From Crocinitomicaceae bacterium (GTDB taxonomy: Bacteria; Bacteroidota; Bacteroidia; Flavobacteriales_D; Crocinitomicaceae): a stretch of DNA of 64,000 bases. Shown piece by piece: positions 1 through 64,000 of this stretch. The stretch's first letter is position 1; each line of letters opens with the position of its first letter. The stretch spans positions 20,434 through 84,433 of the forward strand of contig JAQXCN010000045.1 in the NCBI GenBank assembly GCA_029251865.1. The letters are read 5' to 3'. Position numbers and translations under genes: made by a program. The notes under the pieces were generated by a model. That model saw nothing but the letters and a program-made list of their open reading frames with translations. It did not search any database and was not told the origin of the DNA.

Positions 1-80
1 AACAAGGGCATGGGGACCTATTATAGGTTATAATTTGTATTTTGGTATCCGTTTTGCTATAATTAAATCCAAACAAGAAA

Positions 81-434
81 ATGAAGAATAATATTAAGCC
101 TTTATCGATCATCATTGTGATGATGATTTTTACCCTATTCACAGGTCAAATAAGTGCACAAAAATCAAAAACTATAGAATTCCATACTTCGGCGCAATGT
201 GGCATGTGCAAGAACACTATAGAAGAAGCTATGAATTTTGAGCGCGGGATTCAATTTGTGGAGCTCAATATGGAAAACATGTTCCTAACTGTTGTGTATA
301 AAACAAAAATTCACAACGAGGAAAGCGTTAAGAATCTAGTAGCTGAATTAGGTTATTCTGCTGGTGAGGTCAATGCAAATCAAAAGGCAATGAATGAATT
401 GCCAAAATGTTGTCAGCCAGGCGCACACCTTTAG
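81..434 (+). CDS. Secreted heavy-metal-associated (HMA-like) domain protein
   Basis: A 117-residue protein with an N-terminal signal peptide (hydrophobic residues about 8-26, ending ISAQ). A short ferredoxin-like HMA fold follows, recognised by a CxxC metal site (QCGMCKNTIEEAM, about residues 40-52) and the pattern of HMA domains. The C-terminus ends CCQPGAHL, a second Cys/His cluster that could add metal ligands. Family knowledge suggests binding of a soft metal such as Cu(I) in the periplasm. No transporter lies beside it within the window, so the partner is unknown. The gene lies 56 bases before purF in the same direction. The HMA assignment rests on the CxxC motif and size alone, so the exact metal is not known. 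Confidence 0.75.
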   Translation: MKNNIKPLSIIIVMMIFTLFTGQISAQKSKTIEFHTSAQCGMCKNTIEEAMNFERGIQFVELNMENMFLTVVYKTKIHNEESVKNLVAELGYSAGEVNANQKAMNELPKCCQPGAHL

Positions 435-490
435 TTTTTTTGATTTCGTTTCGCTCAAAAATGTTTACCTTCGCCACCTAGTTAAAAGCA

Positions 491-2392
491 ATGAGTGATT
501 CAATCCAGCACGAATGTGGCATCGCCCTTATTCGTTTAAAGAAACCAATTCAGTACTTCATAGATAATTATGGCTCTGCCTTTTATGGTGTGAATAAGCT
601 TCATCTATTGATGGAAAAACAACACAACCGTGGTCAAGATGGTGCGGGAGTTGCGAATATTAAGCTAGACATGCGTCCGGGAGAACGATATATTTCTCGT
701 GTGCGTTCGGTTCAAAAAGCACCTATTCAAGACATTTTTGACCAAATCAATTTAAAGTTCAAGGATTTGTACGATGCTAACCCTGATTCAATTCAAGATG
801 TTGACTTCTTGAAAAGAAATGTTGGTTTTACCGGAGAGCTTTTTTTGGGGCATTTACGTTACGGTACTTTTGGAAGAAATTCAAAAGAGAGCTGTCACCC
901 CTTTTTAAGACAAAACAATTGGATTACAAGAAACCTTGTTGTTGCAGGTAATTTTAATCTGACCAATGTGGATGAGTTGTTTGATGTGCTTTTAAACGTT
1001 GGTCAACATCCAAAAGAAAAATCTGATACGGTTACGGTTCTGGAAAAAATAGGTCATTTTTTAGATGTTGAAAATGATGAGCTATACAACGAATTCAAAT
1101 CAGAAGGTCTTTCTAATGATGAGGTATATGCCAAAATTGCGAATGAGATAGGCATTGAAAAAATCCTAAAGAAAGCAAGTGAAGATTGGGATGGTGGTTA
1201 TACGATGGCAGGTTTATTGGGTCATGGGGATGCTTTTGTACTCAGGGATCCTTCGGGTATTCGCCCTGCGTTCTGGTTTGAAAACGATGAGGTCTGTGTC
1301 GTTGCCTCTGAGCGCCCGGCTATACAAACCGCATTTAATGTTCAAGTAGAAGACGTAAACGAATTGACTCCTGGCCATGCTTTGATTATCAAAAAGAATG
1401 GTGCTGTAAAAGAAACATTAATTAACGAGCCAAATGAACCAAGAAAGTGTTCTTTTGAGCGTATTTATTTTTCAAGAGGTTCGGATAAAGATATTTATAC
1501 AGAACGAAAAGCGCTTGGTAAGCTTATTGTACCTCCAGTTTTGGAGACCATTAACCATGATTTAGACAATACGGTTTTCTCTTTTATACCGAATACCGCG
1601 GAAATATCTTTTTACGGCTTAGTGAAAGGATTGGACCAACATTTGAATGAAAAGAAAATTGCTCAAATTCAGGCATTGGGTTCAAATCCAACCGAGGAAG
1701 AAATTCAAAAAGTGATTCGTCAACGTGCGCGTATTGAAAAAATTGCAATTAAGGATGCGAAGCTTAGAACATTCATTACTCAAGACGATTCTAGAGATGA
1801 TTTAGTTTCTCACATATACGATATAACTTATGGTGGTATTCGTGCGGACCAAGATAACCTCGTTGTTATTGACGACAGCATTGTTCGTGGAACGACTCTA
1901 CGAAAGAGTATCTTCAAGATTTTGGATCGCTTGAAACCCAAAAAGATTGTAATCGTCTCTTCAGCACCTCAAATCCGTTACCCGGATTGTTATGGTATTG
2001 ACATGGCGAAGCTTGGTGATTTTATCGCATTTAATGCGGCGATTGCATTGTTGAAGGAACGTGGAATGGAACAGGTTATAGAGGATGTTTACACAAAGAG
2101 CCTAGGTCAAATGGATCTTCCCAAAGAAGAGGTTATCAACTTTGTAAAGGAAATCTATTCTCCATTTAAACCTGAAGAAATCTCAGCAAAAATATCTGAA
2201 TTATTGACGCCAAATGACATGAAATCCCCTGTGGAGATTGTTTTTCAATCGATTGAAAACTTGCATAAAGCATGTCCGAATAATACTGGGGACTGGTATT
2301 TTACGGGTAACTATCCAACGCCAGGTGGGAATAAGGTTGTAAACAAGGCTTTTATAAACTGGAAAGAAAACCGAAACGAAAGGGCTTATTAG
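491..2392 (+). CDS. purF: Amidophosphoribosyltransferase (PurF), long Bacteroidota form
   Basis: First committed enzyme of purine synthesis: PRPP plus glutamine gives 5-phosphoribosylamine. The N-terminal class II glutamine amidotransferase domain has Cys9 as the likely nucleophile after an 8-residue propeptide (MSDSIQHE-C), as in PurF proteins that mature by cleavage. Supporting motifs are NRGQDGAG (about 46-53), GHLRYGT (about 120) and GNFNLTN (about 154). The phosphoribosyltransferase domain carries the PRPP loop VVIDDSIVRGTT (about 458-469). At 633 residues it is longer than classical PurF (about 480-500), with extra sequence between the domains and at the C-terminus. I recall Bacteroidota carrying such a long paralogue beside a shorter canonical one. 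A second purF elsewhere would be expected and cannot be checked here. A box TACCTTCG at 466-473 resembles the -7 element. Confidence 0.9.
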   Translation: MSDSIQHECGIALIRLKKPIQYFIDNYGSAFYGVNKLHLLMEKQHNRGQDGAGVANIKLDMRPGERYISRVRSVQKAPIQDIFDQINLKFKDLYDANPDSIQDVDFLKRNVGFTGELFLGHLRYGTFGRNSKESCHPFLRQNNWITRNLVVAGNFNLTNVDELFDVLLNVGQHPKEKSDTVTVLEKIGHFLDVENDELYNEFKSEGLSNDEVYAKIANEIGIEKILKKASEDWDGGYTMAGLLGHGDAFVLRDPSGIRPAFWFENDEVCVVASERPAIQTAFNVQVEDVNELTPGHALIIKKNGAVKETLINEPNEPRKCSFERIYFSRGSDKDIYTERKALGKLIVPPVLETINHDLDNTVFSFIPNTAEISFYGLVKGLDQHLNEKKIAQIQALGSNPTEEEIQKVIRQRARIEKIAIKDAKLRTFITQDDSRDDLVSHIYDITYGGIRADQDNLVVIDDSIVRGTTLRKSIFKILDRLKPKKIVIVSSAPQIRYPDCYGIDMAKLGDFIAFNAAIALLKERGMEQVIEDVYTKSLGQMDLPKEEVINFVKEIYSPFKPEEISAKISELLTPNDMKSPVEIVFQSIENLHKACPNNTGDWYFTGNYPTPGGNKVVNKAFINWKENRNERAY

Positions 2393-2403
2393 TCAGAGTT
2401 GAT

Positions 2404-3087
2404 TTAATCACATTCGATTTTATTACCCTCCTCGTCCCAGCATTCATTTTTGCCGGAGTTATTCAACCATTTTGCTTTTTTTTTGATTTGGCCATTTTCA
2501 TACCAATAGGTTTGAACAATTTTACTTTTTTTAACTTGACGTGCTTCCCTAGACTTGATTTGCCCATTATCATACCATTCTTTGAATAAATGCTTAAATG
2601 GACCACCGGCAACCAAATCAATAGTCTTTTCTTTCGATAAAAGATTTCCATTTTTATGATAATATTTTATTTTCCAAGCACCGTCATACGAATCTATTTG
2701 TTCTGAATACAACCATCTTCTCTTTTTTTTATTGAGAGAAAATATTGCAACACCACTAATTCCATTCTCATACCAGATTCTACTTTTCCCAAGTCTTACA
2801 CCGTTTTTCATACTAGTTTCATATTTGAGTTGGCCGTTGGATAATGTATCATAAATTATCCCAGTAACAGGTTCATCATTTTTTTTAAGCAGTACTGGCC
2901 CAATGTATTTGGTAACTGTATATTCATGCAGGGCTCTAGGAGAGGGCTCTTGAACATGCACCCATGGTCCTGTTGTTGTCTTAATATAGATCTCATCAAC
3001 ATGATACCTGTTCTGCCCAGTGGAGTTCAGAGAAAGCCCCATCATTAAGCAGTGTAATAAATATATCAAAAAGTTATTTTTCATCAC
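2404..3087 (-). CDS. Secreted MORN-type (YwqK-like) repeat protein
   Basis: A 227-residue protein with a signal peptide (first about 25 residues, ending STGQ). Several copies of the MORN_2 pattern W/FYENGQIK... follow: YENGISG, YHKNGNLLSKE, WYDNGQIKSRE, YWYENGQIKKKAKW. These repeats form short beta-hairpin arrays. Databases often label such proteins as YwqK-family antitoxins, but nothing here supports a toxin-antitoxin role and the signal peptide argues against it. The gene overlaps the start of waaA by 4 bases on the same strand and is therefore probably translated with it. It converges on purF with only 11 bases between stops. The function is unknown; a structural or envelope role is the simplest reading. 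Confidence 0.75.
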   Translation of the reverse strand: MMKNNFLIYLLHCLMMGLSLNSTGQNRYHVDEIYIKTTTGPWVHVQEPSPRALHEYTVTKYIGPVLLKKNDEPVTGIIYDTLSNGQLKYETSMKNGVRLGKSRIWYENGISGVAIFSLNKKKRRWLYSEQIDSYDGAWKIKYYHKNGNLLSKEKTIDLVAGGPFKHLFKEWYDNGQIKSREARQVKKSKIVQTYWYENGQIKKKAKWLNNSGKNECWDEEGNKIECD

Positions 3088-4313
3088 GGTTTAAGCGAAT
3101 TAGTTGTAAAGGAATGATTTACAATTTTGTCCGTGGCTCCTACTTGACTTTTCATAAAGGACTCAATTTTTTGTTTGAGTTCTTGCTGGTCTCCGAGTGT
3201 ATTCATCTTTTCAGATAGCTGCTCGGCATTTTCAACTGCAAACCCGATCCCTCCATCAATAAAGCTTTGTGCTTCAGGGAACTTCTGATGATGCGGCCCA
3301 AAAAACACAGGAAGTCCATAAGCACCTGCCTCTAAGATATTATGTAGACTGCCAGAAAACCCACCTCCAATCAAAGCATAATCAGCATATTGATATGCAG
3401 ATGACAACTGCCCCATGGTATCCAAAATGAGGATACGCTCGACATGTTCTTCGTTGAACTCAGTGTATCGAGTGACGGGCAGATCTAATAGTGTTTCTAT
3501 GCGCGAAACATTTGATTTATTCACGTTGTGAGGGGCGATAATTACTTTGGTTTCGGGATTTGACACCAAAAATTCTTTGATAATTTTTTCTTCCGATGCC
3601 CAGGAGCTTCCTGCGATTAAAACCGGTCCTTGTGCCGTAAACTTTGACAAAATCGAATGGGTTGAGGCGTTGGCTTCTTTATTTAGCAAGACGTTGTCGT
3701 ATCGGGTATCTCCGGAGACTTCTGTATTCCGAATCCCGATAGATTCGAGTAAAGATTTGGTCTCTTCATTTTGAACAAAAAAGTAATCTATATTTTTTAG
3801 AACGCGCGCAAAAAAGCCACCATATCCTTTGAAATAAATTTGGTTTTTGCGCAATAGTGTTGAAATCGATATCAGCTTAACGTTTGACGCGCGACATTCT
3901 AGAATAAAATTTGGCCAAAATTCATATTTCACAAAAATCGCAAGCTTTGGTTTCGCCTTTCGTATAAAAGTAAGGGCGTTTATTTTTGTGTCAAAAGGTA
4001 GGTAAAGTGCTTGGTCTACAGGATGTGTTCTTTTATCATAGTGCACCATGCCTGAAGGCGAGAAAAAGGTTACTAGAATAAAAGCATTTGGTGTATTGTT
4101 TTTGAGCGCATGCATTACCGGTAACCCCTGGTCAAACTCCCCAAGTGAGGCACAGTGAAACCAGATTACTTGCGCATCTTTTGGAATGTCTTCCAATTCG
4201 GAAATCCAGTTCTTCCGCCCTTCTAGGCCAATTCTGACTTTTTGATTGAATAGCGATATGATTCTCAGGAAAAGAATGAAAAAATGTATGCTTATTTGGT
4301 AGAGGACAGCCAT
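3084..4313 (-). CDS. waaA: 3-deoxy-D-manno-octulosonic acid (Kdo) transferase
   Basis: Inner-membrane-anchored glycosyltransferase that adds Kdo from CMP-Kdo to lipid A precursor, the first core step of LPS synthesis. The protein has 409 residues, close to the family norm. An N-terminal hydrophobic anchor (about 8-23) precedes GRKNW and the GT30 motif WFHCASLGEF (51-60), with Glu59 the likely catalytic base. The C-terminal Rossmann half shows GGGFSGSLHNILEAGAYGLP and a following FGPHH (about 315-345), the donor-binding region. It overlaps the MORN gene by 4 bases and the upstream outer-membrane protein gene by 1 base, so 5071-2404 reads as one leftward transcript. Its position next to a sugar-nucleotide operon fits envelope biogenesis. 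Confidence 0.93.
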   Translation of the reverse strand: MAVLYQISIHFFILFLRIISLFNQKVRIGLEGRKNWISELEDIPKDAQVIWFHCASLGEFDQGLPVMHALKNNTPNAFILVTFFSPSGMVHYDKRTHPVDQALYLPFDTKINALTFIRKAKPKLAIFVKYEFWPNFILECRASNVKLISISTLLRKNQIYFKGYGGFFARVLKNIDYFFVQNEETKSLLESIGIRNTEVSGDTRYDNVLLNKEANASTHSILSKFTAQGPVLIAGSSWASEEKIIKEFLVSNPETKVIIAPHNVNKSNVSRIETLLDLPVTRYTEFNEEHVERILILDTMGQLSSAYQYADYALIGGGFSGSLHNILEAGAYGLPVFFGPHHQKFPEAQSFIDGGIGFAVENAEQLSEKMNTLGDQQELKQKIESFMKSQVGATDKIVNHSFTTNSLKP

Positions 4314-5071
4314 TAGTCAAAGTAAAACTCTTGTGGTTGCCTTTTATAGATGGGAATTACCCAGCCCAATTTTACTCCAAATTGAAGATCAAGACGCGTT
4401 TCTGAGGGTACCGGTTCATCGGGGCGATCATAAAACAAGTCACGTCGATTTTTAGTCAGTCCTTGTTGCGCATATATTCCACCATAAAAATGATAGCCTC
4501 GTGATTCCGCCATGAAATTGTAGCCAATAAATTGATGAAAATTAATCCCAGTAGTGAGCCGATCATAGCCTTTTTTGTAGTCGAGTTCGAGCTGCGGAAT
4601 AACTTGTTCATTGGTCTCGATTTTCATTTTATGTAATAGATAACCTACACCGCCATGAATAAAAACACCGGAGTTTGGGTTAGGACTTAAGACAGAAAAA
4701 ACTTTTCCGAATGTGAGATTTGAACTAAACCCTCGAGGGAATACGACCACAGCTGCGATATCCCCATTGATATCTGTAATGTTTCCGTAGCTATCGGTAA
4801 GGTGGTCAAATACTTCTGTTAGTCTCACGGTGTTGCCAAAAAGAAAAGTTGAATTCAAGCCAAAAAATAAATTCCCTTTGGTTTTTACACCGGTCATTAG
4901 ACCTACATGATTTAAAAAACCATAACGTTCTGCAAGCGCTCCAAATGTTCCATTTGCACCGTATTCAAAAGCCACCCAAGTTCGCAAATCAGGTGCATTA
5001 ATGTCGGATTCTTGTCCATATATTCCCGATGTAGAGATGAGAAGAGAAAGTAAAATAAAGAGTGTCTTCAT
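4313..5071 (-). CDS. Probable outer-membrane beta-barrel protein of unknown function
   Basis: A 252-residue protein with a clear signal peptide (MKTLFILLSLLISTSGIYGQ). Alternating polar and aromatic strands follow, rich in Gly and Tyr, as in small beta-barrels of Bacteroidota. The C-terminus ends in aromatic residues (QEFYFD). I do not recognise a named domain. The start at 5071 is supported by a perfect TATTTTTG box (-7 type) at 5085-5078 on the same strand, which implies a very short leader. It is the first gene of the leftward group with waaA, so an envelope or LPS-related role is possible but only inferred. Confidence 0.7.
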   Translation of the reverse strand: MKTLFILLSLLISTSGIYGQESDINAPDLRTWVAFEYGANGTFGALAERYGFLNHVGLMTGVKTKGNLFFGLNSTFLFGNTVRLTEVFDHLTDSYGNITDINGDIAAVVVFPRGFSSNLTFGKVFSVLSPNPNSGVFIHGGVGYLLHKMKIETNEQVIPQLELDYKKGYDRLTTGINFHQFIGYNFMAESRGYHFYGGIYAQQGLTKNRRDLFYDRPDEPVPSETRLDLQFGVKLGWVIPIYKRQPQEFYFD

Positions 5072-5077
5072 GCCTCA

Positions 5078-5085
5078 CAAAAATA
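5078..5085 (-). promoter_or_regulatory. Candidate -7 box (TATTTTTG) for the leftward waaA group
   Basis: Reading leftward the sequence is TATTTTTG, a perfect match to the Bacteroidota -7 consensus TAnnTTTG. It ends 6 bases before the ATG at 5071. A convincing -33 element is not visible. Confidence 0.45.
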
Positions 5086-5191
5086 CAAGCAATTTTCGTG
5101 CTTTTGAAAATACCGTCCAATGATTCTGTTTTTCTTTATTTTTCGCAATTAACATCACCAAAAGGAGCTTCAGATTTCATTGTTAATTGCT

Positions 5192-5199
5192 TATATTTG
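5192..5199 (+). promoter_or_regulatory. Candidate -7 box (TATATTTG) for the nucleotide-sugar operon
   Basis: TATATTTG matches TAnnTTTG and lies 18 bases before the ATG at 5218. It decides the start: the longer frame opening at 5062 would begin inside the divergent gene and place this box within the coding sequence. The -33 element is unclear. Confidence 0.5.
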
Positions 5200-5217
5200 T
5201 TGTCGTTAATCGCAAAG

Positions 5218-6342
5218 ATGAAAAAAATACAAATGGTTGATTTGGTTTCTCAATATGAAAAAATCAAATCAACCGTACTTCCAATAATTGAAGACATCAT
5301 GTCGAAGGCTCAATTTATTAATGGCCCCGAGGTGTCAGCCTTTAAAAATGAGCTCCAGGATTATCTAGATGTTAAACATGTTATTCCATGCGCGAATGGG
5401 ACGGATGCACTTCAAATTGCTCTGATGTCTCTTGGTCTAAAGCCTGGAGACGAGGTGATCACGCCCTCCTTTACATACATTGCAACGACGGAGGTGATCG
5501 CATTGCTTGGATTAAAACCAGTGTTTGTCGAAGTAGACCCTCAAACATTTTGTATTGATATCAAGCAACTTTCAGCTGTTCTTACCCCCAAAACAAAGGC
5601 GATTGTCCCTGTTCATCTCTACGGACAGTCTTCCGATATGGAGGGGCTTATGGAATTTGCAAATGCAAATGATCTTTATGTTGTTGAGGATAATGCACAA
5701 GCAATTGGTTCTTCGTACACTTTTAGTGGTGGAAATCAAAGGAAAACAGGAACGATTGGGCATATTGGATGCACTTCTTTTTTTCCGTCTAAAAATCTAG
5801 GTTGTTTTGGTGATGGAGGCGCAATTTGCACGAATGATGATGATTTAGCGGATAAACTGAAGATGATTGCCAATCATGGACAGCGTATAAAGTACCATCA
5901 TGATCTTGTGGGTTGTAATTCGAGATTAGATAACCTTCAAGCTGGAGTTTTACGCGTAAAACTCAGATTATTGGATTCTTACATTGATGCTCGACGAAAA
6001 GCTGCAGCACAATATGACGAAGCTTTTGCGGATAATGAGCGCATAACCATCCCTTATCGTTCATCAAGTTCAACGCATGTATTTCATCAATATACAATGA
6101 AACTTAATGGTGTTAATCGAGATGAGGTTCATGAGGCACTAGCCTCAAAGGGAATTCCTTCGATGATTTATTATCCAATTCCAGCGCATAAGCAAAAAAT
6201 GTTTGCTCATTTTAATTTGCAATGTACGCTTCCCGAGACTGATTTATTGACGACTCAAGTATTGTCTCTTCCGATGCATACAGAACTTCAAGAAGATCAA
6301 ATGAAATTTATTATTAATTCAGTGCTAGATTGCATTAAATAA
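5218..6342 (+). CDS. wbpE: DegT/DnrJ/EryC1/StrS aminotransferase, WbpE-type
   Basis: PLP-dependent sugar aminotransferase of 374 residues. In the Wbp pathway it uses glutamate to aminate UDP-2-acetamido-2-deoxy-3-keto-glucuronate at C3. The internal aldimine lysine is probably Lys192 in FFPSKNLG, with the PLP-contacting Asp158 in VVEDNAQA and the NGTDALQIAL helix near residue 60. The start MKKIQMVDL at 5218 replaces a longer open frame because homologues begin at this motif and a promoter box sits at 5192-5199. wbpD, wbpB and wbpA follow in the same operon, which turns a generic aminotransferase call into a specific one. It is separated from its partners by ugd and the UDP-xylose synthase gene. 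Confidence 0.9.
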   Translation: MKKIQMVDLVSQYEKIKSTVLPIIEDIMSKAQFINGPEVSAFKNELQDYLDVKHVIPCANGTDALQIALMSLGLKPGDEVITPSFTYIATTEVIALLGLKPVFVEVDPQTFCIDIKQLSAVLTPKTKAIVPVHLYGQSSDMEGLMEFANANDLYVVEDNAQAIGSSYTFSGGNQRKTGTIGHIGCTSFFPSKNLGCFGDGGAICTNDDDLADKLKMIANHGQRIKYHHDLVGCNSRLDNLQAGVLRVKLRLLDSYIDARRKAAAQYDEAFADNERITIPYRSSSSTHVFHQYTMKLNGVNRDEVHEALASKGIPSMIYYPIPAHKQKMFAHFNLQCTLPETDLLTTQVLSLPMHTELQEDQMKFIINSVLDCIK

Positions 6343-6348
6343 CAAAGA

Positions 6349-7665
6349 ATGAAGAAGATAACTGTTGTTGGTACGGGTTATGTCGGTCTTGTTACAGGCA
6401 CTTGTTTTGCTGAAACAGGCAATGATGTGCTCTGCGTCGACATTGATGTTAATAAAGTTGAGATGATGCGGCAAGGTAAAGTTCCGATTTATGAACCTAA
6501 CCTGGATACCTATTTTGAAAGAAATATTTCTGCAGGGCGCTTAAATTTCACGACTTCATTAAAGGAAGGTGTTGATCATGGAAATATTATATTTTTAGCA
6601 CTGCCGACCCCTCCTGGTGAAGATGGTTCTGCCGACCTGTCTTATATTCTTAACGTCGCTGATCAGCTTGGTGTGCTTATGCAAGATTATAAGGTGGTTG
6701 TGGATAAAAGTACAGTTCCTGTTGGGACAGCTGAAAAAGTCCATGACGCAATTGCAAAGAAAGCAACTGTTGATTTTGCTGTGGTTTCAAATCCAGAATT
6801 TTTAAGAGAAGGCTTTGCCGTTTCGGATTTTATGAGGCCGGATAGAGTTGTAATCGGAACCCAGGACGAAAGAGCGATGAAAGAAATGAAGCGTTTATAT
6901 CAGCCTTTTGTTCGACAGGGGAACCCAATATACTTCATGGATGAAAAGTCAGCCGAATTGACTAAATATGCTGCAAATTCTTTTCTTGCAACAAAAATCA
7001 CCTTCATGAATGAAGTTGCTAATTTTTGTGAATTAGTGGGAGCGGATGTAGACAATGTTAGAGTGGGTATTGGATCTGATACAAGAATCGGAAAGCGTTT
7101 TTTATTCCCAGGGATAGGTTACGGTGGGTCATGTTTTCCAAAAGATGTTCAAGCGCTCGTGAAATCGGGAGTTGAAAATGGATTTCAATTTCAGATTCTT
7201 GACGCGGTCACGAAAGTGAATCATGATCAGAAAACAATTCTTTATCCTAAGATTAAAAATTACTTTAGAGGTGACTTGAAAGATAAGAAAATCGCGATTT
7301 GGGGGCTGTCTTTTAAACCTGATACCGACGATATTCGTGAGGCTCCTGCACTATACATGATAGAAAAACTACTTGAGGGAGGGGCAAAGGTTATAGCACA
7401 CGACCCAGAAGCAATGGAAAATGTAAAAGCACATCCCATAGGTAAGAAAATATCATTTTCTGATAATGAATATGAAGCAGTCTCAGGAGCCGATGCTTTA
7501 TTAATCTGTACGGAATGGGGTCTTTATAGAAATCCTGACTTTGAAAAGATGAAGGCGCTTCTAAACGATACTGTGATTTTTGATGGAAGAAATTTATTTG
7601 ATGTTCAAGAAATGAATCAAAGGGGTTATTTTTACTCGAGTATTGGAAGGAATTTAAATTTTTAG
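6349..7665 (+). CDS. ugd: UDP-glucose 6-dehydrogenase
   Basis: Oxidises UDP-glucose to UDP-glucuronate with two NAD+. The 438-residue protein has the N-terminal Rossmann motif [10 protein letters not shown] (7-16). The conserved [10 protein letters not shown] lies near residue 148, and the catalytic Cys262 is in YGGSCFPKD. The C-terminal domain contains [16 protein letters not shown], typical of this family. It starts 6 bases after wbpE. The next gene decarboxylates the product, so together they supply UDP-glucuronate and UDP-xylose. This enzyme is distinct from the second dehydrogenase of the operon (10253-11557), which matches the UDP-GlcNAc type. Confidence 0.95.
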
Positions 7666-7667
7666 TT

Positions 7668-8654
7668 GTGAAGTCAATTTTAATTACCGGAGCAGCTGGG
7701 TTTTTAGGTTCTCATTTATGTGATCGGTTCGTAAAAGAGGGCTATCATGTAATTGGCATGGATAATCTTATTACGGGACGTATGTCGAATATTGACCATC
7801 TGATGAAACGTTCAAGTTTCGAATTTCACCATCACGATGTAACTAAACATATTCATATTTCTTGTGATTTGGATTATATTCTCCATTTCGCCTCTCCCGC
7901 AAGTCCAATAGATTATTTAAAGATTCCAATTCAAACATTGAAAGTAGGCTCATTGGGAATTCATAATTGTCTCGGTCTCGCAAGAGTAAAAAAAGCTCGG
8001 GTTTTAATCGCGTCCACATCTGAGGTGTATGGAGATCCTAGTGTGCATCCACAGCCAGAAAGTTATTGGGGCAATGTGAATCCAGTAGGTCCACGTGGTG
8101 TTTATGATGAAGCTAAAAGATTTCAAGAGGCAATGACCATGGCTTACCATACGTTTCACGGAGTGGAAACGAGAATTGTGAGGATTTTCAATACCTATGG
8201 TCCAAGAATGCGATTGAATGATGGGCGCGCGCTCCCTGCTTTTATTGGACAGGCTTTGAGGGGAGAGGATTTGACTGTTTTCGGGGATGGTTCTCAGACA
8301 AGGTCTTTTTGCTTTGTTGGCGATTTAGTAGAAGGCGTTTATCGTCTGTTAAAAAGTAATTACACCCAACCTGTCAATATTGGCAATCCATCAGAGATTT
8401 CTATTTCCCAGTTTGCAGAGGAAATTATTAAATTAACCGGGACTGCACAAAAAGTCATTTATAAAGATCTTCCAGTTGATGATCCAAAGCAAAGGAGACC
8501 GGATATCAGTCTCGCTAAATCCTTATTGGATTGGTCACCGAAAGTATCTCGGGAGGAGGGTTTAAAGATTACCTATGAATATTTTAAATCACTTTCGAAG
8601 GAAGAACTATTTAAAAAGGACCATATGAATTTCGATAAATATAATGTTCGATGA
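7668..8654 (+). CDS. UDP-glucuronate decarboxylase (UDP-xylose synthase)
   Basis: Extended short-chain dehydrogenase of 328 residues that converts UDP-glucuronate to UDP-xylose. Motifs: the NAD loop [10 protein letters not shown] (about 7-16), [10 protein letters not shown] which is diagnostic for this subfamily, STSEVYGDP, and the catalytic pair Tyr146/Lys150 in [14 protein letters not shown] and GDGSQTRSF follow. It starts with GTG 2 bases after the ugd stop; the first residues ([11 protein letters not shown]) fit the fold, so this start is favoured. Its stop overlaps the wbpD start by 4 bases (ATGA). Bacterial UDP-xylose is used in exopolysaccharide or LPS, and no xylosyltransferase is present in this window. 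Confidence 0.93.
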
Positions 8655-9223
8655 TGGATTATTTTGCACATGAAACTGCTGTTGTTGATATGGGTTGCTC
8701 CATTGGAAAAGGAACAAAAATCTGGCATTTTTCCCACATTATGCCTGATTGTAGCATTGGGGATGGCTGCAGCATTGGTCAAAATGTTGTTGTTTCACCC
8801 TCTGTAATTCTTGGTAAAAACGTTAAAGTTCAAAACAATGTCTCCATTTACACAGGTGTAGTTTGTGAGGATGACGTTTTTTTGGGTCCTTCAATGGTTT
8901 TTACAAATGTTGTTAATCCAAGAAGCGCTGTGAATCGAAGAGGTACATACGCTAAGACGATTGTAAAAAAGGGTGCAAGTATAGGCGCAAATGCAACGAT
9001 TGTTTGTGGGCATGATATAGGTGAATTTGCATTTGTAGGTGCTGGTGCGGTAGTTACAAAAACAGTTCCCGCATATGCTTTAGTTATAGGTAATCCAGCG
9101 CGGCAGATAGGCTGGATGAGTGAATACGGTCACCGACTTGAGTTTAATAATGAAGGGGAAGCGATATGCCAGGAAAGCAATGAAGTTTATTCTTTGATTG
9201 ATAACAAGGTGAATAAAAAATAA
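8651..9223 (+). CDS. wbpD: UDP-sugar N-acetyltransferase, WbpD-type (left-handed beta helix)
   Basis: A 190-residue acyltransferase built of hexapeptide repeats. It is predicted to acetylate the 3-amino group of UDP-2-acetamido-3-amino-2,3-dideoxy-glucuronate using acetyl-CoA. The repeats run from about residue 10 to 150 ([56 protein letters not shown]). The NPARQIGW ending is typical of WbpD/WlbB. Two ATG codons lie at 8651 and 8654; the first overlaps the upstream stop and is used here. The order wbpD-wbpB-wbpA with wbpE upstream identifies the pathway. Confidence 0.9.
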
Positions 9224-9225
9224 AC

Positions 9226-10260
9226 ATGGAGAAAAAAGTAAAATTTGCCGTCGTTGGTGCAGGCCATATAGGGAAGCGTCACGCTGAAATGATTAAACGA
9301 GAACCTGAGGCGGAATTGGTGGCCTTAGTGGATTGCCGTTCTCAAGAAGAATGTGATGCTTCACGCTTTGAGGTTCCTTTTTTTTCAAGTATTGATGAAT
9401 TACTGGGTGGTGACTTGGAAATAGATGTAGTAAATATTTGTACACCAAATGGTCTTCATGCAGGTCAATCCTTAAAGGCGCTTGCGAAAAAGAAGCATGT
9501 CGTTTGTGAAAAGCCAATGGGTTTATCCAAAGACAACTGTGAGAAAATTATATTTAAAGCATTGCAAGTATCTCGGCAAGTTTTCTGTGTGATGCAAAAC
9601 CGGTATTCTCCGCCTTCAGAGTGGATCAAATCTATTGTTGAAGAGGGCATCTTAGGTGAAATATTTATGGTTCAGTTAAATTGCTACTGGAATCGAGATG
9701 ACCGTTATTATAAAAAAGGGGGGTGGAAAGGCACATCAGATTTAGATGGTGGAACTTTATTTACACAGTTTTCTCATTTTATTGATATTATGTATTGGCT
9801 GTTTGGAGATATAGATAATATTGAAGGTAAATTCAAAGACTTTACGCATAAAAACTCCACTGATTTTGAAGATTCCGGGATGGTGAGTTTTGATTTTATT
9901 AACGGGGGTATGGGGTGCTTGAACTATTCCACCTCTGTTGCCAATCAAAATTTAGAATCATCCATGACCATAATAGGTAAGAACGGAAGTGTTAAGATCG
10001 GAGGGCAATATATGAATGAGGTTGAAATATGTAATATTAAAGATTACGAAATGCCAGAACTAAAGCCCTCGAACCCTGCTAATGATTATGGACCTTACAA
10101 AGGTTCAGCTGCAAACCATAATTATGTAATTTCCAATGTTATTGATAGTGTGAAAGGTAGAACGTCGCCTACAACAAATGCTTTAGAAGGTCTAAAAGTG
10201 GTTGAAATAATAGAAAGAATATACAAAGTGAAAAACGAAAATAAGAAAAGAGATGAGTGA
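9226..10260 (+). CDS. wbpB: Gfo/Idh/MocA oxidoreductase, WbpB-type
   Basis: NAD-dependent oxidoreductase of 344 residues, predicted to oxidise C3 of UDP-GlcNAc-uronate to the 3-keto form, the substrate of WbpE. The N-terminal Rossmann loop is GAGHIGKRHAEM (about 11-22). The family EKP motif is CEKPMG with Glu95-Lys96-Pro97, and the C-terminal domain begins around QNRYSPP. The GGTLFTQFSHFID segment near residue 170 carries the conserved His region. It begins 2 bases after wbpD and overlaps wbpA by 8 bases. Sequence alone identifies the superfamily; the operon context gives the specific substrate. Confidence 0.9.
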   Translation: MEKKVKFAVVGAGHIGKRHAEMIKREPEAELVALVDCRSQEECDASRFEVPFFSSIDELLGGDLEIDVVNICTPNGLHAGQSLKALAKKKHVVCEKPMGLSKDNCEKIIFKALQVSRQVFCVMQNRYSPPSEWIKSIVEEGILGEIFMVQLNCYWNRDDRYYKKGGWKGTSDLDGGTLFTQFSHFIDIMYWLFGDIDNIEGKFKDFTHKNSTDFEDSGMVSFDFINGGMGCLNYSTSVANQNLESSMTIIGKNGSVKIGGQYMNEVEICNIKDYEMPELKPSNPANDYGPYKGSAANHNYVISNVIDSVKGRTSPTTNALEGLKVVEIIERIYKVKNENKKRDE

Positions 10261-11557
10261 TTTGATCTATGATAGAATGTTAAAAGGAGAGTCAAAACTT
10301 GCCGTAATCGGCTTGGGTTATGTTGGTTTACCTATTGCTTTAGATTTTGCACGAAAGATTAAGGTTGTCGGCTTCGATATCAATCAAGAACGCGTCGATT
10401 TAATGAAAAACAATGTCGATCCCAGTAATGAGCTTGAAACCAAAGACTTTGAAGGTTGCGATATTTTATTTACTGCAAATATCGATGACCTTAAAGATGT
10501 TGAGTTTTTCATTGTTGCCGTACCAACACCTATAGACGATGCAAATTTACCTGACTTAACGCCTTTACTAGGTGCGAGTAAGACGGTTTCACAAGTTTTA
10601 AAGAAGGGGGATTATGTAGTCTATGAATCTACGGTTTATCCAGGATGTACCGAAGAAGATTGTATTCCTGTACTTGAAAAAGGATCAGGGTTGAAGTTTC
10701 AAGATGATTTTAAGGTTGGTTATTCTCCTGAAAGAATAAATCCAGGAGATAAAGTTCATACTTTACAAAATGTTGTTAAGGTTTCCTCAGGATGTTGTGC
10801 TGAATCTTCAGAAGAAATAGCTAAAACTTATGAACTAGTTGTTGGTGCAGGAGTTCATAGGGCACCAAACATCAAAGTGGCTGAAGCTGCAAAAATAATT
10901 GAAAACACACAGAGAGATGTCAATATTGCATTGATCAATGAGCTTTCTATTATTTTTAATAAACTTAATATCAACACATTTGATGTTTTAGAAGCTGCAG
11001 GTACAAAATGGAATTTTTTAAAGTTTTCCCCGGGTTTGGTGGGTGGCCATTGTATCGGTGTTGATCCATATTATCTTACACACAAAGCCCAGCAGGCGGG
11101 TTATCATGCAAAAGTAATTACGAGTGGTCGATATGTTAATGATTCAATGGGTTTTTATATTGCCAAACAAACGGTTAAAAAGATACTAGCTCAGGGCAAG
11201 CATATTCAAGATGCGAAGGTATTGGTGATGGGTGCAACATTCAAAGAGGACGTTTCAGATATTAGGAACTCAAAGGTTATTGATATTGTAAATGAACTAA
11301 AATCATTTCAAGTACAAGTAGACTTGGTTGACCCTCATGCAAGTTCGGTAGAAATGGAACATGAATATGGTATCCCTTTAGCTTCAGAAATCTCTAAAGA
11401 TTATGATGCTGTTATTGTTGCTGTAAATCATGCTGTTTATATCAAACATGATGAGGCTTATTTCCAATCCTTATTAAAGGATAAAAACGGTGTATTTGTC
11501 GATGTAAAGGGGGTTTTTAAGGGTCAGATGCATGATTTAGAATATTGGAGCCTATAA
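10253..11557 (+). CDS. wbpA: UDP-N-acetyl-D-glucosamine 6-dehydrogenase, WbpA-type
   Basis: First pathway enzyme: oxidises UDP-GlcNAc to UDP-GlcNAc-uronate. The 434-residue protein has the Rossmann motif VIGLGYVGLPIALDFA (about 18-33), YESTVYPGCTEEDC, SPERINPGD and the catalytic Cys267 in VGGHCIGVDPYYL. VGGHCIGVDPYY distinguishes the UDP-GlcNAc/UDP-ManNAc dehydrogenase branch from the ugd product at 6349. The start overlaps wbpB by 8 bases, so translation is probably coupled. No UDP-GlcNAc 2-epimerase gene is close, so UDP-GlcNAc rather than UDP-ManNAc is the favoured substrate. Confidence 0.92.
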   Translation: MSDLIYDRMLKGESKLAVIGLGYVGLPIALDFARKIKVVGFDINQERVDLMKNNVDPSNELETKDFEGCDILFTANIDDLKDVEFFIVAVPTPIDDANLPDLTPLLGASKTVSQVLKKGDYVVYESTVYPGCTEEDCIPVLEKGSGLKFQDDFKVGYSPERINPGDKVHTLQNVVKVSSGCCAESSEEIAKTYELVVGAGVHRAPNIKVAEAAKIIENTQRDVNIALINELSIIFNKLNINTFDVLEAAGTKWNFLKFSPGLVGGHCIGVDPYYLTHKAQQAGYHAKVITSGRYVNDSMGFYIAKQTVKKILAQGKHIQDAKVLVMGATFKEDVSDIRNSKVIDIVNELKSFQVQVDLVDPHASSVEMEHEYGIPLASEISKDYDAVIVAVNHAVYIKHDEAYFQSLLKDKNGVFVDVKGVFKGQMHDLEYWSL

Positions 11558-11558
11558 T

Positions 11559-12614
11559 ATGAGTAAACGAACGATTTTAATTACTGGAGGAGCGGGATTT
11601 ATAGGTTCACATGTCATAAGAAGATTTGTAAATAATTATCCGAACGATACGATCATAAATGGCGACGCCTTGACTTATGCCGGAAACTTGGAGAATTTAC
11701 GTGATATTGAGGCGGCTCCAAATTATGTATTTGAAAAGCTTAATATAACAGATAATGCTGCTGTTCGTTCCGTTTTTGAGCGTTTTAAGGTTTCTCATGT
11801 CATTCATTTGGCTGCAGAGTCTCACGTCGACCGATCTATTGAAGGGCCAATGGAGTTTGTGCTTTCAAATGTAGTGGGTACTGTCAATTTATTAAATGCG
11901 GCGAAAGAGTTTTGGACTTCAGGGGAACATGTTTTTCATCATGTTTCAACAGATGAGGTTTATGGTTCATTAGGTGACCAAGGGCTATTTACTGAGGACA
12001 CATCTTATGACCCTAGAAGTCCATATTCAGCTTCGAAGGCGTCATCTGATCACTTTGTACGAGCTTATTTTCATACTTATGGATTGCCAATCAAAATATC
12101 GAATTGTTCCAATAACTATGGAAGTCATCATTTCCCTGAGAAATTGATTCCACTTATGATTCATAATATTCTGAATAAAAAGGCGCTTCCTATTTATGGT
12201 AAAGGAGATAATATTCGCGACTGGTTATGGGTCGAAGATCACGCCAGCGCAATAGATGCGATTTTTACAAGTGGTCGTCTCGGAGAGGCTTATAACGTTG
12301 GTGGTCTAAATGAATGGACAAACATAGAACTGGTTCGTTTCTTGTGTCGTTTGATGGATGAAAAATTGGGCAGAAAAGAAGGAGAATCAGAGCAATTGAT
12401 TACCTATGTAAAAGACCGCGCTGGTCATGATAAACGTTATGCCATTGATGCGACAAAGCTAGAAGAAGAACTTGGCTGGAAACCATCTATTACTTTTGAG
12501 GAGGGTCTCTCTAAAACGGTAGATTGGTATTTAGAAAATAAGAGTTGGGTTGAACAAGTTACAAGTGGTTCTTATAAAGATTATTATCAGAAGATGTATA
12601 GTGATCGCAAATAA
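11559..12614 (+). CDS. rmlB: dTDP-glucose 4,6-dehydratase
   Basis: Makes dTDP-4-keto-6-deoxyglucose, a precursor of rhamnose and other deoxysugars. The 351-residue protein has TGGAGFIGSHV (about 8-18), AAESHVDRSIEGP, and the catalytic triad elements Asp132/Glu133 in STDEVYGS with Tyr156/Lys160 in YSASK. NCSNNYGSHHFPEKLIPL and DNIRDWLWVEDH are diagnostic for RmlB. rmlA, rmlC and rmlD are not in the window, so either they lie elsewhere or the product feeds another 6-deoxy or amino sugar. It follows wbpA by 1 base and overlaps the next gene by 1 base (TAATG). Confidence 0.94.
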   Translation: MSKRTILITGGAGFIGSHVIRRFVNNYPNDTIINGDALTYAGNLENLRDIEAAPNYVFEKLNITDNAAVRSVFERFKVSHVIHLAAESHVDRSIEGPMEFVLSNVVGTVNLLNAAKEFWTSGEHVFHHVSTDEVYGSLGDQGLFTEDTSYDPRSPYSASKASSDHFVRAYFHTYGLPIKISNCSNNYGSHHFPEKLIPLMIHNILNKKALPIYGKGDNIRDWLWVEDHASAIDAIFTSGRLGEAYNVGGLNEWTNIELVRFLCRLMDEKLGRKEGESEQLITYVKDRAGHDKRYAIDATKLEEELGWKPSITFEEGLSKTVDWYLENKSWVEQVTSGSYKDYYQKMYSDRK

Positions 12615-13357
12615 TGGGTTTTTTTGCAAACATATTTAAAAAGCAAGAAAAGCTCGAGCCTTTTGATATCGGTAGGCTTAAAGTTGATATCCATTCTCAT
12701 TTAATACCAGGTATTGACGATGGTGCACAAGATATGGATCAAGCTATTGCCATGCTTGCGAAATTCGAACGTTTAGGCTTCAAAAAGGTAGTTACCACGC
12801 CTCATGTGATGACAGATTCTTTTCCGAATACAAATAAAATCATTTTGGATGGGCTTGAGGCATTAAGGAATGAAGCAAAGAAATCTGGCTTGAAGATCGA
12901 AATAGATGCCGCCGCTGAATATTATTTTGATGAGACCTTAATGCCAAAAATTGCGAATAAGGAGCTTTTAACTTTTGGTGACAATTATGTTCTTGTTGAG
13001 TTTGCATTTCATTCAAAACCTCAATTTTTAGAGCAACTATTTTTTGAATTAAAAGCAAAAGGTTACCGTCCTGTCGTAGCTCATTTTGAGCGTTATATGT
13101 ACTATTTAGGCGCCATAGATAAGGCTGAAGCGTGGCGTAAAAACGGCGTAAATATTCAAATTAATCTTAATTCTTTGTCAGGTCAATATGGTCCGGAAGT
13201 AAAAAAGCAAGCGGAAAGACTAATCGATGCTGGAGCCTTTGATTTCGTTGGTACCGATTGTCATCGTATTGAACACTTGATATTACTTGAGGAAAACCTC
13301 ACCAATCCATATATTCATAAAATCGGAAATTACTTGGTGAAAAATTTAGTGATTTGA
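12614..13357 (+). CDS. PHP-family tyrosine-protein phosphatase (CpsB/YwqE/CapC type)
   Basis: A 247-residue manganese-dependent phosphatase expected to dephosphorylate the tyrosine-rich tail of a BY-kinase that controls polysaccharide chain length. The metal site is seen in DIHSHLIPGIDDG (His27, His29, Asp35/36), TTPHVM (about 70), EYYF, VVAHFERY (about 160) and GTDCHRI near the C-terminus. The partner kinase (Wzc-like) and export porin (Wza-like) are not in the window, which is unusual for this family. It overlaps rmlB by 1 base and sixA by 4 bases, so it belongs to the sugar operon. Confidence 0.9.
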   Translation: MGFFANIFKKQEKLEPFDIGRLKVDIHSHLIPGIDDGAQDMDQAIAMLAKFERLGFKKVVTTPHVMTDSFPNTNKIILDGLEALRNEAKKSGLKIEIDAAAEYYFDETLMPKIANKELLTFGDNYVLVEFAFHSKPQFLEQLFFELKAKGYRPVVAHFERYMYYLGAIDKAEAWRKNGVNIQINLNSLSGQYGPEVKKQAERLIDAGAFDFVGTDCHRIEHLILLEENLTNPYIHKIGNYLVKNLVI

Positions 13358-13818
13358 GGCTTTATCTATTGCGACATGCAGATGCCTCATCTTCATCTAA
13401 GGGAGATTTTCAACGGGAATTATCCAAAAAAGGAATCGCTCAATGTAAAGCTTTAAGTGGTTTTTTATCACCAAAAATAAAAGAAGACGCAGTAACCATT
13501 CATAGTTCAGCTTCACAAAGAACGAGGCAGACACATTCGTATGTTTTTGATACATTAAATACAACATTCCATCAAACTCTTTATTTGGCTACAGCACAAG
13601 ACCTGCTTCAATTTATATGCGGGCTAAATACGACAAGAAATATTATTTTGTTGGGGCATAATAATGGGCTTTCTAATTTCGCGAGTTATTTAACAGGAAT
13701 TTCTGTTGGGATGCAAACAGCATCTTGTTTAGCACTAGAGTTTTCATGTGAGCAATCGAATATGATTTCTAAAGGGACGGCGGAAATAATAACCTTTTAT
13801 AGATGTCAAATAAGTTAA
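13354..13818 (+). CDS. SixA-like histidine phosphatase
   Basis: A 154-residue histidine phosphatase (phosphoglycerate mutase-like fold). The phospho-accepting RHA motif is at Arg7-His8 (LLRHADAS). SSASQRTRQT near residue 51 carries the next arginine, and the second histidine is His102 in LLGHNNG. Size and order match SixA, a phosphohistidine phosphatase. The start codon is TTG inside a TTGA overlap with the preceding stop, and the motif begins at once, so no later start is possible. The substrate is unknown; it may act on a histidine phosphorelay or share the polysaccharide operon only by position. Confidence 0.85.
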   Translation: MRLYLLRHADASSSSKGDFQRELSKKGIAQCKALSGFLSPKIKEDAVTIHSSASQRTRQTHSYVFDTLNTTFHQTLYLATAQDLLQFICGLNTTRNIILLGHNNGLSNFASYLTGISVGMQTASCLALEFSCEQSNMISKGTAEIITFYRCQIS

Positions 13819-13842
13819 TTGCCCTATTTTTAATCCTCAGCT

Positions 13843-14445
13843 ATGCTCAAAAATGAATTAGAAAAACGATTTGCTGCACTTCACCCGTTATCACAGGACG
13901 GAGAAGATTATTTTTTTATTCCAAAACCCGATGATACAGCCTGTAATATATTGATGACCTCGGGCCTTAACGAATATGGGATGCCTACACAAGTTTCGAC
14001 TAAATCCTTAGTACATAAAGAACTTTATTTTTTATTGCCCGAATATTGGGTTGTTGCAGATATAGAAAAAGAGCAATTTCAGTGGTTGTTTCAAACTTTG
14101 CGGAAACTTAAGAAGCACGTGATTGAAAAGAAAACTTGGTTTGCAGAGGGTCATACCATGCGTGCGAATGAAGAAGGGAAACAATTATCAGATCAAATGA
14201 AACAAACATATTTAATGTTGAGTGATCCTGTTTTTTTAGAAAAAGAATTGGCGCCAATGTTCGTTGATTCAAGGGACGTGAGCTTTTTATCAGTTGTTCC
14301 AATTTTTCGTAATGAATTTCAGCATAAACAAGCATTTGGAACGGATAAACTCATTTCGCTTTTTGAAACCTATCAGGTGACCGAGCGACTTGACGAATAC
14401 AGAACGAATTTAGTTAAATCCCGCTGGAGAAGAATTTTTGGATAA
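13843..14445 (+). CDS. SUFU-domain (suppressor of fused-like) protein
   Basis: A 200-residue soluble protein without signal peptide or membrane segment. The pattern resembles the bacterial SUFU domain: LMTSGLNEYGMP (about 36-47), KELYFLLPEYW (about 64-74), a central GHTMRA, LSDPVFLEKEL and FLSVVPIFRNEF (about 147-158), followed by a KAFGTDKLI-like helix. In animals this domain is a Hedgehog-pathway scaffold. In bacteria it occurs alone or in polymorphic-toxin immunity proteins, with no settled role. The gene lies 24 bases after sixA and its stop overlaps the EamA gene by 1 base. Its function is unknown. Confidence 0.7.
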   Translation: MLKNELEKRFAALHPLSQDGEDYFFIPKPDDTACNILMTSGLNEYGMPTQVSTKSLVHKELYFLLPEYWVVADIEKEQFQWLFQTLRKLKKHVIEKKTWFAEGHTMRANEEGKQLSDQMKQTYLMLSDPVFLEKELAPMFVDSRDVSFLSVVPIFRNEFQHKQAFGTDKLISLFETYQVTERLDEYRTNLVKSRWRRIFG

Positions 14446-15362
14446 TGAAGCAGGACAATCTTAAAGCACATGTTGCGCTGTTTCTTGTGAATGTATTGTA
14501 TGGTGCGGGTCATCTGTTGGCAAAGGGTGTAATGCCGCAGTTCTTATCTCCACCTGTATTTATATTTTTAAGGGTCTCAGGTGCAGTGCTCTTTTTTTGG
14601 GTCCTTTCTCTTTTTATTAAAAAAATAAAAATAGCTAGAGCTGATCTACCCAGATTTTTAGCTTGTGGTTTATTCGGGGTTGCCTTGAATCAGATGTTCT
14701 TTTTTCATGGATTAAACTTGTCTTCTTCAATAAATTCAGGGATTATAATGAGTATGAATCCAATAATGGTAGCTGTTTTATCTTTTTTTCTTGTGAAGGA
14801 AAAGCCATCTTACCTGCGTTCCATAGGTGTACTTATTGGTGCGATTGGCGCAATATTACTCACGTTAAAAGGCTCCGTGCAGGCCGGGGAATCTACGCTT
14901 GGCGACATCTTTCTTTTCATTAATGCGATTTCTTATGCCTTTTACTTGGTTTTGGTTAAACCCTTAATGTTAAAATATGCGCCGATAACAGTTATAACTT
15001 GGGTCTTTACATTCGGGCTCTTATTTATTTGTCTTTATCCGCCAACAATTCAAGAATTAGTGCAAACAAGTTTTTCTGGTTTTCCAAATGCGATTTACAT
15101 TAAGATTGCCTATATCATCGTAGGTGTTACCTTCTTGACCTATCTTCTGACGATATACGGCTTGAAATTCTTGAGTGCTACGGTCTCGAGTTCCTACATA
15201 TATTTTCAACCGGTTCTCGTCATATTATTTGCATTTTTATTTTCGTATATCGGTTGGTCCGAAGATTATACAGATACAATTACCCTTCAAAAGTTGGGAT
15301 ATATGCTGCTTATTTTTGTGGGGGTATATCTTACTTCAAGAACATCAAAAAAACGACAATGA
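14445..15362 (+). CDS. EamA/DMT-family transporter
   Basis: A 305-residue inner-membrane protein with about ten transmembrane helices in two homologous halves of five, the usual EamA arrangement. The first half holds NSGIIMSMNPIMVAVLSF near residue 95, a hallmark region. The second repeats the pattern around SSSYIYFQPVLVILFAFLF (about 245). Members export amino acids, nucleosides or other metabolites; the substrate cannot be told from sequence. The stop overlaps the start of the S9 peptidase by 4 bases (ATGA), which suggests translational coupling and perhaps export of peptide breakdown products. Confidence 0.88.
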   Translation: MKQDNLKAHVALFLVNVLYGAGHLLAKGVMPQFLSPPVFIFLRVSGAVLFFWVLSLFIKKIKIARADLPRFLACGLFGVALNQMFFFHGLNLSSSINSGIIMSMNPIMVAVLSFFLVKEKPSYLRSIGVLIGAIGAILLTLKGSVQAGESTLGDIFLFINAISYAFYLVLVKPLMLKYAPITVITWVFTFGLLFICLYPPTIQELVQTSFSGFPNAIYIKIAYIIVGVTFLTYLLTIYGLKFLSATVSSSYIYFQPVLVILFAFLFSYIGWSEDYTDTITLQKLGYMLLIFVGVYLTSRTSKKRQ

Positions 15363-18139
15363 CAAAACAACTCGTTATTCATTTTATTATTGGTTTAAAT
15401 ATTATTTCAGTAGTTGCTCAAAAAAGAGGGATCGAAGCTCAGGATTACAAGACATGGAGGTCTATTTCATCCAGTTCCATATCAAATGATGGAACTTTGA
15501 TTGGATATGAAACAAAACCACTAGAAGGAGATCCAACAATGTATATCCGCAGGGAATTACCAAATTCCAAACAATTTGTACTTGATTCTTTTGAGCGGGG
15601 AACGGATATTTATTTTAACAAAAAAAGTAAACTCGCTGTTTTTCGAATTGTACCAGGATATGACACCATTCGTTCGCTGAAGCTGAAAAAAGTAAAGAAT
15701 AGTAAATGGCCAAAAGATTCGCTTTGTATTATCGATAATAACGAGAAAACAATAGTAAAAGTACCCAAGCTTAAAAAGTTTCATTTGTCAGCAAAGGGAA
15801 ATACTTTTTGTTATCTGTATCAGCGTTCAACTAAGAAAGGAAGTCCGTGGCATTTATTTTCTAAACACAAACCTCAAAAGCACGAAAATGTTCTTAGGGT
15901 ATATACAAAGTATCCGGAAATTTTACTAGAAATAGAAGGGGTTTCTGATTTTATTTTATCTGAAAATGGAATGCGCTTGGCTATTCTTAAGAAGGCTAAA
16001 TCTGAAAAGTCATTTAGTGTTTTTATTTTTGATTTAAGATCTAAAAATCCAGTTCGTGAATTTGATGCGGCTCAGAAATTCAAGCTTTCTGCGTGGTCTG
16101 AGTCTGGTGACAAGTTCGCTTTCTTTCAAAATCAGGATTCAAGTCTCGAGAATTATGAGTTGCATGTTTATGACTTGAGTAAAAATAAATCAACGGTGAT
16201 AGGAGCTTCGTTTATTGAAAACGCCGGATTTAAGGATAGCTTGCCCTCTATTTATCAGACGCCAAAGTTTTCTAAAAACGGACGGTTTTTGGTGTTAGGT
16301 ATGTCAAAGCGATTAACCGAGGAGCCAAAGGATTCAATATTAGAATCGGAGAAGGCGCATGTGGATGTTTGGCATTATTTAGACTTAAAGATTCAGCCCC
16401 AGCAGCTCAAAGAAGTAAAGCGAGAAAAAAAGAAATCAAACTGGTTTGTCTATAATTTTGATGCTCTTGAATTAAATAGATTAAATAACGACACTTTAGC
16501 ACTTAGTTTTGAGGAGGACTTTGAGAACCGTTACCATTTGGCGAGGTCTTATGAAGCTTATGCTATTTCATCTCAATGGAGTTACCCATGGTCAAGAGAC
16601 CTATACCGTTTGGATATAGAAACACAAAAAAGAGATCTTGTTGCTACCAATGTTCTTTTTGGCGGCGCACTTTCTCCTAATGGTGAAGTCTATACCTATT
16701 TCGATCCGATTCAATCACAGCATATGGCGCTTAACATAGAGCTTCAGGATACCATTTGTTTAACTTGTGGTATCGATTCTATAAAATGGGCAAGAGATAA
16801 AAATGGATTACCGGCACTCGCAGGTCCTGAGCAGATTTATGGCTTTTCAAGAGATATGTGTTATTATTTTCAGTCTCGGAGAGACATCTGGTTTTATGAT
16901 TTTAAAACGAATAGTCTACAATGTCTAACGAGTTATGAAGGAAAGGCAAGAAACATTAAACTTTCTCTTCGAAAGAAGGAAACAGACAGTCTATATGTAG
17001 ATCTGGAAAACGCATACATCTCAGGATTTAATAAAGTGAATAAGGGACTTCATATATTTGAATTACGCCTTCATGAAGGGCATTATGATCTCATTGAAAA
17101 CTTAGTATCTCCTCATAAATTATTGAGTCTAGATTGGGCGAATGAAGCCGATAAAGTATTGATCAGAAGAAGTACTGTAAACGAGTATCCCGATCTTTAT
17201 TTAGGAGATTCAGGATTTAAGAATCTCGAACGTATTTCGGATGTAAACCCGCAACAGAAAGACCTTAAATGGTCTACTGTAGAGCTTGTTTCTTGGAAGA
17301 GTTATGATTCTGTTCAATTAGAAGGACTCGTTTATCTTCCCGAAGATTATGACAATGCCAAAAGATACCCAATGCTTGTCTATTATTATGAACTGAATGC
17401 TGACAATCTTCATCGTTACCGTTCCCCGCGCCCTTCGGCGAGTATAATAAATCCTGTTGAATGCGCTTCAAACGATTATATCGTTTTTGTTCCAGATATT
17501 AGATATAGAATTGGTTACCCCGCAAGGTCTGCTTATGATGCGGTGATGAGTGGAACCGATTTCATGCTCAAAAATTATGCGGTAGATTCGTTAAAAATGG
17601 GTTTGCAAGGTCAAAGTTGGGGTGGGTATCAAACCGCACAACTCATTACGATGACAGAGCGGTATGCTGCCGCAATGGCTGGTGCTCCAGTGAGTAATAT
17701 GTTCTCTGCATACGGAGGGATTCGATGGGGTTCAGGATTGAATCGACAATTTCAGTATGAAGCAACGCAAAGTAGGATAGGGCAAACCATTTGGGAGGCG
17801 CCAGAGTTGTATTATGAAAACTCGCCAATCTTCCATCTTCCTAAAGTCACAACACCTTTATTAATCATGCATAATGATGCAGATGGGGCTGTGCCATGGT
17901 ATCAAGGTATTGAAATGTATAACGGAATGCGTAGACTCGGAAAGCCCTGCTGGATGTTGGTTTACAATAAGGATGGCCACAATTTGAAGAAATTACCGAA
18001 CAAGTATGATTTAAGTAAACGAATGGGTCAATTTTTTGATCATTATCTCAAGTCTGCGCCAATGCCGATATGGATGAGTAGCGGTATTCGCGCTATCGAC
18101 AAAGGAGAAAAGAATGGCTATGGTTATGACGAGGAATAA
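15359..18139 (+). CDS. S9 family (prolyl oligopeptidase-type) secreted peptidase
   Basis: A 926-residue serine peptidase. The open frame extends upstream to 15254, but the ATG at 15359 overlaps the EamA stop and gives a signal peptide (MTKQLVIHFIIGLNIISVVAQ). A long N-terminal beta-propeller region covers about 40-650. The C-terminal alpha/beta hydrolase domain has Ser753 in GQSWGGYQ, Asp842 in NDADGAVP and His874 in KDGHNL. The overall plan resembles large Bacteroidota S9 enzymes near the DPP family that cleave peptides in the periplasm. It is probably co-transcribed with the transporter upstream, and it overlaps the VanZ gene by 26 bases. Confidence 0.9.
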   Translation: MTKQLVIHFIIGLNIISVVAQKRGIEAQDYKTWRSISSSSISNDGTLIGYETKPLEGDPTMYIRRELPNSKQFVLDSFERGTDIYFNKKSKLAVFRIVPGYDTIRSLKLKKVKNSKWPKDSLCIIDNNEKTIVKVPKLKKFHLSAKGNTFCYLYQRSTKKGSPWHLFSKHKPQKHENVLRVYTKYPEILLEIEGVSDFILSENGMRLAILKKAKSEKSFSVFIFDLRSKNPVREFDAAQKFKLSAWSESGDKFAFFQNQDSSLENYELHVYDLSKNKSTVIGASFIENAGFKDSLPSIYQTPKFSKNGRFLVLGMSKRLTEEPKDSILESEKAHVDVWHYLDLKIQPQQLKEVKREKKKSNWFVYNFDALELNRLNNDTLALSFEEDFENRYHLARSYEAYAISSQWSYPWSRDLYRLDIETQKRDLVATNVLFGGALSPNGEVYTYFDPIQSQHMALNIELQDTICLTCGIDSIKWARDKNGLPALAGPEQIYGFSRDMCYYFQSRRDIWFYDFKTNSLQCLTSYEGKARNIKLSLRKKETDSLYVDLENAYISGFNKVNKGLHIFELRLHEGHYDLIENLVSPHKLLSLDWANEADKVLIRRSTVNEYPDLYLGDSGFKNLERISDVNPQQKDLKWSTVELVSWKSYDSVQLEGLVYLPEDYDNAKRYPMLVYYYELNADNLHRYRSPRPSASIINPVECASNDYIVFVPDIRYRIGYPARSAYDAVMSGTDFMLKNYAVDSLKMGLQGQSWGGYQTAQLITMTERYAAAMAGAPVSNMFSAYGGIRWGSGLNRQFQYEATQSRIGQTIWEAPELYYENSPIFHLPKVTTPLLIMHNDADGAVPWYQGIEMYNGMRRLGKPCWMLVYNKDGHNLKKLPNKYDLSKRMGQFFDHYLKSAPMPIWMSSGIRAIDKGEKNGYGYDEE

Positions 18140-18467
18140 GCTACTCATTCTATCTTTTTCCTGCGTATTCATAGGGGTTGGGATACTGAGCTTAATCCCC
18201 CCTAGTTCAGGAATTGAGATGGGTGAGCATGATAAATGGAATCACTTTATCGCATATCTGATCCTTGCCTTGAATTGGTGCTTCATCAAGAATAAGCGAG
18301 GTTTTTTTTTCGTGGGGCTTTTGCTTTGTGCCTGTTATGGTTTATCGCTTGAATACTTTCAAGGTTTTGTGCCTGGAAGAGTCCCTTCATGGTTGGATGC
18401 CTTGGCCAACGCAGGAGGCGTTGTGACAGGGCTTATATTGTTTACGAGTAAGAAACGTTTCTTCTAA
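18114..18467 (+). CDS. VanZ-family membrane protein
   Basis: A 117-residue protein with about four transmembrane helices and the VanZ pattern: SLIPPSS after the first helix, DKWNHFIAYLILAL (about 40-53), YGLSLEYFQGFVPGR (about 77-91), then SWLDALANAGGVVTG. Three in-frame ATG codons at 18114, 18120 and 18126 could start it; all overlap the S9 gene. VanZ proteins confer low-level teicoplanin resistance in enterococci, but the role of the widespread family is unknown. It converges on the rhomboid gene with 10 bases between stops. Confidence 0.82.
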   Translation: MAMVMTRNKLLILSFSCVFIGVGILSLIPPSSGIEMGEHDKWNHFIAYLILALNWCFIKNKRGFFFVGLLLCACYGLSLEYFQGFVPGRVPSWLDALANAGGVVTGLILFTSKKRFF

Positions 18468-18477
18468 ACCAAGTTAT

Positions 18478-19248
18478 TCAATTTATTTTAGGAGGTGTTG
18501 TACCCTTTTGATTTTTGATATGATAAATGACTTTTAATTCCTTCTCCTTTTCTGAGGATTCTTCCTCATCTTCTCGAATTTTCTGCCAGTATTGGCCCTC
18601 AAGGTCAGGAGGTTCAATCCCCAATTCTTTTTCTATTTCGTATACATATTTGGGGCGCTGAGGCCCTTGTTTTCGGTATACAAAACCTAAAATGATACCA
18701 ACAATGAATCCCATGAAATGACCCTCCCAAGATATTCTAGGTGAAATCGGAAGGATTCCCCAGATCAAGCTGCCATAAACAAACACAATAAAAAGTGATA
18801 TCGCTTGTAAGGGTTTATATTTCCTGAGTGTACCCGATGTGAAGAGAAAGGCAACTAGGCTGTATATTACACCACTCATCCCAATATGATAAGCCCCCCT
18901 GTTCGCAGCAAAAAGCCAAACACCAAGTCCCGTAAAAACCCAGCTGAAAATCAGTACTCGAAATGCAATCTCCTTATAAAAGTAGAAGAGAAGGGTTGTG
19001 AGAAGGAAGATTGGAATAGAGTTGTTAAATATGTGATTGAAGCTTTCACTTGAATGTACAAAGGGCATTAGTAATATACCTTTCAGACCTGATAGGTCTG
19101 TTGGTAAAACTCCTAGCTTATAGAACGGGAATAAAAATAAGGTATCGGCCCAAAAGACAACCCAAATCGAAAGTAGTAGAAGAAATGCTGGGAGTATTGA
19201 TCTTCCAAAACTTTTATCAAATTGATTTTGTTCTATCATAAGAGTCAT
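18478..19248 (-). CDS. Rhomboid-family intramembrane serine protease
   Basis: A 256-residue membrane protein with about six helices. The catalytic dyad is visible: Ser125 in HIGMSGVIYS and His177 in WEGHFMGFIVG. HIFNN (72-76) supplies the conserved His/Asn that form the oxyanion hole. The C-terminal 60 residues are soluble, acidic and lysine-rich (KIREDEEESSEKEKELK) and follow the membrane core. An in-frame ATG at 19239 is an alternative start. It is transcribed leftward and shares a divergent promoter region with the DUF2480 gene, where a perfect inverted repeat lies at 19279-19291. Its substrate is unknown. Confidence 0.88.
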   Translation of the reverse strand: MTLMIEQNQFDKSFGRSILPAFLLLLSIWVVFWADTLFLFPFYKLGVLPTDLSGLKGILLMPFVHSSESFNHIFNNSIPIFLLTTLLFYFYKEIAFRVLIFSWVFTGLGVWLFAANRGAYHIGMSGVIYSLVAFLFTSGTLRKYKPLQAISLFIVFVYGSLIWGILPISPRISWEGHFMGFIVGIILGFVYRKQGPQRPKYVYEIEKELGIEPPDLEGQYWQKIREDEEESSEKEKELKVIYHIKNQKGTTPPKIN

Positions 19249-19278
19249 GCTTCAAAGAGTATGCCTTTATAAAAATCA

Positions 19279-19291
19279 TGACAGAATGTCA
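19279..19291. promoter_or_regulatory. Inverted repeat TGACA-N3-TGTCA between divergent genes
   Basis: Perfect 5+3+5 inverted repeat (TGACA GAA TGTCA) between the rhomboid and DUF2480 genes. Position and symmetry suggest a protein-binding site. No regulator is assigned. Confidence 0.35.
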
Positions 19292-19322
19292 ATCAAGATA
19301 TTAAAATTTGCGTTCGAAGTTG

Positions 19323-19330
19323 TAATTTTG
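19323..19330 (+). promoter_or_regulatory. Candidate -7 box (TAATTTTG) for DUF2480-aroC
   Basis: TAATTTTG matches TAnnTTTG. It ends 6 bases before the ATG at 19337, which would make the transcript nearly leaderless. A TTTG at 19307-19310 is only 12 bases upstream, closer than the usual -33 spacing. Confidence 0.45.
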
Positions 19331-19336
19331 TAATAC

Positions 19337-19843
19337 ATGGAAATTCGAAATAAAGTTAAGGAAAGTAGTTTGATTCAAATGGACTTGGCATCTTTCAAGC
19401 CAAATTGTGAAATTATTTCTATTGATTTGTCTGAGCAGCTATGGAAGGGGCTTGTCCTTAAAGAAAAAGAGTTTCGTAGTTGGATAAAAGATACTGATTG
19501 GACTTATTATAAAGATAAAGCGGTTTTTATTTATTGTTCAACAGAAGCTATAATTCCTACATGGGCATTTATGCTTGTGACTGCTAGCTTGAATGATATT
19601 TGTTCAATTTCTCTTGTTGGTTCTGAAGAAGATTTACAGCGTATTTTAATTGTAAAAAATATTGAAAAACTGGCGCTAAACGATTTCACGGATGAACGGG
19701 TGATTATCAAGGGGTGTGCCGATATACCGGAACCCGCTTTTGCCATGTCTGAGCTTGTTAAAAAATTGCAACCTGTAGTCAAATCAATTATGTACGGTGA
19801 GCCTTGTTCAACTGTACCTATCTACAAGCGTAAAAAGCCTTAA
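19337..19843 (+). CDS. DUF2480 family protein
   Basis: A 168-residue soluble protein, recognised from its opening pattern (LIQMDLASF near 13-21, then a WKGLVLKEKEFRSWI helix) and the AIIPTWAFMLV segment near residue 70. The family is confined mainly to Bacteroidota and has no established function. The C-terminus carries KGCADIPEPAFAMSEL and ends in a basic tail, YKRKKP. It is 9 bases upstream of aroC and probably co-transcribed. The promoter box at 19323-19330 supports the ATG used. Confidence 0.85.
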   Translation: MEIRNKVKESSLIQMDLASFKPNCEIISIDLSEQLWKGLVLKEKEFRSWIKDTDWTYYKDKAVFIYCSTEAIIPTWAFMLVTASLNDICSISLVGSEEDLQRILIVKNIEKLALNDFTDERVIIKGCADIPEPAFAMSELVKKLQPVVKSIMYGEPCSTVPIYKRKKP

Positions 19844-19852
19844 TTTTAACAT

Positions 19853-20920
19853 ATGGCAGGTTCATCATTTGGTACAATTTTTAAACTTACTTCTTTTGGA
19901 GAATCTCATGGCATAGCATTGGGTGGTATTATAGATGGCTGTCCTTCTGGCGTAAAAATAGATTTCGACCTTATTCAAAATGAACTGAACCGAAGAAGAC
20001 CAGGTCAAAACAACTTTGTTACAGAAAGAAAAGAGGCGGATGAGGTTGTTTTTCTGTCTGGTATGTTTGAAGGTAAAACAACAGGGACTCCCATTGGCTT
20101 TACAATTCAGAATAAAGATCAAAAATCAAAAGACTATTCACATCTTAAAGATAACTACAGACCCTCTCATGCAGATTTTACGTATGATAAAAAATATCGC
20201 GTACGAGATTATCGGGGTGGCGGACGTTCAAGTGCACGAGAGACGGTTTGTCGTGTTGTTGCAGGAGCAATAGCGAAACAAGTGTTGAGGAAGGTCGGGA
20301 TACAATTCTCCACTTATGTCACTCGGATCGGAACTGTTGACTATGATTCCTCGATATTTTTTAGTCAAAAGGAAATTGATGTCTCACCGTTGAAATGCCC
20401 GAGCAAAGATGTGTCCGGTGAAATGGAGAGGTTGCTTTCTGACTTTAAATCAAAAGGGGATACTTTAGGCGGTATAATTCAGTGCGTAATAAAGGACGTT
20501 CCCATAGGGTTAGGTGAACCTGTATTTGATAAACTGCATGCAGATCTTGGGAAAGCCATGCTTTCAATCAATGCCGTGAAGGGTTTTGAATATGGCTCAG
20601 GTTTTCAGTCTGTTGGTATGACAGGAAGTGTTCATAATGATTCTTTTGATACAAATGGCAAAACAAAAACTAATAATTCAGGCGGTATTCAAGGCGGCAT
20701 TTCAAATGGTATGCCAATTGTGTGTAGAGTTGCATTTAAACCTGTTGCCACAATTATGAAAGACCAAGAAACGATCAACTCAAAAGGGAAACCCGTCATT
20801 ATAGAAGGTAAAGGGAGGCATGATGTATGTGTTGTCCCCCGAGCTGTGCCGATTGTAGAGGCAATGGCAGCGCTTACTATTCTTGATCATTTTTTAAGAC
20901 AAAAATCAAATCAGATATAA
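19853..20920 (+). CDS. aroC: Chorismate synthase
   Basis: Last shikimate-pathway enzyme, converting EPSP to chorismate with reduced FMN. The 355-residue protein has all family signatures: [19 protein letters not shown] (about 13-31), RRRPGQN near 46, [20 protein letters not shown] region near 100-117 with [18 protein letters not shown] after it, and [17 protein letters not shown] near 275. The C-terminal [17 protein letters not shown] is complete. It sits between DUF2480 and DUF4293 genes, 9 and 7 bases apart, so the three probably form one transcript. Confidence 0.97.
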
Positions 20921-20927
20921 AACAGTT

Positions 20928-21401
20928 ATGATTCAAAGAGTTCAATCAATTTATCTTTTTCTAGCTATCCTTTGCTTGGGGGCAACCTGTACTGGCCTGG
21001 AATTCTTTCGTTTTGTTCAGGCAAACGAGATAGTTTACTTAAATGTTTTTGGAGCGCAGACTATTGTGGATGGTGCTGCTTCTGAAATCTATAAAGAAGT
21101 GCCAATTTATTTATCAGTCATTGGATTGTGTTTGTTTATGTTCATGACACTCATGAGCTACAAAAACATAAAACGTCAGCTAAAGTGGGTTCGTAGTTTG
21201 ACTTTTCTATACTTCTTGATTTTAATTGCCTCTATTGTTTATTATTACTTCGGAGGCACTCTCTTCTTTAGTGGGGCATATTTAAAAGAGTTGGGCATAG
21301 GTTACGCTTTACTTGTAGCGGGTTTTCCTTTTTGTTTTTTTTTACAACTCGGGGTTAAAAAGGACAAGAAATTGCTTGATTCTTTAAATAGATTGCGATA
21401 A
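20928..21401 (+). CDS. DUF4293 family membrane protein
   Basis: A 157-residue membrane protein with four predicted transmembrane helices (about 7-25, 60-78, 88-106, 120-140). The start MIQRVQSIYLFLAI is the typical DUF4293 opening. The family is found in Bacteroidota and has no known function. It follows aroC by 7 bases and converges on the S74 surface-protein gene with 10 bases between stops and no obvious hairpin. Confidence 0.82.
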   Translation: MIQRVQSIYLFLAILCLGATCTGLEFFRFVQANEIVYLNVFGAQTIVDGAASEIYKEVPIYLSVIGLCLFMFMTLMSYKNIKRQLKWVRSLTFLYFLILIASIVYYYFGGTLFFSGAYLKELGIGYALLVAGFPFCFFLQLGVKKDKKLLDSLNRLR

Positions 21402-21411
21402 AATAACGCGT

Positions 21412-23067
21412 CTAGTCCTTTTGATTGATTGCTGTGGTTTTATCTTGAATCAATAAAGAAACACTTTTTTGAAGGGTTTCTAACTCCACTTTTAAATCTT
21501 GAAATTCCTCATTCTTTAATTTTAATGCTGCGTTTTCAAGTTCAAGTGCTTCTACTCTTTTAAGTAAAGCTTGTGTTGCAGATACATTCAGCATCGATAT
21601 GGCCTGATAGTCAACAGTTCTAAAGTCGTTGACTTCTCTACCATAAACGAATACTTTACCTGTGTGATTTTGATTCGTTTTAATTAAGTTCGCGGTAGCT
21701 GAAACTACCGTTGTGATCTCCTCCTTATTTTCAAAAATCAAACGAATACGCTCACCTGAACTTAAATTGTTTTGAATCTGAATTATTCCTGCTTTACAGT
21801 CGGCCAGTTTATAAATGTCAGGAATGCAGTTCGTCGATTTTGAAACAGCCTGAGGGTAGACTTTTTCAAGCTGTTGCGCAATGGCCTTTTTTACTGGCTT
21901 TTCTCCATGAGAAGGGTCTATCATGTGATAATCTGTTACCTCTATTTCATTCAGCGTTGCAAGATCTTGTTTTGAATTTGAAAGCCCGTCAATATTTTTT
22001 ATTCTCTCATCAGAAATCGCATTAAATTCTCCAGCAACAATGCGGTGTGTAGCGAAAATACTTGTATTTAAGTTTGTGCCTGCTGCGGTACCTGTATTCG
22101 GTCCAGTCGCATAGTATGTAAAATTCCCAAAGGGATCGGAATAGTAGCCGTTTACATGAAGTAGCCCTTGTGAAGGCGTATTAGTATTGATCCCCACACG
22201 GCCATTTCTAACCACTAAATCTTGACCGTTAGTCGCATTCGTACCATCTGTTGTCGTAATAAAAACAGCATCGTATCCATTAAGTCTTATTCCGTCGACT
22301 GTCGGTTCATACATGAGGAAATTGTCCCCATCTATAGCGTCTTTAACTTTGTATTTGAAGGGGGAATTTATGGAAATATCACCATTTGCAACCTCTAATT
22401 TAGTTCCAGGTAATGAGGTGCCTAATCCAATATTCCCACCTGCATTAAATAAATTATTGTTGTCTACTACCCACGTTGTTCCATCCCAGAAAGTTGTATT
22501 TCCAACCAATGTACCATTTGGTAGAATGCCATCATCACCAGTTTCACCTTGAATTCCTTGTGGGCCAGTTTCACCTTGAATTCCTTGTGCGCCAGTTTCA
22601 CCTTGAATTCCTTGTGCGCCAGTTTCACCTTGAATTCCTTGTTCACCCTGAACGCCCTGTGGACCGTTACCTGCTGTTTTAGCGTATAGGGCATAAGGTA
22701 CACTCATAAGTTCTTGAGCGCCCATTGTTTCGTAATTCGACCCTCCATTTTCATCTACCGCTATTTCTAGATAAAATGGCCCATTACTCCAATCTACAAG
22801 CTCAAATGAACCACTAGTGACATTACCTTGACCGATAACGAGATTAACAAGTCCAAAAACATCTGTCGAAGCATCAAATGTTTCTTGGTAAACCATAGTG
22901 CCTCCAGCGGTATTTTGATAAAGGGTAATTTGAAGGCCAACGGCATTGTTCGATAGAACGTCACCCGTGTTGGTTCGAATAACAGCCTGATAATTTACGC
23001 CCTCAGGTGCTTGAGCAAATGAAAGTACGTGAATACAAACAAGGCAAATGATCAATAGATTTTTCAT
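21412..23067 (-). CDS. Collagen-like, S74-type (endosialidase chaperone-like) surface protein
   Basis: A 551-residue secreted protein. An upstream ATG at 23097 is in frame, but the ATG at 23067 begins a clean signal peptide (MKNLLIICLVCIHVLSFAQ) and is preferred. An N-terminal beta region (about 20-130) opens PEGVNYQAVIR, common in Flavobacteriia. A collagen-like Gly-x-y stretch (about 140-180) follows, then a middle domain with repeated GRVGINTN-like phrases. A C-terminal S74-like segment carries the motif SDERIKN (about 355), and a coiled coil of about 50 residues ends the chain. In phage tail spikes the S74 domain folds trimers and cuts itself off. Here the signal peptide suggests a trimeric cell-surface fibre. 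I see no T9SS C-terminal domain. Confidence 0.8.
   Translation of the reverse strand: MKNLLIICLVCIHVLSFAQAPEGVNYQAVIRTNTGDVLSNNAVGLQITLYQNTAGGTMVYQETFDASTDVFGLVNLVIGQGNVTSGSFELVDWSNGPFYLEIAVDENGGSNYETMGAQELMSVPYALYAKTAGNGPQGVQGEQGIQGETGAQGIQGETGAQGIQGETGPQGIQGETGDDGILPNGTLVGNTTFWDGTTWVVDNNNLFNAGGNIGLGTSLPGTKLEVANGDISINSPFKYKVKDAIDGDNFLMYEPTVDGIRLNGYDAVFITTTDGTNATNGQDLVVRNGRVGINTNTPSQGLLHVNGYYSDPFGNFTYYATGPNTGTAAGTNLNTSIFATHRIVAGEFNAISDERIKNIDGLSNSKQDLATLNEIEVTDYHMIDPSHGEKPVKKAIAQQLEKVYPQAVSKSTNCIPDIYKLADCKAGIIQIQNNLSSGERIRLIFENKEEITTVVSATANLIKTNQNHTGKVFVYGREVNDFRTVDYQAISMLNVSATQALLKRVEALELENAALKLKNEEFQDLKVELETLQKSVSLLIQDKTTAINQKD
22538..22645. repeat. Four tandem 27-bp copies encoding collagen-like G-x-y repeats
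   Basis: Four near-identical 27-bp units (22538-22564, 22565-22591, 22592-22618, 22619-22645) code for GETGAQGIQ-type nonapeptides on the minus strand. The unit is a multiple of three, so copy-number change would keep the frame. Confidence 0.9.
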
Positions 23068-23183
23068 TTTTAAACATTTAATGTGGTTGTGTAGCAATAA
23101 AGAGAGTGGTCAGTTTACCCTCGCCCATGACTAAATCTAAAGTACGGATATTTTATAAATTACAAAGATGGTATTTCTGTTCT

Positions 23184-24761
23184 CTACGAAAGCTGATCTG
23201 AAACCAACTTGTATGTAGGGTCTTCCATCACATTAACATCTATAATCTTTTCAGCATTTTTAAGTAGTCTAGAACAGTCTTTGCTTAAGTGTTTTAGTTG
23301 TACTTTTTTTCCAGCCTCACGGTAACGTTCTGTTATCTTGTTAAGAGCTTCTATAGCTGACATGTCAACGACTCGACTTTCTGCAAAGTCAATAATTACA
23401 TCTGTCGGGTCAGCTTGAACATCAAATTTTTCATTGAAAACGCTTATTGAACCAAAAAATAGAGGTCCGTAAATTTCGTAATGTTTCACACCATCCTTGT
23501 CAATATGTTTTCTTGCGCGAATTCTTTTCGCATTATCCCATGAAAATACAAGTGCTGCAATGACCACACCGAGAAGCACAGCCAAAGCTAGGTTATGAAG
23601 AAGAACTGTAATAAGTGTAACTGCAAGCATAACAATAACATCCGATTTGGGCATCCTATTGAAGGTTCTAAAACTTGCCCATTCGAACGTACCAATTGAA
23701 ACCATAATCATCAAACCTGTCAAAGCTGCCATAGGTAACTTTTCTATGAGGCTTGAACCGAACATTATGAATACAAGTAGCATTATTGCCGCAACAATTC
23801 CCGAAAGTCTCGCTCTTGCTCCTGATGATATATTAATTAGACTTTGTCCAATCATAGCACATCCTCCCATACCTGATAATAAACCTGATAGAATATTCGC
23901 GGCCCCTTGTGCAACGGCTTCTTTATTTCCACGTCCTCTAGTTTGCGTGATTTCGTCAATAATATTTAAAGTCAAAAGACTTTCAATAAGTCCAACCCCA
24001 GCAACAATTGCGGCGTAAGGAAAAATAAGCTCTAATGTCTCTAATGAAAGTGGAATGCTCGGTAGGTTGAAAGGAGGAAAACCACCTTGAATAGATGCGA
24101 TATCACCTACCGTCGTTGTAGAAATATCGAAAAAATAGACAATTCCAAATATGGCTAAAATTGCGGTTAAGGCTGCCGGAATCACCTTTGTTATTTTGGG
24201 GAGGCCCCAAATTATAACCATTGCGGTTACAACTAGACCAATAAATATATAGAGTTCTTGCCCCGACATCCAAGGTGCATTAGGGTCAGTGCTATCCGTA
24301 GTGAATTGGCTCAGCTGTGAAAGAAATATGATGATCGCCAAACCATTTACAAAGCCAAAAATAACGGGTTGAGGCACGAGTCTCATGAATTTTCCGAGCT
24401 TAAGAATACCTGCGATTATTTGAATTATTCCTGCTAAAATAACAGTGGCAAATACATATTGCGTTATTTCATCAACTGTAATATTGGGATTGATTTGCTT
24501 TAATGAGGTTACGAGTCCAAAAAACACAACTGCAATTGCTCCCGTCGCACCTGATATCATTCCCGGACGCCCACCGAATATTGCCGTAATAATCCCCATT
24601 ATGAATGCGGCATAAAGTCCTGTAAGTGGAGATAATCCTGCGATAAGAGCGAAAGCGACGGCTTCAGGAATTAAGGCCATTGCTACCGTTAAACCTGAAA
24701 GTATTTCAGTTCTATAATTTACCTTTTGTTTTAAATCGAAAAGGTTGAAGTATTTATGCAT
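23184..24761 (-). CDS. SulP-family anion transporter with STAS domain
   Basis: A 525-residue inner-membrane transporter of sulfate, bicarbonate or a similar anion. The membrane core (about residues 15-410) includes GLTVAMALIPEAVAFALIAG near 23, GGRPGMISGATGAIAVVFFG near 80 and a GMGGCAMIGQS motif near 300. The STAS domain follows (about 425-525), with DFAESRVVDMSAIEAL. The open frame extends to 24812, but MHKYFNLF at 24761 is the natural start and leaves room for the promoter box at 24801-24808 and a palindrome at 24775-24788. The substrate is not settled by sequence; bicarbonate is common for marine members. Confidence 0.9.
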   Translation of the reverse strand: MHKYFNLFDLKQKVNYRTEILSGLTVAMALIPEAVAFALIAGLSPLTGLYAAFIMGIITAIFGGRPGMISGATGAIAVVFFGLVTSLKQINPNITVDEITQYVFATVILAGIIQIIAGILKLGKFMRLVPQPVIFGFVNGLAIIIFLSQLSQFTTDSTDPNAPWMSGQELYIFIGLVVTAMVIIWGLPKITKVIPAALTAILAIFGIVYFFDISTTTVGDIASIQGGFPPFNLPSIPLSLETLELIFPYAAIVAGVGLIESLLTLNIIDEITQTRGRGNKEAVAQGAANILSGLLSGMGGCAMIGQSLINISSGARARLSGIVAAIMLLVFIMFGSSLIEKLPMAALTGLMIMVSIGTFEWASFRTFNRMPKSDVIVMLAVTLITVLLHNLALAVLLGVVIAALVFSWDNAKRIRARKHIDKDGVKHYEIYGPLFFGSISVFNEKFDVQADPTDVIIDFAESRVVDMSAIEALNKITERYREAGKKVQLKHLSKDCSRLLKNAEKIIDVNVMEDPTYKLVSDQLS

Positions 24762-24774
24762 GTTTATTGTATTC

Positions 24775-24788
24775 TTTGAACGTTCAAA
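24775..24788. promoter_or_regulatory. Perfect 14-bp palindrome (TTTGAACGTTCAAA) in the sulP leader
   Basis: TTTGAAC followed directly by GTTCAAA is perfectly self-complementary. It lies 14 bases before the sulP ATG and 12 bases downstream of its candidate -7 box, a usual position for a repressor site. No regulator is identified. Confidence 0.45.
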
Positions 24789-24800
24789 TAAAAAAGAGGG

Positions 24801-24808
24801 CAAAAATA
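24801..24808 (-). promoter_or_regulatory. Candidate -7 box (TATTTTTG) for sulP
   Basis: Reading leftward, TATTTTTG matches TAnnTTTG. It lies 39 bases before the ATG at 24761 and rules out the longer frame starting at 24812. Confidence 0.5.
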
Positions 24809-24877
24809 CCATTTAATCCACGTTTTAGAGAATTATCAAGAACTATTCTTCTAATTTCGCGCCATATAACAATACTT

Positions 24878-26743
24878 ATGAATTTTCTTTCGATTGAAGG
24901 TGTTACTAAATCTTTTGGTGATCGTGTTTTATTCTCAGATGTTTCCTTTGGTATTGATCAAGGTCAAAAGGTCGCAATAGTTGCAAAAAATGGCGCAGGT
25001 AAAACAACGCTTTTAAATTGTCTAATGGGCAAAGAAGCAAAAGATTCCGGTAACATTGTTTTTCGAAATGACATTGAAGTTGCCTTTATGGAACAAGCAG
25101 AAAGTCTGCCACTTGACCAGACGATTTACGATGTTATTTTCGACCATGCCAATCCCAAACTTCAACTGATTAAGAGATATAATGATGCATTAGTTAAAAA
25201 TGACGAAGATGCCTTATCGAACCTTTACCAGGAGTTAACCGATCTTGATGCCTGGGATTTGGAAAGCCAAGTCAAACAATTTTTATCTGTTTTTAAGCTT
25301 GAGGATGTTCAGCAAAAGATAGCAGATTTATCCGGTGGCCAGAAAAAAAGAATTACCCTAATTAAAGTCCTACTTTCAGACGCTGATTTTTTATTGTTAG
25401 ATGAGCCAACAAACCACCTGGATTTAGATATGATTGAATGGCTCGAAAACTATTTATCGAATTCAAAATCGACATTGCTTATGGTTACGCATGACCGTTA
25501 TTTTCTTGAGGTAGTGTGTGATACAATTCTGGAGTTGGCTAATGAAACGTTATATAAATACAAAGGAAATTTTTCATATTACTTAGAAAAGAAGGCAGAA
25601 CGCGAAGAGCAGCTTCAGTCAACCGTTGAAAAGGCAAGAAATACTTTTAGAAAGGAGCTTGATTGGATCAGAAGACAGCCTAAAGCCAGGGGGACAAAGC
25701 AAAAGGCTAGGATTGATTCTTTTCATGAGGTTAAAAAAGTTGCCTCAACTAATTTGAGTGAAACAGAATTAGAATTACCGGTCAAAATGGAACGATTAGG
25801 CTCTAAAATCGTGGAGTTTCACAAAGTGTTTAAATCCTATGATGCCAAGAAAATATTGTCAAGTTTCTCCTACAACGTGCAGCGGAAAGAGCGACTAGGT
25901 ATTGTTGGTAAAAATGGAACAGGAAAAACGACGTTTTTAAAAATGATGATGGGGGAGACACCTATCGATTCAGGTAAGATTGTTATTGGTGAAACCGTAG
26001 TTTTTGGTCACTTTAGTCAGGAGCTAGGGGAAGTAGATCCTGACTTTAAGGTGATTGACGTTGTTAAGGAGGTTGCCGAATTTATACCCCTAGAAAAAGG
26101 AAAACAATTATCAGCAGCACAACTTTTGGAGCGGTTTTTATTTCCGCGAAGTATGCATTATAATTTCGTGCGAAAACTTAGTGGAGGGGAAAGAAGAAGG
26201 TTGAAACTATTAAGGGTTTTGATGTCTAATCCGAACTTCTTGGTTTTAGATGAGCCAACAAATGACTTGGATATTTTCGCTATGGCAGTTCTCGAAGAAT
26301 ATTTGAGAGGTTTTCAAGGTTGTCTTATTGTCGTCTCTCATGATCGATATTTCATGGATAAAATGGTAGACCATCTTTTTGTTTTTGAATCCGAGGCTGA
26401 AATTGTGGACGTCATTGGTAACTACACAACCTATCGAAAAAAGCAAAAGGCAATTACTAAGAATAAGGCAAAAGAAAATTCAGAGACTAAACCCCAATCG
26501 GTTCATGTTGAACAAAGAGTAAAAGAAAAGAAGAAGCTTTCATTTAAAGAAAAGCAAGAATATGAATCTTTGGAGCATGAAATTGAGCAATTGGAGAAGA
26601 GCAAACAGCAGTACACAGATATGTTATCTCAAGGTGTTTTACAGGGAGAAGAATTATACGAAACAGGTGAAAAACTGGCTAAAGTAGTGGAATCTATTGA
26701 GTTGAAAACAAATAGGTGGCTTTTGTTGTCTGAATACATCTAA
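24878..26743 (+). CDS. uup: ABC-F family ATPase, Uup-like
   Basis: A soluble 621-residue protein with two ATP-binding cassettes and no membrane part. First cassette: Walker A AKNGAGKTT (about 36-44), signature LSGGQKKR (about 150) and LLLDEPTNHLDL. Second: GKNGTGKTT (about 345), LSGGERRR and LVLDEPTNDLD. A charged inter-domain linker (RKELDWIRRQPKARGTKQKA) precedes the second cassette. A C-terminal coiled coil (about 550-621, EYESLEHEIEQLEKSKQQY) is the DNA-binding domain of Uup. ABC-F proteins act on the ribosome; Uup also affects transposon excision in E. coli. The start at 24878 (MNFLSIEGV) is chosen over an upstream one because the fold begins there. Confidence 0.92.
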   Translation: MNFLSIEGVTKSFGDRVLFSDVSFGIDQGQKVAIVAKNGAGKTTLLNCLMGKEAKDSGNIVFRNDIEVAFMEQAESLPLDQTIYDVIFDHANPKLQLIKRYNDALVKNDEDALSNLYQELTDLDAWDLESQVKQFLSVFKLEDVQQKIADLSGGQKKRITLIKVLLSDADFLLLDEPTNHLDLDMIEWLENYLSNSKSTLLMVTHDRYFLEVVCDTILELANETLYKYKGNFSYYLEKKAEREEQLQSTVEKARNTFRKELDWIRRQPKARGTKQKARIDSFHEVKKVASTNLSETELELPVKMERLGSKIVEFHKVFKSYDAKKILSSFSYNVQRKERLGIVGKNGTGKTTFLKMMMGETPIDSGKIVIGETVVFGHFSQELGEVDPDFKVIDVVKEVAEFIPLEKGKQLSAAQLLERFLFPRSMHYNFVRKLSGGERRRLKLLRVLMSNPNFLVLDEPTNDLDIFAMAVLEEYLRGFQGCLIVVSHDRYFMDKMVDHLFVFESEAEIVDVIGNYTTYRKKQKAITKNKAKENSETKPQSVHVEQRVKEKKKLSFKEKQEYESLEHEIEQLEKSKQQYTDMLSQGVLQGEELYETGEKLAKVVESIELKTNRWLLLSEYI

Positions 26744-26866
26744 TAGCTAACGAAATCACAAGGTATTGATTAACAAGTATTTAAGTTAAAATATTTGCTG
26801 TCCTTATTTAATTGTTTGTGTTTCTACCAATTTTCTGTTTTGTCAAATTATTTTTTTTTCAATAAA

Positions 26867-26883
26867 TTGCATGTTCCGTGCAA
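26867..26883. terminator. Possible hairpin (TTGCATG-TTC-CGTGCAA) downstream of uup
   Basis: Seven-base arms with one G-U pair and a TTC loop, followed by CTTTTAAT. It could end uup transcription or be an operator for the next gene; the U-tract is weak. The rest of 26744-26930 is AT-rich with nothing else recognised. Confidence 0.3.
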
Positions 26884-26930
26884 CTTTTAATACAATAAAC
26901 TTGTCTATACGTTGTAAGATTAATATTTAA

Positions 26931-28691
26931 GTGAATAACAAAGTTAACATATCACCCTTTTTAAACAACTTGTCAGCCCTGATGACATCAATTGTTTTGA
27001 TGCTTTTTGTATTTGACGCAAAAGCCACTGTTTATACTTCAATTGCTGATGGCAACTACAATAATTGTGCAATTTGGGATGTTGGTTGCCCAAATAATAC
27101 CATTCAAAATGGTGATACAGTAATCATTAATCATGTTATCAGTGCTTCTTCTTCAATGAATATAAAAGGAGTTCTTGAAATTAATCCTTCGGGCTCTTTT
27201 TCGAACACCAATACCATTGATGTTAATGCCTTGGGTGTTGTATCAAATGACGGTTACTTTTCGACTTTAGGTGAATTACACTTAGACGGTTATTTCTTCA
27301 ACTCCTCGGTTTCAGCGATTCAAGATTTACATGTTGATGGATACGTGTGCAATACTGGGACGATTCAGGTTAGTGACGAAACCTTTATACACGGCGGTAT
27401 CATTGAATGTAATGGAACGCTCAATACATGTGAATTAGACATGGATAATAATAACGCGTCTGAACCAGTCACAGGTTCGTCAAGCTCCTTTTTACAAGGT
27501 CAAGACATTTGTTGTAATGCAAACAGTTCAAATCCATTAGATGATTTATCGGCAGATTGGTTGATAGACTCTTCGTCGGTATCTATTTGTGGACTTCCAT
27601 TGATCCCAAACGCAGGAGACGATGCAAATCTTTCTATTTGTAATTCAGTTGATTCTGAAATAAACCTCAATGACCTTCTATCCTTGAACACCGGGGGGGT
27701 GTTCACGGAATTAACCTCTTCCGGTTCTTTTGACGCACTCACAGGTATTTTGAATGCTAATGGCTTGGCTTCCGGCAACTATGTTTTTGAATATACAGCT
27801 CAAGGTTACAATAACACCTCTGACGTTGCGGAATTCACAATTACAGTGAGCGCTGAATTATTTTCAGAAGAGACAATTGCTGTTTGTGAAAATGAAATCC
27901 CATTTGAATGGAATGGTACAACGGTTTCTGAATCAGGTTCAGTTTCAGTCATGTTATCGAGTGCTGTTTCTGGTTGTGATTCAACAGTAACTTTAAATTT
28001 AATTGTCAACGCCATTCCTACAAGCATGAATGATACTCTTGTCTGTGGCTCTCAACTTCCTTTTTCTTGGAATGGTTCGACAATTAGTGGTCCAGGTTCA
28101 GAAACAGTCACTTTAACAAGTTCTAATGGTTGTGATTCAGTTGCAGTCCTCAATGTTTCAATAGAACAGCTTGAAGTCCCTGTGGTTGACTTTAGTGGTC
28201 CTGTCTCGTGTCCTAAAGATTTAGTAACGTTTTCCATTTTGAACGAAAATAGTGACGCAGTTTATGAGTGGAATGGTCCGAATGGTTTTGTTTCCTCAGA
28301 AATTTTTAATGAATTCGAACTTACCGAAGATCTCATGGGTACTTATGAAGTCAACTATTCCCTAAATTCTTGTATCTCAGAAACAACTTTCATTGATCTC
28401 GAGATTGAAAACATTTTCGAATACAAAACCTTTAAGTTTCCAAATGTAATAACGGCAAACGGTGATGATGTTAACGATAAAATTATCCTCGAAGATTTTC
28501 TTGGTTCTTGTACAGAATTTGAATTGACGATTAGAGACCGTTGGGGAAGTGAGGTTTTTCGACAAAATAGAGGTGAAGAATCTTTCCAGGGATTATCTAT
28601 TGATGGCACTGATTTGCCGGAAGGCACCTATTTCTACAGGTTGACTTTTGCCCAAGGCGATGTTTCTGGATTCATGCACATCATTCGCTAG
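26931..28691 (+). CDS. T9SS type B secreted surface protein with G8-like N-terminus
   Basis: A 586-residue secreted protein. It starts with GTG at 26931, giving a long signal peptide ending DAKA; the ATG at 26982 is an alternative. The N-terminal 150 residues resemble a G8-type beta-helix (AIWDVGCPNNTIQNGDTVII). Two Ig-like modules follow (about 310-420), each with the phrase GCDSTVTLNL or GCDSVAVLNV, then a PKD/Ig-like domain (about 425-500). The C-terminus is the gliding-motility-associated sorting domain (TIGR04131 type): FPNVITANGDDVND, RDRWGSEVF, LPEGTYFYRLTF, ending HIIR. This targets it to the outer membrane through T9SS. It is a modular paralogue of the next gene. Confidence 0.88.
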   Translation: MNNKVNISPFLNNLSALMTSIVLMLFVFDAKATVYTSIADGNYNNCAIWDVGCPNNTIQNGDTVIINHVISASSSMNIKGVLEINPSGSFSNTNTIDVNALGVVSNDGYFSTLGELHLDGYFFNSSVSAIQDLHVDGYVCNTGTIQVSDETFIHGGIIECNGTLNTCELDMDNNNASEPVTGSSSSFLQGQDICCNANSSNPLDDLSADWLIDSSSVSICGLPLIPNAGDDANLSICNSVDSEINLNDLLSLNTGGVFTELTSSGSFDALTGILNANGLASGNYVFEYTAQGYNNTSDVAEFTITVSAELFSEETIAVCENEIPFEWNGTTVSESGSVSVMLSSAVSGCDSTVTLNLIVNAIPTSMNDTLVCGSQLPFSWNGSTISGPGSETVTLTSSNGCDSVAVLNVSIEQLEVPVVDFSGPVSCPKDLVTFSILNENSDAVYEWNGPNGFVSSEIFNEFELTEDLMGTYEVNYSLNSCISETTFIDLEIENIFEYKTFKFPNVITANGDDVNDKIILEDFLGSCTEFELTIRDRWGSEVFRQNRGEESFQGLSIDGTDLPEGTYFYRLTFAQGDVSGFMHIIR

Positions 28692-28832
28692 AACGTCTTC
28701 TAAATTTTTATTGTAAATCAATATTTTACTTGTAAGTCCCACAGGTATTAACACTATTCGAATTTTTTCTGTGCCATTAATCTAGATGAAAGAGTCTTCA
28801 ATAACCTCTTGATTTTAAAATTAATTTCTGTA

Positions 28833-30917
28833 ATGCCTTTTTTGCTTAATTTAGTGCAACTTTTTGTGTTTGGTTATTGTCTATATTACGTGGTGTTTGA
28901 AGGAATAAATATAATAGTATTATACACTTTGAAAGGAAAGAATATTCCTACCATTCTTCTTGTTTTCTTGTTTTTTAATGGATTTTCTTCTTTGTATGCT
29001 CAAAATTCTGTTAGTTCAGAGGGTGTAGGTCAGAAATGGGTAAATTTCAATGATGCAGATGTCAGTGGCAATCAAATAACGATTGAGGCGATAATTAGAC
29101 GTCCTTTTACAAATAACGGTAATATCGTGTCGAAACACGATGGTACTAATGATTGCAATTATCTGTTTAGACCCAATAGTTTTCAAATTTCAACAACTGA
29201 CGGCTTTCAATTTGTTTTAAATCCTATAACACTTCCTAATAATGCCTGGTTCCACATCGCTGGTTCCTATGATGGTACTTCAATTAAATATTATGTCGAC
29301 GGTTGTTTGGTCAACGAAGTGGCACATTCTGGAGACTTGATCACAAATAATTGGGATGCTGCCATTGGTAACCGTTCGAATTGGCCTAACGGACCTGAAC
29401 ATTTTAGAGGGAAAATAGACGAAGTTCGTATATGGAATGAGGCAAGAACCGAAAGTGAAATAAGATTAAATATAAACACGATACTTGATCCGGCTTCAGA
29501 AGCGCAACTCGTAGCTTATTATAAATTTGATGGTGATTACATAAATCAGCAAGGTAATGCAGCATTTAATGGTTCATATGTAGGGACTCCATCTTTTGAT
29601 TTATCTCCTCCTGTATTTATTCCCTTTACAATTGTAACTATCGATCAAACTGATATATCTTGCTTCGGTTCAGAAGATGGATCAATATCTATTGTGGCTA
29701 CAGGTAATAATGTTGAGTATTCTATCGACGGGGCTAGTTTTTCTTCAAGTCCAAATTTTGCAAATTTACCAGCAGGAACCTATAATGTGCAGGTTCGCTC
29801 AGGCAATTGCGAAGAGACAGTAGAAGTAATATTAATAGAACCCGATCAAATCCCTATTCCCGATATTGTAGTAAACGCGCCAATCTGTTCGACAGAAGAC
29901 TTGTCCTTGTTTACGTCTCCTGTGGCTAATGCCTCTTATTTTTGGAATGGCCCCAATGGTTTTACCTCTTTTGTGAATGATACAACGATCACTGATTTGG
30001 AATTAGTTGATTCTGGTATATATTCTATTTACTTGGAAGTTGATGGCTGTTACAGTGATACTACAAGTTCAGAAATAATAGTAAATGAAACTTATGATAT
30101 TTTAATAGTTGATACGATTTGCGCTAATGAAACATTTAGTTTTGGCCCCGATGATCTAAATGAATCGGGAATTTACATTCAAAATTTACAATCAGCGGCA
30201 GGATGTGATTCCATAGTACAGCTTGAATTAATCGTCAATCCGTCCTATAGTTTCACTATAGATACAAGTTTATGTGAGGGAGAAACGATTGCGTTCGAAG
30301 GCGTCACAATGAGTTCAACTGGGACTTATCCTTTTAATCTATTCACGACATTGGGTTGTGATTCAATAATCACTTATGAGTTAATTGTATATCCGATACC
30401 CGATGCACCTTCTGTTCTCTCCAATAGCCCACTCTCTTGTCCTGGTGATTTGTTTGAAGTCTCAACAGCCTCTGTTGCAGAAGGTCTATATGATTGGGTA
30501 GGGCCAAATAATTATTCTTTTGATGAATCGGATTTTTCCTTTGAGGCATATCCTGCCAATATGGGTACTTACACTGTTTCAGTAACGGTCGATGGTTGTA
30601 TTTCTCCAATAACTACTATAAATCTAGAAATTGTAAATATATACTCGTTTGAAGAGTCTGATTTACCAAATGTTTTTACCCCCAATGGAAATTCCGCTAA
30701 TGAGGTTTTTGATTTGCAAGCCTATTTTAAGACTTGTGAAACCTATGAGGTCTTTTATTTTGACCGGTGGGGAAATGTGGTTTATCGACATACTCAGAAT
30801 GAAACACCATTCTCGGGTAATGCATTCGATGGTTCTCAGCTGATGGATGGCGTTTACATGTATAAAATTATTCTCGAAAATAGTGAGAAACAAGGGTATG
30901 TTCATCTCATTAGATAA
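28833..30917 (+). CDS. T9SS type B secreted protein with LamG-like domain
   Basis: A surface protein of about 694 residues if the ATG at 28833 is used. The start is uncertain: a TTG at 28809 is in frame, and a TTG at 28929 would give the neatest signal peptide (KNIPTILLVFLFFNGFSSLYAQ region). A concanavalin/LamG-like domain covers the next 200 residues (IEAIIRRPF, WFHIAGSYDGTSIKYYVDG, KIDEVRIWNEARTE). SprB-like repeat text (ISCFGSEDGSI) and two Ig-like modules with GCDSIVQLEL and GCDSIITYEL follow. The C-terminal type B sorting domain has LPNVFTPNGNSANE and FDRWGNVVYR and ends HLIR. It has the same domain grammar as the gene upstream, suggesting an old duplication. It converges directly on the HAD gene. 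Confidence 0.86.
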   Translation: MPFLLNLVQLFVFGYCLYYVVFEGINIIVLYTLKGKNIPTILLVFLFFNGFSSLYAQNSVSSEGVGQKWVNFNDADVSGNQITIEAIIRRPFTNNGNIVSKHDGTNDCNYLFRPNSFQISTTDGFQFVLNPITLPNNAWFHIAGSYDGTSIKYYVDGCLVNEVAHSGDLITNNWDAAIGNRSNWPNGPEHFRGKIDEVRIWNEARTESEIRLNINTILDPASEAQLVAYYKFDGDYINQQGNAAFNGSYVGTPSFDLSPPVFIPFTIVTIDQTDISCFGSEDGSISIVATGNNVEYSIDGASFSSSPNFANLPAGTYNVQVRSGNCEETVEVILIEPDQIPIPDIVVNAPICSTEDLSLFTSPVANASYFWNGPNGFTSFVNDTTITDLELVDSGIYSIYLEVDGCYSDTTSSEIIVNETYDILIVDTICANETFSFGPDDLNESGIYIQNLQSAAGCDSIVQLELIVNPSYSFTIDTSLCEGETIAFEGVTMSSTGTYPFNLFTTLGCDSIITYELIVYPIPDAPSVLSNSPLSCPGDLFEVSTASVAEGLYDWVGPNNYSFDESDFSFEAYPANMGTYTVSVTVDGCISPITTINLEIVNIYSFEESDLPNVFTPNGNSANEVFDLQAYFKTCETYEVFYFDRWGNVVYRHTQNETPFSGNAFDGSQLMDGVYMYKIILENSEKQGYVHLIR

Positions 30918-31541
30918 TTAAATCCATTCTTCTATTTTTGAAAGATCACTCATTTTTTTATAGAATAAAGTGTTGAGATTTGCCTTTTTTGCACCTTCAA
31001 TGTGTTGGGGAGAATCTTCGATAAATAAAACATCAGAGCCATCATAGTTCATATCGTTCAAAACCCACTCGAAAGTTTCTTTCTCGGGTTTTCGTCTCTT
31101 TATTTGATGTGAATAGTAGCATTTTTTGAAGAATTTGTCAAGGTCTGAATGTCTCGTTTTCTTCAGTAAATTATTTACATAGTTCAAATGAATTTCATTG
31201 GTGTTACTCAGTAAATAACAGGGGATTTTTTGACTTATGTTTTCGATTCTTCGTAGTTTTTCTTCTTGAAAACCTAAAATCATACTATTCCATGCATTCG
31301 TAATAATTTCATGCGTAATATTTTGGTTGATCTCGTCTTGTATTTTTTGAATGAAGTTAGGAGCTGATATACGTCCAGTTTCAAAGTCATCAAAAAGGTG
31401 ATGTTGATTAAACTGATTGTATTTATTTTCAGCCCCAATTAAACCAATTTTTTCAAAGGCCTTTATGGTTTTTTGGTAGTCCAAGTCAACAATTACGCCG
31501 CCTAAATCAAATAAAAGCGCTTTAACCTTTTTTTTTGGCAT
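30918..31541 (-). CDS. HAD superfamily (subfamily IA) hydrolase
   Basis: A 207-residue phosphatase-type protein. The nucleophile motif LLFDLGGVIVDLD has Asp12; the residue two on is Gly, as in YihX-like members. The cap follows, then LLSNTNEIH (about 112-120, motif II), KRRKPEKETFEWVL (motif III lysine near 148) and VLFIEDSPQHIEGA (about 170, motif IV). YihX-type enzymes act on glucose-1-phosphate, but substrate cannot be read from sequence. A TAAATTTG box at 31570-31563 supports its start. It is transcribed divergently from hemA. Confidence 0.88.
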   Translation of the reverse strand: MPKKKVKALLFDLGGVIVDLDYQKTIKAFEKIGLIGAENKYNQFNQHHLFDDFETGRISAPNFIQKIQDEINQNITHEIITNAWNSMILGFQEEKLRRIENISQKIPCYLLSNTNEIHLNYVNNLLKKTRHSDLDKFFKKCYYSHQIKRRKPEKETFEWVLNDMNYDGSDVLFIEDSPQHIEGAKKANLNTLFYKKMSDLSKIEEWI

Positions 31542-31562
31542 TTTGATAGTTTAGAATCAGTA

Positions 31563-31570
31563 CAAATTTA
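31563..31570 (-). promoter_or_regulatory. Candidate -7 box (TAAATTTG) for the HAD gene
   Basis: Perfect TAnnTTTG match reading leftward, 21 bases before the ATG at 31541. Confidence 0.45.
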
Positions 31571-31595
31571 TAGTCTTTCTTCTAATTTTTTAGTG

Positions 31596-31614
31596 TTATG
31601 ACATTATTATGACA
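31596..31614. promoter_or_regulatory. Direct repeat TTATGACA x2 (11-bp period) upstream of hemA
   Basis: TTATGACA occurs at 31596-31603 and 31607-31614, exactly one helical turn apart, between HAD and hemA. Its complement TGTCATAA recurs upstream of the gene at 56993-58762. It may be a regulator site. Confidence 0.35.
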
Positions 31615-31651
31615 AACAATCTTGGATGACTACCGATATTTGTATTAAGGA

Positions 31652-32887
31652 ATGAAAAACAACCTTAAACACTTAAAAATATTCGCTTTCACGCATCGGA
31701 AATTAGATGTGGTAAAGATAGGTCTTTTGCATATTGAGCCAAGTGAACAAGCTTCTCGATTGCAGGGTGTCAAGGTGCAGTTTGGTATTGATGAGATCAT
31801 GTTTTTATCCACGTGTAATCGTGTGGAATTTACAATAGTTAGTTCCATTTCAATCGCTCCAGAGAAACTAATTGAATCATTGTATCCTGAACTTCCTGCT
31901 GAAGAAACGGCTTTCTTAGCGCGGCATGTCGAAGAATACATTGCTGAAGAGGCAGTGAACCATGCATTTTCTGTGGCCTCATCCATAGAGTCTATGATTG
32001 TTGGTGAAAGGGAAATAATTACCCAGGTTAGGAATGCTTTTGAAAGTGCCAATAAAAATAAACTTACAGGTGACTTTTTACGTTTACTTATTCGTCAAGT
32101 TATTCAAACAGCGAAAAAAGTTTATACGCAAACGAGTATAGCCACAAAGCCTGTTTCTGTAGTTTCCTTAGCCTATCATAAGCTTAAAGAACTAAACATC
32201 CCTTTGGATTCCCGAATTTTAATTATCGGTTCAGGTGTCACTAATTCTACCATGTGTAAATTCTTAAAGAAGCATGGCTTTAGTAATTTTGCTGTCTTTA
32301 ACAGGACGCTCAGTAATGCTGTGAATTTAGGAAAAGCTTTGAATGCCAAATGTTATGCTTTACCTGATCTCCCGAATTATAAAAATGGATTTGATGTATT
32401 ACTTTCATGCACAGGTGCGGATCACAACGTTGTATCTTTGGACCTTTATGAAAAAATTCTTCAAGGAGATACAGGGTTAAAAACACTTATAGATATTGCT
32501 ATTCCACAAGATATTTCACCAGAAATTATCCGAAAACATAATGTGAATTATCTATCAATAGACCTTCTTCAGAAGATATCTAATGATAATTTAAAGGTTC
32601 GTGGTAAAGAGGTCGCATCTGTGAAAGCAATTGTTAATGAGGCTTTACATGAATTCATTCTTCTTGTTGAGGAACGCAATGTAGAATTAGTTATGCAAGA
32701 TGTTCCAAGACAGATTAAAGCGATCAAAGAAACGGCGCTTGACGAAGTATTCAAAAGAGATATGGAAGAATTAGATCCTGAGGCTAGAGAAGTTCTAGAT
32801 AAGGTTCTTGGGTATGTGGAAAAAAAGTACATTAGTGGTCCAATGAAACTAGCGAAAGAAATCATTCTTAAAAATGCCTCAAACTAA
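31652..32887 (+). CDS. hemA: Glutamyl-tRNA reductase
   Basis: First enzyme of C5-pathway tetrapyrrole synthesis, reducing glutamyl-tRNA to glutamate-1-semialdehyde with NADPH. The 411-residue protein has the catalytic Cys55 in STCNRVEF, SIESMIVGEREIITQVR (about 110-126), the NADPH-binding LIIGSGVTNSTMC (about 190) and a C-terminal dimerisation helix region. The start at 31652 gives a normal N-terminus. It overlaps hemC by 14 bases, and hemC overlaps hemD by 4, so the three are translationally linked. hemL and hemB are not in the window. Confidence 0.95.
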   Translation: MKNNLKHLKIFAFTHRKLDVVKIGLLHIEPSEQASRLQGVKVQFGIDEIMFLSTCNRVEFTIVSSISIAPEKLIESLYPELPAEETAFLARHVEEYIAEEAVNHAFSVASSIESMIVGEREIITQVRNAFESANKNKLTGDFLRLLIRQVIQTAKKVYTQTSIATKPVSVVSLAYHKLKELNIPLDSRILIIGSGVTNSTMCKFLKKHGFSNFAVFNRTLSNAVNLGKALNAKCYALPDLPNYKNGFDVLLSCTGADHNVVSLDLYEKILQGDTGLKTLIDIAIPQDISPEIIRKHNVNYLSIDLLQKISNDNLKVRGKEVASVKAIVNEALHEFILLVEERNVELVMQDVPRQIKAIKETALDEVFKRDMEELDPEAREVLDKVLGYVEKKYISGPMKLAKEIILKNASN

Positions 32888-33770
32888 AGTTATCAAAATA
32901 GGAACGAGAGGAAGTGATCTTGCTTTGTGGCAAGCAAACTTTGTTCGTCAAGAGTTGGAAGATCGCGGATATCAAGTTGAAATAACGGTAATCAAAACAC
33001 AAGGAGATAAAATCCAACATTTGAGTTTTGATAAAATGGAAGGTAAAGGTTTTTTTACCAAAGAAATTGAAAATTCTTTATTGAACGAGGACGTAGATCT
33101 TGCGATTCATTCGCACAAAGACCTAGAGACGAATCAGCCGGAAGGATTGGAGATTGCTGCCGTTTCCTCACGGGCGAATCCATGTGAACTATTATTAATT
33201 CGAAAGCCTGCTCATGAGGAGCAAGCTTTGTGGGGTTTGAAAAAAGATGCGGTTGTAGGAACCTCCTCAGCAAGAAGAAAGTCACAACTTTTAGCTCTTC
33301 GTCCTGATGTTCAAATTAAAGACCTTAGGGGTAATGTGCCTACACGAGTAGATAAGTTGAAGTCTGGTGAGTATGATGCCATTTTACTTGCTAAGGCTGG
33401 CGTACTTAGGTTGCAATTAGAACTTGAAGGTTTGGTTGGGATCGATTTGACTCCTGACGAATTCGTTCCAGCTCCCGCTCAAGGCGTATTGGCACTTCAA
33501 ATTCGTTCGAATGACACAGCGCTTAGATTGCTTTTAAGCGAAATTAATGACCCGGAAGTTCAGAAAATTGTTCATCTAGAAAGATCTGTGCTTAATCTAA
33601 TGGATGGTGGATGTCAATTGCCTCTTGGTGTATATTGCGACAATAAATATGTTCATGTGTCTTTCTCAGATGATGCATTGCATCCGTCAAGGTATTTTAG
33701 ATTCCCTTATAAAGATGAGCAAGACTTTCCTAAGAAAATTGTAGAGCATTTGCAACATCAGCAGGTTTGA
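32874..33770 (+). CDS. hemC: Porphobilinogen deaminase (hydroxymethylbilane synthase)
   Basis: Joins four porphobilinogen units into hydroxymethylbilane. The 298-residue protein opens KIGTRGSDLALWQAN (about 8-22). It has IKTQGDKI, LAIHSHKDLETNQP (about 77-90; the usual Lys-Asp pair is retained), GTSSARRKSQL (about 125) and DLRGNVPTRVDKL. The dipyrromethane cofactor is attached to Cys247 in DGGCQLPLG. The start overlaps hemA by 14 bases. The stop overlaps hemD with a TTGA junction. Confidence 0.96.
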   Translation: MPQTKVIKIGTRGSDLALWQANFVRQELEDRGYQVEITVIKTQGDKIQHLSFDKMEGKGFFTKEIENSLLNEDVDLAIHSHKDLETNQPEGLEIAAVSSRANPCELLLIRKPAHEEQALWGLKKDAVVGTSSARRKSQLLALRPDVQIKDLRGNVPTRVDKLKSGEYDAILLAKAGVLRLQLELEGLVGIDLTPDEFVPAPAQGVLALQIRSNDTALRLLLSEINDPEVQKIVHLERSVLNLMDGGCQLPLGVYCDNKYVHVSFSDDALHPSRYFRFPYKDEQDFPKKIVEHLQHQQV

Positions 33771-34435
33771 AAACTGTTTTTATTTCAAAAGAACCCTCGG
33801 ATGCACATGGGTTAAAAAAATCCATTAGAAGTCAGCAGTTTCAATTCCAGTTTAAATCATTACTTAAGTTTAAGCCATTACCTTTTATTATGCCTAATGC
33901 TTTTGATGTGGTATTCATCAGTAGTGTTCGTTCGGCAGAATTCTTAATTGAAGATGCACGACTAGATTTAACGAAATGCACACTTGCTTGTGTTGGTTCA
34001 CAGACTGCATTTAGATTAGAGAAAATAGGTTTGATACCAGATTTTATTGGTTCTAATGCGGGAAATCCTCTTTCGGTATCTAAGGCGTTTTCTAAGTGGC
34101 TCGGCTCAAGAAATGTTTTTATCCCGCATTCCAATCTTTCTTTACGTTCCATAGAATCTGAAATTTCAAAAGAACAAATTTATAGTGTGGAAATTTATGA
34201 AACCTTATTGCAAGAGGTGGAGATTGGTCCTAAAGATGTATATGTTTTTACCAGTCCTAGTAATGTTGATGCTTTCTTTCGAATCAATCACTTAAGTCAT
34301 GCTTCATTTTTGATTGCCTGGGGTCATTCAACAAAATCCGCACTCCAAACTTATGCTAAGGAGCCAGATTTCGTTTTGGAGCATGGAAGACTTGATGAAC
34401 TTGAAGCAATACTTAATACTCTGATTAAGTCTTAA
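33767..34435 (+). CDS. hemD: Uroporphyrinogen-III synthase
   Basis: Cyclises hydroxymethylbilane with inversion of ring D. The 222-residue protein is poorly conserved, as is usual for HemD. It shows the two-lobed pattern with FDVVFISSVRSAEFLIED (about 45-62), ACVGSQTAFRLEKIGL (about 75-90) and YVFTSPSNVDAFFRIN (about 157-172) matching the second lobe. The start is a TTG in a TTGA overlap with the hemC stop; no ATG precedes the fold. The assignment rests on position after hemC plus the SS/TSPSNV motifs. Confidence 0.88.
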   Translation: MKTVFISKEPSDAHGLKKSIRSQQFQFQFKSLLKFKPLPFIMPNAFDVVFISSVRSAEFLIEDARLDLTKCTLACVGSQTAFRLEKIGLIPDFIGSNAGNPLSVSKAFSKWLGSRNVFIPHSNLSLRSIESEISKEQIYSVEIYETLLQEVEIGPKDVYVFTSPSNVDAFFRINHLSHASFLIAWGHSTKSALQTYAKEPDFVLEHGRLDELEAILNTLIKS

Positions 34436-34501
34436 TAAAAGCAATGGATTGTTGAAAATAGCGTTTTACAGTTCAAGACCTTATATTGTTTGGGTAAATC
34501 A

Positions 34502-37500
34502 ATGATAAAAAACAGTTTTCTTTTTTTGCTTTGCTTGATGTCACAACTTCTTGTTGTTGCCCAAGATGGTGGTTATCGGACTAAAAAACTATTAATTACT
34601 AAAGCCAAACGCATTGATACTTGTAGTATTTATCCAAATTCGTTTGAGGTATATGTGAACGACACTGTATTGCCTGACAATATGTACAGCCTTGATTACT
34701 CTTCAGCTTTGTTCACGCCAACTCAAAAAATTAATGACACCTTATCTTTCGCCTATCATGTCTTCCCTTTTGATTTATCAAAGACTTATAAATTAAGAGA
34801 TAGCGCAAAAATATTTGATCAGACAGATGACAAAAGTGCCTTATTTAAAATTGAAAACATCTACTCTGTGGATGATGTTTTTGGAGGTAATGATTTGAAT
34901 AAAAATGGTTCGATATCGCGGGGTGTATCTTTTGGTAACAATCAAGATCTTGGTATTAATTCCTCTTTGAATTTAGAGCTTGCCGGTAACATTGCGCCAG
35001 ACCTGAAAATACTAGCCTCTGTATCCGATGCCAATATACCAATACAGCCAGAAGGGAATACGAATAAGCTTCAAGAATTTGATAAGGTATTTATTCAAGT
35101 CTATAATGACCGTTTAAAATTAATTGCTGGTGATTTTTGGTTGTCTAAACCGAAAGGGTATTTTATGAATTATCGTAAAAGAGCTCAAGGTTTAAGTATG
35201 AACTATAAATGGAATAGAGGTGAAGATAAATTTTGGAATATTCAATTGAGCGGGGCGCTTTCTAAGGGGAAGTTCAACCGACAAATCATTCAAGGAGTCG
35301 AATCAAACCAAGGACCTTATCGGCTTGTTGGTGCAGAAAATGAGCCGTTTATTATTGTATTATCAGGAACCGAGAAGATGTTCATAGATGGCCGCTTACT
35401 TCAGCGTGGTCAAGAGTATGATTACACCATTGATTACAACACCTCCGAGGTTATATTTACAGCACGAAATCTTATTACCAAAGACACGAGGATTGTCGCC
35501 GAATTTCAGTATTCTGATCAAAATTATGCACGTTCTTTAGTGCAACATTCACTAACCTATAATTCCAAAAAAATAGACTTTTGGTTTAATACTTATTCCG
35601 AGCAAGATGCTAAGAATCAACCTTTGCAACAAGATTTATCTATTGAACAAAGAGCATATTTAGCAGGGATTGGGGACGAACTTAGTTTGGCATCAGTTAG
35701 TTCAATTGACTCCGTAGGTTATTTTGAAAATCAAAATTTATATAAACTTGTGGATTCTTTAGGGTATGATTCAGTTTTGGTTTTCAGTGTCAATCCCGAT
35801 GCTGCCTTTTTTAGGGTGTTTTTTGAATACGTTGGTAATGGTAACGGAGATTATGTACTAGAGAATTATAATGCGCTCGGAAAGGTTTTTAAATGGGTGG
35901 CTCCTCAGTCAGGTCTTTCCCAAGGAGATTATCGCGCCTCAAGAACGATTATCACTCCAAAAAGACAGCAGATGCTCACAAGTGGTTTAAAATGGAACTA
36001 CGACGCGAACAGTTTTCTAGAGTCTGAATGGGCTTTGAGTAACTTCGATATAAATACTTATTCTAGTTTATCTGCAGAAGATAATGTTGGTTATTCAAAC
36101 CGAACCAGATGGAACAATACTTCGTATTTTGGCAAGCCTGATTCAGTAAGTTTATGGTCTTTAAGGTCTAAGGCGGAATTCGAGTACCTATCTACCAGCT
36201 TTTCTCCTATTCAGCAGTATAGAGCCGTTGAGTTTGATCGTGATTGGAATACGCGTTTTAAGGGTTATGTTGGGCAACAGATACTGGGTACGCTCGGCAC
36301 GAAGCTTAGACATAAGGAATACGGTGTTGTAGATATAGATGCGCAACATTTTTCTATAGGCTCAGATTATAGCGGTCAAAGGGCTTTTACTAAAGGTTCA
36401 TGGAAACAAAAAGGCTGGGATGCCAACTGGGATGGAAGTTTTTTACAAGCTAGAGGTGTTTCAAGTAGTACTTTTTTAAGGCATAGATTAGCGCTGTCTA
36501 AAAAAGTTGGGCCATTCAGAATTGGTTATAAAGATGACCATGAGCGCAATAGATTTCAGGACACTTTACTTACTACTCCAAGTTATGAATTTTTTGATTA
36601 TCAGTTTTATGTTGGTAATTCCGATACCAGTGCGATGGATTACAAATTGTTTTATCGAGAAAGATATGACCGTCGATTGATTAATTCTCAATTTCTAAGA
36701 ACGGCAAAAGCAAAAACAACAGGGGCTGAATTCAATCTCAATGGTATAAAAAATCAAAAGCTAACCTTATTATCTGGTTACCGAACGTTAGAGGTTCTAG
36801 ATACCGTTTTAATGAATCAAAGTCCAGAGAATTCATTGATAGGACGGCTAGAATATAACTTTAAAGCTTGGAAGAATGCTATACAATGGTCTACTTTTTA
36901 TGAAATAGGATCTGGATTGGAACAGAAACGCGAGTTTTTGTATATACAAGTTAATGATGGTCAAGGGGTGTATACATGGATTGATTACAACTCAGACGGA
37001 ATAAAGGATTTAAATGAGTTTGAGCTTTCTCAATTTATAGATCAGGCAAATTACATTCGTGTATTTGTGCCAAGTAACAGTTACGTAACTACCTATTTCA
37101 ATGAGTTTAATCAGACCATATTTTTGAGGCCTGAAAGAGTTTGGTCTCGTAAAAAAGGGGTGCTAAGGTTTTTGTCCAAATTCTCAGATCAGGCACGGTT
37201 TAGAATAAATAAAAAATCAAATGCTTTTCTAGATGGCACCGTTTTTAATCCACTATCTAATAGAATTGCCGATACAAACCTTATATCAACGGCGGCTTTT
37301 GTGAGGAATTCCTTGTTTTTCAATCGTACTGGCTCTATTTTCGGCGCGCGTTACGTCTTTCAAAAAAACCAGACAAAAACACTTCTAGCATCAGGGTTCG
37401 ATTCAAGACTTTCATCTTATCATGAAATGAATGCAAGATGGAATGTTACACCAAAGTTTTCAATTGTTATGACCGCACAAGATGGTATTAAAAATGCATT

Positions 37501-37936
37501 AGCTGATTATACAACGGGGAGAAATTATGCGATAGATTTCAAATGGCTTAAGACGTCGCTAAGTTATCAACCGAGTACTAACTTTAGGATAACACTTGAC
37601 TCTAGGATTGCGTCGAAAAATAATATGATTCAAATTGCGGGCGAAACATGTACAATCAAGGACCTTGGTTCAACTTTTAAGTACAATCAGACGGATAAGG
37701 GCAGCCTTCAAGGCTCCTTTAAGCTGTTGAAAATTGATTTTATAGGTATTGAAAATTCAGCTGTTGGTTTTGAAATGCTTGAGGCTTTAAGGCCAGGAAT
37801 GAATTATACGTGGAATATTGGCTATCAAAAAACAGTTTCAAAGAATCTGCAGTTAACCATTCAATATTTGGGCCGAAAGTCTGAGAATACTAGAATGATA
37901 CATTCTGGAGGAATGGAATTACGGGCTTTTTTTTAA
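34502..37936 (+). CDS. Large outer-membrane beta-barrel protein of unknown function
   Basis: A 1144-residue protein with a signal peptide (MIKNSFLFLLCLMSQLLVVAQ). An N-terminal periplasmic-type region of about 130 residues follows, then amphipathic, aromatic strands to the C-terminus, which ends ELRAFF, a terminal aromatic typical of outer-membrane barrels. GVSFGNNQDLGINSSLNLEL (about 140-160) looks like the barrel opening. An EF-hand-like DYNSDGIKDLNEFE sits at about 830. I do not recognise the family; length and strands recall SprA-class proteins but without their motifs. It starts 66 bases after hemD in the same direction, so it may share the hem transcript. An in-frame TTG at 34490 is an alternative start. 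Confidence 0.75.
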   Translation: MIKNSFLFLLCLMSQLLVVAQDGGYRTKKLLITKAKRIDTCSIYPNSFEVYVNDTVLPDNMYSLDYSSALFTPTQKINDTLSFAYHVFPFDLSKTYKLRDSAKIFDQTDDKSALFKIENIYSVDDVFGGNDLNKNGSISRGVSFGNNQDLGINSSLNLELAGNIAPDLKILASVSDANIPIQPEGNTNKLQEFDKVFIQVYNDRLKLIAGDFWLSKPKGYFMNYRKRAQGLSMNYKWNRGEDKFWNIQLSGALSKGKFNRQIIQGVESNQGPYRLVGAENEPFIIVLSGTEKMFIDGRLLQRGQEYDYTIDYNTSEVIFTARNLITKDTRIVAEFQYSDQNYARSLVQHSLTYNSKKIDFWFNTYSEQDAKNQPLQQDLSIEQRAYLAGIGDELSLASVSSIDSVGYFENQNLYKLVDSLGYDSVLVFSVNPDAAFFRVFFEYVGNGNGDYVLENYNALGKVFKWVAPQSGLSQGDYRASRTIITPKRQQMLTSGLKWNYDANSFLESEWALSNFDINTYSSLSAEDNVGYSNRTRWNNTSYFGKPDSVSLWSLRSKAEFEYLSTSFSPIQQYRAVEFDRDWNTRFKGYVGQQILGTLGTKLRHKEYGVVDIDAQHFSIGSDYSGQRAFTKGSWKQKGWDANWDGSFLQARGVSSSTFLRHRLALSKKVGPFRIGYKDDHERNRFQDTLLTTPSYEFFDYQFYVGNSDTSAMDYKLFYRERYDRRLINSQFLRTAKAKTTGAEFNLNGIKNQKLTLLSGYRTLEVLDTVLMNQSPENSLIGRLEYNFKAWKNAIQWSTFYEIGSGLEQKREFLYIQVNDGQGVYTWIDYNSDGIKDLNEFELSQFIDQANYIRVFVPSNSYVTTYFNEFNQTIFLRPERVWSRKKGVLRFLSKFSDQARFRINKKSNAFLDGTVFNPLSNRIADTNLISTAAFVRNSLFFNRTGSIFGARYVFQKNQTKTLLASGFDSRLSSYHEMNARWNVTPKFSIVMTAQDGIKNALADYTTGRNYAIDFKWLKTSLSYQPSTNFRITLDSRIASKNNMIQIAGETCTIKDLGSTFKYNQTDKGSLQGSFKLLKIDFIGIENSAVGFEMLEALRPGMNYTWNIGYQKTVSKNLQLTIQYLGRKSENTRMIHSGGMELRAFF

Positions 37937-37967
37937 ATTCTTTGTAACTTAGGGCATCACTATAATT

Positions 37968-39221
37968 ATGGTTGAATACGGTAAAATACTTCTTATAGCA
38001 ATGCCTGCATTTTTGGTGCTTGTTATACTTGAAAAGCTCTATGGGTATTGGAAAGGAAATGATACGGTTCCCTTAGACGACGCTGTATCAAGTATGAGCT
38101 CTGGGATGACAAATGTTTTAAGAGACGTGATGGGCTTATCCATTGGAATTGTTTCTTACCAATGGCTTTACGCAAAGCTTTCTTTATTTTCGATACAAAA
38201 TGAGTTTATAGTCTATGCCATTGCGTTTATAGTTATAGACTTTTACGGTTATTGGTCTCATAGGTTTTCTCATAAGATTAATTTTTTTTGGAACCAACAT
38301 GTAATTCATCACTCAAGTGAAGAGTTTAATTTGGCATGTGCTCTGCGGCAACCGATCTCTGGGATAGTTAAATTCTTTACTTTTTTACTCATTCCGGCTG
38401 CCATAATGGGTGTTCCCCCTGAGGTCATCGCAATTGTACTTCCCTTGCATTTATTTATGCAGTTTTGGTACCATACCAGACATATTGGAAAGCTTGGAAT
38501 CTTAGAATATATTCTTGTAACGCCCTCTCATCATCGTGTACATCATGCAATCAATCCCGAATACCTGGATAAGAATCTTAGTCAGGTATTCATCTTTTGG
38601 GACTTTCTTTTTGGGACTTTTCAGGAAGAACGCGACGATGTGCCTGCTGTTTATGGGATATCAAGACCAGCTGGCACGCGAAATCCCTTTAAGATTAATT
38701 TTCAGCATGTATTTATTCTTATCAAAGATGCTTGGCGATCAAACCGCCTGGTTGATAAACTAACTATATGGTTCAGGCCAACAGGGTGGAGGCCTGAAGG
38801 GTTTGAGGAGCGTTATCCGATTAAAAAGATAGAGGATGTTTTTGCTTTTCCTAAATACAAACCTAGACTTACGAAAGGAGAATTGTTCTGGAGTGTATCT
38901 CATTTATTTGTAGTCATGTTCTTTCTTTTAGATCTTTTTGCAAGGCTTGGCTCTTTGTCTTTTATGCATGTTTTGGTATACGGAATGTACGTTTTTCTTA
39001 CGATTTATGCGCTCACAGATCTTATGGATAGGCACAAATGGAATTTTATTATCGAGATCATAAGAATTATTGCTGCCGCATCAATTTTTTACTGGCAAGG
39101 AGATTGGTTTGGTCATGGAATTTTACCATTTATTGTCCTGTATCATGTGCTGTCATTCCTTGCTTCAGTATGGGTTCACAGAAGGCTTGTTCAGAATGAT
39201 GCATTAATCATTTTTGAATGA
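37968..39221 (+). CDS. Alkylglycerol monooxygenase (AGMO/TMEM195)-like fatty acid hydroxylase superfamily protein
   Basis: A 417-residue multi-pass membrane di-iron hydroxylase. The histidine boxes are His98 and His102 (WSHRFSHK), His111/114/115 (NQHVIHHSSEE) and TPSHHRVHH further on. From memory of human AGMO, the segments HHSSE..N...ALRQ, LEYIL.TPSHHRVHH, DKN......WD..FGTF and a GW.P stretch match that subfamily rather than generic sterol desaturases. The C-terminal 120 residues carry extra helices, again as in AGMO. AGMO cleaves ether lipids with tetrahydrobiopterin. The next gene, overlapping by 4 bases, is a lysoplasmalogenase, which acts on related lipids. Substrate specificity is inferred; a generic hydroxylase remains possible. 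Confidence 0.82.
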   Translation: MVEYGKILLIAMPAFLVLVILEKLYGYWKGNDTVPLDDAVSSMSSGMTNVLRDVMGLSIGIVSYQWLYAKLSLFSIQNEFIVYAIAFIVIDFYGYWSHRFSHKINFFWNQHVIHHSSEEFNLACALRQPISGIVKFFTFLLIPAAIMGVPPEVIAIVLPLHLFMQFWYHTRHIGKLGILEYILVTPSHHRVHHAINPEYLDKNLSQVFIFWDFLFGTFQEERDDVPAVYGISRPAGTRNPFKINFQHVFILIKDAWRSNRLVDKLTIWFRPTGWRPEGFEERYPIKKIEDVFAFPKYKPRLTKGELFWSVSHLFVVMFFLLDLFARLGSLSFMHVLVYGMYVFLTIYALTDLMDRHKWNFIIEIIRIIAAASIFYWQGDWFGHGILPFIVLYHVLSFLASVWVHRRLVQNDALIIFE

Positions 39222-39886
39222 TTGGCCGATGGTTTATTAAATTTTTTTTTGCGTTTTACTTGATTCTTCTTTTTTTAGAGTGGGAGTATTTTGCATTTTA
39301 CTTCAAACCATTCCTAGTGCCATCATTGCTTTTTTTATTTATTGGAAATAGTTCGTTTTTTAGTAACACCAAACTTTTGTTTGCTCTATTCTTTTCAACG
39401 CTTGGGGATATATTTCTAATGGGAGAAGGTTCCCTGTTTTTCTTACTTGGATTATCTTCATTCTTGATTGCTCATTTGGTGTATATCGCTCTCTTTTATT
39501 ACCTATATAAGCCAATAAAAATAAACGTGGGAGCCATTATTTCATTTTTGGTACTTATTATTTTTGAGTCATTATTACTATCTTTTCTTTGGCCGTATCT
39601 CGGAAGTCTTTCTATTCCTGTTTTTGCTTATGCTACGGTTTTACTCCTTATGTTTTGGTTTTCCTTATTCGCAGTAGCGCGCAATGGTGAATTAACTTCT
39701 GGATTTATAGTTATCGGTGCTTTATGCTTTGTTTGTTCTGATTCATTACTCTCGATACGCTTGTTTGTTCGTGAATTTGAAAAGGCACATTTTTTAGTGA
39801 TGTTAAGTTATTTAGTAGCTCAATATTTAATAGTCTCGGGCGTACTTGATCAATCAAAAAAAACCAAGTCAAGCCCAATAAAGTAA
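39218..39886 (+). CDS. YhhN/TMEM86-family lysoplasmalogenase
   Basis: A 222-residue membrane protein with about eight transmembrane helices. The family's conserved acidic residues are visible: Asp64 in STLGDIFLM and Asp175 in CFVCSDSLLSI. KPFLVPSLL near 30 and FLIAHLVYI near 83 also fit. Family members (TMEM86B in animals, YhhN in bacteria) hydrolyse the vinyl-ether bond of lysoplasmalogen to a fatty aldehyde and a glycerophospho-alcohol. It overlaps the AGMO-like gene by 4 bases, which implies co-translation and a shared lipid substrate class. Confidence 0.83.
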   Translation: MIGRWFIKFFFAFYLILLFLEWEYFAFYFKPFLVPSLLFLFIGNSSFFSNTKLLFALFFSTLGDIFLMGEGSLFFLLGLSSFLIAHLVYIALFYYLYKPIKINVGAIISFLVLIIFESLLLSFLWPYLGSLSIPVFAYATVLLLMFWFSLFAVARNGELTSGFIVIGALCFVCSDSLLSIRLFVREFEKAHFLVMLSYLVAQYLIVSGVLDQSKKTKSSPIK

Positions 39887-39907
39887 ACTAAACCTTATTT
39901 TTGTTTT

Positions 39908-41059
39908 ATGTCAAATAAGAAAGGAGTTGCAATTCTTGGTTCAACCGGTTCGGTTGGGATTACTGCTTTTGACGTCATTACCTCTTTTCCGGACCATTTT
40001 GAATTAGAGGTTCTTACGGCATCATCAAATGCTGATCTCCTAATTGAGCAGGCGCTAAAATCACGACCGAATAGTGTTGTCATTAGTGATGCGTCTCAAT
40101 ACAAAAAAGTCAATGACGCGCTCTGGAAAGAGGATATTCATGTTTATACTGGTAAAGAGGCGGTTTGTCAGGTTCTTGAATCTCAACATATTAATTTAGT
40201 TTTTAATGCGATTATCGGAATTGCAGGTATAGCGCCTACAATTGCATCCATTCATGCGAATAAACATATTGCACTTGCAAATAAAGATTCACTTGTTGTT
40301 TGTGGAGAGTTTGTAACAAGAAAAAAAAAAAAAAAAGGGGTTAATATCTATCCAGTGGACCCCAGTCATTCTTCTGTTTTTCAGTGTTTAGTGGGTGAAT
40401 TTCATAACAAGATTGATAAACTTTATCTCACGACTGATGGAGGTCCTTTTTACAATCAAACCACCACGCAGTTAAATACTTTACTGAAAGAAAAGAGTTT
40501 TAAAAAAGGCGACTATGCACCAAAACAATATGTTGATTTATCATCTATGATTTACGCTGGGTTTAAGGTTGTTGAGGCCAAGTGGTTATTTAATTTAAAG
40601 CCAGAACAAATAGAGATTTTCATTCATGAGTCTGCCGTGATTAATGGTTTGATAGCATTTGAGGATGGAAGCGTAAAGGCGCAGATGGAGGATACTAATT
40701 TGAAGCGCTCTGTTCAGTTTGCGTTGACCTATCCGCAACGTTTTTCTACCAATTTGTCAAAGTTGAATTTATTGGAGCAATCGAATTTATCTTTTGAGCG
40801 ACCTGATAAAACAAAATTCCCAAACCTGAATCATGCATTAGAAGCACTAAAAAAAGGCGGCTCATTTTGTGCGGCACTTAGCGCATCAAATTCTGCAGCG
40901 GCTGAAGCTTTTTTGCAGGGAAAAATAAAATTTTCAGAGATAGCCGTGATTAATGAATCTGTTATGAACAGTCATAAAAGTAATATTAACCGTAGTGTTG
41001 AAGATTTTCTTTTAGCTTACGATTTGGCCTATGAAAATGTATCAAAAATGATTAAATGA
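39908..41059 (+). CDS. DXR-family protein lacking active-site residues (probable pseudoenzyme)
   Basis: A 383-residue homologue of 1-deoxy-D-xylulose-5-phosphate reductoisomerase. It is full length and keeps the NADPH loop LGSTGSVG (10-17), ALANKDSLV and the EAKWLFNL region. The catalytic residues are changed. Where family members have PVDSEH, it reads PVDPSH, so the metal-binding Glu is Ser153. ASGGPF is TDGGPF (Asp177). The HPNW loop is replaced. The SASLMNKGLE motif reads LSSMIYAGFK, losing the phosphate-binding Ser, Asn and Lys and the second metal Glu (Lys220). DXR chemistry therefore looks impossible. A 16-A tract at 40321-40336 lies in frame. A canonical dxr should exist elsewhere. It overlaps the next gene by 4 bases (ATGA). 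Confidence 0.85.
   Translation: MSNKKGVAILGSTGSVGITAFDVITSFPDHFELEVLTASSNADLLIEQALKSRPNSVVISDASQYKKVNDALWKEDIHVYTGKEAVCQVLESQHINLVFNAIIGIAGIAPTIASIHANKHIALANKDSLVVCGEFVTRKKKKKGVNIYPVDPSHSSVFQCLVGEFHNKIDKLYLTTDGGPFYNQTTTQLNTLLKEKSFKKGDYAPKQYVDLSSMIYAGFKVVEAKWLFNLKPEQIEIFIHESAVINGLIAFEDGSVKAQMEDTNLKRSVQFALTYPQRFSTNLSKLNLLEQSNLSFERPDKTKFPNLNHALEALKKGGSFCAALSASNSAAAEAFLQGKIKFSEIAVINESVMNSHKSNINRSVEDFLLAYDLAYENVSKMIK
40321..40336 (+). repeat. In-frame run of 16 A within the DXR-family gene
   Basis: Sixteen consecutive A followed by GGGG encode Lys residues after TR near residue 138. Such tracts are prone to polymerase slippage, which would shift the frame in this gene. Confidence 0.95.
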
Positions 41060-41535
41060 AACAATTAATAGTTCTTTTATTTAGCTGTTCACTGTGCTTA
41101 ATTGGGTGTAAAATACCTGTACAGATTTCCGTTTCTGTTGCATCTTCTCATTGCGGTGGTGCACCGCCTTCTCAAGATCATTCATCCGTTTTTTTGCCGC
41201 TGCAAGAGGATATAATTCTTTTAAGTGAAGGTGATTCAATACTTATAAGATTAGATGAAAATGGATTTTCCAATTTAAAGTTGCACAAAGGGTTGTATCA
41301 GTGGTTTCGCGTTTCAAAGTCATATGATACAAAAATTGTAAAAATGAAATTATTGCAATTGGATAGCGACTTTTATGTATTTAGCGGAGATGCTTGTATT
41401 GATGAATGGAAACTAAAAGCGGACGGTTCATTTTTCGTCAATTCGAAATCAGAACAACTTAAGTTAACGCTCAAAAGTTCCTGTTACACAAAACTCTATC
41501 CATGTGTAAAATATGTTGGTCCGCATTATAATTAA
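41056..41535 (+). CDS. Small lipoprotein of unknown function
   Basis: A 159-residue protein with a lipoprotein signal: hydrophobic segment then LIGC with Cys18 as the lipidation site (MKQLIVLLFSCSLCLIGC). The rest is a small soluble domain, with further Cys in SSHCGG, DACIDE and SSCYTKLYPC that could form disulfides. I do not recognise the family. Its ATG overlaps the stop of the DXR-family gene, so it is probably the last gene of the operon from 37968. It converges on mfd with a 4-base overlap of the coding ends. Confidence 0.7.
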   Translation: MKQLIVLLFSCSLCLIGCKIPVQISVSVASSHCGGAPPSQDHSSVFLPLQEDIILLSEGDSILIRLDENGFSNLKLHKGLYQWFRVSKSYDTKIVKMKLLQLDSDFYVFSGDACIDEWKLKADGSFFVNSKSEQLKLTLKSSCYTKLYPCVKYVGPHYN

Positions 41536-44500
41536 TGCAATACCTCTTCTTTGTGCAACACTTCAAGTTTAGAGAATGCATCTCTGATATCTTTTATAGG
41601 TTCTATTATAAGTCGAAGTTTGTCCTGTTTTTGAATTAACCGATAACCGTTTCCTTGGCTCGTTATTTCCTTCAAAATCTCTGTGAATAGATCTGATTTA
41701 TAGAATGAAGAATCTGAATCAGAAATAAAAGAACAAACCATTTTTTCTGATTTTATCACAAGTCGTTCTATACCTATTTTTTTGGCCATCCAGCGTAATT
41801 CAAATGAAAAGAAAAGTTCTTTGACTTGAATTGGGATTGGGCCAAATCGATCTTTTAATCTGGTCTCAAAAGCTTTTAGCGCTGCTATGTTTTCTGTGTT
41901 GTCAAGTTCTTGATAGAGACTTAGTCGTTCAGCTACATCATTTACGTAGTCATCAGGTATGCGAACCTCATAGTCTGTTTCAAATATACATTCTGAGGCA
42001 TAGCTCGTAAGCTGGTCACTTGTTCTTTCGTTAAAGAGCGCTTTGAATTCTTTTTCTCTCAGCTCTTTCATTGCTTCGTTTAATATTTTTTGATACATCT
42101 CAAATCCAATTTCTGAAATGAATCCACTTTGCTCTCCTCCTAGCATATTTCCAGCACCGCGAATATCTAAATCTTTCATGGCAATATTGAAGCCTGATCC
42201 GAGGTCAGAAAATTGAACTAATGCTTCAAGTCTTTTTCTTGCTTCTGTTGTAAGGACGGTAGTTTTTGGAGCGATTAAATAGCAGAATGCTTTTTTGTTA
42301 CTTCTTCCAACCCGTCCTCTTAGCTGATGGAGGTCACTTAATCCAAAATTCTGTGCATCATTAATAATAATAGTATTCGCATTAGAAATGTCTATACCAG
42401 ATTCAATAATCGTGGTGGCTATTAGAACATCATACTTGCCTTCGATGAAGTCCATCATATTTCGCTCAAGAACCTTTCCATCCATTTGTCCATGTCCTAC
42501 ACCAACTTTAATTCCAGGACATAAACGTTGAATCATTCCGGCAATTTCTTTAATGTTTGAAATCCTATTATTGACGAAAAATACTTGGCCTCCGCGCGAT
42601 ACTTCGTAAGAAATAGCATCTCTCAGTATTTCTTCATTAAAGGTTACGATTTCAGTGAGTACAGGTTGTCTATTAGGTGGAGGTGTATTAATGATACTCA
42701 AGTCTCTTGCTCCCATTAATGAGAACTGGAGTGTCCGTGGTATTGGTGTAGCTGTTAAGGTTAGAGTATCTACAGTGGTTCTTAAGGTTTTAAGTTTGTC
42801 TTTTACAGAGACACCAAATTTTTGTTCCTCATCAATAATCATAAGACCTAAATCCTTGAATTTTATTCTGTTTGAGACGATTGCATGTGTTCCAATAAGA
42901 ATATCTATTTCACCATTTTTAAGTTTGCTAATGGTCTCTGTAGTTTGTTTAGCACTTTTGAATCTATTAATGAAATCAATGTTACATGGAAACTCTTTCA
43001 AGCGTTCTTGAAAACTTCTATAGTGCTGCAAAGAGAGAATTGTTGTTGGTACAAGAATTGCCACCTGTTTGCTGTCTGCAACAGCTTTAAATGCGGCACG
43101 AACAGCGACTTCAGTTTTTCCAAAGCCTACATCACCACAAATTAAACGATCCATCGGAGTCTTAGACTCCATGTCTTTTTTAACATCCTGTGTCGCCTTG
43201 TATTGGTCTGGCGTATCTTCATACATAAAAGAAGCTTCTAGCTCATTCTGAAGATAGGTATCTGGTGTATATGAAAAGCCGGGTTGACTGCGTCTTTTTG
43301 CATACAATTGAATAAGATCAAAAGCGAGTTCTTTAATCTTTTTCTTGGTTTTGTTTTTAAGGGTAGTCCACGTCTGGGTTCCGAGCTTGTTCATCTTTGG
43401 AACAGACCCATCCTTTCCTGTAAACTTTGAAATGCGATGTAGAGAATGAATCCCGACATATAGCACATCGCCCTCTTTGTATATTAGGCGAATTGTTTCC
43501 TGTGGTTTCCCGTTAACATCGATAGTTTCAAGACCCGAAAATTGACCAACACCGTGATCAATATGTGTTACATAATCTCCTTTCTGGAGGTTGTATATTT
43601 CTTTGAGTGTTAGTGCTTGCTTTGCCTGTCGGAACCCTTCTTTGAGACGAAATCTGTGATACCTTTCGAATATTTGATGATCTGTGTAGCAGACCATTTT
43701 GGATTCTTTACAAATAAATCCTTCGTGTAAAGCTGTGTTCAGAGGTGTAAATTCAACAGCGGCCTCAATGTCTTCAAATATCTGGTAGAGACGTTCAATT
43801 TGTTTTGGCTGGTTCGAAAACAGAAAGTTTTTGAATTTTTTTTGCTGGTGTTGCAGAAGGTCCTCTTTTAAAAGGTCGAAATTTTTATTGAAGCTGGGTT
43901 GAGGCGCAAGATTAAATGATATTTCCTGTGAATTATTATAATAATTCAAACTATTAAACTCTACAGTTTTTGCCTCCTTAAAAGCTGCAAGACAAGCCTC
44001 TTCATTCAAAAACATTTGCTTTGGCACGCTAACCCTCTCTTTATTTTCTAGACTATCGTAAATCAGCAGTGCTTTATCATATTCTATTTGTATGCGTGCG
44101 GCAGTGCGCTCAACGGAATCAATCCAAAGTATTTTATCTCCTTTCAAATATTGGAAAAATGAGTCCATTCCTTTTACAAGAAGGGCCCCTTGAATGTTGG
44201 GGACAATACTAAAAAAAGAGTGGCTGCTTATTGATAGTTGACTTGAGGCATCGAAGGTCCGTATTGATTCGACTTCATTTCCAAAAAACTCAATACGATA
44301 CGGGGTATCTGCTGCAAATGAAAAAACATCAACGATTCCACCTCGAATAGAATACTGCCCTGGTTCATAGACATAATTGACCTGCTCGAAGTCGTATTCT
44401 AAGAGGAGTTCGTTTATAAAGTCAATAGAATAGGTTTTATTGACTTCGATTTTCATCGTATTAGATACGAGTTTTTTATGTGACAGTACCATCTCAAACA

Positions 44501-44882
44501 GGGCCTCAGGATAGGTCACAACCCAGCAGTTTTTTTGGCTGCTAAGCTTCTTAAGCGCTTCTGTTCTTGCGACTACGCTCGCATTATCTGTGTCTTCAAT
44601 TTGATAGGGTGATTTATAAGAGGCAGGGTAAAAGACCAAGCGTTTATCATTCGGGTACAGCCCTTGTAAATCATTTAAAAAGTAAGCCGCGTCTTCTTTA
44701 TTATCAAGAATAAAAACATGATGTCCTGGGCATTGAGTTGCACATGCTGCTGCGAAAATAGATTTTGCAGAACCAACAATTCCTGACCAATTGATCTTGG
44801 CTTGAGAATTTTCAAGAATTTTTAGGGTTTCGAGAACCTTGGGGTGGTCAAGTGAAACTTTGTTAAAGTTATTGAGGTCCAT
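41532..44882 (-). CDS. mfd: Transcription-repair coupling factor
   Basis: A 1116-residue DNA translocase that removes stalled RNA polymerase and recruits UvrA. The N-terminal UvrB-like region (about 1-330) opens with the SGIVGSAKSIFAAA-type degenerate Walker segment and holds EPGQYSIRGGIVDVFSF (about 170). The RNA polymerase-interacting domain includes GDYVTHIDHGVGQF (about 435). The helicase core has GDVGFGKTEVA (about 582), IIDEEQKFGV (about 680), LTATPIPRTLQ and RGRVGRS. The C-terminal TRCF domain carries IPDDYVNDVAERLSLY. It starts 1 base after the fbp stop, so the two may be co-transcribed. Confidence 0.96.
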   Translation of the reverse strand: MDLNNFNKVSLDHPKVLETLKILENSQAKINWSGIVGSAKSIFAAACATQCPGHHVFILDNKEDAAYFLNDLQGLYPNDKRLVFYPASYKSPYQIEDTDNASVVARTEALKKLSSQKNCWVVTYPEALFEMVLSHKKLVSNTMKIEVNKTYSIDFINELLLEYDFEQVNYVYEPGQYSIRGGIVDVFSFAADTPYRIEFFGNEVESIRTFDASSQLSISSHSFFSIVPNIQGALLVKGMDSFFQYLKGDKILWIDSVERTAARIQIEYDKALLIYDSLENKERVSVPKQMFLNEEACLAAFKEAKTVEFNSLNYYNNSQEISFNLAPQPSFNKNFDLLKEDLLQHQQKKFKNFLFSNQPKQIERLYQIFEDIEAAVEFTPLNTALHEGFICKESKMVCYTDHQIFERYHRFRLKEGFRQAKQALTLKEIYNLQKGDYVTHIDHGVGQFSGLETIDVNGKPQETIRLIYKEGDVLYVGIHSLHRISKFTGKDGSVPKMNKLGTQTWTTLKNKTKKKIKELAFDLIQLYAKRRSQPGFSYTPDTYLQNELEASFMYEDTPDQYKATQDVKKDMESKTPMDRLICGDVGFGKTEVAVRAAFKAVADSKQVAILVPTTILSLQHYRSFQERLKEFPCNIDFINRFKSAKQTTETISKLKNGEIDILIGTHAIVSNRIKFKDLGLMIIDEEQKFGVSVKDKLKTLRTTVDTLTLTATPIPRTLQFSLMGARDLSIINTPPPNRQPVLTEIVTFNEEILRDAISYEVSRGGQVFFVNNRISNIKEIAGMIQRLCPGIKVGVGHGQMDGKVLERNMMDFIEGKYDVLIATTIIESGIDISNANTIIINDAQNFGLSDLHQLRGRVGRSNKKAFCYLIAPKTTVLTTEARKRLEALVQFSDLGSGFNIAMKDLDIRGAGNMLGGEQSGFISEIGFEMYQKILNEAMKELREKEFKALFNERTSDQLTSYASECIFETDYEVRIPDDYVNDVAERLSLYQELDNTENIAALKAFETRLKDRFGPIPIQVKELFFSFELRWMAKKIGIERLVIKSEKMVCSFISDSDSSFYKSDLFTEILKEITSQGNGYRLIQKQDKLRLIIEPIKDIRDAFSKLEVLHKEEVLH

Positions 44883-44883
44883 C

Positions 44884-45870
44884 TTAACTCAAAAAACTCA
44901 TTGCTTTCTGAACCATATTTTTTGAACCAATAAATAGTGGTGCGCGTTCATGAAGTTCAGCGGGATTTATTTCTAAGATTCTAATACGCCCTGTTGTTGC
45001 CAATCCACCTGCTTGTTCAGCAATAAACGCTAAGGGATTACATTCATATAAAAGTCTAAGTCTTCCTTTTGGTGCTGCTGGTACATTTGGATAAATATAA
45101 ATCCCTCCTTTAATTAGACTGCGATGAAAGTCTGCAACAAGGGAGCCTATGTAACGTCCCGAGTAAGGGCCTTCGTAGTCGTTGTCGTGACTTTGGCAAT
45201 ACTTTATATAGGATGCAATGCCTGGCTCACATTCTTGGATATTCCCCTCATTCATGGCGTACAGTCTACTTGAAACTGGCATTTTCATATCCTGATGTGA
45301 TAATATAAATAAATTCGTGTCTGGATCTAGCGTGAATCCATGAACACCAGATCCCCAAGTCAAAACCAGCATTGTTGATGTTCCATATAAAACATATCCA
45401 GCTAAAGTTTGTTCTGTACCAGGTTGTAGGAAATCCTTCAATTCTGTGCTTTCTCCGTATTGAGATAACCGCTTATATATTGAAAATATAGTTCCAACAG
45501 AAACATTGACATCTATATTACTTGATCCATCTAAAGGGTCAAACAAAACCACATAGTCTGCATCTTTCGATTTTTCCGTGTCAAAGGAAACAAATTTTTC
45601 ATTTTCTTCAGAACCAATTCCTGTTATCGCGCCGGACTTTTTGAAAGCATCAATAAACGCAATATCAGCAATAACATCTAATTTTTGTTGATCCTCTCCT
45701 TGAATATTTTGACCACCTTGTGCCCCTAATACATTATCTAATAGTGCTGCTTTTTTTAAGTCATCACTAACTTTTACAGATGCATTTGTAATAGCATCTA
45801 TTACGGACCATATGTCACGTGAATTGGATGATTTGGGATATTCCGAGTCAAAGAAATGCTGAAGCGTCAT
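44884..45870 (-). CDS. fbp: Class I fructose-1,6-bisphosphatase
   Basis: Gluconeogenic enzyme of 328 residues that removes the C1 phosphate from fructose-1,6-bisphosphate. The metal-binding signature FDPLDGSSNIDVNVSVGTIFS (about 110-130) is intact, with GSEENE upstream. The region with YSGRYIGSLVADFHR (about 237-251) and KGGIYIYP follows, then KGRLRLLYECNPLAFIAEQAGG near 270. The full class I length is present. It sits between usp and mfd in one leftward series. Confidence 0.96.
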   Translation of the reverse strand: MTLQHFFDSEYPKSSNSRDIWSVIDAITNASVKVSDDLKKAALLDNVLGAQGGQNIQGEDQQKLDVIADIAFIDAFKKSGAITGIGSEENEKFVSFDTEKSKDADYVVLFDPLDGSSNIDVNVSVGTIFSIYKRLSQYGESTELKDFLQPGTEQTLAGYVLYGTSTMLVLTWGSGVHGFTLDPDTNLFILSHQDMKMPVSSRLYAMNEGNIQECEPGIASYIKYCQSHDNDYEGPYSGRYIGSLVADFHRSLIKGGIYIYPNVPAAPKGRLRLLYECNPLAFIAEQAGGLATTGRIRILEINPAELHERAPLFIGSKNMVQKAMSFLS

Positions 45871-45918
45871 GCTGAATGACTTTATTTTAGTTTTACCGAT
45901 ATACTTTTGAAAATGATC

Positions 45919-46743
45919 TTAGCTAAACATTATGCTTTGACCATAACCCTCTTTGTAAACTGGATTTACAATTAAAGCAGGAATCAATGCATCATTCGTT
46001 ATGATGTATTGCTCATAATTTGAGGAGATGGCATTGAAAAGATTTCCTTTATTAAGATTCATTATGGCAATGAGATCTGCTTCAACTGAGACAGCGTATT
46101 TCACGACCTCCTTATCAAATCCAGTTCTAGAAATAATAGAATGCTTCATATCAACACCTCTGTCCTTGAAAAATCGTTTTGCAAACACAATATTTGATTT
46201 TACTTGGTGCTTTAAGAAGTCATCGCTTTCGTCTGGTATAACAACATGAACCATAGATCCAAAATACTTGGCTAATCGAGATACAATTGTGAGTTTCTGT
46301 TTCGTTTCTTTATTGAGATCCATTGGCACTACAATCGACTCATAACCCGTCGGTTTTACAACTTTTTCTTGCACAATAATAAAAGGAACTGAAGAATTTG
46401 TTACCACTTTTAATGCATGACTGCCAGTAACGTGCTGCCATCCATGTGCACCATGCGTGCCCATAAAAATAAGTTTCGCTTCATGTTCTGCAGCAAAATC
46501 ACCAATATCCTCGAAAATACTACCAATTCTAACGTTGGGAATTAAATCAACTCCATGCGAGTTAAAATTTTCAACGATTTCTTCAAGCTTAATATTCGCC
46601 TCGTGAATTTGATTTTGTTTGGATACAACATGCAGCAATTGAACCTCAGCATCTAATGGTTTGGCGGTGGCAATGGCATGTTCTAGTGCAATATCTGCTA
46701 CTTTTGTGAAGTCATGGGGTACAATGAATGTTTTTTTACTCAT
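45919..46743 (-). CDS. Tandem universal stress protein
   Basis: A 274-residue protein with two Usp folds. The first (about 1-140) opens TFIVPHDFTKVADIALEHA and has IFMGTHGAHGWQHVTGSHALKV region with the G-x2-G-x9-GS nucleotide pattern. The second (about 145-274) begins SIVVPMDLNKET and is more degenerate, lacking the glycine pattern. The ATG at 46761 is possible, but it falls inside the TAACTTTG promoter box at 46766-46759, so the ATG at 46743 (MSKKTF) is favoured. Role: stress or energy-limited adaptation, by family knowledge only. Confidence 0.85.
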   Translation of the reverse strand: MSKKTFIVPHDFTKVADIALEHAIATAKPLDAEVQLLHVVSKQNQIHEANIKLEEIVENFNSHGVDLIPNVRIGSIFEDIGDFAAEHEAKLIFMGTHGAHGWQHVTGSHALKVVTNSSVPFIIVQEKVVKPTGYESIVVPMDLNKETKQKLTIVSRLAKYFGSMVHVVIPDESDDFLKHQVKSNIVFAKRFFKDRGVDMKHSIISRTGFDKEVVKYAVSVEADLIAIMNLNKGNLFNAISSNYEQYIITNDALIPALIVNPVYKEGYGQSIMFS

Positions 46744-46758
46744 GGACAGATTTTGGTG

Positions 46759-46766
46759 CAAAGTTA
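46759..46766 (-). promoter_or_regulatory. Candidate -7 box (TAACTTTG) for usp
   Basis: Perfect TAnnTTTG match reading leftward, 15 bases before the ATG at 46743. It overlaps the other possible ATG (46761) and so decides the start. Confidence 0.5.
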
Positions 46767-46839
46767 AGATAAAGTAATGAAAAATATATGGTTTTCGTAT
46801 CTTTATTTTCGTTAATTAACATGTAAATATTCTCAGTAT

Positions 46840-48357
46840 ATGCCCTTGATTGGTAGGTTTTTAAAGCAGACGACAGCCATAAGTTATCGCAAGAATGCGA
46901 AGAAAACTCAAGGCTATAAAGAACAAAAGAATGTCTTACATTATTTACTGACAAAAGCGAAAACGACCAAGTTTGGACTCGCTCATGAATTCGGCACTAT
47001 TTTGAATAATGATATGGTGTTGTCTTATCAAAGTAGTGTTCCAATTATGGATTATGATGCCTTTTATGAAAAGTGGTTAAAGTATTCTATCCTTGGTGAA
47101 AAAGATAATACTTGGAGGGGACGAATTAAATATTACGCGCTATCTTCAGGGACTACAGGGTCTCCGAGTAAAAGAATACCTGTCACCTCAGAAATGATTC
47201 GGTCTTTTCAAAAATCAAGTTTGAAACAGCTTAGCATTCTTCATAGCCTTGATTTGCCACAGTCTTTTTACAGTACTAGTATTCTCACTGTGGGCGGTTC
47301 TACTAAACTTAATTACAAAGACACCCATGTCGAAGGTGATTTAAGTGGTATTCTCAAAAAGCACACTTCCTTTATTGCCACACCATTTACGAAGCCAGGG
47401 GCCCGTATTAGTGGGGTTAAGGATTGGTCAAAAAAACTTGACTTAATTGTGGAGAGGGCTCCCAAGTGGGATGTGGGTATTCTTGCTGGTATTCCAAGTT
47501 GGTGTATTATGCTTATGGAACGTATCGTCGAACACTATAAACTTAATTCAATTCATGACATATGGCCTAATCTCTATGTTTATGTGCACGGTGGCGTTTA
47601 TATGGAGCCATACAGGCAGCGTTTAAATGCGATTCTTAGCCGTCCTTTAGATCTTCTTGATACGTATTTAGCAAGTGAAGGATACTTTGGTTATCAAGAA
47701 GAAACGGCGCAGCAAGGGATGAAGCTATTACTGAATAATGGTATTTTTTTCGAGTTCATTCCTTTTAATACTGATAATTTTGATGAACATGGTGTAGTTA
47801 AAAAAGAAGCATCCGCTTACACCATTGAACAGGTAAAAGAAGGTGTTGATTATGCGTTGGTGATTTCAACCAACGCCGGTCTTTGGCGTTATTTAATCGG
47901 TGACTTAGTTCGTTTTATAAATCGCGATGAACATGAACTTATAATTTCTGGTCGTATTCGACAATTTTTAAGCTTAAGTGGTGAACATTTATCACTTGGT
48001 AATATTAATGAGGGATTACTAAAAACAAGTGATAAATTCGATGTGGAATTTTCTGAATTCACCATTTATGCTGATGAGGAAAAACAATGTCATTGTTGGT
48101 ATTTAGGAACAACTCAGGATGTTCTTAACCCAAAGGCATTAATAAACTATTTGGATGATGTACTAAGCAGTTCAAACGATGATTATAAGTCTGCTAGAAA
48201 GTATAGTTTGAGGTCTCCTGAGGTAAAAATAATCTCTCCTGAACTTTTTTATGAATACATGGCAAAACAAAAAAAGTTTGGTTCTCAAAACAAAATGCCG
48301 AGAGTTTTAAATAAAAAGCAGTCTAAAACCTGGCTTTCATTCATTAACGCATTTTAG
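46840..48357 (+). CDS. GH3-family acyl-acid-amido synthetase-like protein
   Basis: A 505-residue homologue of plant GH3 enzymes, which adenylate carboxylic acids and join them to amino acids. The ATP-binding motif SSGTTGSPSKRIPVT (about 105-119) is intact. YFGYQEE (about 282) and TTNAGLWRYLIGDLVRF-type text (about 345-361) give the GH3 signature. Bacterial members are widespread in Bacteroidota but their substrates are mostly unknown, and plant hormone synthesis should not be assumed. It is transcribed divergently from usp and its end overlaps the end of the PorP/SprF gene by 14 bases. Confidence 0.88.
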   Translation: MPLIGRFLKQTTAISYRKNAKKTQGYKEQKNVLHYLLTKAKTTKFGLAHEFGTILNNDMVLSYQSSVPIMDYDAFYEKWLKYSILGEKDNTWRGRIKYYALSSGTTGSPSKRIPVTSEMIRSFQKSSLKQLSILHSLDLPQSFYSTSILTVGGSTKLNYKDTHVEGDLSGILKKHTSFIATPFTKPGARISGVKDWSKKLDLIVERAPKWDVGILAGIPSWCIMLMERIVEHYKLNSIHDIWPNLYVYVHGGVYMEPYRQRLNAILSRPLDLLDTYLASEGYFGYQEETAQQGMKLLLNNGIFFEFIPFNTDNFDEHGVVKKEASAYTIEQVKEGVDYALVISTNAGLWRYLIGDLVRFINRDEHELIISGRIRQFLSLSGEHLSLGNINEGLLKTSDKFDVEFSEFTIYADEEKQCHCWYLGTTQDVLNPKALINYLDDVLSSSNDDYKSARKYSLRSPEVKIISPELFYEYMAKQKKFGSQNKMPRVLNKKQSKTWLSFINAF

Positions 48358-49366
48358 AGCTCTCAAAAATGGATTTTTTTCCAAAGTTAAATTTCAGACT
48401 TACCTCTACGGATTGTCGGTACATGGAGGCGATTTTACCAAGTTCATAGTCATAAGAGACACCAACAGTGAAGCCTCCAAGATCAACAAAGAAAGATGGT
48501 ATTATTGCACCAGTACTTCTGAAGTAAGAGCCAACCACAAAATATTGATCACTAACAAAAGAGGTTACTCTTGATGCTGATTTCATTTTTAATCGATAAA
48601 AAACGCCACCAATTGTTTCTAAATATTTTGCTTGAATAAATTGCGCTGCACTAATTTCTAGATTTGACTCTGGAGATAGTCCATATCTAAGGTTAGCATG
48701 TATGCAAAGTTTTACCGGTAATTTATCATCTACAAGAGAATTGTAACGCAATGTGGGCCGATTTAAGTGCTGTAAAGATAAACCGCCCTGAAAACTTAGG
48801 TCACTTGCAGATAAAGTGTTCTCGTTGTCTTTATTATAGCTGTAGGCTAATCCGAGGCCAGCATCCAAATGCGAAAATGAATTTATACCGTTAACCTCAT
48901 TAGGGTCGATATTAGGGTCAAATTGAGTTCCATCCCATTGATTATAAAAGGTCAACCTTGAGAAATCAGCAGATCTATTAGAATATCCAACTTGAATTCC
49001 GGCAGATATAGAATGCGCTTTCGAAAGAGGTAGCACACCGCTAGCCGTAATACCACCAGTTTTAATACTAAAGTTTGAATCTCCGCCTATATCATTTAAA
49101 AAGTATATACCAACACCCGTATATGCACTGGTTCTTCTGGCTTGCTTACCAATAGAAAACTCCATCATACCCATACTTGTCATGAATTGTGTCCCAGCTC
49201 CCAGCCATTGGTTTCTGTGCTGAAGAGAGATACGTTCATATCCCGAAAAGGTAGATGTGGTTGCGGGATTGATCATTGACATGGATTGATCAATCTGGGA
49301 GTAGTGAAAGTCCTGCGCAAAGAGAAATCCAGGAGTCAAAAGGAAAGCAAAAAGTAAAAATCTCAT
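48344..49366 (-). CDS. PorP/SprF family type IX secretion-associated outer-membrane protein
   Basis: A 340-residue outer-membrane barrel with a signal peptide (MRFLLFAFLLTPGFLFAQ). The family opening is DFHYSQIDQSMSMINPAT (20-37), followed by RISLQHRNQW. SprF helps deliver the adhesin SprB through T9SS in Flavobacterium, and sprF-like genes often sit beside type B cargo genes. Here the gene follows the CotH/TSP3 type B protein by 1 base on the same strand, which supports a dedicated cargo-partner pair. The C-terminal strands end in FKFNFGKK-like sequence. Confidence 0.92.
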   Translation of the reverse strand: MRFLLFAFLLTPGFLFAQDFHYSQIDQSMSMINPATTSTFSGYERISLQHRNQWLGAGTQFMTSMGMMEFSIGKQARRTSAYTGVGIYFLNDIGGDSNFSIKTGGITASGVLPLSKAHSISAGIQVGYSNRSADFSRLTFYNQWDGTQFDPNIDPNEVNGINSFSHLDAGLGLAYSYNKDNENTLSASDLSFQGGLSLQHLNRPTLRYNSLVDDKLPVKLCIHANLRYGLSPESNLEISAAQFIQAKYLETIGGVFYRLKMKSASRVTSFVSDQYFVVGSYFRSTGAIIPSFFVDLGGFTVGVSYDYELGKIASMYRQSVEVSLKFNFGKKSIFESSKMR

Positions 49367-49367
49367 A

Positions 49368-52300
49368 CTATCGAATTAACGTTACATTTCCGGAAATAGT
49401 TTCACCAGTTCCATCTGTATATTCAACTTTCATGATGTAAGGGTAGACTCCAGTATTGCAATCAACACCTTTATATTTACCATCCCATTGAAAACCTTTG
49501 CTTGAAGACTCAAACATGATTTTACCCCATCTATTAAATATTTGAAATTGGAATCCATCAACATTTTGACCTGTAATTATTTGAAAAGTATTGTTGTCGT
49601 CAGGACCTATTCCGTTTGGAGAGAAGCCAGAAGGAATATGGACACCCTCAGCACAATCGGGATTACTGTTCGCGGGGTCACATGGGTCTAATGGATCTGT
49701 GCCATTGTTGAATTCAGCACCATCACTTAGGCCATCACCGTCAGTATCAGTATTGTTAACATCTGTTCCAATGACCTCCTCTTGTGCATCTGTTAAGCCA
49801 TCACCATCTGTGTCTATATTACATAGCGGTAGCGAATCATCAGGATCACAAGGATCAAGTGGGTCTGTGCCCGTGGTGACCTCTTCTCCATCATTAAAAC
49901 CATCATCATCTGTGTCAGGATTTGTAGCATCTGTGCCATTGACAAGCTCTTCATCATTGGTAAGTCCATCGTTATCTTGATCGCAATTTCCAGCCTCGAG
50001 ATTAGGTATACAAGGATCGGTATTGGCTGGATCTTCTTCATCATTTACACCGTCACCATCTTGATCGTTTATACTAGACTCCAAGGCATCCATTATTCCG
50101 TCACCATCAGTATCCGTCGGGTTTGTTGGGTCACCAACTTCAATAAAGTCATTTTCACCGTCTCCATCTGTATCGGGATTATTGGGGTCTGTCCCCACCG
50201 TGCCTTCGATTTGATCTGTTATACCATCACCATCTGTGTCTAAATTCGGATCGTCTAAAATGAAAAAGGCTGTAATGTTTTCGGGAGCATTGATGACAAT
50301 ACTATTGGTGTCTTCGGTAATAGCAGCGCTCAATGGGCCATTTGTAAATTCCCAGTGATCAAAAATATACCCTGGAGCCGCTTTTGCCTTTAGATAGGTT
50401 TCAATTCCTCCGAAGTATTCTGTCGACCAAGGATAGGATGGTGCCCAAACGGAATTGATTTTTATCTCCCCACTTTCCGCTGGTGAAACGTCAAATGTCG
50501 TAGCATGTGGACCATTCAAATCATAACAGTCGATAAGGCCTGATTCCAAAGCTTCACATCTCAGGATTATAAAATCCCTAAGATCTTCAACATTATTTTG
50601 CCATTCATTCACGGAACCTCCCCATCTAGCAACTTGGCTTGTCATTTCAGGTGTGATTTTTAACACCATACTGTCTAGCAGATAAAGCATAGAATCACAT
50701 GAAAAATAGGTATTCACAAGATCGATGTACCTTGTCACATAATATTGTTCTACAATTGGGTTTTCAGCAATTAACTTCTCTAGAATATCTGTATGACCTT
50801 GGCCTCCCGGGTTTGGCAGGTTTTCGGCATTACATGGATCGGCATTTGCAGAAACATCAGGGATTCCAGTATAATTGATATAATGACCAAATGTCGCATC
50901 CATATCCCACAACACATACCGCCACTTCTTTTTGTCTCCCTCTGGATCTAGGCCATGCCACCAAGCGGTATTCCAATTTAACCAGTCCATATTGACGACA
51001 TAGGAGTTAAACATGAAGTAATCACACAAGGATTTCCAGTTCAATTTACTATCCACATAGTCAAAATCCGGACCAGCTGACATATTATTATTTTGGATAA
51101 AATTCCTCAAGTTGTTCCAGTTGGGTTGTGCGTTTGGTGCACCATAATCTTCCCAGGTTCCTCCCCAGGTTTTGAGGTATTCTATATTGTATTTATCTTG
51201 GTCATAATAGTGATCGGTATAATCGCTATCATCTGCTTTCTCTCGAATTTCATAAACGCCCCAGTATTCTCCATTAACGTAAAGTAAGCAGGATCTATTG
51301 GTACGCTCATCTAAGCGCATTCCTGCCCAAATGGATAATGTATGTATGAATGCATCTCTAATATGTGCACCATTTTCAAAAGGGTAATTGTCACTTGCCG
51401 CAGGTTTTAATATCAACCGTTGAAAGTCATTTCTATTTTTTTCGGGGAAAATTTGATGATCGAGATCTCCGTTATAACCGTATTGATCTCGCATAATAAA
51501 GTCAAATCCTCTTTGAGGATATGACCATGAGTCATTTCCATGCTCGTTGAAATCTCCTTCGCCTTCATCAATGAATGTACCATCTTCTTCAAAAAGTTCT
51601 AAAGAACCAATAGGTTCAAATTGAGATCCATCAAGAAGCGTATAGACACCCTCACTAGCAATCGACACTATAGGTAAATCATGGGATTCATTTATAAAGT
51701 AGGTATTACTTTCATTAAAAGAGGGTAATTCGGCACTGTATGCTGCTGCACGTAATACGGAGGTTGCGTTAATAGTAACAGGGCCGGTATATAATGATGA
51801 AGTTGCAGTAGGGTCCGAACCGTCTGTTGTGTATCTAATGTCTGCCCCTGCATCCTGACATGTAATGGTAACATTTATCGCACCAGGGTAAAAACCAGCC
51901 TGAATATCAAAAGAAGGTCTTGGCGTATAAAAGTTTTGAGCACCAGTATTTTGACTATTAGGGGTGGGGCTTGTAAATAATTTAAAGTCTGCGGCACCGT
52001 CTGTTGAGCGTCCAACAGAATGGTTTGCTTGCGTGCGATGTACAATCTTAAACGAGTCAACAACATTGCCGAGAACATTTGAGAGAATGACCCAATCACC
52101 TTCAGTTTGACTTAATTTAAAATTTGTGTGAAGCTCACCTCCTTGGTCTATATCTCTACCCGAGCAAAATATTAGTTTATGGTCGTTTGCATTAATGTTA
52201 GAGGCGGGAAAGGTCCATTTTAATGGGTTTCCAGATCTATCTGAGAGATACCACCCGGTTAAATCAACTGCTGCAGCTGTTGTATTATAGAGTTCTACCC

Positions 52301-52427
52301 AATCCTCTTTGTCACCATATGCATCGTTTACGGTATTCATGTTTGAAGCTGAATACTCATTGATCAATAACTGACTGTAGGAAAAAGAATAGAAGCAAAA
52401 TGTTATCAGAAATAGGGTGAATTTCAT
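49368..52427 (-). CDS. T9SS type B surface protein: LTD, chitobiase-like, CotH and TSP3 domains
   Basis: A 1019-residue secreted protein. In order: signal peptide (to about 18), lamin-tail domain (about 20-135), chitobiase/beta-hexosaminidase C-terminal-like domain (about 170-245, [11 protein letters not shown]), CotH kinase-like domain (about 250-620), and a short beta domain. A calcium-binding thrombospondin type 3 repeat region of DTDGDG units spans about 728-927. The gliding-motility-associated type B sorting domain ends in NVTLIR. CotH proteins are atypical kinases of spore-coat proteins; in Bacteroidota they occur in large surface proteins with unknown substrates. It precedes the PorP/SprF gene by 1 base. 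Confidence 0.92.
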
Positions 52428-52466
52428 ACTCGAGTTCGTTTAGTTTAAAGATTCTTCACAATTATG

Positions 52467-52481
52467 ACGACAATTTGTCGT
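52467..52481. promoter_or_regulatory. Perfect inverted repeat ACGACA-N3-TGTCGT in a divergent promoter
   Basis: Six-base arms around ATT lie 40 bases from the CotH start and 33 bases from the lipoprotein start. A shared operator for both directions is plausible. The core nGACA-N3-TGTCn also occurs at 19279-19291. Confidence 0.4.
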
Positions 52482-52513
52482 TTGAGTTGTATTATTGTCT
52501 AAAATTATTTTCG

Positions 52514-52927
52514 ATGGTTCATAAAATTAAGCTATTTCTGTTTCTTTCTCTAGTGATTTTCTCATTTTCTTTTTGTTCGAAAGTAGAGGGTCCAGGAGGA
52601 GGTGCGACGATAAGAGGTCTCGTTATAGAAAGAGATCATGTCGGTGTAAATGTTTTTGAATATCCTGCGGTTGATCAAGACCTTTATATTATTTACGGAA
52701 ATGAAAATTCTTTCTATGATGACGATGTGAAAACGAGTTACGATGGAAGCTTTGAGTTCAGGTATCTTCAAAAGGGAGATTATCAGGTATTTGTTTACTC
52801 AGATGTTAATCCAGCAGACCAAACCCCTCAAGATCCTAGTTCTACAGAGGCTTTATTGACCTCAGTTACAATTAATGAAAAAGATGATGTTTTGAATATG
52901 GCTACGATTTACATAGAAAAATACTAA
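52514..52927 (+). CDS. Lipoprotein with carboxypeptidase regulatory-like domain
   Basis: A 137-residue lipoprotein. The open frame begins at 52475, but the ATG at 52514 yields a typical signal (MVHKIKLFLFLSLVIFSFSFC) with lipidated Cys21. The mature part, GGATIRGLVIERD then YDGSFEFRYLQKGDYQVFVYS, is a CarboxypepD_reg-like beta sandwich common in Bacteroidota surface proteins. Its stop overlaps the start of the DUF2490 gene by 1 base, so the two are probably a functional pair in the envelope. The function is unknown. Confidence 0.78.
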   Translation: MVHKIKLFLFLSLVIFSFSFCSKVEGPGGGATIRGLVIERDHVGVNVFEYPAVDQDLYIIYGNENSFYDDDVKTSYDGSFEFRYLQKGDYQVFVYSDVNPADQTPQDPSSTEALLTSVTINEKDDVLNMATIYIEKY

Positions 52928-53625
52928 TGCTGAAAAGAATTGTATTTCTGTTTTTCTTAATGTTTATACCTATAATGGTTCATAGTCAGTCCTTAGAATT
53001 ATGGAATGCTTTCGGAACTAAATATAAAGTCAATAAAAAGATATCGCTGACTGCTAGCTTTACGAGTCGCATTGGAGAAGGTTCAGTTGGTAGTTTTTTT
53101 CCAGAGTTATCAATGCGATACAAAGTTCTTGACTGGCTGAGTGTCTCTGGGGATTATCGTTTGGTATCAAAAAGGGCTTTAAATGGAAATTATCTTGGAG
53201 CGAATCGGTTCAATTTTAATTTGAAGTTTCGTAATTCATATAAGAGAATTAAGTATAGTTGTCGTTTTCGTTATCAAATGAGTTCAAGGGGTGGAGGAGG
53301 AGCGACTTACGAGTCTGATTTTGATGAAGCATTCCGATTTAAGCCTGTTTTCGCCTACAATATTCGAAAAAGTATTTTTGAACCTTCTTTTAGCTTTGAT
53401 TTTTTCTATAATCCAACAAATGGTATTTATGGAAAGCGCTTCGATAAAGTCCGTTACGCATTAGGAACCTCTATTGAAATTGGAGATGCGCATGAGCTCG
53501 ATGTGGCATTTAAAATAGACCAAAGATTCAATTCAAGTAATAATGGTAATAAGCTAATTTTCTCTCTAGCCTATACTGCAAACCTTAACAAGCTTCTTAA
53601 AGGGTCATCGAAAAAAGGACTATAG
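52927..53625 (+). CDS. DUF2490 outer-membrane protein
   Basis: A 232-residue protein with a signal peptide ending MVHSQS, then SLELWNAFGTKYKVNKK, the usual opening of DUF2490. Alternating strands fill the rest and suggest a small outer-membrane barrel. The family has no established role. It overlaps the lipoprotein gene by 1 base and its end overlaps the comM end by 6 bases on the opposite strand. Confidence 0.82.
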   Translation: MLKRIVFLFFLMFIPIMVHSQSLELWNAFGTKYKVNKKISLTASFTSRIGEGSVGSFFPELSMRYKVLDWLSVSGDYRLVSKRALNGNYLGANRFNFNLKFRNSYKRIKYSCRFRYQMSSRGGGGATYESDFDEAFRFKPVFAYNIRKSIFEPSFSFDFFYNPTNGIYGKRFDKVRYALGTSIEIGDAHELDVAFKIDQRFNSSNNGNKLIFSLAYTANLNKLLKGSSKKGL

Positions 53626-55134
53626 ATTTTCTCGATCAAGACATCTGTAATGTATAGCCTCCGCTATGTGTTTTTTTTCAATATCTTTTTGACTGTCGAG
53701 ATCTGCAATCGTGCGTGCAATTTTTAAAACTTTATGGTATGCTCTTGCGGATAAGTCAAGTTTTTCCATTGCATTTTGAAGTAGTGCATGTGCTTCTTCG
53801 TCAAGAGCGCAATGCGTTTTTAGCTCTAGAATTGAAAGTTTAGCATTCAAGGTTGCTTTCATTCTTGTTCTTCGTTCTTGAATTTCTCTTGCGTTAAGAA
53901 CTCTTTTTTTTATGCTTTCACTTTTTTCTTGTGGTTCACTAGATTGTATTTCTTCAAATGTGATAGGTGCAACTTGAATATGTAAGTCTATACGGTCTAA
54001 TAAAGGGCCTGAGACTTTTGATTTGTATTTTTCTCTTGATTTTTTTGTGCACTGACATGACTTTTTTGGATGCCCATAATAACCGCATGGACATGGGTTC
54101 ATGGCGGCTATAAGTGTAAATGAGGCAGGAAATTCAATGGACATATTCGAGCGGCAAATTTGTACAGATTCATTTTCAAGAGGTTGTCGTAATACTTCTA
54201 GCGTGCTGCGTTTAAATTCGGGGAGCTCGTCAAGAAATAAAATTCCGTTGTGAGCCATAGATATTTCTCCAGGTTTGGGATTTGACCCGCCTCCAACCAA
54301 TGCTACATCAGAAATAGTATGGTGTGGTGCACGGTATGGTCGTTTTTTAAGTAGACCGTTTGTCGTCCCTTCTTTTGAAATAAGGCTGTGTATACTTGTG
54401 GATTCTAGTGCCTCTTCGAGTGCTAAGTCCGGTAATATTGTTGGAAATCTTTTTGCAAGCATTGATTTTCCTGCTCCCGGAGGACCAATTAGAATAAGGT
54501 TGTGTCCTCCTGCTGCTGCAATCTCAAAGGCGCGTTTAGCGTGGTGTTGTGCTTGGACCTCGCTATAATCGTTTGTCAATTCACCTTGATCTTTTATTTT
54601 TGGTTCAGTAAATATTGGCAGTGTGCCGTTGTTTTCAAAATAGCTTATTACATCTGAAAGATTTCTAACGGGAATAATATTTATTCCTTTGATCAAATGC
54701 ACCTGATTAAAATTCTTCATAGGAATAATAATGCCCTTAAAGCCCTCTGATTTTGCCTGAAGAACACGTGAGAGAATGCCGCGACATGGTTGAATGGACC
54801 CATCTAATGAAAGTTCACCAATGAATACATGCTTTTCCAATTCTGTAGTAGGGAGTTGATTGCTTACACCTAAAATACCCACAGCAATAGGTAGATCGAA
54901 AACAGACCCCTCCTTCTTTAGGTCTGCTGGAGCCATATTTATTGTTATTTCTCTTCTTGGGAAATTGAGGTTTGTATTTTTAAAGGCTGCTTTTATTCGC
55001 TGATGACTTTCCTTAACTGCATTGTCAGGAAGCCCAACTAAAAAAAAGTTGATTCCTTTTCCGAGAAACACTTCAATTACAATGGTTATTGCACTTAATC
55101 CATAGAGTGTGCTAGATGATGTTTTTACGAGCAT
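53620..55134 (-). CDS. comM: YifB/ComM family Mg-chelatase-like AAA ATPase
   Basis: A 504-residue ATPase. The N-terminal ChlI-like domain opens SSTLYGLSAITIVIEV. The Walker A motif GPPGAGKSMLAKRFP lies near residue 218, LFLDELPEF near 300 and TLIAAMNPCPCGY near 340. The Cys-rich insert CPCGYYGHPKKSCQC is a hallmark. The C-terminal Mg_chelatase_C domain ends in LDSQKDIEKKHIAEAIHYR. In Vibrio, ComM is a helicase that promotes branch migration during natural transformation; homologues are widespread, so competence should not be assumed. A palindrome at 55221-55235 lies in its divergent promoter region. Confidence 0.93.
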   Translation of the reverse strand: MLVKTSSSTLYGLSAITIVIEVFLGKGINFFLVGLPDNAVKESHQRIKAAFKNTNLNFPRREITINMAPADLKKEGSVFDLPIAVGILGVSNQLPTTELEKHVFIGELSLDGSIQPCRGILSRVLQAKSEGFKGIIIPMKNFNQVHLIKGINIIPVRNLSDVISYFENNGTLPIFTEPKIKDQGELTNDYSEVQAQHHAKRAFEIAAAGGHNLILIGPPGAGKSMLAKRFPTILPDLALEEALESTSIHSLISKEGTTNGLLKKRPYRAPHHTISDVALVGGGSNPKPGEISMAHNGILFLDELPEFKRSTLEVLRQPLENESVQICRSNMSIEFPASFTLIAAMNPCPCGYYGHPKKSCQCTKKSREKYKSKVSGPLLDRIDLHIQVAPITFEEIQSSEPQEKSESIKKRVLNAREIQERRTRMKATLNAKLSILELKTHCALDEEAHALLQNAMEKLDLSARAYHKVLKIARTIADLDSQKDIEKKHIAEAIHYRCLDRENL

Positions 55135-55220
55135 TTTATTATTCTTTTCTATTTAAGATACGATCTCCTTGCTCAAATTAAAAGTTGATTTTTAGTCTAT
55201 TTTTACGTATTTTATATTGT

Positions 55221-55235
55221 ATTGAGTTCCTCAAT
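55221..55235. promoter_or_regulatory. Perfect inverted repeat ATTGAG-N3-CTCAAT between comM and aminotransferase genes
   Basis: Six-base arms around TTC, followed by a further half-site CTCAA at 55240-55244. It is in the middle of the 173-base divergent spacer, so it may regulate either gene. Confidence 0.38.
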
Positions 55236-55307
55236 TATACTCAACTAGAACATCTCACAAGCCTTAATTTTTCTATTGTATCTTTATTTTTTTAAAGTCA
55301 ATTAATT

Positions 55308-56225
55308 ATGATTCACGGTACACATAATGCAGAGGAAGATCCACGTAATGAAAAGGTCTGGATTTCAATTAATGGAGAATACTTCCAAAGAAACGAGGCG
55401 AAAATCTCTGTTTTTGATAGCGGATATCTTGTCGGTGATGGTGTTTGGGAAGGAATTCGTCTGCACCATGGGAAATTGGTATTTATTGAAGATCATCTTA
55501 AGCGTCTTTGGACGGCAGCCAAAGCAGCAGGAATAAAGCTTCCTTTTTCAAAGGCTGAACTCATCTCATCCATTCATAGTGCTTTGTCTAAGAATGAGAT
55601 GAATGACGGCGTGCATGTTCGTGTAATGATAACTAGAGGTATTAAGAAGACGCCATCACAAGACCCTCGACTTACTATTTCAGGACCAAATGTGGTAATT
55701 ATTGCCGAGTATAAACAAGCCTCTGCTAAAACCAAAGATAAAGGTATCACATTATTTACAAGTTCCTTTCGTAGGGGTAGACCTGACTATTTAGACCCTA
55801 AATTAAATTGTCATAGCAAATTACATGAGGTCCAAGCACTAATTCAAGCCATAGAGGCGGGTGCGGATGAAGCTCTAATGCTCGATGTCAATGGCTTTGT
55901 AAGTACCTGTAATGCAACAAATTTTTTCATAGTAAAAGAAAATGCGGTCTGGACCTCAACAGGTGCGTATTGCATGAATGGTATTACCCGACAAAAAGTG
56001 ATCGATCTTTGTTTTGAAAACAACATCCCATGCCATCAAAAGAATTTTTCACTTTATGACACTTACAGCGCAGATGAAGCTTTTGTGACAGGAACATTTG
56101 GTGGATTAACTCCCGTAAGTGCAATAGATGGGAAGCCAATAGAAAATCAAACAGAAATTGCTCTAACCAAAAAGTTAGATCGTTTATATGAACAATTAAT
56201 TGCGGATGAAAGCAAAGCAAAATAG
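55308..56225 (+). CDS. Class IV PLP-dependent aminotransferase (BCAT-like)
   Basis: A 305-residue fold-type IV aminotransferase. SVFDSGYLVGDGVWEGIRL (about 39-57) is the N-terminal signature. The probable PLP lysine is Lys165 in YLDPKLNC, and GADEALMLDVNGFVS (about 185-199) follows. The next residues read TCNATNFF: where most members have Glu contacting the PLP ring nitrogen (VSE), there is Thr. NGITRQKVIDLC and TGTFGGLTPV complete the family pattern. The gene overlaps the P-loop gene downstream by 20 bases. Plant BCAT-like proteins fuse these two domains. Branched-chain, D-amino acid or another substrate cannot be decided. Confidence 0.88.
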   Translation: MIHGTHNAEEDPRNEKVWISINGEYFQRNEAKISVFDSGYLVGDGVWEGIRLHHGKLVFIEDHLKRLWTAAKAAGIKLPFSKAELISSIHSALSKNEMNDGVHVRVMITRGIKKTPSQDPRLTISGPNVVIIAEYKQASAKTKDKGITLFTSSFRRGRPDYLDPKLNCHSKLHEVQALIQAIEAGADEALMLDVNGFVSTCNATNFFIVKENAVWTSTGAYCMNGITRQKVIDLCFENNIPCHQKNFSLYDTYSADEAFVTGTFGGLTPVSAIDGKPIENQTEIALTKKLDRLYEQLIADESKAK

Positions 56226-56940
56226 TAAAAGACTTTTTCTTTGGTCTGGCCCACGGAATATATCAACTACCCTTATGTACGCTTTTGCGCAACGATCAGA
56301 TACCGTCGTTTACGATGAGCCATTATATGGTGCTTATTTATCAAAAACGGAGGCGAAAGAATATCATCCCGGAGCAAAAGAGATAATAGATTCAATGTCG
56401 AGTTCTTATGTTGATGTTATAGAACAAATGTTAGGGAGGCATAAAAAGCCTGTGGCTTTTTTTAAGAACATGGCGCATCATTTGTTAGATGTTGATCAAA
56501 GCTTTTTAAAGGAGGGGATGAATATAATCTTAACTCGAGATCCCAAAGAAATGCTTCCGTCCTTTGACAAGGTGATTTCAAATCCGAAAATTGAAGATGT
56601 TGGTTACAAAGCGCACGTTGATCTTGTCGAAAGGCTTGAATTATTACAAGCAAAGTATGTTGTTTTAGATGCAACATTGCTCTTGAAGAATCCTGTTGGT
56701 GTTTTGAAAAAACTATGTCAGGCTTGTGGAATAGCTTTCGATTGTGGTATGTTAAAATGGAATAGGGGACCTAGACCTGAGGATGGGATATGGGCGAAGT
56801 ATTGGTATGGTAACGTGCATCGGTCAATGGGCTTTCAGGAGTATAAGCTAAAGACAACCAGTTTCCCTGCACGTTTAGAACCTCTTTTAGAGGAGTGTCG
56901 GATATATTATGACGTACTCAAAAAGAAAGCTTTAAAATAG
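56206..56940 (+). CDS. Sulfotransferase-like P-loop protein
   Basis: A 244-residue soluble protein with a PAPS/phosphate-binding loop WSGPRNISTTLM (13-24) and DEPLYGAYL (about 36-44). A middle segment reads ILTRDPKEMLPSFDKV (about 105-120) and the C-terminus LKWNRGPRPEDGIWAKYWY. These match the sulfotransferase family broadly, and the N-terminal half of plant branched-chain aminotransferase-like fusion proteins in particular, as I recall them. The ATG at 56206 is preferred over the TTG at 56200; either overlaps the aminotransferase gene. The acceptor, if any, is unknown. A terminator follows at 56952-56973. Confidence 0.8.
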   Translation: MKAKQNSKRLFLWSGPRNISTTLMYAFAQRSDTVVYDEPLYGAYLSKTEAKEYHPGAKEIIDSMSSSYVDVIEQMLGRHKKPVAFFKNMAHHLLDVDQSFLKEGMNIILTRDPKEMLPSFDKVISNPKIEDVGYKAHVDLVERLELLQAKYVVLDATLLLKNPVGVLKKLCQACGIAFDCGMLKWNRGPRPEDGIWAKYWYGNVHRSMGFQEYKLKTTSFPARLEPLLEECRIYYDVLKKKALK

Positions 56941-56951
56941 CCACAAAAAAA

Positions 56952-56973
56952 ATGGGGAGCAAGTGCTCCCCAT
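56952..56973. terminator. Bidirectional hairpin terminator
   Basis: Perfect 9-base stem ATGGGGAGC/GCTCCCCAT with a 4-base loop, flanked by an A-run on the left and TCTTT on the right. It serves the rightward P-loop gene and the leftward type A T9SS gene. Confidence 0.85.
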
Positions 56974-56992
56974 TCTTTAAATGTAAAGTGAA

Positions 56993-58762
56993 TTAGTTCT
57001 TAATAATTCGTTTCGTAGAAACTGAATTATTAGAATTAACAACGATCATGTAGGCTCCATTCATAAGGTTAGAAAGATCTAAACTTGCGAAGTTACCTTC
57101 AGTATTCATAGTTTTTACAACTTTTCCTGTAATATCAATTACTTGAATTGATTCCATTTTTTGGTCCGAACGTACATCTAAGTTCGAAGTAAATGGATTT
57201 GGATAAACTGAGAAGTCAACTTCTTCTTCATTTAACCCTACTGTAGGAAGTTCATCTCTTACAAAGATAAATTGCCATACTCCTGGGCCAAAATTGATTT
57301 GTGCCGTCATCGTTTCTCCATCAGCAGAGAATGAAACGTCATAAGTTATGGTTGAAACAACCTCAGCAGGACTTGCAAGCTCACCATTATTATGAACTTT
57401 AGAAAGCCCTAAATAAGCACCTTCTCCATTCACTGTAGCTTTCATTGTAGTTGCATCATAAGCCCAAGTGTATGCGCCTGTTCCATCATGTGGAGCAACT
57501 GGAGCACCACAACCTTCTTCAACACCTTGCCACGCTTCTAACCATGTATCAGATTGAAGAACGTTTTCAAAAGTACCATCCTCATTGAACACATAGAAGT
57601 CATCAAACAAACAAGCTCTCGTGTCAACATCAGCAGCAGTATTTGAATACCATGATAAATCTGAAGCACTTGGTCCAACAGATAGAGCACCGGCCTCTGG
57701 TTGCAATCTCCATGCACCTTCAAGCGTTGCTTCGACAGTTGGTCTTACCAAAATGAATTGCCAAAACCCTGGGCCGAAGTTAATTTGAAGTGTTAGAGTG
57801 CTTTCGTCTGGAGATAAAGACATGTTATAGGTGATTGCTTCAACAGCTTCTGCAGGACTTCCTAATTCACCAGCATTGTGAACTTTCGAAAGTCCTAAGT
57901 ATGCACCTGTACCGGTAACAGTAACTGTTCCAGCTGTTGCGTCTGCAGACCATGTCGCCGCAACAGAACCGTCATGAGGGGCTACTGGAGCACCGCAACC
58001 TTCGGCTACACCTTGCCAACCTTCTAGCCATGTTTCAGACTGAAGAACATTTGAAAAAGTTCCGTCTGCGTTAAACACATATTCGTCATCAAATAGACAA
58101 GCTCTAATAGCTACATCTTCTACAGAGTTTTGATACCAAGACAAGTCTTCAAGAGAGGGACCCACAGCCAAAGCACCAGCTTGTGGAGCTAAAACCCATG
58201 TACCTTCAATATTCACTGGAGGAGGTGTACCTGTTTCTTTTTCTAGAATAAATTGCCAGAATCCAGGGCCAAAGTTGATGTCTAAAGTCATTCTGTTACC
58301 ATCAGCGGACATCGTTACATTGTAAGTAATTGAAGAAACGGCCTCTGCAGGGCTTCCTAATTCACCTCCATTGTGTACTTTTGCTAGTCCTAAATATGCA
58401 CCTGAACCCGCAACAGTTACTGTACCAGTAGCTGCGTCTTCTGACCAAGTAAATGCGCCAGCACCATCATGAGGTGCAATTGGAGCACCACATCCTTCTG
58501 CTACACCTTGCCAACCTTCAAGCCAAGTCTCTGACTGAAGAACATTTTGGAATGTACCATCGGAATTAAAAACGTATTCGTCATCGAAAAGACAAGCTCT
58601 GGTATCAACATCAGCCGCAGTATTTGCGTACCAACTTAGATCACTTAAGCTTGGGCCAACAGCCAAAGCACCAGCTTCTGGAGCTAGTTTCCACGTGCCT
58701 TCTACTTGACCAAAGGTCAAAGACATCGGAATTAAAAATAATAAAGTAAAAATTTTTTTCAT
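56993..58762 (-). CDS. T9SS type A secreted protein with three tandem about 162-residue repeats
   Basis: A 589-residue secreted protein. After the signal peptide (MKKIFTLLFLIPMSLTFGQ) come three near-identical units starting at residues 21, 186 and 348. Each holds EGTW.L.P.AGAL.VGPS, a RACLFDD.YVFN.DGTF segment, LE.WQGV.EGCGAP.APHDG and FGPG.WQFI. Each unit has two Cys, probably one disulfide, and the Trp/Gly-rich barrel look of lipocalin-like or similar all-beta domains. The C-terminus is a type A sorting domain (VDFSVYPNPF... TKRIIKN). I do not recognise the repeat family. Its promoter region carries two copies of a TGTCATA operator-like box (58784-58804, 58841-58861). It is stronger in G+C than its neighbours by eye. 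Confidence 0.85.
   Translation of the reverse strand: MKKIFTLLFLIPMSLTFGQVEGTWKLAPEAGALAVGPSLSDLSWYANTAADVDTRACLFDDEYVFNSDGTFQNVLQSETWLEGWQGVAEGCGAPIAPHDGAGAFTWSEDAATGTVTVAGSGAYLGLAKVHNGGELGSPAEAVSSITYNVTMSADGNRMTLDINFGPGFWQFILEKETGTPPPVNIEGTWVLAPQAGALAVGPSLEDLSWYQNSVEDVAIRACLFDDEYVFNADGTFSNVLQSETWLEGWQGVAEGCGAPVAPHDGSVAATWSADATAGTVTVTGTGAYLGLSKVHNAGELGSPAEAVEAITYNMSLSPDESTLTLQINFGPGFWQFILVRPTVEATLEGAWRLQPEAGALSVGPSASDLSWYSNTAADVDTRACLFDDFYVFNEDGTFENVLQSDTWLEAWQGVEEGCGAPVAPHDGTGAYTWAYDATTMKATVNGEGAYLGLSKVHNNGELASPAEVVSTITYDVSFSADGETMTAQINFGPGVWQFIFVRDELPTVGLNEEEVDFSVYPNPFTSNLDVRSDQKMESIQVIDITGKVVKTMNTEGNFASLDLSNLMNGAYMIVVNSNNSVSTKRIIKN
57248..58702. repeat. Three tandem intragenic repeats of about 490 bp
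   Basis: Units begin (minus strand) at 58702, 58207 and 57721, spaced 495 and 486 bp. High amino-acid identity across all three suggests recent duplication or gene conversion. Confidence 0.85.
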
Positions 58763-58783
58763 TCGTTGTAATTTTGTTAAACT

Positions 58784-58804
58784 TATTAAGTGTCATATTG
58801 ACAC
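58784..58804. promoter_or_regulatory. Operator-like box 1 with inverted repeat GTGTCA-N3-TGACAC
   Basis: Perfect 6+3+6 inverted repeat at 58790-58804 within a 21-bp unit that recurs 57 bp away. It lies just upstream of a possible -7 box (TAAGTTTA, 58785-58778 leftward), which it overlaps by a few bases. Confidence 0.5.
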
Positions 58805-58840
58805 GACCTAAAGTTGCACATTATTATCCAATAAAAAAAA

Positions 58841-58861
58841 TATTTAGTGTCATAATGACTA
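58841..58861. promoter_or_regulatory. Operator-like box 2, direct copy of box 1
   Basis: TATTTAGTGTCATAATGACTA matches box 1 at 17 of 21 positions and keeps the core GTCAT-A-ATGAC. It is 79-99 bases upstream of the ATG at 58762. Confidence 0.5.
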
Positions 58862-58913
58862 TTAGTAGGTATTCAACTAATATTTATATAAAAAAACGAA
58901 TCGAAAAATTGAA

Positions 58914-60107
58914 TTAGTTCAAAATGTTGGTTTCTTTTCCAAACTGGCGAATAGAAACAAAAACTGCAGCGGCGGCAACTGATAACATAATGAGAAAAGA
59001 AATAGCTAATAATATATAATCAAGATTACCTGCGATCAAAGATTTTGTTGTGAGGACAATATTAAGTATTGGAATACAGGCTGTTAAGTAGTTGAGTTCT
59101 ATCCCAGGGAATAATCCGAGCATTGCGGGAAGAACGACAACTATATTTAGAGGTGTTATTATACTTTGCGCCTCTTTAAAGCTTTTGGTGTACACTGAAA
59201 TAGGAATCATAATTCCCGCAAAGAAGACGGTTAATGGTAGCAGTAAAGCGAATAATTTTATGATGATTGGAAACGTCAGAATTTTAGAAACAACAGCCAT
59301 TAAGGTTGGGTCTGGAATGAGGTCTAAAAACTCAATGGATACAAAAAGGCCGAAGAGCGCAGAAAAAGAAGCGGTTAATCCCGATAAGACCACTACGAGC
59401 ATTTTGCCAATTAAAATTTTCCAGCGTTGGACAGGTGTGCTAAGGAGAGTCTCTATCGTTCCTCTTTCTTTTTCTCCAGAAAATAAGTCAATTGCAGGGT
59501 ACATACACCCTAAAAAACCAAAGGCGATAAAGATGTAAGGTAGAATTCCACCTGCAAGTTCTCCTAACATTTGTCGGTCGCTTGCTGTATTTTGATAGGT
59601 TATTCTGTAGGGTTGAAGTTTTTGTTCATCAATACCGAGTTCATCATACCTTTTGAGGCGCTCTTCTGTTTCTATGATATTCATATATCCCTTTATACGT
59701 TCTGAATAACCAATATTTGTATTATCTATGGCCCAAAGTACATTCGCTGTGCCTTGCGCTGCTAGAATCCCTTCTAAACCTGAGTCGTACCAGAGCGCAA
59801 TATCAATTACTTCATCGTTTTGGTCTTTAAAGAGTCTTGCACTATCACCGTTATATGCGATTAATTCTTTTGGGCCGAATGATGCAGGTATGCTTTTTAA
59901 TTGTTTAACGATGAGGTCGTTGGAGTCGCCAATAATACCAATCTTCAATATCTTCTCACTTGCCGATTCATTGAATGAATCTGAAACACCAACAACCACA
60001 TTAATAAGAATCGGAAATACTAGTAATGGTATCGCGACCATAATGAGCATCGTTTTTCGATCTCGAATGGTTTCTTTTAATTCTTTTTTGAATATTTTAA
60101 ATATCAT
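58914..60107 (-). CDS. ABC-2 type transporter permease (NatB-like)
   Basis: A 397-residue permease with an N-terminal helix (about 20-40), a long extracytoplasmic loop (about 45-175) and about five to six C-terminal helices. The conserved phrase DLFSGEKERGTIETLLSTPVQRW (about 210-230) is typical of the NatB/YhaP group. Substrates of this group include Na+ and antimicrobial compounds; nothing here decides. Its start overlaps the ATPase gene by 4 bases and the two form one exporter. The 151-base gap to the T9SS gene downstream belongs to the latter's promoter. Confidence 0.9.
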   Translation of the reverse strand: MIFKIFKKELKETIRDRKTMLIMVAIPLLVFPILINVVVGVSDSFNESASEKILKIGIIGDSNDLIVKQLKSIPASFGPKELIAYNGDSARLFKDQNDEVIDIALWYDSGLEGILAAQGTANVLWAIDNTNIGYSERIKGYMNIIETEERLKRYDELGIDEQKLQPYRITYQNTASDRQMLGELAGGILPYIFIAFGFLGCMYPAIDLFSGEKERGTIETLLSTPVQRWKILIGKMLVVVLSGLTASFSALFGLFVSIEFLDLIPDPTLMAVVSKILTFPIIIKLFALLLPLTVFFAGIMIPISVYTKSFKEAQSIITPLNIVVVLPAMLGLFPGIELNYLTACIPILNIVLTTKSLIAGNLDYILLAISFLIMLSVAAAAVFVSIRQFGKETNILN

Positions 60108-60862
60108 GATTGTACAATTTTAATGAAGGCACCTGTAAGGCTTTGTCCTTCCATTTCTTTCCGGAATTCCTCCATAGTGCTTTGATGCTTTAGAGTTCCA
60201 TTATGAATAATTGCTAAACGATCAGATAGCAAATCTACCTCGCCCATTATGTGGCTGGAGAAAATAACAGTTTTGTTTTGGGCCTTATAATCTCGAATAA
60301 GTTGAATAATACTAGCTGCAGTAATGACATCTAGTCCGCTGGTCGGTTCATCTAAAATTAAAATTTCAGGATCATGTATCATAGTTCGACAGATGGAAAC
60401 CTTTTGCTTCATTCCGGTACTTAATTGACCAATTCGTTTATTCGCAAAACCATTCATATCGAGAAGATCGTACAAATAAGCTTTTCGCTCCTTTAAGGTG
60501 TTGCTAGAGACGCTGTAAAGCGATCCGAAGTAATCTATAATTTCATTAGCGGTGAGTCTTGCATAAAGGCCTGTAGATCCTGTTAAAAAACCTATTTTCA
60601 TTCTGGCTTCTCTTGGGTGTTTTACAGCGTCAATACCACAAACCTCAATACGCCCTGACGTTGGTTTAAGTATCGTAGCAAGCATTCTCAGTGTCGTGGT
60701 TTTACCTGCACCATTTGGTCCAAGAAGTGAATACACCTCTCCTGGTTTACATGAAAAGTTTAGATCGTTTACAGCACGAGTGAATTTGCGATCCGTTGCT
60801 TGCTCCTTTCTTTGTTCTTTACTGAGTTTAAATTCTTTTGAAAGGTTTTTTATCGTAATCAT
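60104..60862 (-). CDS. ABC transporter ATP-binding protein (NatA-like)
   Basis: A 252-residue ATPase with Walker A LLGPNGAGKTTTLRML (about 45-60), signature LSTGMKQKVSICRT (about 140), Walker B ILILDEPTSGLDV (about 160) and a switch SSHIMGEV. It is the partner of the permease immediately downstream (4-base overlap), and it overlaps rlmN upstream by 4 bases. The linkage to rlmN looks like operon economy rather than function. Confidence 0.93.
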   Translation of the reverse strand: MITIKNLSKEFKLSKEQRKEQATDRKFTRAVNDLNFSCKPGEVYSLLGPNGAGKTTTLRMLATILKPTSGRIEVCGIDAVKHPREARMKIGFLTGSTGLYARLTANEIIDYFGSLYSVSSNTLKERKAYLYDLLDMNGFANKRIGQLSTGMKQKVSICRTMIHDPEILILDEPTSGLDVITAASIIQLIRDYKAQNKTVIFSSHIMGEVDLLSDRLAIIHNGTLKHQSTMEEFRKEMEGQSLTGAFIKIVQS

Positions 60863-61941
60863 AAATTGTTTTTCAGGCTTCTGCTTTCCAGGGCAATAGC
60901 TTTGTTTTTATTTGCTAATTGACCGCATGCCGCATCGATATCTTTCCCTCTACTTCTTCGAATATTTACGATTAGATTTTTGGACTCAAGAAATGCTGCG
61001 AACTTTTCAACTTTTAACGCATCTGCTTGCTGAAAAGGTTCGCCATCAATGGGATTGTATTCAATAATATTGATTTTACAGGGGACACATTTTGCAAACT
61101 CTGCAAGCTCACGCGCATCCTGGATTGTATCATTAAATTGATCGAAAATAATATATTCAAAAGTAACACGTGAGCCTGTCTTTTCATGAAAATATTCTAT
61201 TGCCTCTTTGAGAGATTGAAGGTTATTACTCTCATTAATCTCCATTATTTTATCGCGCTTTTCGTCATTAGCGGCATGAAGTGAAAGTGCTAAATTGAAT
61301 TTAACGCCGTCATCACCTAACTTCTTAATCATCTTGTGAATTCCCGCTGTGGAAACAGTAATACGCTTAGGGGACATTCCGAGCCCCTCTGAAGAACAGA
61401 TTTTCTCAATAGAACCGATAACGTTTTTATAATTTAAAAGCGGTTCCCCCATGCCCATATAAACAATATTGGATAAGGATTTATCGTGTCTTTTTTCCGC
61501 TTCTTTTTTAAGATAGAATACCTGATCATAAATTTCTCCGGCTGATAAATTCCTGAGTAACTTCAGTTTTCCCGTTGCGCAGAAAGCACAAGCCAAGCTG
61601 CAGCCAACTTGAGAAGATATGCATGCGGTCATCCTTCTCGGTGTTGGTATTAAAACCCCTTCGACCACAGATTTTTCATCAATTGAAAAAGCACATTTTA
61701 ATGTTTTGTCTTTACTGAGTTGCTCGTCTTTTAAGGCTATTTTATCAATGGAGAAGTTTTCCGACAATAGGGATTGAAGCGGTTTTCCAATATTTTTCAT
61801 ATCCGAAAAACAACCACAATTTTTCTTCCAAAGCCATTCATATATTTGTTTGGCGCGAAATTTAGGAATATTCTGTGCTACAAGAAAGGATTGTATTTCC
61901 TCTAAGTTCAGAGACCGAATGCTTGTTAGCTTTTTGGTCAT
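60859..61941 (-). CDS. rlmN: 23S rRNA (adenine2503-C2)-methyltransferase / tRNA m2A37
   Basis: Radical SAM methyltransferase of 360 residues that methylates A2503 of 23S rRNA and A37 of some tRNAs. The Fe-S motif CSLACAFC gives Cys114, Cys118 and Cys121. The C-terminal methyl-carrying Cys339 is in DIDAACGQL. NIVYMGMGEPLLNY (about 165-178) and RITVSTAGI are intact. The second catalytic Cys and length agree with functional RlmN. It lies 6 bases after dnaN and overlaps the NatA-like gene by 4 bases. Confidence 0.96.
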   Translation of the reverse strand: MTKKLTSIRSLNLEEIQSFLVAQNIPKFRAKQIYEWLWKKNCGCFSDMKNIGKPLQSLLSENFSIDKIALKDEQLSKDKTLKCAFSIDEKSVVEGVLIPTPRRMTACISSQVGCSLACAFCATGKLKLLRNLSAGEIYDQVFYLKKEAEKRHDKSLSNIVYMGMGEPLLNYKNVIGSIEKICSSEGLGMSPKRITVSTAGIHKMIKKLGDDGVKFNLALSLHAANDEKRDKIMEINESNNLQSLKEAIEYFHEKTGSRVTFEYIIFDQFNDTIQDARELAEFAKCVPCKINIIEYNPIDGEPFQQADALKVEKFAAFLESKNLIVNIRRSRGKDIDAACGQLANKNKAIALESRSLKNNL

Positions 61942-61947
61942 AATGTT

Positions 61948-63063
61948 TTATCGATTCAACATCACCGGCATCACCAGCATTAATATATCTTCTTTGTCAT
62001 TATCACCTGAAACAGGTGTTAAAATTCCAGCACGACTAGGCTCACTCATCGATAATTTAACCTCGTCAGAATCTAAGTTATTTAGCATTTCAACAATAAA
62101 TCTCGAATTGAAACCAATTTCTAAATCAGAACCATCATAATTACAAGTTAAGCGCTCATTAGCCTCATTGGAAAAGTCAAGGTCTTCTGCTGACAAGGAA
62201 AGTTCTGAGCCTGCAAGTTTAAGCTTGATTTGGTGGGTTGTTTTATTCGAGAAGATAGAAACACGCTTAATGGAATTTAAAAGCTGTAATCTGTCTATTG
62301 TTAAAACGTTTGGATTCTCTTTTGGGATGACAGCTTCATAATTTGGATACTTCCCATCTATTAATCTGCAAACTAAAACTAAATCACTAAAGGTAAAAAC
62401 CGCATTGGATTCATTGTATTCTAAAGTAATATCCTCATCTCCTTTAAGATTAGCTTTTAGCATATTTAAAGGCTTTTTCGGGAGAATAAATTCTGAACTA
62501 TCTGTCGCGCTTGCATCCGATCTTTTGTAACGGACAAGTTTGTGTGCATCGGTAGCCACGAAAATAATATCCTTCTTATCAAATTGACAGTAGACACCAC
62601 TCATTGCGGGTCTTAGTTCATCATTTCCTGCTGCAAAAAGGGTTCTATTTATGGCCTTTGCAATTATATCACCTGATATTTTGATTGAGCTCTTATTTTC
62701 TATTTTGGGCAGTTTAGGGAACTCCTCCCCACTGAAACCGACCATTTTTGACTTACCATTATCGTAAGCAACCTCAATATTGAAAGTAGCATTAACCTTG
62801 AAGGTACAAGGCTGATCCGGTAGGCTTTTGAGCACTTCGAGTATAAGTTTAGCAGGTATGGCAACTATACCATCCTCCTCTGTTTGGACGGATAGTTTGG
62901 TAATCATTGTCGTCTCAAGATCTGTCGCTGAAACTGTGAGTTCATTGCCTTTTATAGAGAACAAGAAATTATCTAAAATAGGTAAGGTGTTGCTTGTGCT
63001 AAGAACTCCTGATATGCTTTGTAAATGTCTTAATAAAGTTGCGCTGGAAGCGATAAAATTCAT
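61948..63063 (-). CDS. dnaN: DNA polymerase III beta subunit (sliding clamp)
   Basis: A 371-residue clamp protein of three similar beta-clamp domains. It opens MNFIASSATLLRHLQSISG; LPILDNFLFS (about 27-36) and LRPAMSGVYCQF (about 147) fit each domain boundary, and the C-terminus LMLVMPVMLNR retains the conserved P.R-like ending. It is not next to dnaA here, as is common in Bacteroidota. The promoter box TATTTTTG at 63088-63081 is 17 bases upstream of the ATG. It heads a leftward group with rlmN and the NatA/NatB-like genes. Confidence 0.96.
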   Translation of the reverse strand: MNFIASSATLLRHLQSISGVLSTSNTLPILDNFLFSIKGNELTVSATDLETTMITKLSVQTEEDGIVAIPAKLILEVLKSLPDQPCTFKVNATFNIEVAYDNGKSKMVGFSGEEFPKLPKIENKSSIKISGDIIAKAINRTLFAAGNDELRPAMSGVYCQFDKKDIIFVATDAHKLVRYKRSDASATDSSEFILPKKPLNMLKANLKGDEDITLEYNESNAVFTFSDLVLVCRLIDGKYPNYEAVIPKENPNVLTIDRLQLLNSIKRVSIFSNKTTHQIKLKLAGSELSLSAEDLDFSNEANERLTCNYDGSDLEIGFNSRFIVEMLNNLDSDEVKLSMSEPSRAGILTPVSGDNDKEDILMLVMPVMLNR

Positions 63064-63080
63064 GCCAATATTGTTTTGTA

Positions 63081-63088
63081 CAAAAATA
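63081..63088 (-). promoter_or_regulatory. Candidate -7 box (TATTTTTG) for dnaN
   Basis: Perfect TAnnTTTG match reading leftward, 17 bases before the ATG at 63063. No clear -33. Confidence 0.5.
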
Positions 63089-63142
63089 ACAATTCAAGTG
63101 ATATAGCCCGAATTGTAGGCTTTGTATTTCTTTGTAGGCTTT

Positions 63143-63491
63143 TTACAGGGACAAATGCATCTTCAAGTAGACCTTAAACGCAACCCTTTGAATAATGCGA
63201 AACCCAAGATTATCCTCAAATGGAGAACTCAGATCAACGATGTAACAAAGTTGCGAGATGTTTTTTGCAGTCAATACGCTCTCTATTTCTAAAGCTAAAG
63301 TTTCTAGGGATTCATTTTTTACAGGCCCTTCTATTTTCAGTTCAATACCTGCGAGTTGAAAGTCTTTTGTTATTTGCTTAAGTGTGTTAGCGCGAAATTT
63401 TGCATCATTCCATAGTTCGTTCCATTTTAATTGGAAATTGTTTTTACTTAAGGCGTTATTTGGATTTTTCAGCGTATCTTGTTTTCAACAT
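63143..63491 (-). CDS. Small hypothetical protein with a reading frame interrupted near its start
   Basis: The minus strand has 113 open codons from 63484 to a TAA at 63145-63143. They read like real protein (for example KWNELWNDAKFRANTLKQ near the start, and SQLCYIVDLSSPFEDNLGF later), with no ATG, GTG or TTG near the beginning. An ATG at 63491 opens MLKTRYAEKSK and then stops in another frame. Removing one A from the GAAAAAT run near 63465 would join the two frames into about 114 residues. It is either a recent frameshift, a sequence error or a non-standard start. I do not recognise a family. It is divergent from the phosphatase gene. Confidence 0.42.
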
Positions 63492-63506
63492 TAATTCAAA
63501 GGTAAG

Positions 63507-64000
63507 GTGCAAATATTACAACAAGAAATAAATCGTTTATGCTCAAGTATTCTTGAGGGTATTGAAGCTAAAATAGATGACAATCGCAAGGAAATTTTGG
63601 AGGCGATAGCGAATATGATTGATAGTGAAATCCAACAGGGTAAAGACGTAAAGCTTGTTTATTTGTGTACGCATAACTCTAGACGCAGTCATTTTTCTCA
63701 GGTCTGGGGCTGTGTCGCATCGGTCCTTTTTGGTTTTGATCACATTCAAACTTTTTCAGGAGGGACAGTTGCAACAGAATGTCATCCGAATACAATTTCC
63801 GCGCTAAAACAACTTGGGTTTAGAATTACAAGTGATGATTTAACTGTTGAAAATCCGCACTACAAAGTATATTATACTTCTGATGATTTTATTGATTGTT
63901 ATTCAAAAGCCAATACCGATACGGTACTTCCTCAGCATGACTTCATTGCCATAATGACCTGTTCTGATGCTGATGACAATTGTCCATTGGTTCCAGGAGC
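63507..64000 (+). CDS. Low-molecular-weight phosphatase / arsenate reductase-like protein, cut by window end
   Basis: Open from a GTG at 63507 (an in-frame stop lies 15 bases upstream) and running off the window after 164 codons. An N-terminal helix of about 45 residues precedes the phosphatase P-loop VYLCTHNSRRSHF (about 51-63), with the CX5R signature Cys54 to Arg60. IMTCSDADDNCP near residue 152 also fits the family. In Bacteroidota, proteins with this CTHNSRRSH loop are usually annotated as arsenate reductase or protein-tyrosine phosphatase. Which activity applies is open; resistance partners such as ArsR or ACR3 would be expected to the right. Confidence 0.82.
   Translation, partial: MQILQQEINRLCSSILEGIEAKIDDNRKEILEAIANMIDSEIQQGKDVKLVYLCTHNSRRSHFSQVWGCVASVLFGFDHIQTFSGGTVATECHPNTISALKQLGFRITSDDLTVENPHYKVYYTSDDFIDCYSKANTDTVLPQHDFIAIMTCSDADDNCPLVPG

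Follow-up and report, generated by a model that had tools for sequence, protein, structure and literature searches.

Animal AGMO (TMEM195, EC 1.14.16.5) requires a free sn-2 hydroxyl and is described as refusing vinyl ethers (PMC3617469). By mutagenesis of the human enzyme, nine histidines and six other residues were found to be essential, and Glu137 was assigned to tetrahydrobiopterin (PMC3617469, PMC7911779); exchange of Glu137 for alanine raised the Km for the cofactor 18-fold (PMC3617469). The bacterial YhhN protein that has been studied cleaves the vinyl ethers of lysoplasmalogens, is reported not to act on ester lysolipids, and likewise requires a free sn-2 hydroxyl; according to the same study, the human and Legionella YhhN proteins behave similarly (PMC9052158). 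In the human members of this family, TMEM86A/B, eight residues were tested by alanine exchange, and most were crucial (PMC11994398). Both AGMO and YhhN give aldehyde products (PMC3617469, PMC9052158, PMC9131029). Because both enzymes need the free sn-2 hydroxyl, and because AGMO refuses the vinyl ethers that YhhN cleaves, the two activities are complementary. A third point of reference is PRUB680 of Pseudoalteromonas rubra, an AGMO-like bacterial enzyme that cyclizes prodigiosin (PMC7484904, PMC6667630).

Our literature search, which extended to few subscription papers, returned no description of a hydroxylase-YhhN gene pair, and no text naming lysoplasmalogenase together with sterol desaturase, or YhhN together with hydroxylase. 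Where alkylglycerol monooxygenase, bacteria, and lysoplasmalogenase are named together, the excerpts available handle the enzymes separately. Here, we describe such a pair in a Crocinitomicaceae bacterium, within a 64,000-nucleotide stretch of DNA (referred to as the window).

Results

The window carries two directly consecutive genes on the plus strand. The first (37968..39221) encodes a 417-aa AGMO-like membrane hydroxylase, assigned by PF04116, residue mapping, and an AlphaFold model, and the second (39218..39886) encodes a 222-aa YhhN/TMEM86-family (lysoplasmalogenase-like) protein, assigned by PF07947. Both open reading frames lie where the initial annotation, made from the sequence alone, had placed them, and the 4-base overlap that it described between the hydroxylase stop and the YhhN start is the ATGA at 39218..39221 (plus strand). 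Downstream, dxr (1-deoxyxylulose 5-phosphate reductoisomerase, identified by Pfam; 39908-41059) begins 21 bases beyond YhhN, with which it may be cotranscribed. Upstream of the pair are a hemD-like gene (Pfam), two genes that look hemA-like and hemC-like by sequence, and a gene for a 1148-aa protein without a Pfam match. The genome to which the window belongs comprises 2.38 Mb in 86 contigs and contains two PF04116 genes, the window hydroxylase and one more.

The hydroxylase scored 94.2 bits against PF04116 FA_hydroxylase (cut-off, 31) and 249.6 bits with a profile built from nine animal AGMOs; animal AGMOs were collected by a database search with a human AGMO sequence as the query. We mapped AGMO positions by alignment to the animal proteins, following the human numbering of PMC3617469 and PMC7911779. 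All nine AGMO histidines (human 132, 136, 145, 148, 149, 201, 221, 224, and 225) are present in the window protein, as H98, H102, H111, H114, H115, H169, H189, H192, and H193. They form histidine box 1 (H98xxxH102, codons at 38259..38273), box 2 (H111xxH114H115, 38298..38312), and box 3 (H189xxH192H193, 38532..38546), with the ninth conserved histidine, H169 (human H201), at 38472..38474, all on the plus strand. Five of the six further essential residues are also kept, AGMO Q162, D233, N235, W243, and D244 aligning with window Q128, D201, N203, W211, and D212. The exception is Tyr236, whose place is taken by L204 (38577..38579, plus strand); this position is variable even in animals, since the coelacanth AGMO (P0360) has Phe there. 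At the place of the pterin-binding Glu137, the window protein has K103 (38274..38276, plus strand).

The initial annotation had also proposed a C-terminal membrane extension, which the AlphaFold model (mean pLDDT, 88.9) bears out: in addition to the helices of the catalytic part, it has four more within residues 303-416. PF24858, the Pfam model for the AGMO C-terminus, reached 21.3 bits in the window hydroxylase, below its cut-off of 28.3; precomputed annotation lists this domain for some close relatives (e.g., P0007 and P0009). The full AGMO residue set that had been ascribed to the protein is therefore not complete. It is like animal AGMO in the nine histidines, the five conserved residues above, a similar length, and the four C-terminal helices, and unlike it in having Lys for Glu137 and Leu for Tyr236, in the sub-cut-off PF24858 score, and in its placement in a bacterial clade. 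Judged by alignment, the hydroxylase is AGMO-like, by which we mean likeness and not identity as AGMO. OlsE, the ornithine-lipid hydroxylase, shares the superfamily of the window protein, and its model (NF052566) scored 61.6 bits over residues 15-232, far under the curated cut-off of 475.

The assignment of the second protein to YhhN/TMEM86 was confirmed by a PF07947 score of 129.3 bits (cut-off, 25.6) and by the eight residues tested in TMEM86. TMEM86A K43, G81, D82, H104, G182, S189, D190, and Y213 correspond to window K30, G63, D64, H86, G167, S174, D175, and Y198, a correspondence set by spacing and family conservation, independently of an aligned TMEM86 sequence. The published spacings D82-H104, G182-S189-D190, and D190-Y213 are matched, and each of the eight residues is conserved in all or all but one of the rows of a 34-row alignment. 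The structure model has eight helices (mean pLDDT, 91.8). In PF07947 membership, the eight-helix membrane model, and the eight tested residues, the window protein is like TMEM86A and TMEM86B (EC 3.3.2.2) and the YhhN proteins of Legionella and Mycobacterium. For characterized bacterial YhhN proteins, a role in guarding the cell from lysolipids of the host is discussed (PMC9052158, PMC9471318), whereas the window YhhN is coupled to an AGMO-like hydroxylase.

We placed the hydroxylase in a quick maximum-likelihood tree of 103 of the 159 collected rows, from which two trait columns were left out. The window protein belonged to a 47-row clade of bacterial proteins (SH-aLRT 99), and six animal AGMOs formed a separate group (SH-aLRT 100). 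A further bacterial set, AG1, consists of 25 rows, 23 of them in one group (SH-aLRT 94) and two placed elsewhere in the tree. Scores against the animal AGMO profile ranged from 277 to 364 bits in AG1 and reached at most 272 bits in the remaining 127 bacterial rows. No supported node of the tree unites the window protein with animal AGMO, and an AU test rejected neither a grouping of the animal enzymes with the window clade (P = 0.573) nor one with AG1 (P = 0.609). The kinship with AGMO proposed initially thus becomes membership in a bacterial clade that may or may not be sister to the animal enzymes.

Glu137 is present in 17 of the 47 window-clade rows and 10 of the 25 AG1 rows and is therefore optional in bacteria. 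Among the 16 tree rows outside all named groups, 15 lack Q162. Several hydroxylases without Q162 (L100, L177, L179, L186, L187, L188, L190, and L193) nevertheless carry Glu where AGMO has Glu137, an observation of possible relevance to the statement of PMC3617469 that no other proteins with the motif have this residue.

The pairing first noticed in this single window recurs in the phylum, Bacteroidota, to which its nearest named relatives also belong. The hydroxylase (E values to 1e-30) and PF07947 served as queries against 199 genomes of the window's order, and PF07947 and an AG1 hydroxylase (E values to 1e-35) as queries against a phylum set of 296 genomes. Matches on one contig and strand, no more than 400 bp apart, were counted as adjacent; the hydroxylase matches in both sets take in shorter, less AGMO-like proteins. 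In the order set, hydroxylase matches occurred in 95 genomes, YhhN in 62, both in 57, and adjacent pairs in 24 (21 from AG1, the window pair, and two of a short hydroxylase group). The corresponding numbers in the phylum set were 76, 54, 43, and 16. Across the union of the sets, the genes are adjacent in 38 of the 98 genomes with both families, counts that come from related genomes and are hence non-independent; the window genome (G000) and G009 have adjacent pairs in both sets. The other 60 genomes, including a congener of the window organism (G177), carry both families apart. As a negative control, we compared the hydroxylase with PF00351, which was adjacent in none of the 39 genomes with both; the two shared a contig in three, at least 1.1 Mb apart.

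On the tree, no fewer than three groups of hydroxylases include paired members: the window clade, AG1, and a group of short proteins (G052 and G130). Both gene orders occur, with YhhN first in three genomes (G052, G130, and G406). In each of the 31 hydroxylase-first pairs that were measured, the hydroxylase stop has a candidate YhhN start no more than 17 bases away, and the genes often overlap. Protein distances of the partners are correlated (r = 0.78 over 33 pairs), also within the 21 AG1 pairs (r = 0.86), and in neither case did any of 5,000 permutations reach the observed value. The hydroxylase and YhhN partners thus diverge in parallel, in pairs that, like the counts above, include related and non-independent genomes.

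The frequency of pairing differs between the groups. In the tree set, YhhN adjoins 21 of 25 AG1 rows vs 4 of 42 locus-derived window-clade rows, and the paired state changes at least seven times over 70 tree rows, gain and loss being indistinguishable. Of the window-like loci with names, 80 in number, nine adjoin a YhhN gene, and every one of these nine is titled Flavobacterium; a tenth Flavobacterium locus (L009) has no adjacent YhhN. In the other 71, YhhN was not seen within the stretch examined, some stretches ending near the gene. Inheritance is patchy within the window's genus: of 21 genomes, two carry a window-type hydroxylase, and YhhN occurs in these same two. In the second of them, G177, separate contigs hold the two genes, and the next gene after the hydroxylase is murB-like and on the opposite strand. 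That the same two genomes have both genes, split in G177, suggests co-retention even where the pair is broken.

Other neighbors were also seen. In several AG1 genomes (L149-L153 and L144), the pair adjoins genes of ~104-110 and 260 aa; in L150 these encode DUF4286 and rRNA adenine dimethylase proteins, the second of which is also present in L144, and the other loci were matched by size only. Full-length AGMO-like genes also occur on plasmids, at L198:4001-5808 (Pseudomonas aeruginosa pF076) and L202:4001-5817 (Delftia pKV29), and each overlaps a 196-aa hypothetical gene by 4 bases. The 196-aa protein is not YhhN by Pfam, one copy having a weak match to DUF6962 (E = 0.007); its gene may be another coupled partner of AGMO-like hydroxylases.

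Some pterin genes, which the initial annotation had tied to the AGMO assignment, are present. The window genome has a pterin-4a-carbinolamine dehydratase family gene (PF01329) and two PTPS-family genes, one of them at L195 (contig 9, 14221-14613), and no aromatic amino acid hydroxylase (PF00351) was found in it. By its sequence, the L195 gene looks like animal PTPS, and the frames around it are presumably phytoene synthase-, isopentenyl-diphosphate isomerase-, flavin reductase-, and photolyase-like. A reduced pterin is a possible cofactor of the hydroxylase; plain use of tetrahydrobiopterin is argued against by Lys103 at the place of Glu137. Also present in this genome is a gene of the PF01884 (PcrB/GGGPS) family, at L197 (contig 17, 22648-23295), whose product scored 109.8 bits. 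Given this PcrB/geranylgeranylglyceryl phosphate synthase family gene, the organism may make prenyl-glycerol ethers of its own.

Discussion

On balance, we favor the view that the pair forms a bacterial module for lyso-ether lipids, each enzyme breaking the ether bond at sn-1 and releasing a fatty aldehyde. The gene pair itself is observed here, with its overlap, its recurrence, the conserved residues, and the parallel divergence of the partners; we infer its substrate, metal center, cofactor, electron source, and biological role. A phospholipase would first free the sn-2 position of an ether lipid. On 1-O-alkyl lipids, the hydroxylase would then hydroxylate the carbon adjoining the ether oxygen, and the resulting hemiacetal would give a fatty aldehyde and the glycerol head; on 1-O-alkenyl lysolipids, YhhN would hydrolyze the vinyl ether to the same kind of product. 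Since AGMO and the known YhhN both depend on a free hydroxyl at sn-2, the pair would cover both classes of lyso-ether lipid. The bacteria might benefit by feeding on ether lipids that other organisms make, or by ridding themselves of lysolipids that damage membranes. This view is favored by the recurrence of the pair against a negative control with no adjacency, its presence in several hydroxylase groups and in both gene orders, the close spacing, the correlated distances, and the conserved AGMO and TMEM86 residues. Against it count the 60 genomes with both families apart, the 71 window-like loci where YhhN was not seen in the stretch examined, the replaced Glu137 and Tyr236, the unsupported link to animal AGMO, and the negative search for an aromatic amino acid hydroxylase in the genome. 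We put forward only tentatively the more specific proposal of a dedicated ether-lipid-cleaving operon, made up of an alkyl-ether oxygenase and a vinyl-ether hydrolase, that was put together or retained with several divergent hydroxylase lineages and in which the oxygenase of the window's lineage has dropped the animal pterin contact and either uses another reductant or desaturates for YhhN.

The main caution against an ether-lipid reading is, by analogy, PRUB680. It and the window hydroxylase are both bacterial and AGMO-like, a likeness drawn from the published description of PRUB680 and not from its sequence, and its substrate is prodigiosin, not an ether lipid (PMC7484904, PMC6667630). The window hydroxylase could similarly oxidize a pigment or lipid peculiar to these bacteria, with YhhN hydrolyzing a related lipid, and the many AGMO-like genes without YhhN alongside (71 of the 80 window-like loci, in the stretch examined) fit such a role. 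However, the bacterial YhhN that was studied is reported to cleave lysoplasmalogen vinyl ethers but to leave ester lysolipids alone (PMC9052158), the window YhhN has the catalytic set, and the pairing recurs across distant hydroxylase groups. We therefore consider a non-ether substrate unlikely.

A relay between the partners appears more improbable again. Here, the hydroxylase would be a 1'-desaturase that converts alkyl to alkenyl lysolipids for hydrolysis by YhhN, and because the genes are tightly coupled the intermediate would stay close at hand. The genes are directly consecutive and often overlapping, the AGMO-critical Glu137 and Tyr236 positions are altered in the window hydroxylase, and di-iron membrane oxygenases of its superfamily are known both to hydroxylate and to desaturate. 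Yet many YhhN genes have no adjacent hydroxylase, and the plasmanyl desaturase that is known is a member of a different family (PF10520). Still a little less probable is turnover of the cell's own ether lipids rather than foreign ones, e.g., products of a geranylgeranylglyceryl-phosphate-synthase-like enzyme. The PF01884 family protein encoded in the genome would suit this role, but we know of no prenyl ethers among the substrates of AGMO or YhhN.

The activities of AGMO and YhhN were already known separately, as was a bacterial AGMO-like prodigiosin cyclase; what is added here is the recurring hydroxylase-YhhN pairing. If the two enzymes do cleave lyso-ether lipids together, the pair would be a bacterial module with a natural partner, offering material for assays and structures. 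Such a module would show how bacteria making no plasmalogens deal with ether lipids that come from animals, protists, or algae. A testable function would also be gained for many bacterial genes labeled sterol desaturase family protein, and the recurrence of YhhN genes in such bacteria would be easier to explain.
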